From the NCBI GenBank assembly GCA_016748015.1, contig JAAOMT010000414.1, positions 23,208-87,207 of the forward strand: DNA of 64,000 nt, read 5' to 3'. The translations under genes and the position numbers were made by a program. The stretch comes from Geosiphon pyriformis. Taxonomy: Eukaryota > Glomeromycota > Glomeromycetes > Archaeosporales > Geosiphonaceae. Below, piece by piece: positions 1 through 64,000 of this stretch. The notes under the pieces are model-generated. The model was not told the DNA's origin, ran no database searches, and saw nothing but the letters and a program-made list of their open reading frames with translations. How positions within the stretch are numbered: the stretch's first letter is position 1; the number at the start of each line of letters is the position of its first letter.

Positions 1-71
1 AATCTTTTATTTTCATTTTCACTTTTATTTCTAAAAATTCAAGTTTTAAAAATAGAATATATTTTCTATAG

Positions 72-647
72 CATACGCAACTATTGCCGCCCTTACATGG
101 AAGATTGAAACTTATTTAAAGGATCAAAAAAGCTCTCGAAATGAGTTTAAATTTTCTAATCTTGTAGTAAAAGCGGTAACATTCGGTGCTCCTCGAATTG
201 GAAATGTTGTTTTCGCCCAATTAGCTAATAAATGGCTAGAAGTTAGTCGTGTGACTCATAGCAATGATCACGTTCCACATTTTCCTAAGCGTGAAACTGG
301 AAGATATTTTCTAGGACACAATGAATTGGAATTTTGGATTACTTTGACAAGATGTGACTGTCCTGAAGAATTAAGTTTATGGGAGTGTCAAGGATTTTAT
401 TATGAATCTAGAGCATGGAAATCAAATAAAATTTTAGATGGAACATTATTCCCACATGGTGGGAAGTCTGGAGAGAATATGGTTGGTAGCATCATTTGAA
501 AATTTTTGGTTCCATTAAATTTCTATCATTAATTATTTTCATATTTAAATAAAGGAATGCAATGCTGGTCAATCGATTGATGATGTCCCACGGGATTTCA
601 TACATTCTGGTCCATATATGGGAGTAGACATGAATTATTGTAAATGA
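72..647 (+). CDS. Class-3 (fungal) lipase, 3' part of gene
   Basis: This is the C-terminal part of an alpha/beta-hydrolase of the lipase class-3 family, which hydrolyses acylglycerols. The first visible exon (72-481, after acceptor CTATAG) encodes the segment following the nucleophile elbow, then TFGAPRIGN, a hallmark of the family, and RVTHSNDHVPHFP, whose Asp fits the catalytic Asp position. HNELEFWI matches the usual region around the catalytic His. A 73-bp intron (482-554, donor GTTGGT, acceptor AAATAAAG) joins in phase 0 to a last exon (555-647) ending PYMGVDMNYCK-stop, typical of fungal class-3 lipases. Cysteines in both exons suggest a secreted, disulphide-bonded enzyme. The catalytic Ser exon, start codon and signal peptide lie to the left of the window. 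The weakest point is the GTTGGT donor. Confidence 0.85.
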
Positions 648-1810
648 CACTTTGAGTTCAAGATTTGATAGCTATAAACTTTTCTGTCAATGAATGTGAA
701 AATGTGACGGCTACTTGAAAAAAATCATAATCATAATAACAAATTTTTTTGTTCATCTCTTAAAAGAAAGTGTTTGTGCGATATGATATCAAAAGAATAT
801 TTATCTTAAATAACAAGTTTCCCAATTAATTCCAATCAATTTCTCAAATATCTCTATAATATATTTTTCATAAATATAGCCTCTAATACAATTTTTCAAG
901 AAATTGACGTTCTCAAAAATGAATAAAATTTTATACTTTGTAATGTCTAAGTCTATAAAATTCAAGAATTTTGAGTTTCGAAAGTATGGTTGTAAATCTG
1001 CCTAATATCAATTTAGCATGTTGCAAAATGTTTAATTTGATTGTTTGTAAATAATTGATAAAATGGGAATTCGCTGAAAAAAGACAATATAAGGCTAAAA
1101 TATATTCCTCGAATTCAGCGTGCTCATGTGTTTTATTTTCTGGTTGAAAATCGGTTGAAAAAAAAAACCAATTCAAATCGAGGATCTGGTATTTAAAATA
1201 AACATTTATAATGAAGAAAATTGATTTATTTTGCTCCAAATCAAAGTGGAGGGTCTTGAATAATCTGTAAAAATTATCTAAAATATAATATGACGTGTTA
1301 AATTATATAATGAGATAAAAAATCAAGTAGTATTGCTATAAATGGGTTAGGAATTGGGAATTTTTTTGCTTGTCGCGTCTCCCCAGTTGTTTTCATCCAC
1401 CACTCTTTTTATTCGCTTATTCCAAACACAACTATATGCAAATAGATGTATTTTTGGCTAATTGGCCAGCAAACTTGCGACCAATAGTTTTTTTCAATTT
1501 TGGATTTTGATATACCGGAAGAAATAATATCATTGCCACCAAAGAAAAATTTTACGATTGTGACTTCAGCACACCAAAGTGATCACTAATTAGGTGGGTG
1601 TTGAATCATAGGTTCACTGTGGCCCTTTTTTTTGGGATAAGATAAGATTGTAGGCTATAATTAAAAGAGGAATGTTTTAAACCTCTGGCCTTCTTTGGGA
1701 TAAGATTGTAGGCTTTAGACTACTGTAGTAAATACTGGTCAGACAGGTTTTGAATCACAGGTTCACTGTGGCTCTATATTTTCTTGTCTTTATTAAAGGA
1801 TTGGAAATAG
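648..1810. other. Intergenic, A+T-rich, no gene seen
   Basis: No open frame with codon structure or a family motif is visible. A 102-codon minus-strand frame at 931-1239 is low-complexity and is not accepted as a gene. The only structure noted is a pair of short direct repeats at 1601-1772. Confidence 0.6.
1601..1772. repeat. Two short motifs in A-B-B-A order
   Basis: Motif A (TTGAATCAYAGGTTCACTGT followed by GGC) occurs at 1601-1623 and 1750-1772. Motif B (GGGATAAGATTGTAGGCT and flanks) occurs at about 1631-1656 and 1694-1714. All copies are in the same orientation, so this is not a hairpin. It may be a remnant of a local duplication. No function is assigned. Confidence 0.6.
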
Positions 1811-2007
1811 GAACAAGATGAAGAGGATTTGCATCCTCCTGATGTGGAATTATTTTTTTGTGAAACCACCTTGGTTGGACATGATATGAACTCTCAAAAT
1901 CCTTTTGTTATCTCAGAGGTTTGTGTTAATATTTTTTTAATATTTAGTGTTATAAATCCAAAAAGTTATACATTATTTATTCACAATAGGTCCACGATAC
2001 ATTCTGA
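1811..2007 (+). CDS. Possible 3' end of an unidentified gene
   Basis: A 36-codon open segment (1811-1918) is flanked by a plausible acceptor (GGAAATAG) and donor (GTTTGT). It encodes an acidic start (EQDEEDLHPPDVELFF) and then CETTLVGHDMNSQNPFVISE. A 71-bp intron ending CACAATAG joins in phase 0 to 1990-2007, giving VHDTF-stop. No upstream exon or promoter could be recognised and no family is suggested. It could be a gene tail, a pseudogene fragment or chance. Confidence 0.22.
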
Positions 2008-2214
2008 TATTTCTATAAATTTATTACTTGTTGTTGTTGATGATGCTCCTATAATGTCGCTACCATCTTTACATAACCAGAACATTCTTAATGGTCTTCA
2101 GCCTTTGCTCGGTAGTTATAAAATGGATTGGGCACCCTGAAAATTCAACTTAATAAATAACGAGGTAATTGAAAAATAGCTGTAAAAATTGAATTTTCCA
2201 ATTCTTTGAAAGTA

Positions 2215-2240
2215 CAGTCTGGTAAGAAAAAAATTGGAAA
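2215..2240 (+). repeat. Left terminal inverted repeat of the Tc1/mariner element
   Basis: A 26-bp perfect inverted match to 3363-3388, immediately preceded by TA at 2213-2214. Confidence 0.95.
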
Positions 2241-2392
2241 TATAAAAATAATTACTTTGTCTTAACTAATGTACCAAATTACATAAAACAACTTTTATTA
2301 GAAAGTCAAATACCATACAATTTTATTAAAAAAATTTTATAGGAAATTCTTTCACCATTTGTCTCAATTATCATTTCACAACGCCGCCTTAT

Positions 2393-3275
2393 TTATCCTA
2401 CTAAACTAATTAATGTAGATTCAGGAATATCTTGCCACTCTTCCCCCATAAATCTCTCTAATTCACTACGATTTTGAGGCATTCTTATTTCTACATTCTT
2501 TTTAACAATAGCCCAAAGGTTTTCTATTGAGTTTAAGTCGGGACTATTAGATGGCCACTCCAACAAATCAGTTGTATTCTCAGCAATAAACTCTTTGGCA
2601 AACTTTCTAGTATGCTTGGGGGTCATTATCTTGTTGGAATCGCCAATTATCCCCCAGCATTGCTCTAATTTCAGGTAAGTGGTTACGAAGAATATCTATA
2701 TAAAATTGAGCATTCATTATTTGAACAAAACAGAATAAACTAGTCTTTCCTTTTTCGTAGAAACTCCCCCACGTGAGAATTTTTGTTCGATCTTTAGGCA
2801 TAGGACAAATTGGTCGAGTACCTTTATGCCAACATTTTACCATGTTTTGAAAAAGTTGAAAAGATGTTTCGTCAGTAAAAACTGTTCTTTTCCAATCGTC
2901 GTTCAGGTGTTTTTTGGCCCATTCTACACGTTTTCGCTTATGCTCTTCGGTCAGCATTGGAGTTTGCTTTAGGAAGACTTTTTTTATAATTAAGGTTGGA
3001 TAAATGGTTTTGAATAGTAACATGAGAAACATTTATTCCCTTCTTAGCCAACTTTATTGCTAAATATCTAGACGAAACTGAGGAATTTCCACGAATAATC
3101 TGCCCTAATACTTTCGAAGAATTTCCCGTAATCTTTCTTGGCCGACCATTACCATTCGCATGCTTTATTGTTCCTTTTTTTTGAGTTTTTCAAGGATATT
3201 ATAGATTGTAGAAAGGGGTAAATTCGTTTTATTCTGTATTTCTTTCGCCTTTCATATTCCTTGCTTCCAAAAATG
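2393..3275 (-). pseudogene. Tc1/mariner transposase, frameshifted
   Basis: Reading leftwards there is an N-terminal helix-turn-helix region with the GRPRKI hinge (about 3190-3040), then the catalytic core: VFTDETSFQLF (first Asp), RFQQDNDPKH (second Asp) and SPDLNSIENLW (third acidic residue, Glu), giving a DDE-type triad. At about 2610-2626 a run of five C, where four would keep frame, shifts the frame between the second Asp and the rest of the protein. Further stops and a frame change interrupt the N-terminal third. The last codons give ESTLISLVG-stop, a natural C-terminus. The protein once excised and inserted the element at TA dinucleotides; this copy cannot encode an intact enzyme. Confidence 0.88.
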
Positions 3276-3362
3276 TAATACGCGAGAAAATGTTTTTAGA
3301 GCTCAGCCACTTACCTAATATTCTGTTTCCATTTTTACCGTCACAAAACTTACCAAAAATGG

Positions 3363-3388
3363 TTTCCAATTTTTTTCTTACCAGACTG
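3363..3388 (-). repeat. Right terminal inverted repeat of the Tc1/mariner element
   Basis: A 26-bp perfect inverted match to 2215-2240, immediately followed by TA at 3389-3390. Confidence 0.95.
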
Positions 3389-3616
3389 TATGTATTTTTG
3401 ATCTTTGATGATAATGGTAATGTTTGAATCTTAATTTAAATTTAGTATATATTTTTCATAATATACATGACTCAGGTACTAGTTCATATTTACTCACATT
3501 TAAATCTTAATCTGAAAATATATTTTGATCTATCATAAAAAAATTAATTAAATATTTATAAATAAAATAATTTACATTTATTATTACTATTTTCATTATT
3601 TACTATTTTCATATTT

Positions 3617-3694
3617 ATTATTATTGTTGTTGTTGTTGTTTTTGTTGTTGTTTTTGTTTTTGTTTTTGTTTTCGTTTTTGTTTTTGTTTTTTTT
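3617..3694. repeat. GTT / GTTTTT microsatellite
   Basis: Near-uninterrupted TTG and TTTTTG units with a single C interruption. Confidence 0.9.
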
Positions 3695-5095
3695 ATTCAT
3701 ATTGATAATTAGGAATTTTTTCAAGTTTTTTATTACTGGAATCATTAACGAAATAAGTTATTTTGATGTTTGAAAAAATGTTGTTGCTAATTCAAAAGGT
3801 TTTAAAATATTTATGATATCTTGTAATTATTTCTATTTATAAGACTTGAATAAATATTGACAGTAATATTGATAATTAATTATTGAGTTAATTGACACAA
3901 ATTCAATAAAGTACATGTATCAAATTAAATAGTAACTTGAATTTTGATATTTAAATTGGTATTTTTAATTTTACCTTTTCATAATCAGCATTATAATCTT
4001 CATTATTCAAATTGTTAAGATTTCTTGTTATTAATTAATTTTTTTCAATTGTAAATTGAGCTTCACAGATGTAATAAAAAATTTTATTAATTTTGAAATT
4101 TTTTCTCTTAATAGTATGAGCAATGCAAGAAAGTCTTTATTATTTCTTCTGTATTTTAAATCCACACATTATATTAGCATTATTATCATTAACAGCAAAA
4201 AAGATTTTAAATTTCTCAAATTTTGTTAATAAAAATGAAAAAATGGTATTTTTTTACAGCATAAAAAGGAAGATTCACTTAATGAGACGTTATTTCAATG
4301 AATCCAATTTTGCTGCATGCTGTCCATAAATCAGTTGTGATAATAATGAGCTTGCAGAAGATGATATGAAAGAGTTCTTGTCGAGCTAGTTTCTTTATAT
4401 TTTGCCACACACTAAACTGTATTCTCTTTTAATTTTTAAATTATAATATGGAAATCTGTTAAATTTTCTTATTTCAACCTAATTCCGTTTAGCAACTTGA
4501 CTGTTTAAAGTTGAAGAACTAGAACTTTTATGTTCAAAATAAAACTCTTCAGAAATATTTTTGAGAATCCTCGTTGTCCAACATAATTGCAAGAGAAACA
4601 AGTTTGTCGATTTCAAATGTGTTTTCAAAATAGAATTAGTGCATGCTATTATGGCATAAAATAATGATAGATTATTAGTTTAGCATGTTATATCACTCAA
4701 CCATTTTTTTAAAGGGTTGGTTGCTTTTACAAATTTGTGCTGGTAAAGCTAATTTTTTATTAAAAATAATTGATCAATAAATTATATATAAAAAATTAAT
4801 ATTACAAACTTTTAACCATCTAATCAAACACTAATTGCAAGTCCCTTTAATTTTTTTAATTAAAAGAACAAATCTAATAATAAATATATTATTTTTAATC
4901 TTCTGATAATTACGTGAATTCATTTGAAAAAAAAATTACTGATAAATATTATTAAATTAATATGTTATTCAAAAAAAAATCTATATCAACCCCCAAAATT
5001 CTAGATAAAACAAGAATGTCCGAGCAAAAAAAAACTTTTTTATTAAATATTTCCCAATAATGAAAATATTTAAACTCATAAAAAACACTTCCTGG

Positions 5096-5126
5096 ATTCA
5101 TTCATTCATTCATTCATTCATTCATT
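5096..5126. repeat. (TTCA)n microsatellite
   Basis: About seven TTCA units in tandem upstream of the 3' end of the minus-strand membrane-protein gene. Confidence 0.9.
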
Positions 5127-5217
5127 TATTATAAATTTCGTCAAACCTCCAAGACAAAGACTTTTTGCCTTAATCTGCTCGTTTAAAGATATAATAAATT
5201 CCTCAATTTATTCTTCC

Positions 5218-5248
<31 letters not shown>
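5218..5248. repeat. (TA)n microsatellite
   Basis: An alternating TA tract with one G interruption. Confidence 0.9.
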
Positions 5249-5348
5249 CCATCCACACAATCTAATTCGAGAAAGAGCCTATAAAAAAGAAAAATATAAA
5301 AAAGTATCTAAAAGAATTCTTGGTTTTCTTGAATATGTCAAATAAATT

Positions 5349-6644
5349 CTAATCATTTCCTTTAATGGTTACAATGAAATTCATCGAGCCAAGCTTTGCT
5401 TTTTCAACGGCCATTTCCAAATACTCGATGTGAGAATCGTTAAATTCAAGTAAATCGAAATTTTCCTTCTCCTGACTATTCTTTAACGTGGTCATAATAT
5501 CTGATATTCGTCCGTGAAATCGAAACAAATTGATATCCAAGTTTTCCAAATTTTTTGCCAAAACATTTAAAGTATTCATTGCCCCTTCAATGAATTTGCC
5601 CTCTTCCGAAGCCTTTGCTACTTCCCTCTTTTCACCAACGAATAACCGAGTCAGGGACCAATTTTTATTTTTATCAATAAATGTTTCCCCCTCATTCCGC
5701 GCATCAATGATTAAACGGTCAGCTCTCAAACGGCTCTCGATAGCAGTCGTGACGGTTTTTTTGATTTTGCTAACCTGAGTTTCTAAAATTTGAACACGAC
5801 CCAAAATATTTTCCAACCTTTGAACCACGAGCCGAATTGAAACTTGTTGGTCGGGCTTTGAAGCAATTTCCCTACGTATGATCCCAATGTCGGATTGAAA
5901 GTAAGCGAGAAACCATTCGCTTTTGTCGCGTGTCTCTTCAAGTTGCCTAGCAATTTGAAATGTTTCATCCCCAAATTTTCGAAGCGTATCAGCAAGATTT
6001 TGGGAAGTTATTGGATTCAATGCACTAAACCGTTCCACACGATTGGCCAAGTTACGCAGATCAAGTCGAGCCTCGAAAAGAAGATGAAGACCTGATTTGA
6101 ACCGAAAATAAGAATGAATGTAAGAATATTAAAAGAAAAGAAGATTTTTTGTCAAATTTGTCATGAAATTTTTTTTTAAAGTTACAAAATTTCTAATACC
6201 TTCTATTTTAATAGGGCTCACACTACTGGTGATATTATCCAAAGCCTTGGTAAAATCTGCTGGCTTTGCTCTACTGATTGGTCTCTTTAAGAAATTTTCA
6301 TTAAAAATATTTTTCTGGCAATGCACAATGAATGAAAGAATGAGTGAGAAATAATTTTAATACATACCGAGGAATACCACACCCAAGCATTCCATAAAAA
6401 AAACGCTAAAACAAAAACTAAAAAGTATTTTTTTGCATTTCTGAATAAAACCAATCTTTTTTTTATGATATTTCTGTTTATTTGTTCAACATCATTATCA
6501 TAGTTGGTGACTGAACGATGGCGCAGTGAGCCTAAAGAATATGAAACTTGTGAATGGTCCGTAACTAAATTCTAACACTTTTATTTTAAACTCAAATTTA
6601 AATCTCTTACCGCCCATAATTGGTATATTTTTATCAGCAGCCAT
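5349..6644 (-). CDS. Unidentified single-pass membrane protein, 4 exons, 341 aa
   Basis: Four exons join in frame: 6611-6644, 6368-6531, 6200-6284 and 5349-6091, with GT-AG introns (donors GTAAGA, GTATGT, GTATTA). The predicted protein starts MAADKNIPIMGGSLRHRS. It has a basic stretch before one strongly hydrophobic segment at about residues 47-65 (YFLVFVLAFFLWNAWVWYS) and then a long soluble, charged, probably helical C-terminal region (about 270 residues; repeated Glu/Lys/Arg with leucine spacing such as VVQRLENILGRVQILETQVSKI). There is no cleavable signal peptide, so an N-in anchor is likely. The start is the first ATG before a good exon-intron boundary. I do not recognise the family. The exon model is supported by exact phase agreement (1026 nt in total). 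Function unknown. Confidence 0.75.
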
Positions 6645-7952
6645 TTTTTTTGTTCAACTTTTTCGTTGAAATATATCAGAGTTTTTCAAAATAAACTCGT
6701 GAAAGTAATTTAGTATTTTCTGATTTTTATTTACACCGTGTGAATCTATATTACCTGAAGCAGGAGAGACTAGGTAAAAATGCAAGATTAAAATACAGGT
6801 TTTCAGGTTTGGCAAGTTAACAGAGATCGCCGAGACTTACTGCTTTGAGAATAACTCTGTTGGATTGAAAGGATATCAATTGTATTACCACAAACCAATT
6901 AAATTAAATACATTGATAGATTTTCTATTCCTTCAAATTTAAAGTCCAATGACTAATCTGAACTTTTACAATTGGAAAAAAATCATTTGCTGCAAATAAA
7001 ATTTTTCAATATGATCAGTTCCTACAAAAAATTCAAATGACAATAAATAGTCTATAATTTTTAAAATTATTCAAGTTATATTTTTTTCTAGACCATTTTT
7101 TACTAAACTTGTTTTTTTTTCGCTTCTAATTTTACCCATTAAGAATTAGTTTGAATTAAGTTTTTAAAATAATCAAAAATGTAAATTTAATAAGTTTTAA
7201 TCTTTAAAAATTAAAATTTAATATATATTTTTTTAAAAGCAGAAATTAATTTAATTATTTATAAAATTAATCTTTTCTTATTTATAATTGAAAAAATAAA
7301 TACTTATAAAAAAAAAGCAGATTCAAAATGATAAGTAATTTAATAAAAAAAATCAGTGATAAAGAAAACCAAAATTATATTTCTTAAATTTTTTTAAATG
7401 CTTTTACAGAGTGTGATTCTTTCACTGATTATACTACTGTTTTTATCATTTGTCAACTTTTATATTATATTTCTAATGTTGTTTTTATACATATTTTTAA
7501 CCTCATTTTTTCAAAAAAAATTAGTTTTTTTTAATGATAATTTTACAAATTGTGGCTTTTTTAGTTGCTTTTCCAATTTAATTTTCGCCTTCACAAATAG
7601 ATTATACGTAATAATTATTTGTACGAGAATAACATCTGTTTTTGAATTACCAGAATAATTTTTGGCGTAAGAAATACTTTTTAGGTTAAAATTATACATA
7701 TAGCCACCCAAAATAAAACGGTTCGAATTACTAACTAGGCTAAAATTCTGAAAAATCAGGAGGTATTGCACTGCATATCTATTTAGGATTGTCATTTTCA
7801 TAAAACATAAATAGGGAGTTTCGCAGCCACATAAAATTTTGTGCTAGTCAAATGAAGAATCTATCAACAATATAAATGTTTAAAATAACTATCTGAATAC
7901 GTTTAAGCGATAATTTATAAAAAAAATTCTAAAAAATAAAAGTTAATGAATC
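6645..7952. other. Intergenic region between two divergent genes
   Basis: This holds the 5' flanks of the minus-strand membrane-protein gene and the plus-strand PPxY gene. A hydrophobic 86-codon frame at 7398-7658 is built from T-rich low-complexity DNA and is not accepted. No other feature was seen. Confidence 0.55.
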
Positions 7953-8275
7953 ATGAATGAAAAATTGTCCTCTCCTCCTCCATACACTGAAGTAGAAGTT
8001 TTTGCTGTTCCGATTGTAAGTGATAAAACGAATTCTTCTTTTAACGTTCTTTGACTTCATTTTTTTTATTTACAAAAACAGAAAACATTGAGAATTTTTC
8101 AAAAAAAAACCTTTTAATTGTCTTTTTAAAGGATGGACAAACACCAGTACCATCACTAGAACCACCCCCACCACCACCACTATCAACTCCTAGTGATTCG
8201 TCTAGTCTGAACAAAGACATTGGAATTACTTGTGGCATAGTTTTTATCACACTGATCGTAGGTTATGGTGAGTAA
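7953..8275 (+). CDS. Small PPxY-motif membrane protein (68 aa, 2 exons)
   Basis: Exon 1 (7953-8015) encodes MNEKLSSPPPYTEVEVFAVPI and ends at a consensus GTAAGT donor. Exon 2 (8132-8275) follows acceptor TTTTTAAAG in phase 0 and encodes a proline-rich linker with six consecutive prolines, then a Ser/Asp stretch and a hydrophobic segment (IGITCGIVFITLIVGY) with stop three codons later. PPPY at residues 8-11 is a canonical ligand for WW domains such as those of Rsp5/NEDD4 ubiquitin ligases. A C-terminal transmembrane segment with an exposed PY motif is the layout of small E3 adaptor proteins. The family is not recognised, and a downstream exon cannot be excluded because GTGAGT follows the last Gly codon, although the next 6 kb holds no plausible exon. 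Confidence 0.55.
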
Positions 8276-8635
8276 TAATTTTTTTAAATTGTATGAAAGA
8301 AAAAAATTTTTTTATTAATTCTTATTGTTGATTAAATTAATTAATTTTTTTGACTTAGTTTTGTTTAGAATTTTCAATTGATGATTGGGACCTTGAAATA
8401 AATTAAAAACTATTTTAATTGGTTGCAAAGTATTTAAGTAATAATAATTTAATAACAAAAATTTTTATTATTTAAAAATACATAAGCATAAGATTTATAA
8501 AAATAAAATTATTCGATTTTGTTGTTTTTAAAACACATTATTTATAAAAAATTATTTTCAAGGCATATAAAATATTGCTTACATAATTATTTATCTTATA
8601 GTTAATTTTTATAAAAAACTTTTTATTAATGCTTT

Positions 8636-8735
8636 AATAAAATGTAATCCAATCACTATTTAATACAGTACAGCTTTTGGAAGACATTTAAATTAGACAT
8701 ATTTCATGTACTTTCTACATGTAACTATTGAATTT
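8636..8735 (-). mobile_element. LINE 3'-UTR remnant, heavily A+T-converted
   Basis: The order of words matches the 3' end of E4 at 32085-32180. AATCCAATCACTATTTAATAC corresponds to the CCCAATTACTATTTAGTAC stretch there, and GTACTTTCTACATGTAACTA corresponds to the ATTTTCTACATGTGGCTA stretch. Orientation is minus. How far it extends to the right is unclear, but probably less than the 1.6 kb to the next remnant, giving a 5'-truncated copy. Confidence 0.65.
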
Positions 8736-10254
8736 AAATTAAAAAAAAAAACATGTAAAAACTAAAACACAATCTCAAAATAAATTATTTTAATTTTAAT
8801 AGTTTTACTAAGCACCAAAATAAAAACTATCTATTTAAAAAACTTTTAACAACTTGTAAAGATATTAAATACTACCAGAAATAATACTTTTAAAAAACAG
8901 AAAAAAAATTCAGTTTTTATTTAATTTGCTTAATTCTTAAAATTAGATAATTTAATAAACAAATTAATTGAAATTACATAAAAAAATAAAATTTGTTTTA
9001 TTTCTAAAACTGAAAATAATTAATTAAAATTTAACATATTAAAAAATAAAACCAAATATTAAATCAACACAAATTTGGCAAATATGTTTTTATTATTATT
9101 ATTATAATTATTCAGAACAAAAAACTAATATCTATTTATAATCATAACAAAACTAAATATTATAATTGATACTAATACTATAAAATTGGCAAAAATATTA
9201 AAAAACCAAAGCTTTCTTTTTAATAAAAAAAAACTGGCTTTAATATAATTGAAATATGCTAAAAAAACAGAGTTTTTTTAATATAATTAAAAATTAATAG
9301 CTAACTTAAGAAAAAATTGCTTTTTACTATTTGAATTTTTTATTATTATTTAAACAATTAAGAAAAAAATTTCAAAAGAAAATAAAAACTTATTTATTAA
9401 CTTATTATTAAAGATTTTAAAGATTTTAAAGATAATAATAATTATATTAAAATATTTTTAAGATGTTTTTTAATAAAACTTAAAAAAAAACTTTTATTTA
9501 AAACTAAAAAAAGTGCTTAAAACCAACAAAAAACTGGCTTATTATAATATTATTTAAAAGATTGCTTTTATAAAGTACTATTAAATAGTTTTTATTATTA
9601 TTGCTATTTAATAATATTATAAATTTGGAAATTTTCTTAACAATAACAATAATTTTGTTAAATAATATATATTATTATATATTATTATAAATTAAAGTAT
9701 AAAAATAAATATATAAACTACTTTAAAATTTAAAAACTATAAAATAAAATATTTAAAATAAAAAACAGTATTTTTGTTGTTTGTTTTTAGACAAAAGCTA
9801 GTTTAATATAAGTTTTTATAAAAAATAATAATTAAATCTTATTAAAAATACAATAAATTAATTAATAAAAACCAAAATTATATTATTAATTCAAACCAAA
9901 TTTTTTTAATTAATTATTAAAAATATATATTGTTTAAAATTTTAAATTTAAAAAATAAATTTGAAAAGTTTGTAAAATAAACCAATTTATTAATTTAAAG
10001 TTTTAATAAAAACAATATTTTTAAATTATATAACAATATTTATTATTTATTTAATATTATAACAAAAATAAAATTAGATAATAAATTAATTATTTGTAAT
10101 TAAAAAAAACATAAATAATAAAAAAACTCAAAATAATAATAAAAAATATATATAAAAACCATAAAAATAATTTAACTTAAAATATTAATAATAATTACAA
10201 ATCTAAAATATTAAATTATATAAATAAAATTATATAAAGTTTTTTATTTATTTA

Positions 10255-10760
10255 TTTATAAATAAAATCCAATTATTATCTAATATAATATAATTATATA
10301 AAGTTCTAAATTAAATATAATTTATGTACTTTCTATATATAACTAATTACTTAGTTAATTAAAACAATATTATATAACTATATTAACAAAATTATTATTA
10401 TTTATATTAGTAAAAAACAAACAGTTAATTTAAAAACCAAAATTAATAATTTGATTATTTATTATTTTATTTTTTTAATAAACTAGTTAATAGTTTTTAA
10501 ATATTAATTTAAATTGCTTATTATTATTTAACAAACCATTTTTTTTATTTTTATTTAAAGCTTTAAATTAAACAGCCTAATTTTATTTTTATGGCTAATA
10601 ATTAAATCATACACAAAATTTACTAACTTAAAAATTATTAGTTTAATATTTTCAAAAACAGTTTTAGCTTCTGTTAGCCAATTTACAAACGCAAATTTCT
10701 TGTTTAAAACCAGATACAAATTAATATTAATAATATTTAAAGTTAATAATTAAAGTACAG
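10255..10760 (-). mobile_element. LINE 3' end and ORF2 C-terminus, A+T-converted
   Basis: AAATCCAATTATTATCTAAT followed by TTATGTACTTTCTATATATA corresponds to the E4 3' UTR at about 32095-32165. About 300 bp further on, words such as TTTCAAAAACAG, GCAAATTTCTTG and AAAACCAGATACAAATTAAT track E4 32490-32570 (TCATCAAAAACA, GCACAAACTTCTTG, AAAACTGAATACAAGTCAAC) with the same spacing. Most differences are C to T or G to A. The copy is on the minus strand and probably continues to the right. Confidence 0.65.
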
Positions 10761-13700
10761 GAAATAATAATAAACTTATATTAATTAAAAACTTTTAAAG
10801 TACAAAATATTTAATTAATAAATTTCAATAAACAGAAGAATTTAAACTGTAAACAAAGCTATAATTTAAAAACTTTATTTTATTGTAAATATTAGATTAC
10901 GATATTAAAAAAATATATTATAATGTGTTTTCTTATAAAACTATAAATATGTATATATATAATAACTTTAATATAAAAAAAAACAACAATTTATCTAATA
11001 GTTTAATTTTGTTAAACTTCAATTTTCTATTTTAATAAATTTTTAAATAAATTTTTAAATTAAAAAGAAATCAAAAATAATATTAAAAATAAATTTTTAT
11101 AATCAAAAGTATTAAAAAACTTACTTGTATTATTTACTAAATAAAACTATCATTTATTAATTAAATTTTTTAGAAGAATAATTTTTAATCAAGATTATTT
11201 ATATTGTTATTAATTAATAAAAGTTTTATTGTAAAAATTAAAAAAAGCATTAAAAATTATTAATATTTTATGTTTTTAGATTAAAAAAACATATTATATA
11301 ATTGCAAAAATAGCTTTAAAAAAAACCTAAATAGTAAGTAAATTTTAGTTTAGTCTTTGAAAAAGAATATATAAATACATATAACAATTAGAAATTAAGA
11401 AATAACTTATATTACAACATCAGAAAAAAGTTTTTAATATAAATATTAATATTATTACACAAATAAAATTGAAAAACTTACAAAAAATTAATTACAATTA
11501 AAACAAAATATTAATATTTAATATACTAAAAAAAACTATTTCATAACAATATTTATATTTACATATAATTTTTTTATAAATGAAATTAATAATTAAAAAT
11601 ACTAATTTAATTTAATTTGGTGTTGTTTTTGTTTTTATTTATTTTGGCAAGTAATTTATTATTATTATAATATATCTATTTGTATTAAAAATTATTATTA
11701 AAAGTTTAATAATATTAATTACAATTTTATTAAAAATTAACCAATAAAAATTAAATAAATTTTTTTTTAATTAGATTTATCTTTTTATTAACCAATTTTT
11801 ATGTATTTTATTATATATTTTTCTTAAAATTAACCAATAATATCTTGCTAATATCTTTTAAATTGTTTTTGTTTTTTTAAAATAGCTTGCTAAAAAATTA
11901 ATATATATATTACATATTAACTTTTTGTAATTAATTAAAAATTTTTTAGTTTTTTTAATATAATTAATTTTGACAAATCAAATAAAAATTTGATTGTTTG
12001 CATAAATATTTTATTTGCTGTTAATTATACTTTAGTAAATATTGTTTTTTATCTAAAAATTTAATAATTTTTCAAGTTTATTGTTATGTTTAATTTAAAG
12101 CAATTTATTAATAATTAATTTAATTAATATTTTTGCTAATTTGTTTGTTTTATTAGATAACTAATTAAATAAAGTATTTGTATTTTGATTGTTTATTTTT
12201 TTATAATGCTTAATATTATAGCTGTATTTGTTAAATATATTATTTAATAAAAAATTCTTTTGTAATTTAGTTTTTTTTATTTTTTAATTAAATTAAGATT
12301 TAATAATAAATATATATATTAAATTATTTTTTAATTAAATTAAGATTTGATAATAAATATATATATTAAATTATTTTTTAAAAAAATATTTATGCTAATA
12401 AACAGTAAATTATATTATTGCTAAACATTTTTTTAATAATTATATAATTTTTTTAACTTGTTAAAAAGTTTTGCTATTATAAATTACAATATGTTCTTTT
12501 TTTATTTTTTTAAAACAAAATAACACCAAAAAAAACATTAAAGACATTAATATAAAAAAAACTTGTCAAAATTAGATTGCTTTTTAAAATAAGCTTAATA
12601 ATAAACTTTTTTTTAAAATTTTTAAATGTTTTTTATTAAAAAATATTTCAATAATAATTAACATTTTTTTAAAAATTAGTTAAATAGTTACAAAATTTTA
12701 GATAAACTTTTGATAATAAAAGATTAATCCAAAAAAATCATAATTTGAAAATATTTATTAATTGTTTAAGCTTTTGTACTTTTTATTTTTGGTTGAATCT
12801 AAAAAAATTCTATTTTTTGTCACAAAATAATCTAAAAACTGCATAAATTGTTGGTTAAAAATAATTTGATTAATTAATATTAAGTTTATTATTTTTAAAA
12901 AGATTAAAAACTTTTTAAAGATAATTTAAATATTTATTTCAAGTTTTTAAATATTATATTATTAAAATATATAAAAATTAAATTTTAATATTTTGGGTTT
13001 AAATATAAATAATAAATATTATAACAAATATTTAAAAAGAAAGAACAAAAATTAAAAATCATTAAAAATAAAAAAAATATTTTTTAAAAATATTTTTTAA
13101 TTGTTTCTATTTATTAAGTTATTTTTATTGTTGTATTTATACAGAATTATTTTTAATAACAAAAAAAAACCATAAAGTATAAGATAAATTTGTTCTTAAA
13201 TTTTTTGTTTTTTTATCTAATTTTTTTAAATTTACTTTTTTTATTAACTTTTAAATTGTTTTTTTATATTTAATAACTATTTTTTTAAAGCTTTGCACTT
13301 TTTTTTCCAATTTTATTCTCTATTTGAATATTAATATTACAATACAAAATTTTTTTCAAATTTGGTAGTAAAAAAAATTTTATTTTGGCTAATATTTTTA
13401 AAAAACCATTAGATAATTTATTAAACAGCTTTTTTAACAGTTTTTTAAATAAACTATTTAATAAAAAAAAATTTTAATTATTTGGAATTTGGAATTATTA
13501 TTATATTAATTTGTTATAACAGTTTTTTTAAAATTTTTAAGCTATTTTATTAAATTTTAAAAGTTTTTTTAAACAAAAATAAAAAACTTATGTTTTAATA
13601 ACTTAAAACAATTTAGATGTTTTAAAAATTAATAATATATTTATTTTATCTTAAGTTATAATAAGAGTAAATATTTAGAATAAAAAGTCTAAATTTTTTA

Positions 13701-14384
13701 ACAAAAAATTAAAAATAAGAACTGTTTAATAATATTTGTTTTTCTAAAAAAGTTTTAATTTATTAATAAACAGATATTTAATTATAGATTTGTTAATTTA
13801 AGATTTTAAGTTCAAAAAAAATCAACTAAAAATAATTAAAAATATTAATTAATTAATGTAATTATTTTTAACTTTAAATTTTTTTTAAAGTATATTTAAT
13901 CAAAACTATTAGTTAAACTGTTTTTTAACTAAAAAACAAATAAAACAGATTGAAAAAAAATTAAGTTTAATATAAACTAAATTATTTTAATTATATATTA
14001 TAAAATAATTCTTGAATTTTTTGTACTAAAAAATAATAAATGTCTATATAATAATAGATAAATTAAAAATTTGACAACTTTACAAAAAACTTTATTTTTA
14101 TATTATAATTAAATATAATATATTAATAGATAACAAAAAAAACAATATTATATAATAATAAAAATAATTAAAAATAATTCAACTTTAATAAACAAATTAA
14201 ATTAATAAAAATTTAGTATATAAAATCAGTTTTATAGATATTTTAATTGCTATTTTTTCTAAAAATAATAAAAAAATAAAAAAATAATTTATATTGTTAT
14301 AGTTGAAACTTATACTTCTTATTAATTATTATATATATTAGCCACTAATATCACATAAATTAGCCACTCTATTTTTAAAAAGTA

Positions 14385-14552
14385 ATCATTAATCTAATCA
14401 ATAACCTGATCATTGATCTGATTATTAACCTAATTATTAACCTAATTATTAACCTGATTATTGACCTGATCATTGACCTGATTAATGACCTAATCATTGA
14501 CCTGATTATTGATCTGATCATTAACTTAGTTGTTGACTTAATTATTGACCAC
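14385..14552 (+). repeat. 12-bp minisatellite, 14 units
   Basis: Exactly 14 consecutive 12-mers of consensus ATTATTGACCTG, with unit variants such as ATTATTAACCTA and ATCATTGACCTG that differ mainly by C/T and G/A. Degenerate relatives in the opposite orientation lie at about 15363-15446, and in the same orientation at about 17900-18000. Confidence 0.9.
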
Positions 14553-15477
14553 TTTTGATAGCTATATAAGTAATAAATCTCTTAGCTGTAGAAAAACATA
14601 TAAAAATAAAAGAAATAAAAGAAATAAAATAACAACTTTCATCTTAATTATTCTCTTATTGCTAATTTTTCTTTCTCTATCTTCAAGTATCTAAACATTT
14701 TGGAATAAAAGATTACTTGTTGGTTATTCTTTACCCTTTTCCTAAAATGTGTAATTGTAGTATTTGAAGATTATTGAATAAAACATGACTGAAAAATACA
14801 TCTGATATCTGATATTGAATTTTAAGAGTGCTGATATAAGGCATAGAATTATACCAGTATGTAATCATTTATTGACAATATGGATTATTTCTTTACCTTC
14901 AGATTCCTGGTTATTCTTTAAAAAGTACAGCAACTAAGATATTTTATAAAACTGATCTCACACATTGAATCTTTACTCATTTAATTCACTCTTTGAAGTT
15001 GAATTCTTTTTGATTACTTTTATCACTCTATAATCTTGTTCCTTTTTGTTATCTGTTAGCTTGTTATTTCAACCCATAATAATATTATTAATAAAAAATA
15101 ATATGTTAGCATAATTCTATATTATATATTAATACTTTTGAAATTTAATATTAAAAATTAATTGTATTTTTTAATAAATATTTATTTAATATATTTTATA
15201 AAAACTAACAATTATATAAATCAAAAAAAATAAAAAAAATAGTTAAAAAAAAAATAAAAAATTAATATTATTGTATTAATCTTTGCTTTAAATAAATTTA
15301 ATTTAAATATAAATAAATTTTTATAATTTTAAGAAGTTTTGTTTATATATTTTTAAAAAAAATTAATAATTAAGTTAATAATTACATTAAAAATTCAGTT
15401 AATAATTAAATTATTAATCAAGTTAATAATTACATTAACAACTATTTTTAAAAATAAAATAGTTATTTAATAACATT
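14553..15477. other. Less A+T-extreme segment after the minisatellite, no gene seen
   Basis: A TATA-like box (TATATAAG, 14563-14570) lies 10 bp past the last 12-bp unit, and the next ~530 bp are visibly richer in C and G than their surroundings, with pyrimidine-rich runs. No coding frame or family was recognised. From about 15100 the DNA returns to A+T-rich sequence and holds the left arm of an inverted repeat. Confidence 0.45.
15163..15440 (+). repeat. Left arm of a ~250-bp A+T-rich inverted repeat around LINE E1
   Basis: The reverse complement of this arm aligns with 17935-18166, sharing words such as TTTATATAATTRTTAGTTTT and TATATTAAATAAATATTTA and a run of 12-bp AATTATTAACTTG-like units. 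The arms bracket the E1 element. Confidence 0.65.
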
Positions 15478-17800
15478 AATTTTTTTTTATTACATTTTAA
15501 CAAGTGAAACCCAAATACTACCTAAAACTATGATACCACAGAAGAGATTACATTATAAGCATAAATCATGTGTTTTCTACATGTAATCAGACACTCAGCC
15601 CAATCAAGAACTTACTATGCTGAATCAAAAGTAGATAAGAATAACCCCAACTCACAAATTCTTTCAATGATACTATTTAGATTCCTAGAGTCAAAAATAA
15701 ACTCATTAAGAAACAATTTAGTAGACTCAATATTGCTCCTAGTTTCAGCACCAGACATTTGCCACAAAGCAATAACATGTTCAATAGTGTCCTCACTTAA
15801 AAAAGAAGACTTAGCAGCCAGCATACTATCATAATTCATATCACTAAAGTCAACCTCAGATCTAAGACAAGCAATGTCCTTAGAGATCACAACCAAGAGG
15901 TTAAAAAAATTGTTAGCAGCACTCTTCATGGAAATGAGATCTTTCTCAACCTGAACAGCCTTAGCAGCATTATCATTAAGAAGACGAAACACCAAAGCAA
16001 CCAAAGAACCAACAGGCTCAACAATAGACTTAACCAGAGCAGCCAAATCCGAAATCTGCTTTTTCAAAGAGTCCAACCTAGAACTAACAGCAGAATTAGC
16101 AGCAAAAACAGCTGAAGAAGCCACTAAAAGAGGAAACTCAGAAAGACCAAAAAGAGCAGCAGTCTTGGCATATGAAACAAAACCCACAAAACGAAACTTG
16201 AAAATCTTGGAAACCTTGGGAGTGAAAGGTAGAAAAATCTTGCAATCTGTGGCCAGATGGCCCATTTTTTGACATCTAAAGCAGTGCTGGCAGCCAGAAG
16301 TTTCCCACCAGATATGGCATTTCCTTAAAGTACCAGTCTTGACTACAGCAGAATCCAAATTGCCTTAAGAGTCAAATGTAACCAAAGCAAACTGAGAATA
16401 ATGACCAGAATCAGGAGAACAAGGAATGAAACATATTCGACCACCAATCTGAGAAATCATATCACTGATTTCAAAGGTGGTACAGCCAGGAGGAAGGTTG
16501 ACCAATTTGGCCTTAAACTTATCATGAAACAAAATAGTCTTATTTTAATTCACCAAAAAGAGGATTCTAACACTATCCTTGCCCACCAAAACTGACCAAT
16601 GCTTCAAGACAGACACAGCAGAGTCCAACTTTTCAAAATATACCACCACATACTGCCAAATACCAGCAGGCTTCAGTACAACACAAGTAACACTACCAAA
16701 CACATTGAGAGCCAACTTAACATCAGCAGCAGACACATCCAAAGGCACATCATGCAGTGCAACAGCAGCAGAAGAGGAACCAAATTCAAAAACCACCAAA
16801 GACTTGGCAATTTTAAGAGTGGCCAAATGAACAGAGCTTGTAAGCTCAACCAGAAATGCAGCTTCCAATGACTGTTGAGAAGCAAACTCCACACAGAAAA
16901 GCTTCATATTGTCTTTTGAAACAGATTTAACATCCAAGAAACCATGCACAGACTGAAAAACAGTCTTAACATAAGCCAATTTGATCTTAAAAGTAGCACC
17001 AGGCACCAGAGTGGAGGCCACCCACTCAGCAAACCTTTGACGACTAGTAATAGTTTCCCAAGCACCACCAGAAGTAGTACCAGAAACTAAAGAAGGAGAT
17101 GATTCAGTTTCCATTTGATCAGCCCAGTTTCCAAGAACAGGTAATCCAACAGGAGGAGATTGTTTTGCTTCTAAAACCAGCAAAGATCTGCTGAAAGACA
17201 CCACATTTAGCAACACAGCCAGTGGTTGATCTTGGCCCATCTTGGATAATGTGTCAGATAATGCTACAGAGATCTTATCTAAGATCTTATTGGGAACCAC
17301 AAAGGGGTTTGGTGTAACAATAGCAGAGGCAAACGACTGCTCCCACTTTTCTGAACTTTTGGTTTTTTTGACCATTTTTTTTGAAGAGGTGGTGCCAGAA
17401 GCACCAGATTTTGAATCTATAGAGAGGAAAACCAGCTTATTTACTGGTCTATTATTAAAAACTTTTGGGCTCTTAGTCGGGGTGGAGGCAATACTGGGAC
17501 TAATCCAAATGTGTCTCTTTGAGGGAACTTTAACCAGTGAAAAACCAGCCAAAGATAAGGAAGTTAATTCAATGGCTACCAAAGGCAGCTTTTCACAATT
17601 ACTGGGTAAAAGAAAGGCTTCTAAAATGTTTTGTCTAGTTGCTTCTACAATAGAGAGAGCTTTTCTGGTTGAAATTTTATTAGATATCTCAGGACAAATA
17701 TCCAGTGCAGCTTTTTTACTCTTTGCTCTAGTTGTGGTCATAAAATTAAGGAGACAAAGAGTAGTCATAACATTAATAATTAATATATGTAATTAATTAT
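15478..17800 (-). mobile_element. E1: ORF1-only non-autonomous LINE derivative
   Basis: The minus-strand element carries ORF1 (15615-17768) followed directly by a ~125-bp 3' UTR that shares its landmarks with the full-length copies (TACATGTAGAAAACACATGA; TTTGGGTTTCACTTGTTAAA; then an A-tract). No endonuclease, RT or RNase H sequence lies between. The layout resembles mammalian HAL1 (half-L1) elements: an ORF1 protein plus a 3' end that the partner LINE's RT could prime. The 5' limit is uncertain because the sequence upstream of the start codon is plain A+T-rich. Confidence 0.75.
15615..17768 (-). pseudogene. E1 ORF1: RRM-like / zinc-knuckle / coiled-coil RNA-binding protein, two premature stops
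   Basis: A single frame of 718 codons interrupted only by TAA at 16545-16547 and TAA at 16365-16367, both readable as CAA (Gln) changed by C to T. Domains in order: a basic, low-complexity N-terminus (about 1-180); an RRM-like fold (around FGSVTCVVLKPAGIWQYVVVYF); a second region matching other ORF1 copies; one CX2CX4HX4C knuckle (CFRCQKMGHLATDC); and a coiled coil (RLDSLKKQISDLAALVKSIV onward). A C-terminal extension of about 95 residues has no counterpart in E2-E6. The protein would coat the element's RNA. It is far less decayed and visibly richer in G+C than ORF1 of E2-E6, so E1 is probably the youngest insertion here. The start could also be the second ATG, about 10 codons in. Confidence 0.75.
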
Positions 17801-17934
17801 TTGTTAAATAAATAAAAATAACTAAAAAGTAAAATTTTTAATTATAATTATATATTAGTTATTAATATTATTAATTAGTTATTTTAGCTTTATAAGTAAT
17901 TATTAATTAATTATTAATTTAATTATTAGCTTAA

Positions 17935-18166
17935 GTATTAATTTAATTATTAATTTGATTATTAACTGAATTTTTAATATAATTACTGATTTAATTATTA
18001 ATTTTTTTTAAAAATATATAAATAAAATTATAAAATTTTATTTAAAACAAAGATTATTTTTTTTATTTTTTTTACTATTTTTTTATTTTTTTTAATTTAT
18101 ATAATTATTAGTTTTTATAAAGTATATTAAATAAATATTTACTAAAAAATACATATTTAAAGATTT
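17935..18166 (-). repeat. Right arm of the A+T-rich inverted repeat around LINE E1
   Basis: Partner of 15163-15440. It ends only about 10 bp before the 5' end of LINE E2. It includes degenerate 12-bp units (ATTATTAATTTA and similar). Confidence 0.65.
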
Positions 18167-18300
18167 ATAAAAAAAACTTTCTCTTGTTAATCCCCTGACC
18201 ACGATGAAAGTGAAGATTTATCAAAGATATAACATATTTTTTTTCCTTTCTCTTTCACCTTTTCATAATTATTTCTTCTAATCTATCTGTCTTTGTTATC

Positions 18301-20252
18301 ATAGAACTGGTAGGCTCTTCTGCTGATGGCTCTGTTTCAGATTTGGCTGGTTTGGGGACCTGCCCAAATACTAAGAAAAAGCATGTGGAGAGTGTTTACT
18401 CTTGTGCTGCATCATATAAAAAGCCAAAAAAACCTGAAGCTAGTAGTGTTTTGGTCGATTTGTCTATTGGTCTTCTGGCTCTGGAAGATATTGGTATTTC
18501 TGGCAATAAGTCTATGGTATTCTGGGGAAGCAAGATTAGAAGTGTTGCTAGCAGTGTAAGTGGTTTCTCAGATGTTGAGAATATGGCAAACACGATTGTC
18601 AAAAAAACAAGCTATGCTAAATCAGATGAGAATGATGATATGGACAATGGTACACTGAGAAAAACTCGCACCTGAACATACATGTTGGATAATCCTCTGA
18701 AGGCTTCAATGTTAGACACTATAAGCGATGATGAAAGTGTGTTTGGTTTTCTTTCTTCAAAGTTTGTTGGTTCTAATGAGCTGCCACCTGCCAAATCATG
18801 TGTCATGAAGAAACGTAGCTTTGAGCCAATTAAATCATTTGCATTAGATGTTGAGTTGTCTGCTGTGTCTGGAAAAACAAATAGTGATAAGTTAATTGCA
18901 TTCAAAAAATCTTTTATCAAATTGATGGTTTTGGGGGAACATCAACTCCTTCAAAATTCTCAGGGATTATCAGAGCTTCATTTATATCTGAGTTTAGTAT
19001 GATTAGGGCAAATGAATTGGTGATTTGTGAGAAAATTATTGTTAATGATGATTTAAGAAAAGTAAATAGCCATTTAGATCGGGAAGTGATAGTCAAGAAG
19101 ATCTCAGTAGATTTTTTCAGATCAGCAATTGAATCAGTATTTTCTAAGTTTGGTTAGGTGATTTCGATTAGAATGCAACTGATTGGCCTGTGGCAAAAAG
19201 CTTTAGTAGAATTTAAGTCATTAGCTGTGGCTAGCCTGGTTGTTTCTAAATGATCAGTTTTTGTGAGTAAAGATTCTGTTCATGTTGCTTTGGCATTAAA
19301 TGACAAGAAATTATGGGTGGCCAGAGATTATTATTGGGCATTGCTTTATACTTTTCCAGTTGGTATGACTGCTTATGATTTGTCAAGTTTAGTGAATTCT
19401 TATGGTGAGAAAACTTGTTTTATTGACCATAATCTCAGCTCTTATGCACGTGATAAATGTGCAATTATGTGTTTTGCCAATGAAGCATTCAAATTGACAG
19501 CTATTGGGTCTGTTCCTGTTTATAAGGATGTGAATTTGCATTGGGCTGGTCTTTTTTTGGCTCGTTGTGCCAAGTGTAAATGTTTTGGTCATATTTCTAA
19601 AGTGTGTTTGGTTGGTGGGAACTCTGTGGTTCATCATAAGTGAGTGGTGTTTTCTCAAGATCAGGTTTGTTTGGCTAATATTTATAAGAGAAAACAAGCT
19701 CCAGTTGCCTATCCAGTATTTTTTGGTGGTAAAACTTGGACACAAATTGCTGGTGGTGCATCTTTTCATGTGTTTTCATTGGTTCCTCCTAGAGCTGGTT
19801 TAACTTTAAGTGTGACATCTTTGGTGATGGCTTCTGATTCTTTCAATAATTCTGGTTTAACTGACCACATGGCTTTTCTGGAGTGCTCTATGGAGCTTTT
19901 GTCAAATCAAGTCTCTGAAATTTTAAGGAATTTGAGCTTTGTGGAATTGGTGCCAATTTCATCTTCTTCTTGTGTTCTCTCTTCTGTTGTTGCTCCTCCT
20001 ATGAACCCAGTTTTGAATTCGAATATGGCTGTAGATAATGTGATAATGCCTTCACCTTTTTTATCTTCTTCTCTAATAACTGGAAATGCCATCTCAGACC
20101 TGAGTTTGAGCAGCTTGAAGATTCTTATCACTAAGGTGGGTGGATTGAAATCTAAGATGATGGCTTTAGAGGTATTGATTAGTTCAGTTTTGTCAAGATT
20201 GAATTTTTTGTGTTCTGGTTTGGGTTTGTTAGCTCCTTTTCCATCTCAATAA
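18301..20252 (+). pseudogene. E2 ORF1, RNA-binding protein, decayed
   Basis: The frame can be followed from ATA (18301-18303, the in-frame position where an ATG would be expected) to the TAA at 20250. It has a Lys-rich N-terminus (CPNTKKKHVESVY), an RRM-like segment matching E1, the knuckle CAKCKCFGHISKVC (CX2CX4HX4C) near 19560-19610, and a C-terminal coiled coil. It is broken by stops at about 18673, 19155, 19250 and 19641 and by a frame change near 18935. Most stops sit where E1 or E5 has Trp, Gln or Arg, as C:G to T:A changes would give. Confidence 0.75.
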
Positions 20253-20253
20253 A

Positions 20254-23200
20254 TGGTTTAATTTGGAAAATTGCTATGTGCAACATTAAAGGGATGAATA
20301 ATCCTACAAAACAGAGTGATATAGTTTGTTGGCATAAGGAAATGAACAATGTAATTTCTATTGTTACTGAGACTAAATTAAAAGATAAGATCTGTTTATG
20401 GATTATAAACAGATTTGATGGCATCCGTGTTTTCATTTTTGGAGTGGATTCTGGTTATCTGGGTTCAGGCATGGCTATTATTATGGATGTTTTTTTAGCT
20501 TGTCATGTGTGCAAGGTTTCTGAGGTGCCTGGTTAGATTCTCTGTGTCAAGTTGCTTTTTAAAAATAAACTTTCTGTGTCAATTTTGGGGCTGTATGTTG
20601 ATGCTTCCTCAGTGGTTTGGTTCTCTTAAGCTGGTGACATCAACTCCCTTATTGTAAAGGCTGTAAACAAGTCCTCTTTTGTCATTCTCAGCAGTAATTT
20701 TAATGAGGATGGTTCTCACAAATGTGCCAGTTTCAAGAAGTGTTTTGATTTGAATATGGTCAACTCTTTAGCTGGGAGTGCTTTTGCTAAGAAACCTACA
20801 TGATGCAATTCTCGTGAGATTGCTAAGACAATTGATTATGTTTTTGTTTCCTCGAATTTGATTAATGCATTGGTGGGTCACAATGTGGCTAGTGTGGTAG
20901 ACTATTTTGATACTGATTATGTGGCTGTTTTTGTCTCTGTGGGTCTGGGTGGTTTGTTGAATATCCAGCTATTGTCGCTGCACAAGCAAGCAAACAAGAA
21001 TTGTTGGAAATATGACATTAAAGATGCTGATAAGAGCAAGTGGTGTTAATTTAGGAATGCTACAGCCACTCATGCTGCTGTGCTCTCAAGTGTGTTTAAG
21101 ACAGCTAAGAGGTTTTTGGATCTGGATGTGATGTGGAATGTTGTTCGTATGGTCATGAGTTCTGTGGCTGATGGAACATTCAAAAGAAAATGGTTCAAAG
21201 GTTATAACAGGGTTTTTACTAAGGTGTCTTCTAAGTTTCATAAACTGGAGTTGCTGGTGTCCAAACTGGTGAAGGTCTCTCGTTTGGTTTCAAGTGATGA
21301 TTTTATTTTGCTGCTGGATACATGGGACAGATTGAACTCCAGTGGTGTGGCTGAAGTAAAGTCTTTTTTTCTTTTAGGTTTTACTTTTGATGCTATTCAT
21401 TCTGGATTGGTGAAAGTGCGAAAGCTTTACTGTTTTTCCAAGTTATTGAAATCCAAGCATGCTGAAGAATCTTGTGTCAGACAGGCCATTGCCAATAGAA
21501 TAGAGAGTTTTGAATTGGATAAAAGTCATATTATTAGAAGTGTGCTGGAGTGGTCTTTTTGTAAAGTGGTATTGGATCATTTGGTTGTTAATGGTAAGTT
21601 GGTTTTGGAGCCCAATTTAGTTAAGTCTGGAGTGGATAAAATTATGGAGGGTTGGACAAGAAAGTGCAGGGTGGTGTCTGATGTCTCTGGTGATTGGACT
21701 CGTCAATATTAGCCTTTGAATTATGTTTTTAATGATGCATTTTCTGGTGTTATGGGTCCAATTGGTTCTGATAAATTGTTTGCAATGGTTTCTAATCTGC
21801 CTGATGGCAAAGCAGCTGGATTTTCTGGCATCTCTAATAAATTATGAAAACACTGTGACAGCTCAGTCTTGGCTATGCTTTCTGTGCTCTTGAATCTGTG
21901 TCTAACTTGTGAGTCTGTACTTGGGCTTTAGAAGAAAGCTTGGGTTTCAATAATTCCTAAGCCATATGAATGGGAAGATGTTCTTATGAACACATATCCT
22001 ATTGTATTGATTAAGACAGCTCGTAAAGTTTTTTTCAAGATTCTTTCAGACAGGATCTCTTCAGTTTGCAGTACTTATAATGTTTTGCATGGAGACAATT
22101 TTTCTGTATTAAGGAGTATGTTAATGCAATTGTCTATTTTTGCCATCAGTTCTGTAATTGAGGATGCATTGAAAAAAAAACTGTGAACTGTGGCTGGTTT
22201 TGCAGGACATACATAAGGCTTATAACTCTGTTGGTTGGGAACATCTCAAGAGGAGTTTAGTTAAAATCAAAATGTGTAACAGGTTTATTGGGTTTTTTGG
22301 TGATATTCACAATAATCAAGTTAACAGGGTGATGACTGACTTTGGCTTAACTGATGGATATTGTGTTCATGATGGCTTAGACCAGGAGAAAGTGTTCTTA
22401 TCTTTTCTTTGGCACATATTCTATGATTCACTTCTGTGTGAAGCCAAAAGGCAAGAAAGTGTGTGTAGTTATAGGCTGAATTCTCATTTTGTTTCCAAGT
22501 TGGACCAGGTAAAATCTCAGACAGGATTGACATCATTTTTTGCTGCTAGTGCTTATGTCAATGATACAATTTGGGTTGGTAGTAGTCAGACTGCTACACA
22601 ACATATCCTTAATATTGCTAGTGAATTCTTTAGGTTTAATGATATTTTTATAAATAATAACAAGACTGTGGCCATTTCCATTAACTGCCAAGTTTTTAAC
22701 TCTCATCTGACTGTCAGTAGTTTGCCTATTTCTGTCACTAAAAAGAAGGAGCCTCATTATTATTTGGGCATTTTTTTGTCTTCTAAGGGTCTATCAAAGT
22801 CTAGCATGACAAAAACACACTCAGATGTTCGGTTTTTTGTCAATTTTGTTCTAAAGAAGGTGATTTCAGATAAGCAGTTTGCGTACTTGGTATCAGTGGT
22901 TCTTTTTCTTATTGTCAATTACAGAACCCAGTTCAGTTTTGTTCCTATTAATGTTTGTAATAAATGGGATACTATGATTTGTAGGGGCTTGAAGTCCAAG
23001 TCTGGCCTCTCATATGATTTCCCTACTGATGCAATCTATTATCCCTCCTTGTATGATTTAAAGACTTTTGAACAGATCCAGGCTAAGAGCAAATCAGCTT
23101 CCATTGTTCTTTTTGTGAATTCACTGGGCATTTTGGATTGATTATTTTCTCATAGGTTTCATGATCTTCAAGTTCTTAGCTGGTATTTTCACCATCTTTT

Positions 23201-24923
23201 GCAGTTTTCAGTTCATATCAGAGTCAACCCCTCTGATAATTTTTTGGCTGGTATGGTCCACATTTTTTCTGGATGTGGTTTGTTCTTAGGCAGCTCTCTG
23301 ACAAGTGCATTTTGTTATTGGAGTGGTACTCCTATGTCTCTTGTTCTTAGAAAACCTGGTTATTTTAAGTGTGTTTCCTCTCTTCAGCAGTATGGGGTTG
23401 CCTTTGTGGACCAGCTACATGACAAGCATGATAATATTTTTGGTTGGCCAATCTTTAAGTGGTAAAAGCAACTGAACTCTCATGGCCCTATTTCCATCTG
23501 GTTTGAGCTTTTGGTGCACTTTCTTGGTAGTGTAAACTTTCCTTCTGTTTGTTTTCTGTTTTTGGATGTCTCCTCTGATGTTCTTCAGTCTTATGATTTT
23601 GATGTCATTGGTGTCAATTTGTTACATGTTGATGCTACTTGTCTTTCTGTATATATGGATGGATTGCTGAGCAGTTTAGGAACTCCTGGTATAATGGCTG
23701 GTGCTGTTGTTTTTTTTGAGAACATTGATTTGGACCTGGGTGTTGGGATTTCTGGTTTGGTTTCTTCTACAATGGCAGAGTTGCAGGCCATTGTGCTGGC
23801 TCTCAAGTGTATTCCTTCTTCCTGTTCTGTTGACTTGTTTTTGAACAGCCAGGCTGCTCTAGACGCATGTAAATCAAAGTCTGTATTGGCTTGTCTGAAT
23901 TTCAGGAATTGGTGCTGGGTTGAGTGTCACCATATTGTTAATGTCATTTGTCGCAAAAATTTGGATGTAAATTGGATTAAAGTTAAAGGTCACTCTGGTG
24001 TCTCTGACAATGAGCATGCTGATGCTCTAGCCAAAGCTGTTGCTCTTTCTAATAGATGCCTACCTCACATGGTCAGTAAGAGATTTCTTCAAGCTGATGG
24101 CACAGTTGTCTCTGATAACTCTCAGCATTTTGTTCATAATATCTTCCAATCTATTCACCATTCATATTGGGAGGTTGGTTCCAGTTTCCATGTTCTGATA
24201 GATAGCCTGCATGCTAATATTGATTGGTTTAGATCTTCTTTGGTGTGGCATCCCGATTCTCACTTGGCTGCTGGCTTTACCAGTGCACACACTGCTGGCT
24301 TCTATTCATATTTTATGAAGGCATTGCATCACTGTCTCTCTGTTGCAATATGTAAGCACCTATATAATAAGTGTTATTTTAGTGTGGTGTGTTTGTTCTG
24401 TGGGGATGTCAAAGTCTCAGACCATGTTTTTTTTTGCTCTTTTGATGCTGCTAATCATGACCATTTAATAGAAGCTTATGTATCAGCATGGAAGTCATGC
24501 TTGGGTTTATCTCACTCTTCTTCTTGTGTATTGTAATTGTTGTATGCTTGTGTTTCAGATGTGGTTGTTGGTACTGCTTTGTGTAAAGGCTTTGTTTTCA
24601 ATGATTGGTATCATGAATCTGCTTCTGTTTTTAAGGACCCTAAAGTTGCAGCTCAGAATATTGTGTTCTTTGTGCATGAATTCTGTCTTGCTTTCCAGGA
24701 TGATATTTGGCTGGTGTGTGCCAAATACCAGGCTGTTATGAAAAAAAATGGTTTGATCCTACCAGATAGTTCTATTTCTGTCTCAATTTCTGGTCTTTTG
24801 GTGGTGTTATCAGCTGGTGTGATTAGATTATTAGGTATTGCTAATGCGCTTGGTATTAGTTTTGGGTTTCGTAAATCTTGTCTGTTTTTCTCAAGTATTG
24901 GGACATGGTCTCTGTTCATATAG
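20254..24923 (+). pseudogene. E2 ORF2: endonuclease-RT-RNase H polyprotein, decayed
   Basis: The APE-like endonuclease (about 20270-20960) holds FNEDGSHKCASF and TIDYVFVSS; the catalytic TDH motif reads TDY (His to Tyr). The RT domain (about 21760-23140) includes GKAAGFSGISNKL and the catalytic loop YVNDTIWVG at about 22554-22575, where the first Asp of the expected DD pair is Asn. RNase H (about 23640-24060) has AELQAIVLAL and HSGVSDNEHADALA. The C-terminal motif CLFCGDVKVSDHVFFC follows. Stops include TAG 20534, TGA 20802, TAG 21710, TGA 21845 and TGA 23139. A frameshift lies in an A9 run near 22172. Once it would have nicked target DNA and reverse-transcribed its own RNA there; it is inactive now. 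Confidence 0.8.
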
Positions 24924-25196
24924 GTGCCTAGTGTAGTCTTGATTAGTCTGAGTGGCTGGTCATGTGTAGTAAATGCATGATTCACACCTAGTTTAGATTA
25001 TAAATGTGATGTATAATACTAGGCCATATTTGGATTTCACTTATTAAATGATTAAAAAAAAAAAAAAATACAATTAATACTTATAATTAAATTTTAAAAA
25101 CACTAACAAAAAATATAAAATTGTTTTAATATATTATTTTTTGTTAATAATACAGATTTTTAGATTTTTTTGTTATTTTTTGAAAAGAATAATAAC

Positions 25197-25262
25197 AAAA
25201 ACTTCTTTTTTTCCTACATCCCAAATTTCTAAAAAAGTGCTTTTATTGAGAGAAGTTTTTTA
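25197..25262 (+). promoter_or_regulatory. E3 5'-terminal hairpin
   Basis: Arms at 25197-25205 (AAAACTTCT) and 25251-25259 (AGAAGTTTT) enclose about 45 nt containing CATCCCAAATTTCT. The same arms and a similar loop word occur at the 5' ends of E4 and E6, so the structure is probably functional in the element RNA. The role is unknown. Confidence 0.5.
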
Positions 25263-25351
25263 CTGCCTTTATTTCTTTTATTATTCAGTTAGACACTTCA
25301 CAATCTTTTCTGTTTGAATACAAGGCTATTATCGGCAGTGACATTTTTGTT

Positions 25352-27145
25352 ATGAAGGAAGTCAAGAAAAAGTCGCTTTCTGGTGCTGCTGTAGTTGACT
25401 TTTTTTCTAAAAAGAAGCACAAGAGTGGTTTATTGGAAGAATCTGTTAAGATGGTTGGTATTTCTGCTAGTGACATCTCTGGTGGTACTGCTGAAAGTAT
25501 AAATGAAAATACTATTAAGTCAGAGAGTATTGATATGGAAGAGAAGTATTTGGTGGAGAAAACCAGTTTTCAGCATGAAAGTGAGGAAGAGTTTGGTGGT
25601 AATAATACTAAAATAATGCCCAAGGTCCCAAAAAAGTTGTTACTAAGCGTACTCTTGGAAAGCCTCTTGGCACTATTAACTTCAGCATGGAAAATGATGA
25701 TAATAATAATATTTTGGATAAATTACTCTCTCTTCCTCCCTCTTTTTTTCTCAAAAATATGGTACAGGTCTCAATTAGGAAATCTTTTGCTTTGGATATT
25801 GATCTTACAATGGTGGCTGGCAAGTTCTCTCAAGAAAAATTAGCTTATGTCAGAAAAATTTTCTTTGAAGTAAATGGTTTTGGAGGGGCCTCTACCTCCT
25901 CAAAATTTGGTGGAATCATTTAGGCTTTTTTTACTTCTAAAAAGGCAATGTTGGCTGCAGCAAAATTGGTGAATGATCATGGTGTTGTGGTAAACACCAA
26001 TCTCAAATGTTCTGTTAACAATTGTATAAATTGGGCAATTGTGTTAAAGAAAATTTCAGTGGGAACATCTGTTGAGGCTGTGTAAGCTGTGGTATCTGAT
26101 TTTGGAAAGATTAAGGTGATTAAAATGCAATTAGTGAGTTTGTGACAAAAAGTGATCATCAAATTGGAAGATCAGATACAAGCTGATCTTTTGGCTTCTG
26201 AATAGTCTATTTTTATCAAAAAAGATGGCCAGAGCTGATGTCAACAAACAAACATGGAATGCCAGAGATAATTATAAAGCATTGCTCTATACTTTCTCCA
26301 TGGGAATGACTGCTTATGATTTGTGCGACTTCATTGATTCTGTAGGTGAGAAAATCTGTGTTATCAATCATAATCCTGTCACCTATACTTGTGTTCATTA
26401 TGCTACAGTGTGTTTTGATTCTGAGGTGAATTTAGTTAAAGCAATTGCTGTGATCCCTGTTATAAAGAGAGTTGGTCTCCGTTGGTTTCACCTTTCATTG
26501 GCTTTGTGTTCAGAGTGTAAAAATTCTAGTCATACATCTCTCACTTGTAAGTCAGTTAAGATTAGGTCAATTCCCAGAGGCAAGAAAGCCCCTCTTTCAG
26601 CTTAAAACCAGTTCAGATTGGCAAAGATTTATGAAAAAAAGTTAGCATCTATCTTCCATCCTCTGGCTTTCAGTAAAAAAACTTGAACATCAGTGGTTGG
26701 TACTCTTTCTGTGGATTTTCTTCGTAGTACCTACTCCTATTTTGGTTCTATTGATGATAGTAAACCTCTCTTTTCTGGTATGAATGATTTGAAAAAACAA
26801 TTGGTCAATATTGAAAGCAGTCTCATCAGTTTCACAGAACAAATTGGTGAGTTGGCTAAGAGATTAAACTCTCTTATGCTAGCAGTTTTCCAGTTTAGCC
26901 ATGGATGTTAGCTGCTGGTGACCCCCTCTTCACAAAATCTAGAGAGTGATATAGTGATGAAAGTGGACTCAAGTGAGACCAATGGTGGTGAGGCTGTTAT
27001 GGTTTTGGATTCATTTGTGTCCCCCCACATGATCAAGTTAAAAAATATGTTGGAGGGTCTTTCTGCTTCTGTTCTGAGCCTGTCTGCCTGTTTCAATGGT
27101 CTGGTTTTGGTTGGTGGTGCACTTCCCCAACCTTCTTCTCAATAA
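25352..27145 (+). pseudogene. E3 ORF1, decayed
   Basis: Starts at ATG 25352 (MKEVKKKSLSGAAVVDFFSK). The frame shifts near 25640 and resumes as the segment LVQVSIRKSFALDI-like through FSQEKLAYVRKIFFEVNGFGG, which matches E4. An RRM-like region follows (SVGTSVEAV, IKVIKMQL), then the knuckle CSECKNSSHTSLTC at about 26510-26550. The C-terminus is a short coiled coil ending PQPSSQ-stop. Stops at 25921, 26083 and 26141 sit at conserved Gln/Trp positions. Confidence 0.72.
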
Positions 27146-27146
27146 A

Positions 27147-30100
27147 CATTCTAGTTTGAAAAGTTGCAACTTGCAATGTTGAAGAATGAACAATCCTGCA
27201 AAACAGGATGATATCATTCATTGGCATAAGGACATGGGCAACTTAATTTCTATTTTTATGGAATCAAAACTAAAGGGAAAGATTTGCCTATGGATTTCTA
27301 ATAGGTTTGATGGCATTCGGGTCTTCACTTTTAGTTTGGAATCTGGTCATCTGGGTGCTAGTGTTGTTGTTGTTATGGATTTGTCTTTAGCAAGACATGT
27401 AAGTAGAGTTTCTAAGGTGCCTGGTTGGCTTCTTTTCATTAAACTGCTTTTTAAGAATAAGATTTTGGTGTCAATTTTGGGACTTTACACTGGTGCTTTC
27501 TCAGTGGTTTGGTTCTCTCAGGCTGGTAAAATCAACTCTTTTATTGCAAAGGCTACAAATAAATCATCTTTTGTCATCCTTAATAATAATTTCAATGAAG
27601 ATGGCTCTCATAAGTGTGCGAGTTTCAAAAAATGTGTTGATTTGGGGCTTGTTAATTCTTTGGTTGGTGGTCTGGCTATCAAAGAACCTACTTGGGCAAA
27701 CTTTAGAGGAATCATAAAAACAATTAACTTCATATTTGTCTCTCCAAATCTGGTTAATGCAATAGTGTACTGAGAGGTTTTGGAGATCAATGAGTATTTT
27801 GACACAGATCACAAGGCAGTTTCTATGTCTGTAGGTCTTGGTGGTCTTTTGGACACATGGCTGAACTCTTTTCGCAAACAGGTAAATAAAGATTGGTGGA
27901 AGTTCAATTTCAAGGATGCTAGTGAAGATAAGTGGAATGATTTCAAAAATGCTATGATGGCCAATGCAGCAATGTTCTCAAATGAGTTTGCTGCAGCTTT
28001 AAGGTTCTCAGATTTAGATACAATATAGAATGTTATTTGTAAAGTTATGGTATTTTCAGTTAATAAAATATTCAAAAAAAAATGGTTTAAGAACAATAAT
28101 TATGTCTTTACCAAAGGGTCTTCAAGATTTCACAGATTAGAACTTTTAGTTTCAAAGATTGTTAGGGCTTTTTGCAGGGGTGGTGTTAATGATTTTGTTT
28201 CTCTTATGAAATGCTGGTGTTCTTTGGATGGTGCTAAAGCTTTAGTCATTTAGGATTTAGTAGACTCTGGTGCATCTTTTAATTGTGTTCATTCTGTCCT
28301 TTCTTATGCTAAAAAATTTTATCATGCTTTAAAGCTGGCAAAATTTCTGAAAGCTAAAGATGCAAACATTTAATCTGCTATAGACAAAAGGATGGAGAGC
28401 TTCAAAATGAATAAAGATTATACTATTAAAAATGTGTTGGAGTGCCCATTTCACAAGGTGGTGCTTGATCATTTGGTTGTTGGTAACAAGCTAGTTCTGA
28501 AGCCTGGATTGGTTAAGTCTAAGGTTGATACAATTATGGAAAGTTGGATTCAGAAGCATCAGTTAGTCCCAGATGTTTTTAATAATTAGTGTCATTAGTA
28601 TCAGTCTTTGGGATATGTTTTTGATAGAGCTTTTTCTGATGTGATGTGTTCAATTGATTTTAATGAATTTTTTGGAGTGGTTTCTAATCTGCTTGATGGC
28701 AAAGCTGCTGGTTTCTTGGGTATCTCGAATGAGCTTTGAAAGCATTATGATAAATCTATTCTGGACATGCTCTTGGTGCTTCTGAACTGTTGTTTGTCTG
28801 ATGAATCTGTTCCTCATCCTTAGAAAGAAGCCTGGGTTTTGATGATTCTTAAACCATATAAATGGGAGGATGTTTTAATAAATACTTGCCCTATTGCATT
28901 GATTGAAACAGCTTACAAAATTTTTTCCAAGATTCTCTCTGATGGAATTTCCTTAGCTTACAGTACTTTTGATGTTCTTTATGGAAACAATTTTTTGGTT
29001 TTAAAGGGTACAACAACTCAGTCTCCTATTTTTGCAATTGACTCAGTCATTGAGGATACTTTAAAGAAAGACCGGGAGCTCTGGCTGGTTTTGCAGGATA
29101 TGCGGAAAGCATATAATTTGGTTGGCTGGGATTATTTTGAGAAAAGTTTGGTCAAAATTAAGATGTGTAACAGATTCATTTGATTTTTTGGTTATATTCA
29201 TAGGGGTCATATTAATTGAGTTATGACAGATTTTGGTTTAACAGATAGTTATCATGTGCATGATAGTTTGAACCAAAGAGAAGTTTTTTCTTCCTTCTGT
29301 GGCATGTGTTTTATGATCCTCTTTTGTGTGAAGTCAAGTGCCAGGAGAGTGTGTGTGGATACAGAATCAATTCTCATTTTATTTCCAAGAGTGGTCGCAC
29401 TAAATCTCAGGCTGGATTTTCCTCCTTTTTTGCTGCTGGTGCTTTTGTTGATGATACAATTTGGTTTGGTAACAGTCAAAATACTACTTAACATATTCTT
29501 GACATTGTTAGTGAATTTTTCCAGATCAATGACATTTCTATTAACAATGAAAAGATAGTGGTTATTTCTATTAATAGTAGAATCACTGATCCTTTTGTGG
29601 TTCTCCCATTACTATTGCCAAAAAAAAGGAATTTCATCAGTATTTGGGCATTTTTCTTTCAACTGAGAGCCTTTTAAAGCCTAGTTTGGCTAAAGTGCAT
29701 TCAGATGTTTGATTCTTCTCCAATTTGGTCCTAAGAAAAGCTGTGTCAGATAAGCAGTTCTTATATTTAGTGTCAGCAGTTTTTTACTCTATTGTTAGCT
29801 ACAGAATACAGTTTAGCTTTGTTTTTATTGGTGTGTGCAACAAATGGGATACTCTAATTTATAAGGGCTTGAAGCTTAAGTCTGGTCTGCCATTTAACTT
29901 TCCTAGTGATACTATTCACCACCCTTCTTTTTATGGTTTGAAATTTTTTTTGCAAATTCAGTCTGAGAGTAAGATTGCTTTACTTGTTAGCTTTGTGAAC
30001 TCTGGTGGAATTCTGGGTCACTTATTTTTTCACCAGTCTCATGACCTACAAATTTGGTGTTAGCACTTTGTTCATATATTGGTCTCTCTTGTTTGTACTC

Positions 30101-31817
30101 ATGTCAGTGCTTCTAATAATTTCCTGGCAGACATAGTTTGTATTCTTCTTGATTATAATTTGTCTTTGGGTGGCTCCATGGCCAGTTCTTTTTGGTTCCA
30201 TAATAGTATGCCCATGTCTGCTGTTCTGGGTGAATTAAAGTTTGTCAAATTTTTTTCTTCTCTTTAGCGGTATGATATTGCATTTGTGGAGCAACTTCAT
30301 AATCATTATGGTATTGTCTTTGATTGGTACATCTTTAAGCAGTGGAAGAGGTTGAACCCCCATGGCCCTGTTCTGGAATGGTTCAAGTTGTCTGCTACAT
30401 TTTTCAATGATGTAACTCTCTCTTCAGCTCATTTCATGGCTTTGTGTAGTGTTGGTTCTTTGAACATTCTTGAATTCAGTGACTTTGTGTCTGTTTGTGA
30501 TTGTCTTTCACAAGTTGATACTAGTGTTTTATCTGTGTACACTGATGGATTCTTGAAAAACTTAGGCACAGTCAACTGTAGAGCCAATACTATTGCTTTT
30601 TTTGAGGACATTGGTTCGGGTTTGGGTGTTGGTGTGTTGGGTTTGATGTCTTTGACTCTGGTGGAATTGCAGGCTATTGTATTATCTCTGGAGTGTGTTT
30701 TCTTATCTAGTTCTGTTTGCTTGTTTTCGAATAGTCAATCTACATTGGATGTTTGTAAGTCGGAATTGGGTATGGTGTGTTCTGATTTTTGCAATTACTA
30801 TTGGATTGAGCATTGACATATCTTTAATGTTATTCATAATAAGAATTTGAGAGTTAGTTGGCACAAAGTGAAAGATCACTCTGGTGTTTCAGAAAATGAG
30901 CATGCCAATGTTATCGCTGGTAATGCTTCTTTTTTAGGTTGGCGTCTTTCTCCTCATGTAAATGAACATTTTATTGTGGCTAATGGTAATTTAGTTTCTG
31001 GCAATTTTAGACACTTTGTGCATAATATTTTTTGTTCTATTTGTCGTGCACATTAGGAGATTGGTTCTGGTTGCAAATTTTTGGAGAACAGTTTGCTTTC
31101 TGAGGTTGACTGGATCTGTTTTTCATTAATGTGGCATCCTGATTTGCACATGGCTACTGGTTTTACCAGCTGGCCCTTAACTAATGCACATACTTATTTC
31201 ATGAAGGCTTTACATTATCGCCTGTCTGTTGCCATTCGGAAGTGTCTTTATAGTAGATTTTATCCCAGTGTATTGTGTTTATATTGTGGTGAAGTGAAGG
31301 TGTTGGATCATGTGTTTTCTTGTAAGGTTGACAAGTCTGCCTGCTGTTTGTTATTGGACTCCCATGTGGATTCTTGGAGAGCACTTTCTGATTTCACTCA
31401 TGTTTCTTCATGTGTGTTATAGCTGTTGTCATTCTGCACTTTTGGTTTTTCTGTGTTTATGGCTCTCTTTAAGAGTTTTGTTTTTGATAGTTGGTTTCAT
31501 AAGGCTGTTTATGTCTTCCACAATTCCAAGATAGCTGGTTTGGAAATTGTTAAGTTTGTGTGCTCTTTCAGTATGGCTTTTAGAGATAATATATGGTTGG
31601 TTTATGCTAAGCACCATGCCTATATAGAAAAGCATGGTTTGATTTTTCCTGACATTTGGCTCTCATCTTGGTTTCTGGTTTGTCTTCAGGGTTTTCTGCT
31701 GGTGTAGTGAAACTGCTTGGTGTGATTAATGCTTTTGGTGTATGTTTTGGTTTTCACAAATCTTGTTCATTTTTCTCAGGTCTTAGTAGTTTAGTCTCAG
31801 TTTATATAGCTGCATAG
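27147..31817 (+). pseudogene. E3 ORF2: endonuclease-RT-RNase H, best-preserved catalytic residues
   Basis: The endonuclease (about 27186-27900) keeps FNEDGSHKCASF and the catalytic DTDHKAVSMSVGLGG. The RT catalytic loop reads FVDDTIWFG, with both Asp codons intact at 29450-29455; it is the only copy here with the DD pair. RNase H (about 30530-30930) has SVYTDGFLKNLG, VELQAIVLSLE and HSGVSENEHA, and then CLYCGEVKVLDHVFSC. The frame is nonetheless broken by stops (for example TAG 28587, TGA 28737, TGA 29181) and by a frameshift near 29295. The product ends at TAG 31815. Confidence 0.8.
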
Positions 31818-32192
31818 TATTGTTCTGATCGGTTCAAGTGGCTGGTCACATGTAAGAAGTGCATGATTCACACCTAGTTTAGATCATTTCTTTGATATAT
31901 AGTACTAGGCTGTGTTTGGATCTCACTTGTTAAATAAATAAATAAATAGATAAAATAATAACTAAAATATTTATAAGATTAATCTTATATATTAATTTAA
32001 TTTATTTATTAAAGTTGAATTATTTTTTTATTATTTTTATTGTTATATAATACTATTTTTTTTGTTATTAAGCTTTTAATAAATAAAGCCCAATTACTAT
32101 TTAGTACACAAAGCCAAACTAAGTAGCCAAAACTAGATGTGACTTACATATTTTCTACATGTGGCTAGCCACTCAGGCCAGACAAGACAACA

Positions 32193-35100
32193 CTACACAC
32201 CTAAAACAACACAAGGACTACAATCCAAATCTGTGAAAAAAAGACAGAGCCATTGATGGCCAAAACTAACCACAAAAAACTCAATAATACCAAGCATGCT
32301 AACCACTCTTTCTGACAGCAAAGACTCAACACAACATAACAAACCTGAAACCACACTATCATTACCTACCAAGCCTGCTCTTTCCATCTTTGCCCTATGT
32401 TTACATCTCACCAGCCAAATTTTAGAGTGATACAACTCAGCTAATTGCCTAACAAACCCAATAATCATGCAAAAAGCCTCTTTTTTCTCATCAAAAACAT
32501 TGATGGCTTCCTCATACCAGTCTTTAAGCACAAACTTCTTGCACAAAACTGAATACAAGTCAACATCCGAAGAGCACTGACTAAGAGCCTGCAAAACAGC
32601 AGAAGAAGCTGGGCCAACAACACCCAACAAAGAATTCCAAAATGCAAAAGCTTTAGCCAAAACCTCCTCCCAAACTCCAGCATCCAATACACAAGTAAAA
32701 ACATGATCAGGCATTTCCACTTTATCACACAATAAACACAACATGTCAGAATACCTCCTATTATACAACTTTTTTTTAACCACAACAGGCAGCCATTAGT
32801 ACACAGCTTTTATCAGATATGTATGCAAACCAGAAGATTCCCAATTAGTAAAGCCAGCAAGCATATGAGAGTTAGGATGCCATACCCAAGCCATAGCACT
32901 CCAGTTTACACACCCAACCAGATCACTCAGAACAACATCTTGGCCAGAACCAGCCTCCCAACGAGCATGACAAATAGACTGAAACACATTCCTGACAAAT
33001 AGACTGAAACACATTCCTAACAAAATAACAAACATTGCCAGAAATGGCTGTATCTTCAGCCATCAGAAAATGTTCATGTATTCTCACAGGCAAAGAAAAC
33101 TTAGAACACATAGCATAACCAGTAGCAACGTCAGTCTCCACATTATCCACAACTCCAGAATGGCCTTTGACCTTCACCCATCTTACAACAAAATCTTTAT
33201 CTCTAACTAAATTAAAAATATGATGTCTCTTTATCTAGCATGAAACATGAAAGTTAGGCACAGCCAAAGTCATTTCAGATACACACACATCAATGGCAAT
33301 CTGGCTGTCAAGATACAATACCATTGCACAAGAGGATAAGACGCATTCCAATACCAGAGTGACCATCTGCAACTTAGATAAAGTAGAAGACAATAGACCT
33401 CAAACCTTAACACCAACACTTATATTCACAGAAAAAAAATATGCAGCCGTACCGTTAGCAATATCAGCAGTTCTAGCATTTTTTAATGACTCATCTGTGT
33501 AAACATCAAACAAACCAGACCATATTTCATGTAAACCATTTTGAATATCAGAGAACTCCATAGAATTCAGAACATCTAGCTTAGGTAGAAGACTGCTCCC
33601 AGCAGAAACAACCAATGAAGAGTTCATATCCAACAAAAACTTCATAACAGTCACAAACCAAAAAGAAACAGAGCCTCTCGGATCCAATCTCTTTTAATAA
33701 TGAAAGGTCTTTCAATCTATCATGCGATTCTTTTTATCAAACAGCCTATCACTAAAAGTAACACCAAAACATTTCAACAAACAAACCAAGTTAAAGTAAA
33801 GAGCATTTCTCAACACAGAAGATATAGAAAACACACCAGAACTGCAAAAAGCACTTGGCAAATTGTTAGCTAAAGACAGCCTATTATTCAAGAAAATCTT
33901 AACCACACCAGCCAGAAAATTGTTCACAGGACCAACACATAACTTAACAGAAAACTGCAAGAGGTTTAGTGGAGCCCAACTCAAAATCTGCAAATCCAAA
34001 AATTTATGATTGAATAAATGCCTGAAAATGCCAAAAGCATTGGAAAATGAAACTACAGCAGCTAATTTACACTCTGACTGCAATTGCTCAAAAGACTTCA
34101 AGCCATATAACAAGAGATGATATAACACTTTGACTAGAAAATTATGTGGTAGACGTGCTTTAGACCTAAAACCTTTTCAAACTATAGCATTTCACTTGTG
34201 GTAAACCCCAAATAAAACAAAATTAAACTGGATTCTGTAGCTAATAATGAACTGCAGAACAGCTGAAACCAAATAAGAGAACTGCTTGTTAGTAATAATT
34301 TTTTTTAGCATCATATTGACAAAAAAGCACACATCAGAATGAGCTTTGGCCACATTCGGCTTAGACAACTCTTCAGTAAACAGAAAAATATCCAAGTATC
34401 TATGAGTCTTATCTTTTCTAGTTATTGAAATTGGCTGACCACTTATGCTCAAAGAAGCTATCTTAATACCCTAATTAATAGAAATGGCCACAGTTTTTTC
34501 ATTGTTAATAGAAATGTCATTGATTGCAAAAAATTCACTAGCAATATTCAGAGCATACTGCATTGATACTTGACAATCACCAATCCAAATTGTATCATTC
34601 ACAAATGCACCTGCAGCAAAAAAAGAAGATAACTTGCCACTAGCCTTAATTCTACCAGTTTTCGCTACAAACTTAGTGTCAATATGATAACCACACAAAT
34701 GCTCATGCCTTTTAACTTCACATAAAAAGGGATTGTAGAAAATCTTTCAGAGAAAAGACAAAAAGACTTCACCCTGATCTAAGCCATTGTAAATTCAGTA
34801 TCCATCAATAAGACTAAAATTGTTTATAATTCTATTAACCCTATCACCATATATGCCACCAAAAAATCTAATAAACCTATCACACATTTTGATCCGATGT
34901 AAGTTAGTCTCCAAGTAATGCCAACTCACAGAATCATAGGCCTTGTGCATGTCCTGAAGAACCAACCAAAGTTCATGATCTTTTTCAAGAGCATTTTCGA
35001 CAACCAAACCAACCACAAACACAGGAGATTGAATAGACATACCCTTCAAAACAGAAAAGTTATCACCACAAAGAACACTAAACTTGCTGCATACAGAAGA

Positions 35101-36900
35101 GATTTTATCAAAAAAAATCTTGGAGAGAATTTTCCTGGCAGTCTTGATCAAAGCTATAGGCCATGTATTCATAAAAACTCTATCCCAATCATAAGATTTA
35201 GGAATTATTGAGACCCAAGCCCTTCTCCATAAAACAGGAACACTACTGACCAACAAACATGCATTCAACAACCTTAAAAGATATCCCAACACTCCATTGT
35301 CATCATGCTTCCAAAGTTTATTAGGAATGCCAGACAAACCAGCAGCTTTACCATTAGGCAGACCATTAACAACCAAGAGCAACTCACTCAAACTGATAGC
35401 ACTTATCATACTAGAAAAAGCACAATTCTGCACATAATTTAATAAAGCATATTGACGAGCCCAGAGATCAGACACCACCAAAAACACTGCCTATTTTCTA
35501 GTCCAATTCTTCATGATCTTATCAACATTGAGCTTTACTTCCTTAGATTCCAAAATTAATTCATCATCTACCACTAAGTAATCCAGAACTACTTTGCAAA
35601 AAAGCCGATCCAAAACACTTTTGATCATGTTACCTTTGTCAGAGCAGAAATTTTCCATGTGCTTTGAGATTGCCAATCTAATAAAAGTCTCTTCAGCCAA
35701 TCTTGACTCATACATTTTAGATCTTCTGTATTCTTTACAAACCAATGACAAATGTCTAAGAACCACCTTAGACTTCTTATCTAAGCCAACCAAGTCAGTA
35801 AAAGTATGAGCCTTGACACTATTCAACATTGACCACATCTTCACAAGATGATTAACTCCAAACAAGTCACCTAAACCAAACTTTTTAACAATTTGGCAAT
35901 CAACAATTCTAAACCAAAAAACTTAGAAGAAAGTTTATTCTTAGAACAATGAAATTCACTAAACCAATGTTTCAAAAATGTCTCGTCAGCTGATTCCACC
36001 ATCACCCTCTCCAAAACTGTCCATATAGCATCCATATTATCATAAGTTTTAGCACCAAGAAATTCATCAGCAACTGCTAAAAGTTTGGCAAAAAGATAAT
36101 TTCTAAATCCAGTCTACTTGAGGCCATCAACATCTTTGATTTTGAACTTTCAACAATCCTTATTAGTTTGTTTGTACAAGCTATTTAACTGAACATCTAG
36201 AAGTCCACCCAAGCCAATTAAAACCAAAACAGCATTATGATTAGTATTAAAAAAACCAGATACAAAGCAAATCTGATGACCAGCAATGACAGAAGAAAAA
36301 TTACTGCCAACAAAAATAAAATTGATTGTCTTTTCAACTCTCTATAAATTGTTCCATGTAAAGGCTTTTATCATATGATAATCAGTAAATGAATTGACCA
36401 AATCCAGATCCAAACAGAACTTGAATGTTGCACTCTTTTTAGAATTATTCTCATTAAAATCCTCACCCAAAACCACAAAAGTGCTAAAGTTAATAGCTTC
36501 TGCAATCACAGAGTTCACCTCCAAAGCTTGACCAAATCTGGTCTCAAAAGAGGCACCAGTGTACAAACCCAGAACTGTGACTGAAAGCTTGCCCTTAAAC
36601 AAAAGCCAAATCAAAACAATTCAGCCAGAAATCTCCTTAATTTTAAACACATGGTGAACCAAAGAATTGTTCATAATTACAGCAACTCCAGTGCCAAGAA
36701 AACCTTTATCTGAGCCAAACATAAAGACACACACATCCTTAAACTTATTAGCAATCTAAGGCTTAATACTGAACCTTAATTTTGTTTCCATAATGATAGA
36801 TACCATATTTCTGGACTCTCTGTGCCAACAAACAACGTCTTCCTGCTTAGCAGGGACATTGAGATCTTAAACATTACATGTAGCAAACTTCCACACTAAC
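32193..36900 (-). pseudogene. E4 ORF2: endonuclease-RT-RNase H, decayed
   Basis: The endonuclease (about 36800-36150) has VVLGEDFNENNSKKSATF. The RT (about 35490-34200) has GLPNGKAAGLSGIPNKLWKH, VLQDMHKAYDSVSWHYLE and the catalytic loop FVNDTIWIG, with Asp to Asn in the DD pair. RNase H (about 33520-33130) has DVYTDESLKN and VKGHSGVVDN, and the C-terminal CLLCDKVEMPDHVFTC follows near 32700. Several frames are long (230, 196, 138 codons), so E4 is among the less damaged copies, but stops and frame changes near 33700, 34470, 34790, 35490 and 35880 prevent a full product. Confidence 0.8.
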
Positions 36901-36904
36901 TCCA

Positions 36905-38760
36905 TTATTGAGAAGAGAAAACAGCAGAAACCAAACCAGCATTGTTTATTTTGGCTGAAAAGCTCATAACCATAATTGCAAGATTCTTCAAAGTGTTTTC
37001 CATTTTCTTAATAACAGAAAAATTGAAAATCACTGCTCCCACAACAGTCTTACCACCAGTGGCCACACCCAAATTCTTATTCATTACTATATCCGCCTCT
37101 TGATTCTGTAATAATGGAGTTATCAATGGCTGACATCCAGGGCTAAGCTGGGAAACTATTGGCCCAAGTGCTTTTAACCTCTTAACTAGCATATCAACAT
37201 ACTCTGTGAAGCTGGCAAAACTGTGCTCAAAGAGTGGCAAACCTATTATTGATTTCTATCACAACCAGTAGGAATGATTTCATCTTTAAAGAAGAGCCAA
37301 TATTTAGTAAAACAACCCAGCCAAAGAGAGAGAAAAAAAAAGACCCACCAGCTATCTTAGCCCAAGAAAAACCACCAAAAGAAACAAGATGAGCAACTGG
37401 AGCAGATCATTTGGCATAGATTACAGCCAGCCTGCTTTTATTTGCATCTGAAAGCATCCTATGCAATGGTTTACCAGAAAAAATCTTTCCACCCTCAGCA
37501 CAGCTCAATGATATATGATCTGTCTTCTTACAATTGGCACATTTGGCAGATACAAGACTAGACCAACACAAATTAGTGCCCCTGAACACTGGTATAGTTC
37601 TTATGGTAGCATCCAATGATCCAGCAGAATTAAAACAAACAACAGTGCACCTGACTCAGGCATATGTAATTGGATGGTGATTGATAATACAAATCTTCCC
37701 ATCTACAGATCTAACAAAATTCCAAATATCATGAGCATTAGTTCTCATTGGCAGTGTGTAAAGCAATACCCTATAATGATCCTTTGCATCTCATAATTCT
37801 TTGTCTGAATCAGCTCTGGCCACACACATGACATCCTTTCCAATTAAGATAGACCACTCAGCTGCAACCAAATCAGCATAATTTGATTACTTAAATTCCA
37901 TCACTGCTTTTTGCTACAGCCCCATCAAATGTATCTTGATCGACTTAATTATTCCAAACTTGGATAGTGCAGCATGCACAGCCTCAGCTGATGTTCCAAC
38001 TAGAATTTTTTTAACCACCACAGCCCAATCTAAGCAAGTATTTGATTTTTTAAGATTAGTGTTTACCAAAATATTCACTGCTCTTGCCTTTTCTATAGTC
38101 TGCGCCAAGCTAGCTTCAGAAGTAAAAAAAGCACAGATGATCCCAGAAAATTTTGAGGAAGTAGAGACCCCTCCAAAACTATTGACTTTTGAAAACAACC
38201 TTCTAATTACCATTAGCTTTTCTTAAGAAGATTTTCCAACCACTTTATTCAAGCCAATATCCAAAGCAAAAGACTTCCTAACAGAAACAGAAACCAAATT
38301 TTTCAAGGGAGAGGGAAGTTTTAAGGGGACATTCAAGAGAACATCATCATCAATATCAAGATTTGAGAAATTTATCTTTCTTAATGGCTTGCCCAAAGCC
38401 TTTTTAGTTTTAACACCTGGCCCTTTAGGCATTTGATCATGATCCCCACCAGTAATAGTGCTACTCTTACCATAGTCAAAGCTAGTTTCTTCTATTAGGC
38501 ATTTCTCTTCCATATTAATACTCTCAGACTTAGTAGTGTCACCAGTCTCAGAACTCCAAAGACAACCATTAGGCACCTCAGTTGAAACCCCTCTGCCACC
38601 AACACTCTCTTCCAAAGTGACATTTTTTCTTTTTTTCCTTGACAAAACAGGCTTGAAACCATCACCAAAACCAGACTCTTTAGCAATCTTCTTTATGATG
38701 GCAATACTAGGGCCAACAGTGGTTTTGAAATCAAAAAACAGTTTGGTTTTATTATACTGA
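36905..38760 (-). pseudogene. E4 ORF1, decayed
   Basis: Segments: a Lys-rich N-terminus (RKKRKNVTLEESVGG), KSFALDIGLNKVVGKSS, an RRM-like region (VGTSAEAVHAALSKFGIIKSIKI), the knuckle CANCKKTDHISLSC near 37500-37560 and a C-terminal coiled coil ending at 36905. The TAA within 38223-38226 falls where E3 has Gln in FSQEK, a direct example of CAA to TAA between copies. No ATG matching E3's start is evident, so the true start is uncertain. Confidence 0.72.
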
Positions 38761-38766
38761 ATGTTG

Positions 38767-38836
38767 AAAAAACTTCTTTCAAAAAACTTTTGACTCTTTC
38801 TGGGAATTTGGAATGAACGAAAAAAAGAAGTTTTTT
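38767..38836 (-). promoter_or_regulatory. E4 5'-terminal hairpin
   Basis: Reading the minus strand, AAAAAACTTCTTTTTTTC pairs with GAAAGAAGTTTTTT around a loop containing CATTCCAAATTCCC. It is homologous to the hairpins of E3 and E6. Confidence 0.5.
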
Positions 38837-38845
38837 ATTTAAATT

Positions 38846-39901
38846 ATAACCAAAATTTAAAAATTTAATATATTAATTATTAATAAACTCAAAATTAAAT
38901 ACAATTCAAAATATTTATATTTATAAATAATTACAAATAATTTTATATTTTATAATAATAATTAAAAATGCTTTTAATTGTTTTTTTATTTCAATTTTTT
39001 AAAATAGCATATAAGTAAATTTATATAAAAACATTATTTTATATTTTATAATTTTAAAAGATTCTAAATTAAATATTATAATAATTATAATTTGATAAAT
39101 CAATAATAATTAAATATATATAATTAATTTTTATAATTAAAAAAAAATTTATAAAAATAGTAATTATATATAAAAACATTTAATATAAAACATATATATA
39201 TTAAATATAATTAAATAGCATAATAAAAACCAAAATTTTATTTTTTATTTATAATTATTTAAAATACTGTTAATTTAAATAAATTTTCAATTAATAATTA
39301 TTAAAAATAAATAATTAAACAAAATAATAAGTTGAATTTTGATGATATTATTAAATAATAAAGTAATAATACAAAAAATTTTTATTTAAAATTTAAAATT
39401 TATTTGTTAATTAATATTATTATTAATAGATTCTTATATTTTTTAATGAAAAATTATAACATATATTATAAAGATTATTATTAAAATTATATAAAAAATA
39501 TTTATATTATTATATTTAATTAATAAAATCAATTTGCAAATAAAAAATAAAAGATTAACAATTAGTTTAATTACAACAAAAAAATATAAAACAATCTAAT
39601 TATTTAACTAAATTAAATACAAAAAATTTTGGTAAATTAAAAAATATGTAATTTAATAATATCAAAATTTATTATATTTTAAGATTTCTATATACTTTTA
39701 TTTATACAATTTAATATTTTGGATTTACAACTATTATTCAGAAATAATTATTAAAAAATATAATTAATTTATTTATTTTTAATTATGTTGTTTATAATTA
39801 TTATTAATATTATTAATATATAATTAAGTTTTAAATCTAATTATTTAAATTAATAACTTATAAAAAATGTAAACTTTTAATTAAATTACAAAAAAAAATA
39901 A
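38846..39901. other. A+T-rich spacer between the 5' ends of E4 and E5
   Basis: About 1 kb of almost pure A/T with no coding frame and no recognised LINE words. E4 and E5 diverge from it head-to-head, so it could hold both promoters, but I see no distinct element. Confidence 0.5.
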
Positions 39902-40031
39902 ATCTTTTTCTTGTTAATCCCTTAACTATGATAAAAACAAAGTTTTTATTAAAGATTTAACATCTCTTTTTCTTTTTTTCTCTTTTGTTCTTTTTTTAGT
40001 TATTTCTTCCAATACACTTAATTTTGTTGTC

Positions 40032-41977
40032 ATAGAACTGGCAAGCTCTTTTGTTGGTGGTTTTGGCTCAGACTTGGCTGGTTTAGAAATCTATTCTAAC
40101 ACCAAAAAAAAGCAAGTAGAGAGTGTATACTCTCATGGTGCATCTTATAAGAAGCTGAAGAAGCCTAATACTAATAGTGTCTTGGTTGACTTGTCTATTG
40201 GTCCACTAAATTTAGAAGATGTTGGAGTTTCTAATGCTAAGCTTAGAGTGTCTTGGAGAAGTAAAGTTGGCAGCATTGCTAATAGTGTGAGCAGTCTCTT
40301 GAATGTCAAAAATATGGTAAACACAATTGCCAAAAAAACCAATTATGCAAAATCAGGTAAAGACAATAATATGGATAAAGCCATGCTGAGAAAAATACAC
40401 ATTCATACTTACGTGCTGGGCAATCTACCAAAGACTACTTTATTTAATATTATGGGTGATGATAATGATGTGTTGGACTTTTTGCTTCCTAAATTTACCA
40501 GTTTTAAGCAGCTGTCATTGGCCAAGTCACATGCTTTTCCTGTTTAAAATTTTGATCCAGTTAAATCATTTGCTTTGAATATTGAATTGAAAGCTGTGCT
40601 TGACAAAACTGTTAATGATAAGTTGATTTATGTAAAAAAATTTTTTATCAAGTAGATAGTTTTGAGGGAGTTTTTACTCTCTCAAAATTCTCTGGTATTA
40701 TTAGATCTTCTTTTACATCTAAGATTAGTTTAAAGAAGACTAGAAATTTGGCCATCAGTGTAAAAATCTTAGTCAATGATAATGTTAGGCAGATAAACAA
40801 ATACACAAATTGGAAAATTGTTGTGAAAGAAATCTCAGTGGATCTTCTTAAATTAGCTGTGAAATTTGTTTTTTCTAAATTTGACAAGATTGTTTTGACC
40901 AAAATGCAACTAATTGGTCTTTGGCAAAAGACTTTGGTAAAATTTGAGTCATTGAATGTAGCTAGTTTGGTTGCTTCCAAATGGTCAGTTTTCATGGAAA
41001 AAAATTCAATGTGTGTGGCTTTGGCTATTAGTAACAAAAAATTATGGATAACAAAAAACTGTTATCAGACTTTGTTGTATACTCTTCCAGTTGGAATCAC
41101 AGCTCATAACTTGTCTGATTTGTTGAACTTATATAATGGGAAAACTTGTTTCATTGGCTGTAATCTTAGTTCATATGTGCATAATAGATGTGTAATAGTG
41201 TGTTTTACAAATAAGACATCTAAATTAGCTGCTATTGATTCTGTTCTTATTTTCAAAGGTGTAAATTTATGTTGGGCTGGGCTTTCTTTGGCCTGCTGCA
41301 CTCTGTGTAAAAAATTTGGTCATGTCTCTGATGTTTGTTTAGTAAGTAAAAACTTTGGTAGATGTAGTAAACATATAATAACTTTGCAGAATCAGGTTTA
41401 TTTGGCCAACATATATAAGAAGAAGCAGGCTCCTGTTGTATGTCTAGTTTTATTTGAAGATAAAACTTGGGCTCAAATTGCTAGCAGTTTTCTATTTTAT
41501 GTGGCATTATCAGTTTTGTCTAGTAGTAGTTTACTTTTGGGTGTAGTATTTTTTTCTTTGGGTTCTGCTCTTCTTGTTGATTCTGAATTAAGTAATTGTT
41601 TGGCAGTCTTGAAATGCTCTTTAGAGCTTTTGTTAAATCAGGTTTCTGTTTTCTTAAAAAAGTTGAGCTTTATGGAGTTGGTGTTTTTAACTACATTCTT
41701 TCTCACTTCTTTTCTGGTTGTTCTTGCTTCTTTAGCTCTTATTTTGGATTTGGATATGATTTTGAATAATGTATTGGTATTGTCTATTCTTTTTCTTTCT
41801 GTTGGTTTTAATGTGGTTGCTAATTTCAACTCTAGTAGTTTTAAGGTTTTGACCACCAAAATAAGTAGATTGGAGTCAAAAATGGTGGCTTTGGAGGCAT
41901 CAATTAATTCAGTTTTGTGAAGATTGAATTATCTGTGTTCTGGTTTGGGTTTGTTAGTTCTCTTTTTATCTCAATGA
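40032..41977 (+). pseudogene. E5 ORF1, decayed
   Basis: Opens at ATA (40032-40034), in frame and at the same place as in E2 (context CATAGAACTGG). A long frame at 40748-41920 contains the RRM-like region (ISVDLLKLAVKFVFSKFD, KMQLIGLWQKTLVKFE), the knuckle CTLCKKFGHVSDVC near 41290-41335 and the C-terminal coiled coil. Breaks lie at about 40545 and 40653 and a TGA at 41918. The 390-codon stretch is long for such an A+T-rich copy. Confidence 0.72.
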
Positions 41978-41985
41978 TTAGTTCG

Positions 41986-44900
41986 GTTTGAAAAATTGCT
42001 ATATACAATGCTTGGGGTATAAACAATCCTGCAAAGCAGAAAGATATTGTTTGTTGGCATAAAGATATAGGCAATTTGATTTTGATCATTACTGAAACCA
42101 AGTTGAAGAGTAGAATCTGTTCATAGATTGCTGATAAGTTTAATGGTGTTTGTGTCTTTACTTTTGGTGTAAACTCTAATCACTTGGGTTCTGGTGTTGC
42201 CATCATTATGGACATTTCTCTGGCTCATCCTGTGTGTAAAATTTCTAAGGTACCTGGTCAGCTCTTTTCTGTCAGGTTACTCTTCAAAAATAAACTTTCT
42301 ATTTTGATTTTGAGGCTCTATACTAGTGCTTTTTCTGTGGTTTGGTTCTCTTAAGCTGATGATATTAACTCTTAAATTACAAGGGCTGTAAATGAGTCCT
42401 CTTTTGTTGTTTTGGGTGGCAATTTTAATAAAGATAATTCCCACAGATGTGTTAGTTTCAGGAAGTGTTTTGATTTAGGTTTGGTCAATTCCTTGAGTAG
42501 GAGCTCATTTGTAAAAATGCCAACATGAACCAATTCTCAAGGTGTTGCTAAGACTATTAATTATGTGTTTGTCTCTTCTAATTTGGTCAATATAATAGTA
42601 TATTGCAATGTCTTGAATACCAGTGAGCATTTTGACACTAATCACAATGCTGTCTCTGTGTCCATAGGTTTGGATGGGCTTTTAGATACATGGTTAATCT
42701 CTATTTACAAACAAGCTAATAGAGATTATTAGAAATTTGATTTCAAATATGCTGATAAAAATAAGTAGACTACTTTTAAGGATGCTATATTGGCTAATGC
42801 TGTAATGTTTTCAAGTGAATTTGCTGTTTCTGTAAAATCCTCGGATCTGAATGCTATATAGAACATAATTTGCAAGATATTGACTTTCTTAGCAAATGAA
42901 ATATTCAAAAAAAATGGTTTAAAGATTATGATGAAGTATTCACCAAGGAGTCTTCTAGGTTTCATAAACTGGAGTTGCTGATATTCAAGCTGGTTAAGAC
43001 TTTTTATTTGGTTTCTAGTAGAGATTTTGTAGCATTGTTGGATATGTAAAATGAACTTGACACTGCTAGTGTGTTGACAGTAAAATTTTTGTTTTTTTTA
43101 GGTTCTAACTTTGACACAATTTATTTGGCTCTGGCTAAGGCAAGGAAGTCTTACTGCTCTTCTAAGATGCTGGAGTCTAAGCATGCAAAAGAATCTCGCA
43201 TCAGGACTGCTATTAATAAAAAGATAAAAAATTTTGAATTAAACAAGAGTCACACTATTAGGAGTGTTTAGAAGCATTCTTTTTATAAGATGGTGCTGGA
43301 TTATTTGGTTATAAATAATGAGTTGGTACTAAAGCCCAATTTGGTTAAGTCTAAGGTAGATATGATCATGAAAAGTTGGACTAGAAAGCATAGGGTAGTG
43401 TTTGATATCTCTGATAATTGGTCTCACCAATATTAGCCTTTAGATTATGTTTTTGATGGTGCCTTTTTTGATGTGATAGGTCCAATTGTGTTTGAAAAAA
43501 TGTTTGCTGTGGTTTCGGATCTGCTGGATGGGAAAGCAGCCAGTCTTTTTGGCATCTCAAACAAGTTGTGGAAGCATTGTAACAAGTTGGTATTGGATAT
43601 GTTATTGGTGCTTTTGAATTTTTGTTTGACTTGCAAATTGGTGCCTGGGCCTTAGAAAGAAGCTTAAGTCTCTATAATTTCTAAACCTTATAAGTGGAAA
43701 GGTGTTTTTACAAATACTCATCCTATTGCTCTAATTAAAACAGTCTGCAAAGTTTTTTCCAAGATTTTTTCTGACAGAATTTCCCTGGCTTGCAGCACTT
43801 TTGATGTTTTCTGTGAGGACAACTTTTTGTTTTGAAAGAGATGTTAACACAGTTTCTTATTTTTGCTGTTAGTTTTGTTATTAAAAATACTTTGGAGAAG
43901 AATCAGGAACTGTGGCTGGTTTTGCAAAACATGCATAAGACTTATAACTCTGTTAGATGAGAACATCTTAGGAGAAGTTTGACTAGGATCAAAATATGTG
44001 ACAAATTTATTAGATTTTTTGGCAGCCTTTACAATAGTTGTATTAACAAAGTAATAATAGATTTTGGCTAGACTGGTAGGTATTATGTTTATGATGAGTT
44101 GAATTAAAAGGAGATCTTCTTATTTTTTCTTTGGCATATATTCTATAATTCACTCTTGTGTAAAGTTAAGAAACAAAAGAGTGTGTATGGTTATAGATTG
44201 AATTCTTATTTTGTTTTCAAAACTAACAAAAGAGAATTTCAGGCTGGGTTAATCTTATTTTTTGCTGCTGATGCTTTTATCAATAATATAATTTGGATTG
44301 GTAGTAACCAAGCTGTTACACAACATATTTTTAATATTGTAAGTAAATTTTTCAATTTAATAACATTTTCATCAATAATAACAAAACTGTAACCATCCCT
44401 ATTAACTGTTAAATCAAGGACTCTTATCTAATTATCAATGGCTTACCTATTTCTGTTGTCAAAAAAGGGGAATTGTACCACTATCTGGGTATTTTTTTAT
44501 CTTTTGAGAGTTTGTTGAAGTCTAGCTTGGCTAAGACATATTCAGATGTTTGATTTTTTATCAATTTTGTTTTAAGAAAAGCAATCTCAGATAAACAGTT
44601 TGCATATTTAATGTCTGTGGTTTTTTATTCAATTGTTAGTTATAAAACTTAATTCAGTTTTGTTTTTGTTAATGTGTATAATAAATGAAATGTTCTTATT
44701 CACAAAGGCTTGAAATCTAAGTCTGGTCTGCCACTTGATTTTCCCAATGATGTAATCCATCATTTTTTTTTGTATAATTTGAAAATGTTTAAACAGGTTC
44801 AGACTGAAAGCAAATTAGCCTCTATTGTTTTCTTTGCAAATTTAATTGGTATTTTGAACAGATTATTTTTTCACAGATCATATAATCTTTAGGTTCTCAG

Positions 44901-46655
44901 TTGGCATTCACTTTACTCTCTACAGTTCCCAGCTCATGTTAAAATCAATCTTTCAAATAATTTTTTAGCAGATATGGTGTGCATATTTTCTGGATATAAC
45001 TTGTCTTTAGGCAACTCTTTGGCCAATGCTTTTTGTTTTTGAAATGGAACTTCTATGTCTCTTATCCTTGATAAGTCAATTTATTTTATGTGTGTCTCTT
45101 TATTTTGACATTATAGAATTGCATTTATAAACTAGCTGTGTGACCAGAGTGGTGCTGTTTTCAATTAGATGATCTTCAAATAGTAGAAATGGTTGGACCC
45201 TCATGGCTCTGTTCCCATCTGGTTTAAGCTTTCAGTTTGGTTTCTTGATAGTGTTGCTCCCTCTTCTGTCAGTTCTCCATTTTTGAGTGGTCATAGTTTT
45301 TTAAATATTTTTCAGTCTTGTGAGTTTGGTGTTATTAGAAACAATTTATTGTATGCTAATACTGGCTGCTTTTCTGTTTATACTGATGGATTTTTGAGTG
45401 ATTTGGAAACTCTTAGTGTGAAAGCTGGTGTGGCTGTTTTTTTTGAGAATATTAATTTGGGTTTGGATGTGCAGATTTCTGGTTTGTTGTTTTCTATTAT
45501 GGCAGAACTGCAGACTATTGTTTTGGCTTTTGAATGTGTTCTTTTTTCTTGTTCTGTGGACTTATTCACAAATAGCCAGGCTGCTTTGGATGCATGCAGA
45601 TTGGATTTGAAGTTGGTTCATCCAGATTTTAGGAATCAGTGTTAGGTTGAACATCATTACATTGTGAGTGTTATTCATTGTAAAAATTTAGATGTTAGTT
45701 GACATAAGATTAGGAGTTACTCTGACATTTTAGGAAATGAGTGTGCTAATACATTTGCCAAAGTGGCTGCCATTTTCAATTGGCACTTACCTTATTTGGT
45801 CAGTAAACATTATTTTAAGGCCAGTGATATTGCTGTTTCTGGTAATTCTAAACATTTTGTTTAAGAAGTTTTTCAGTCTGTTTATTATGTGTATTAGAAA
45901 ACTGGTTTTGGTTCTTGGGTGGTAGCAGGCAGTATATATGTGGATATTAATTGGTCCAAGTTATCTTTGGTATGACACTCTGATTCTTATTTGACAGCTA
46001 GTTTTACTAGTAAATGAACTGCTGATTCTTGGACATCTTTTATAAAAGCTTTTCATCATCGGCTTTCTATTACTGTGCATAAGCAACTATATGATAAGCA
46101 TTATTCTAGTGTGGTTTGCTTGTTCTATAATGATGTTAAGGTTTCAAACCATGCCTTTTTTTGCCCATTTAATGCTTCTGATTGTGCTTGGTTGTTAAAC
46201 ACCCATGTATCTACTTGGGTATGTTCTGGTTTATCTTGTTCTTCTTCTTGTGTTTTGCAATTGTTGTTCACTTGTGTTTCTAATGTTATGGTTAGCATGG
46301 ACTTGTTTAAGAGATTTGTTTTTAATAATTGGTATTAGAAATCTGTTTTGGTTTTCAAAAATTCTAAGATTACAAATCAGCATATTGTAGATTTTGTGTG
46401 CAAATTTAGTCTTGCATTTTGGGAGAATATCTGGTTGGTTCATGCCAAGAACTGAGCTTTTATAAAAAAAAATGGTCTGATTCTATGTGATAGTTCTATT
46501 CCTGTTCTGGTTTTAGGTTTTTCTTTAATGTTTTTAGTCAACATGATTAAGTTATTAGGTATTGCTGAAGCAGTGGGTGTGAGTTTTGGGTTTTATAAAT
46601 CTTGTTTGTTTTTTTCAAATATAAAAGATATTATCTCTGTTCATATAAGTGTTTA
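41986..46655 (+). pseudogene. E5 ORF2: endonuclease-RT-RNase H, heavily decayed
   Basis: Recognisable words: NPAKQKDIVCWHKD (start of the endonuclease), NYVFVSSNLVN, FDTNHNAVSVS, LLDGKAASLFGISNKLWKH (RT, about 43520-43575), the RT catalytic loop decayed to FINNIIWIG (both Asp changed to Asn), RNase H (SVYTDGFLSDLE, MAELQTIVLAFE at 45380-45540) and CLFYNDVKVSNHAFFC (one Cys changed to Tyr). Stops are frequent and lie mostly at conserved Trp and Gln positions. No function remains. Confidence 0.78.
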
Positions 46656-46787
46656 GTGTTATTTTGATTGGCCTAAGTGGCTGGTCATGTGTGAAAAATG
46701 CATAATTCACACCTAGTTTAGATTATTTGTATGATGTATTGTACTAGGCAGTGTTTGGACTTCACTTATTAAATGTTAAAAAAAAAT

Positions 46788-47450
46788 TAAATTAATTAAT
46801 TTAATATATATAAATAGTTAATATACTTAAATAATCTTAATATAATATATAAATTTAATATAATTTAACTATATATATAGATTTTTTATTAATATTAGTT
46901 TTATATTAAGTCAATTTTTTTGGTAGTTTTATAATAAACAATTAGTTATATATATATTTAATGACTAATTAAAAAAATTTTGATTATAATTTTGTTAAGC
47001 TAATTTGAATTTCTGGTTGTATTTTTTTGTTTTTATAAGATTTAATTGTTTTTTCTTATAAAAATACACTAAAACTGGTTTTTGTTGCTTTAATAATTTA
47101 TTTATTTATTTATTCTTCTAAATATTAAATTAATTTACATATTCATATATATATTATAGTTAATAATTATATATATAATAATATGTATTATTTGAAAAAA
47201 AAACATTATTGTTGTTAAAAAATTTATTAAATTTGTGTTTTTTTTTTAATAATAACTTAAATTATTTTTATTATTATAATTTTTTAAATATTTCCAATTG
47301 TAAAAATTTTTAAAATAAAAAATTCAAATAGTAATACTAATAAAAAATTCTATAAATTTAATAACAGTAATTTTTTAGTTATAAATATGAATTATAATAT
47401 TAAATTATAAATCCATATTTTTTTAATATTTTTTTTATTGCATAAACTAT
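46788..47450. other. A+T-rich spacer between E5 and E6
   Basis: Almost pure A/T with no frame or repeat unit recognised. Confidence 0.5.
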
Positions 47451-47513
47451 AAAACTTCTTTCTCTCTTATATCCTAAAAACTCCAAAAAATGCATTTCTG
47501 AAAAAGAAGTTTT
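47451..47513 (+). promoter_or_regulatory. E6 5'-terminal hairpin
   Basis: Arms AAAACTTCTT (47451-47460) and AAAGAAGTTTT (47503-47513) around a loop with ATATCCTAAAAACTCC, homologous to E3 and E4. Confidence 0.48.
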
Positions 47514-47555
47514 TTAGTTTCTATCAACATTTTTTTAACTAATAATTCTTTTGTT

Positions 47556-49437
47556 ATGGATTTGAAGACTGCTTTAGATAGTAATATGTCTAAAAAAAAG
47601 GCACCCAAAAGTGCTTTCCATAATTCTGCTGGTAGTCTTTTTTCCAAAAAAAAAGGTGGTTTTAAGTAATATTAAGTATTTAGGTAATAAAAAAAATATT
47701 TTTTTATTCAAATCTGGTTTTGATAGCATGTATTTGGATTTGAATAGTAAATCTAATTGTGGTGAAGACAACATAATCATGAAAGATATTGACAGTAAGT
47801 TTTTCTTAGGTTTAACAGCTAATATTTCTAAAGTAAAGAAAGTAAATACTGGTGTGATTCTTGGACTTTCTCTTGGCTCCCCCAATTATAACATAGAAAA
47901 AGAAATAGAACTCCTTCCATTCCCTCTTAGTATATCTTTAGACAAGAGATAAATAGATTCTAAAATTGTAAAAACTCTTGTGGAAGTTGCTATTAAGAAA
48001 TTATTCATTTTGGATATCAATTTTTTAGCAGTAAAAGACAAATTTGTTACAGTAAAAACTCAGTTGATTAGAAAAATTTTTTCATCTGTCAATGGTTTTG
48101 GTAAAGTCACTATCTTCTCAAAATTTGAAGGAATTATCAGATCTATCTTTACTTCAGAAATCAGCATGAAGAAGACTGCCTTATTGGCCAAAGAAAATAG
48201 AATTATTGCAAATGTTAATGTCAAGAAACAAAAAATATATTCAAATTAGACTGTGATCATCAAGGAAATTTTTATGGACACACCTAAGTAAATAATTGTT
48301 ACTGCAGTAGCTAAATTTGGTAAAATTAAGTCGATTAAAATTCAACTGATTGGAGTATAATAGAAGACTGTAGTAAAATTTGCTGAATTAAGTCAAGCTG
48401 AACATTTGGCTGGTAAATGGTTTTTTCTAATTGGTAAAGATTTAGTGCATGTGACTATGGCTATAGGAAATCATAATATCTGGGCATTTAGAGATCAATT
48501 CAGGACTTTGTTATTTACTTTGCCTGTGAAAACAACCATTCATGATTTGAGCATTCTTTTAGAAGAAATTAATAAAAAAACTTGCATTATCAATTGTTTA
48601 TTAGATTCTGGCAATAGGATTTGCTGTGCTGTAATTGGCTTTGAGTCAGAAAATGATATAAAATTTGCTTATTATACTGAACCAATATTTGGGGATGTTA
48701 AACTTTTTTGGACAAAGATAGATCTGGTTTGGTATAAAAGATGTAAAAAGTTTGGTCATTCTGCTTTAGAGTGTGATGCACCAATTGCATTTATTTTTAT
48801 GCCTCCAAAAACTATTAAAAAAGTTGCTTCAGAAGACTGTTGTCTTCAGTTGGCTAAGTTATATGTGAAAAAAAGTATTCCTATCTCTTATTCTGCTGCC
48901 TTTAATAACAAGTTTTGAGCACAGATAGTTTTGCTTGCTTCTTTTTCTGGTGGCTCTTATTTCAGTTCCAGTTTTGGGTCTGGTTTTTTTTCTTCTGGTG
49001 TCTCAAGTAATAAGAGGAGCACACTAATTGTTCAAGATGGCTCCTTAATTAATAATCATTTGGCTTCACTGAAATACTCTTTAGAATTACTAGCTGATCA
49101 AGTATTAAGTATTGTGCACAAATTAAATGGTGTAAAGCTAGTGCTCCTGGTACCTGTTTTTTAAGTTAAACTCCCAGTTATTTTTGTTCCTATGGTGTCA
49201 ACATTGAGTGCTAATATGATTCTGGATGTTTTATGACTATCTTTTTATTCTTTCTTTTTAGTGTTAAAAGACAAAGTTGTGGATTTGGGTCTGAGTAGTT
49301 TGAAAGTTTTTATTTTCAAAGTTGGCAGTTTTGAATCTAAGATGGTGGCTCTTAAAGTTTCTATCAGCTCAATTTTGAAGAAGTTGGATCTGTTGTGCAT
49401 AAATTTGGGTTTTATAGTACATTATTTACATCAATGA
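47556..49437 (+). pseudogene. E6 ORF1, decayed
   Basis: Starts at ATG 47556 (MDLKTALDSNMSKKK). It has VEVAIKKLFILDINFLAVK, an RRM-like region (IVTAVAKFGKIKSIKIQLIG) and the knuckle region YKRCKKFGHSALEC near 48740-48780, in which the first Cys of CX2C has become Tyr (TGT to TAT). The coiled-coil end stops at 49437. There is a frame change near 47650 and stops at 47950, 48248, 48287 and 48358. Confidence 0.7.
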
Positions 49438-49439
49438 GT

Positions 49440-52400
49440 GCACTTATTTGAAGAGTAGCTACATGTAATATTAGGGGTATGACAAATTTGGCTAAACAGA
49501 AAGACATTGTTTGTTGACATAAAAATTCGGATAATATGGTTTTTATTGTTTCTGAGACAAAATTGAAGTCTGACATTAAACCTTGGGTTATAAATAAGTT
49601 TGATAAGATTTGGATTTTCATTATTAAATTGGATACTGATTTTTGTGATGCTGGAATTGCTATAATTATAGACAATTCTTTGGCTTAGCATGTGTCAAAA
49701 GTGGATGAAATTTCTGGTTATTTGATTTTTGTGTATCTTTTGTTCAAAAACAAGCTTTCAGTTATAATCTTGGGTCTTTATACTAATACATCTGTTGATA
49801 CACATTTTGGCCAAGCTGTTAATATCAATTCTATGATTTTTAAGGCAGTTATTTCCAGCTCTTTTGTAATTTTGGGTGGTAACTTTAATGAAAATAGATC
49901 TAAAAGGAGTGCTAGTTTCAAGTTCTGTTTGGGTTTGAATATGATTAACACTTTTGATGAACATTCATTAGCCAAAGCTTTCACCTAGAACAATTCTAGC
50001 AGTGTTGAAAAAGTTATCAATTTTATTTTTGTGAGTGAGAATTTGGCATTTACAATCACATTGCATAAAGTTGATAATGTGTCAGAATTTTTTAATACAA
50101 ATTATAAGTCAGTTTTAGTTTCAATTGGTTTAGATAGACTTTTGGATGCTCATCTTGTTAGCACTTGCAAACAAGTCAACTAAGACTGATGAAAATTCAA
50201 ATTAAGGAATATGGATAATATCCAATGATTGGACTTTAAAGACTGTTCTTTTGCCAAGTTGTTGGTCAGGTCAGATGCATTTGAGAATGCAAAAAACATT
50301 AATAACTTAGATACAATATAGAAAATATTGAAGGAGCTATAGTACAAGCTGTTAATGCAGTTTTTTTTAAGGTTTGGTATAGTAAATATAATTGTTCAAA
50401 GAATAAACAATTGTCAAAATTCTTTAAATTGGAGTTATTTGTTGCAAAAATTGTAAAATGCTGGAACTCTGGTGATATTCTTAATTTTAATCATCTTGTT
50501 AAAGTCTGATTGGCTATTGATAAGGTCAAAGCATTTAAAATTACTAGCATAGTCTTAGATGATACAAGTTTAATGGATTTAGTTAAGCATTTGGCAGTCA
50601 TAAGGAAGAAGTATTGAAGATCTAAGTATTATAAGTCTAAGATTGCTGAAGATACAGCTATTAAAAAGACAATTGACTGTTGTATAGAAAATTTCTGTTC
50701 TGACAAAGAATGAATGATAAAAAGCATTCTGAAATGTCTATTTCGCAAAGTAGTTTTAGATTACTTAATAATAGATAATAAGCTGATAGTTGAACCTAAT
50801 GAGATTAAGTTTAAGATTGATAAGATTATAGAAAGGTGAACAAAAAAGCATTCAGTGTTTCTAAAAATGTCTGACCTTTGGTTTTAACAATATATGCCTC
50901 TGAATTACATAGATGATAATGCTTTCTCTGATATAATGAAGAAGATTGGTATGAGAGAATTGTTTTTGGTTATTGATAGTTTGCCAAATAATAAAGCAGT
51001 CAAGTTGTCAGGGATATCTAATAAACTTTAAAAACATTGTGGTAAGAAGGTTTTGGTCTGTTTTTTGAAGTTGTTAAATTTGTATTTAAGTTTGGATGCA
51101 GTTCTGGCTTCTTAGAAGAGAGCATGAGTTTCAATGATCCCAAAACCTTATGAATAAAATGGCATTTTAACAAATACTAGATCTATTGTATTAGTTAATA
51201 CAGCACATAAAATTTTATCTAAAATTTTATCTAATCAGATATCTTTGGCTTGTAGCAAGTTTAATGTTCTTTATGGTAATAATTTTTCAGTATTGAAAGG
51301 CACTTCAACTCAGTCTCCTATTTTTGCTATTGGGTCAGTTGTTAAGAATGCTTTAAAAAAAAATAAAAAGCTTTGATTGGTACTGCAGAATATGTGCAAA
51401 GCTTATGATTTAGTAGGCTGGCATTATTTGAGAGCAAGCTTGCATCACATTAAAATATACAAACAATTCATTGGGTTTTTTGGCAATATTCATGAGAGTC
51501 GAGTCAATAAAGTAATAACAGACTTTAGGCTTTCAAAAGACTATAGAGTACATAATGAGTTAGATCAAGAGGAGGTTTTTTTTCTACTCTTTTAGAGAAT
51601 TTTTTATGATCTGCTTATGTGTAAGGTAAAAAAACATAAACACTTATGTAAATACAGAATAAATACTAAGTTTGTGGCAAAGTCTAACAGAATTGAGATA
51701 GTTAAAGAGAAGACTTTTTTTTTGGCTACTAGTGCTTTTGTTAATGATACAATTTGGATTGGGAGTTTTTAGGCTTCTACATAATACATTTTGAACATTG
51801 CAAGTGAGTTTTTTGAGATTAATGACATTTCAATTAATAATAATAAAACAGTGGCTATTTTTATCAATTAAGAAATTAAGTATGCTTTGCTATTAATTAA
51901 TGGTTTGCCAATTTTAATTGCTAAAAAAGATAAGTTACACTAGTATTTGGGTATTTTCTTATCAACTAAGAATTTTTTTAAATCCAATTTAGCTTAGGCT
52001 TACATAGATGTCAGGTTTTTTTCTAATGTGGTGTTAAGAAAAGCTATTACAGATAAACAATTCTGTTACTTAGTTTCAGCAGTCTTACAACTCATAGTCA
52101 GCTATTATATGCAGTTTAGTTTTGTTTCTTTAGGTGTGTATTGTAAATAAGACATAATGATTAAAAAGAATCTTAAAGCCAAGACTGGTTTATCTCGTAA
52201 CTTTTTCAGTAAGGTTTTGCACCATTTATCTCTGTATGATTTAAAGCTCTTTGAACAAGTACAGTCTAAACAAAAGCTAACTTTGCTAATTTTGTTTTCC
52301 AATGGCTACAGTATTCTTGAACGTTTATTTAATCATAAATTTTTGGATTTGCAAGTTTTGGGATGGTCCCCTCTTAATTGTTTACAATTTTCTGTCAAAT

Positions 52401-54122
52401 TGCATATTAATTCTGTAAACAATTTCTTAGCAGAGATAATAAAAATTTTTTTGGAAGATGAGTTGTCTTTGGTGAACAATCTGCTTTATGTCTTTCATAG
52501 ATTTGGTAATTTTTTGATGTCTGGTATTTTGGGTCAGTTTTTGTATTACAAATTGGTTTTTTTATTAAAACAGTTTGGCATTGCATTTGATGACAGACTT
52601 CTTGACAAGAAAAAAAAGATGATAGACTAGAAAACATTTTGGTATTAGAAGCAGTTAGATCCAAAAGGCTCTGTGCCTCTCTGGTTTATGTTGGTATTTG
52701 AGTTTATAAACAATTCTGTTTTTTTGGGGGTCAGAACTGCTACTGTTTGTGGAGAGAATATGCTGAATATTTTGAAGTTTGAAAAGTTTTCTGATATTTG
52801 TAATAGTTTACTGGGGGTGTGGTTTAATTGCATTAAGATTTATACAGATGGGTTCTTAAAAGGGGCTGGTTCTGTTGAGGTGGCAGATAAGACAGCTGTA
52901 TACTTTCCAGCTGCAAATGTGAATATTGGGATTAAGGTAGCCAGACTTTTGTTTTTTACTTTGATTAAGTTATAGACTGTGGCTTTGGCTTTAGAATGTG
53001 TTCTATCTTCTTGTTCTGTGGTTTTGTATTCAGATAGCCAATCTGCAATTGATGTTTGTGTGTCCAAAACTTTTTTTACTATGCCTGACTTCCATAATTA
53101 ATGTTGGATCAAAAAATTGCAGATAGTCAATCTTTTTAAGAATAAAGATATTATAATTAAGTGGATAAAGGTTAAAGGACATTCAGGTGTACCAGACAAT
53201 ATTAAGACTGATGTGTTGACTAGTAAAGCTACTTCCTTATCTTTTTTTTGTCTGTTAAAATCCAGAAAAAGTTTTTGGTTGCTAAGAGAACTGCTATATC
53301 TGGCAATACTTGTCATTTTGTTTACAATCTGTACCAATTAATTTGCTATGCCTATTGGGAAACTGGTTCTGGTTTTGATGTAATTTCAAGTACTATGATT
53401 AAAGAGATAAATTAAAAAACTACTACAAAGATTTGGCACCTTAATTCACACATGCTTTTTGGGTTTACTAGTAGAAAGTTGACCAATTTATATATATATT
53501 TAATAAGGACTGTTTATAAATAGCTACCAGTTACAGTTAGGAAGAGATTATATATCAAAGGTTATCCTGAAGTGTTGTGCTTATTGTGTGATGAGATAGA
53601 ATTATCTGACCATGTTTTTATTTGTTCTGGTAATATTGGTCTCTATGAGAACATTTTGATTAAAGCTTTTGAAAAATAGATGTCATTGTCTAATCTTTTT
53701 TGTTTATTTACTTCTGCTGTTCTGTGTTTGCTTTCAATGTGTTTTTTAGATGTAGGTTTATACATGGCTATTTACAAGAATTTTGTGATAAGAGATTGGT
53801 ATGCTGAGACTGTTTTGGTTTTTGAGAGAACAGGAAAAGCTATCTTAATCTTTGTAGAATATATTAGGTTTATTATGAAGTTGTATTACATTAAGATGTA
53901 AATTATTAGAGCCAAACATAGGATGGATATGAAAAAGACTGGCTTGGTTGGAAATAATTATATGGTTTCAGGCTTGTCCCACTGTTTAGTATTTATGTTG
54001 TCAGTTGAAGTTGTCCATATGCTTGGTGTTTTGAAATCTTTTGCTATTAGATTTGATAGATACAAATAGTGTCATTTTTTTTCTGGTTTAAATAGTGATG
54101 TATTTATTAGCATAAACATATA
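49440..54122 (+). pseudogene. E6 ORF2: endonuclease-RT-RNase H, heavily decayed
   Basis: Endonuclease words GMTNLAKQKDIVC and LGGNFNENRSKRSASF (49700-49990). RT words LPNNKAVKLSGISNKL (about 50980-51030), VLQNMCKAYDLVGWHYLRASL (51377 onward) and the catalytic loop FVNDTIWIG at about 51735-51765 (Asp to Asn). RNase H has KIYTDGFLKGAG (about 52835) and VKGHSGVPDN (about 53170). The C-terminal CLLCDEIELSDHVFIC lies near 53580. Frames are short throughout because of TAG, TAA and TGA codons at Trp/Gln sites. Confidence 0.77.
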
Positions 54123-54262
54123 GTATTGCCTTGTTTAATCTGAGTGACTGGTCATATATAGTCAATGCATGAGCTGCATTTAGTTTGTTCCACTTAGTTT
54201 GGTTTTATGTACTAGATAACAATTAGATTTTACTCATAAAACTTGTAATAAAAAAAAAATAA

Positions 54263-60609
<6,347 letters not shown>

Positions 60610-61136
60610 TTAAAACTGGTTATAAATTAGTTGAAGCGCAAGAAGTTTTAGTAGAGCCAGAAAGCTTAAAACTTTCCCAGCAGCAAAAGGCCAAGACGCG
60701 TCATTTGTTATGAGGGATTACTGAAATTTCAATTTAAAATCACTCTTCATAATGAAATTCACATGATTCGATCAGACTCTCATGTAAATAGAAACAGAAA
60801 TGGCTTTGATAAAAGAGTTCCAAGTTGACATATACTCAAGACCTATTAACTGTGTCAAAATTATATATTTTGACCAATGTTACGATTTATTATAAAATTC
60901 TTGAATCGTGCCTTCTCACTGCCCAATGATCCGAATCCTTTACAAGATAATCGAGTATCAAAAGATTCCTTTGACTGGTGAAATCGAATATAAATATTTT
61001 TAGTAGATTAAATGAATCCCCTTGCGCAAGAAATGATAAAATCTTGGACGCGAAATTTGTCCATAATAAAAGAAATTATAACCAAAAATTTATATAGTAG
61101 ATCAATAATATATTATATACGAATAAATACATATCC
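60610..61136 (-). promoter_or_regulatory. SMC3 upstream region with ACGCGT
   Basis: This 527-bp gap separates the coronin stop codon from the SMC3 start. It contains ACGCGT at 60696-60701, 87 bp from the start codon, and GACGCGAAA at 61048-61056. A further ACGCGT lies in SMC3 intron 1 (60561-60566). In yeasts ACGCGT (MluI cell-cycle box) is bound by MBF and drives G1/S transcription. Use here is inferred from motif and gene function. Confidence 0.45.
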
Positions 61137-63273
61137 TTAAGCGGATCCTGCTTTTAACTCTTCTAACTGGACTGTAAGCGCTCGAATAGTAACATCCCGT
61201 TGTGCAACTTGGTTTCGCAAGTCTTCATTTTCTTGGCGAAGTGAATGATAAGCTTCTTGATACTATCACAGTGCCAAGAAATCTTTAATTAAAATAGATT
61301 CTTTTCTTAACTTAAGGCAGATTATGAAAAATGGAAACAAACCTCTTTTTCTGTTCTGGGTAGCTGAACTTGATTTTCATCCTCCTTCGGAGCGGCAGAA
61401 ACAAATTCCTTCTTTTCTTTAGCTTGGAATCCGTTCTCTAGACTGATGGTTTTTGGATTAGCATTCTTGCCGGAAAAGAATTCATCGGCAGTGAGAGCTG
61501 GTTCATCACTCACAGTTGGAGGATAGATGTCAGATTGAAAAGCATCCGACTGAATTGAATCGTTCAGAAATATTAAGTGATGGGAAAACGCGAGTAACTT
61601 TTATTCAATACAAGAATAATAAAAATTTTACCCTCCGAGGCAAAACAAAAGAAATTGGCTCAATTAAGTTGCCAGTAACTTTATAAGCCCTTGCGATCTC
61701 GCATTCGGTAACATTCAATGATCTTTTTGGTAGAAATCCCAATCCACGTTGAGGCTCAGATGACTTATATTCCGAAAGGGAGAAGAGATCATCATTTTCA
61801 AATTCGTAATAACGTATATTACCATCTCTAAGGAATAAAAGTAATTGAAGGATTATTATAATTATGCTGATTTAAATTGATTATGTTTGTGTATGTGCTT
61901 ACCCCTATTAAAAATGATTATTTTATATTTTAGATGAAAGATGTTAGTCAAATCCGATGAATATTATTAAATCTACCAAAAAGAAGCAATTTGAAGCGTT
62001 TATACCTTTCCAGCCAAAAATAAAATTTTTGTATCATTATCATAAAATGGCATTACGATTCCTGAGGAAGTATCAAGCATAATATCCTTGATGGGTTTGC
62101 CCAAACTGTTCGAATCCCAGAGCCATACTTGTCGATCACTCATCTTAGAGAAACCGGTTGTCACTATCCGGTCACTATCACCGAGCCATACCACTCGGGT
62201 ACCTTTCACTCCTTGATGACTATCGGCCTGTATCGCTACCTTGTTTGATCTTACATCAAAAATTCTGAATTTTTTATCACGTGAAGTTGTGGCTAATAAA
62301 CTCCCGTTCCAGTTCCAAGAGATGGATTGAACAAAGTCCGTAAACCCGGTGAGCTCTAATTTTTCAACACCCTTTTCAATATCCCAGAGTTTAATCGTCA
62401 AATCAGCCGAAGTTGAAGCAAGAATATTATCGGCAGTAGGATGAAATAAAACGTGACCAACTTTCCTAGAGAATTCGGTTAGCACAATAAATTCAATGAA
62501 AAATAAAACCTTCCGGTACTCTAAAGACTAAAGCTTTACCTTCCGTGACCATTCAATTTAGCTACAGGTTGAATATCAGGAGTTTCGTTTTCAACATCAA
62601 GTTTATCAATAATGTCTTCAACAACATTCCAGATCATCACCTTGGTATCTTCTGATGCGGAAGCGATTAGATAATCATTAAAATTTGCGAAATCTGTGTC
62701 TAACACAGGGGCCGTATGCGCACGATAAAGCGGTAAGTTGTCAGGAACTTTTCCTAATTGTAATAATGTAGCACTATATTAACATTCACCGGTCTCTTGA
62801 AGGTTTGGAGCAAAGCAAAGATTTCGTACCAGCATTCTTATGGGGAATTACAGCAAAGGCACCCCCACCTCCAGAGTTCCAATTGATGGCGACAAATAAC
62901 TGAGTAATTTTTGACGTAGTTAATAAAAATATCTTATGATTCAATGATTGTTAAATCCACGAAATAGAGTGAAATTTTGTACCGGATTAACCTTCACTAG
63001 ATTGGTGTCCCAAGCATTTGCAGACACCTTGACGTTATCGAAACAGTTTTCATGTTTAGCTCCCGCCCCGAAAACATGTCTATCAGGACGAGAGCAAATT
63101 GGTAAAAATTATATAATCTGTGTTTGGTTGCAGCGAAATCTTTTTCTCAAGGCAACTATAGACAGTAGAGGACTTGACATTGACCGACAAAAACCCAAAA
63201 TTGGTTCCGAGACAAAAACCAAGTGAACGACTACTACAAACCTGAACTTGGAGGCGCGAACAAAGCGTGACAT
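61137..63273 (-). CDS. CRN1: Coronin, actin-binding WD40 protein, 9 exons, 467 aa
   Basis: Coronin binds F-actin and Arp2/3 at cortical actin patches. Exons: 63242-63273, 62983-63079, 62830-62899, 62540-62753, 62006-62465, 61903-61904, 61632-61827, 61343-61549 and 61137-61262, totalling 1404 nt. The protein begins MSRFVRASKFRHVFG, the family's N-terminal signature. WD40 blades follow (for example DLTIKLWDIEKG and RDKKFRIFDVRS), then the conserved GKGDGNIRYYE after the propeller, the C-terminal extension VLPRRSDAFQSDIYPPT, a low-complexity linker (about residues 370-425) and a terminal coiled coil (YHSLRQENEDLRNQVAQR) for oligomerisation. Gly292 of GKGDGN is encoded by a 2-nt exon plus the first base of the next exon. 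Skipping that exon gives a stop three codons later. Confidence 0.95.
61903..61904 (-). other. Two-nucleotide microexon of coronin
   Basis: On the minus strand the sequence reads TTTTTAATAG, then GG, then GTAAGCAC, so a good acceptor and a good donor enclose two bases. The upstream intron is 101 nt (61905-62005, donor GTATAA) and the downstream one 75 nt (61828-61902, acceptor TCCTTAG). The two bases complete the conserved Gly codon of GKGDGN. Direct splicing of the outer exons shifts the frame into a stop. Confidence 0.8.
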
Positions 63274-63542
63274 CTGAGGAACCTTGCTCTTTTTAGCTAG
63301 GAAAAACCCAAGTATCAAGTGATAAATTTAAACTTTGGGGGGTTACTAGTACCAAGACTGACTTTGGTAAAGTGACAGAGAGGATAAACCTACTTCTCAG
63401 TTGTTAGATTGAGATTGTAGATATCTCATCCAATAATATCTTGTATCTTGAGGTCACATGTCGCGCGCACAATACGCGTCTCGTCTCAAAACCATTTTCT
63501 TTCAAGCCTTGCTTTTTTCAACCCCCGACGTTTTATTCTTCA
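63274..63542. promoter_or_regulatory. Divergent promoter of coronin and RFC subunit
   Basis: 269 bp between the two start codons, richer in C and G than the rest of the window. It contains CCAAT (63430-63434) and ACGCGT (63474-63479, 64 bp before the RFC start), with a CGCGCGC run just before it. No TATA box was assigned. Confidence 0.5.
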
Positions 63543-63930
63543 ATGAGTTTTTTTGCCTTAAGCGTCCCTTCTCGCTCTGCCTCGGCTAACCACCAGCAAG
63601 GTCCTCAGCCATGGATTGAAAAATAGTTAATTGTTTGGCAATTTCATTTCATGTTTTAGCAAAGTTATTCTATTTACTTCATCTTAGCTTGTCTTTATTT
63701 CAGCCGTCCAAGATCAATCGATGAAATTAGCGCACAAGAGCAGACTGTCGCTGTCTTGAAAAAAACTATCGAATCAAAAAATGTCAGTGGGAAATTTGGC
63801 AACCACTTCAAGTCTGAAATGTTTTGTTTAATGACACATTTTACATTTAGTTGCCTCATTTGTTGTTTTATGGGCCACCTGGAACTGGGAAAACGTCCAC
63901 AATATTAGCACTAGCAAGAGAACTTTATGG
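63543..63930 (+). CDS. RFC2: Replication factor C small subunit (yeast Rfc2 / human RFC4 type), 5' part
   Basis: RFC is the clamp loader that opens PCNA at primer ends. Three exons are visible: 63543-63625, 63704-63782 and 63851-63930 (donors GTTAAT, GTCAGT, GTATTG). They encode MSFFALSVPSRSASANHQQG, then PWIEKYRPRSIDEISAQEQT, VAVLKKTIESKN and LPHLLFYGPPGTGKTSTILALARELYG. GPPGTGKT is the Walker A motif of the AAA+ domain, and PWIEKYRP is the RFC box typical of small subunits. The wording (AQEQTVAVLKKT, LPHLLFYG) fits yeast Rfc2 / human RFC4 better than the other small subunits, but this is by eye. The gene leaves the window after a phase-2 intron starting at 63931. The start is the first in-frame ATG after the CG-rich promoter. 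Confidence 0.9.
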
Positions 63931-64000
63931 GTATTGACTTTTTTGATCATAGGATTCTCTTAAAATCCTGGTTGAATAAAACAATCTTTCTTTAAATCAA

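Follow-up and report, generated by a model that had tools for sequence, protein, structure and literature searches.

A two-nucleotide coding exon predicted in a fungal coronin gene

The coronin gene described here very likely contains a genuine coding exon of just two nucleotides, GG, at 61903..61904 on the minus strand, probably included constitutively after the sequential removal of two short introns. A sequence-only reading had proposed that these two bases are needed both for the reading frame and for the conserved GKGDGN motif, and this is borne out by enumeration of the possible frames, by alignment with coronins of solved structure and by splice-site scores. Our high confidence reflects the fact that the family profile is continuous at this point and that GC-AG introns were tried; neither provides a way out. 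The use of the exon in vivo, the order in which the introns are removed and the constitutive character of inclusion are what we infer from these data.

Results

The gene lies at 63273-61137 on the minus strand of the window, by which we mean the whole 64,000-nt stretch of DNA that was analysed; the source is a draft assembly of 124.7 Mb in 406 contigs. It has nine coding exons, all separated by GT-AG introns, and encodes a product of 467 aa. With every junction free to shift by as much as 4 nt and only GT-AG introns accepted, a single combination of junctions was open from ATG to stop, and this enumeration confirmed the coding length of 1404 nt, GG and stop codon included, that had been claimed earlier. 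Coding exon 1 (63242..63273; this and all the following features are on the minus strand) begins MSRFVRASKF..., and the PF08953 match starts at residue 3. Coding exons 2 (62983..63079) and 3 (62830..62899) come from both the junction-enumerated gene model and a search of the assembly with PF08953, and coding exons 4 (62540..62753) and 8 (61343..61549) from the junction-enumerated model. Coding exon 5 (62006..62465) ends in phase 0 after ...LFLAGK. It is followed by the upstream intron, intron A (61905..62005; 101 nt, GTATAA...TTTTTAATAG), then by the GG of coding exon 6 and by the downstream intron, intron B (61828..61902; 75 nt, GTAAGC...TTCCTTAG). Coding exon 7 (61632..61827) starts A GAT GGT AAT, finishing the codon of Gly292 and continuing with DGNIRYYE, while coding exon 9 together with the stop codon (61137..61262) encodes a C-terminal part that, judged by eye, is coiled-coil-like.

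The product is recognizable as a coronin by an N-terminal DUF1899 domain (PF08953, E=2.6e-30), WD40 repeats (PF00400, 2.1e-21) and a C-terminal WD40_4 domain (PF16300, E=5.3e-20), the first and last of which flank the microexon junction, one on each side. Among solved structures it matched Coronin-6 (E=1.3e-114), and GKGD was aligned without gaps in all five of the distinct coronin sequences from solved structures that matched at 1e-20. Both of the PF08953 matches in the assembly fall within the coronin locus, and no second copy of the junction DNA was found in the assembly, where it occurs a single time. We therefore see no paralogue that could replace its function, and there is one coronin gene only, as far as these searches see. 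Three stretches of viral contigs matched the pattern used to look for coronin relatives, none of them being a relative, and no coronin was found in the prokaryote genomes, where three bacterial loci with 25-27% identity over part of the propeller are presumably other WD40 proteins.

The GG exon stands in the context TTTTTAATAG-GG-GTAAGC, its flanks being TTTTTAATAG and GTAAGCAC, and is bounded by the AG and the GT of two complete introns. It provides codon positions 1 and 2 of Gly292 in GKGDGN, which is thereby completed between the phase-0 exon 5 and exon 7, and the reading frame of this conserved protein requires it. When GG is skipped, the computed product stops after ...AGKRW at 293 aa, matching the earlier estimate of a truncation at about 293 residues, and when intron A, intron B or both are kept, the stop comes at 292 aa. 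In all four of these mis-splicing products the stop, at 292-293 aa, precedes the last two introns.

Splicing routes were enumerated across the 178-nt gap and 60 nt of exon sequence on either side of it (the end of exon 5 and the start of exon 7), for introns no shorter than 40 nt. A single GT-AG intron over the junction was rejected, as 19 were possible and five in frame, with none open. Pairs of GT-AG introns had 20 placements, eight in frame and two open; both open pairs pass through GG, and one keeps the whole protein while 17 residues are lost in the other. A longer microexon was also tried, with GT-AG introns only, and none was open. Single GC-AG introns (27 possible, seven in frame, two open) and single AT-AC introns (206 possible, 69 in frame, 11 open) were both rejected, with conserved residues lost in the open routes; the motif was kept by none of the 11 AT-AC routes. 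Accepting GC donors opened ten more routes with two introns; nine of them start from a donor lying 46 nt within exon 5, the tenth from a donor 9 nt within it, and all ten drop conserved residues. The sequence-only reading had named a non-AG acceptor at CTT^AGA as the one in-frame alternative, and that list proved too short, in view of the two GC-AG introns of 27, the 11 AT-AC introns of 206 and one TA...TA intron that we discuss below.

Other descriptions of the compound fared no better. It does not answer to the definition of a stwintron, the GTAAGC of intron B and the TTTTTAATAG of intron A each being contiguous in the genome. Minor (U12) introns have the donor consensus RTATCCTTT; the donors here read GTATAAAC and GTAAGCAC and are not U12-type. 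Duplication of one intron from the other was likewise rejected, the two not being alike in sequence (local score 12.0; mean of 300 shuffles 12.4, with 199 of them scoring as high).

Splice-site strength was assessed against 35 reference introns, 29 from nine genes of the Cpn60/TCP-1 family in the same assembly and six that are the other introns of the coronin gene. The chaperonin genes were chosen because the ORFs of the window gave just one Pfam match, and one further contig with a chaperonin match (C348, the tenth) lies outside the reference set. There were 37 adjacent exon pairs in the chaperonin genes; 29 junctions were kept, each with exactly one solution at the spacing of the profile, and eight were dropped. 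Three of the dropped junctions had off-spacing solutions only, and the other five lacked a GT-AG solution, which means that failure to find one at the expected spacing is not unique to coronin. At one of these five, in L007, a 107-nt GT-AG intron fits once the spacing is relaxed, and three junctions of L012 without a GT-AG solution span stretches where exons went undetected. At another of the five, the NLGAR/LVQDV junction of the Hsp60-like L008 (G000:C354), the best read-through is a 137-nt GC-AG intron (GCAAGT ... TTTTATAG), a case from which it appears that this genome has GC-AG introns.

Scores were position weights derived from the reference introns, with the references themselves scored leave-one-out. 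Against this set, which is small and itself selected for GT-AG, the acceptor of intron A, just before GG, scored higher than all 35 introns and the donor of intron B, just after GG, higher than 34 of the 35; the outer donor of intron A was above 18 and the outer acceptor of intron B above 28. The reference introns ranged from 64 to 162 nt (median 82 nt, n=35). Introns of 101 and 75 nt are thus of ordinary length, and a single intron of 178 nt would be longer than every one of the 35. Intron A has a branch-point-like CTAAC 39 nt ahead of its AG, and a crude scan of intron B gave a weak match (3/5 to CTAAC), with 16 of the 35 references doing no better.

The bare pattern AG-NN-GT is common, being present in six of the 35 reference introns; AGGGGT is present in none. 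Chance was gauged with 20,000 dinucleotide-preserving shuffles of the 178-nt compound, in which the pattern had to be flanked by 45 nt or more both upstream and downstream. AG-NN-GT appeared in 757 of them, with both sites above the tenth percentile in 508, and AGGGGT appeared in 232, while AGGGGT with both site scores as good as those observed appeared in only two of the 20,000.

Discussion

We suggest that GG is brought into the message by a pair of unremarkable GT-AG introns, 101 and 75 nt long and separated by two nucleotides, which would be taken out one after the other. Stepwise removal is likely because the acceptor of intron A and the donor of intron B almost touch and could hardly be occupied together. 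Intron definition, which is to be expected given how short the sampled introns are, would govern removal, and either order would leave usable splice sites. It had been argued that an exon of this size is close to the physical limit for exon definition; with introns this short, that limit should not be binding, and the objection is probably beside the point. The outcome would be a restored frame and a Gly292 supplied to the conserved GKGDGN turn, close to where the beta-propeller ends. Constitutive inclusion is argued for by the strong splice sites on both sides of GG. That the spliceosome can handle such exons follows from the 1-nt exons already published (PMC4674806, PMC8831610 and PMC12940212).

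Two origins may be envisaged. A new intron could have been inserted two bases from an older one, or two bases could have been lost at the edge of exon 7 and the loss rescued by a cryptic AG-GG-GT, the latter being the kind of route proposed for Fusarium (PMC12940212).

The sequence-only reading had also raised the possibility of a regulatory switch, and as written this idea was not upheld, given that the strength of the sites flanking GG favours constitutive use. Regulation would add to the two-nucleotide exon rather than replace it: skipping or retention would turn coronin off by way of a truncated, decay-prone message. We regard this as improbable. The stops of all four computed mis-splicing products at 292-293 aa are in keeping with it, as is the microexon switch reported for Trichoderma Xlr2 (PMC11121469), but an early stop is a property common to any phase-breaking exon, and the sites next to GG are strong, not weak. 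We would put at the same low level a broader proposal, in which the GG exon would be conserved in its fungal lineage (the arbuscular mycorrhizal fungi, if the sequence-only reading placed it rightly) as a splicing checkpoint; forced two-step removal would then be slow or regulated, and skipped or retained messages (292-293 aa) would set the level of coronin and, through it, actin patches in spores as against growing hyphae.

Slightly less probable again is that exon 7 lacks its two initial bases through a sequencing or assembly error or a strain-specific deletion, and that the gene has one ordinary intron here. The locus does belong to a draft assembly of 406 contigs, and the junction DNA is present once. 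However, the site is not a homopolymer, the remaining gene is open and conserved, and the resulting intron would exceed each of the 35 reference introns in length. Moreover, a top-ranked AG-GG-GT that gives exactly the missing bases would have to be due to chance.

There is a slimmer chance that the junction holds one non-canonical intron of 176 nt, AAGG^TATA...CTTA^GAGA. It would produce the same mRNA and protein with no microexon, since the two G residues at the outer splice sites, one from the donor and one from the acceptor, can take the place of the exonic GG, and it is the only single-intron description that gives the mRNA AAAG-GG-AGATGG. A read aligner unaware of the microexon could report it. 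However, its TA...TA ends are not known to fit any spliceosomal class, its length would exceed that of all 35 reference introns, and it would reduce the excellent acceptor and donor around GG to a coincidence of the sort seen in two of 20,000 shuffles. The cDNA check that accompanied the earlier claim would fix the frame, but it cannot by itself separate the microexon from this intron. The pair of positions 62006 and 61827 is a trap for read aligners, in that the mRNA carrying the GG exon can be written as one false TA...TA intron. Finally, use of the GG exon together with a donor situated 51 nt further upstream, within exon 5, with 17 residues deleted, is the sole other open GT-AG route but is scarcely credible, for it removes VMPFYDNDTKILFLAGK, which aligns gap-free to five solved coronins.

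The two-nucleotide exon belongs to a kind that is already known, and on its sequence it is a further member, of 2 nt. The earlier statement that very few such exons are known is fair, although even shorter ones, of 1 nt, have been published, one of them fungal (PMC12940212). This is the 1-nt exon of the Fusarium CYP621A P450 genes, which is framed as AG-G-GT and supported by 18 reads in that paper, dated February 2026 (PMC12940212). Like it, the coronin exon is fungal, reads AG-GG-GT where the other reads AG-G-GT, rebuilds a conserved glycine motif and was first inferred from a phase conflict. Unlike it, the coronin exon has two nucleotides instead of one, lies in a cytoskeletal gene, of which the assembly showed one copy, instead of a P450, apparently comes from another fungal lineage, and is known from genomic sequence alone. 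There are also 1-nt exons in Arabidopsis APC11, for which stepwise removal was proposed (PMC4674806), and in plant VPS55 (PMC8831610). These share with coronin an ultra-short exon between two introns (PMC4674806, PMC8831610), but they are from plants, are 1 nt long and have been verified experimentally.

Fungal stwintrons resemble the present case in that two introns are removed by consecutive reactions at one apparent intron position. They differ in that the internal intron sits within a splice element (donor, branch point or acceptor) of the external intron, whereas the coronin introns are complete, with two bases between them. The microexon of Trichoderma Xlr2 is fungal, too, but its inclusion is reported to be glucose-dependent (PMC11121469). 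In the open-licence literature, searched by title and the start of the abstract, we found no exon of 1-2 nt from arbuscular mycorrhizal fungi, and the passages of PMC10234402 on introns yielded nothing on length.

If confirmed, GG would add to the exons known below 3 nt. It lies in a core gene of the cytoskeleton that the assembly shows a single time, and the titles and abstract openings searched listed no comparable report from this lineage. Judging by its structure, this coronin is a gene that automated annotation would readily break. The structure also suggests that introns of 75-100 nt that are only two bases apart are tolerable, which bears on sequential splicing by intron definition. A minigene of exons 5-7 would offer a clean test of which intron is removed first.

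Other features of the assembly and the window

A 121-nt intron in the CCT-family gene L012 (G000:C401) has a donor, GTATCCTTTT, that fits the U12 consensus. Such a donor would be in place in a fungus with many minor introns, of which Rhizophagus irregularis is a published example (PMC10639083). Together with the AT-richness of the window, it would agree with the attribution to the Glomeromycota implied by the sequence-only reading.

Close to the coronin gene, at about 63840-63930 on the plus strand, a divergent exon was read by eye with a Walker-A-like stretch. We take it to resemble a replication factor C small subunit; a three-frame scan of the stretch gave no Pfam match at 1e-5. The window is AT-rich, and the tract at 8001-16000 has just 14.7% GC and many short degenerate tandem repeats, those at 14383-14550 including units of 12, 24 and 48 nt. 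The window has 28 ORFs of 130 aa or more; 20 were scanned, and 19 of these had no Pfam match at 1e-8. The other, at 23466-24536 on the plus strand, has an RNase H domain (PF00075, 3.5e-12) and is probably a retroelement remnant.
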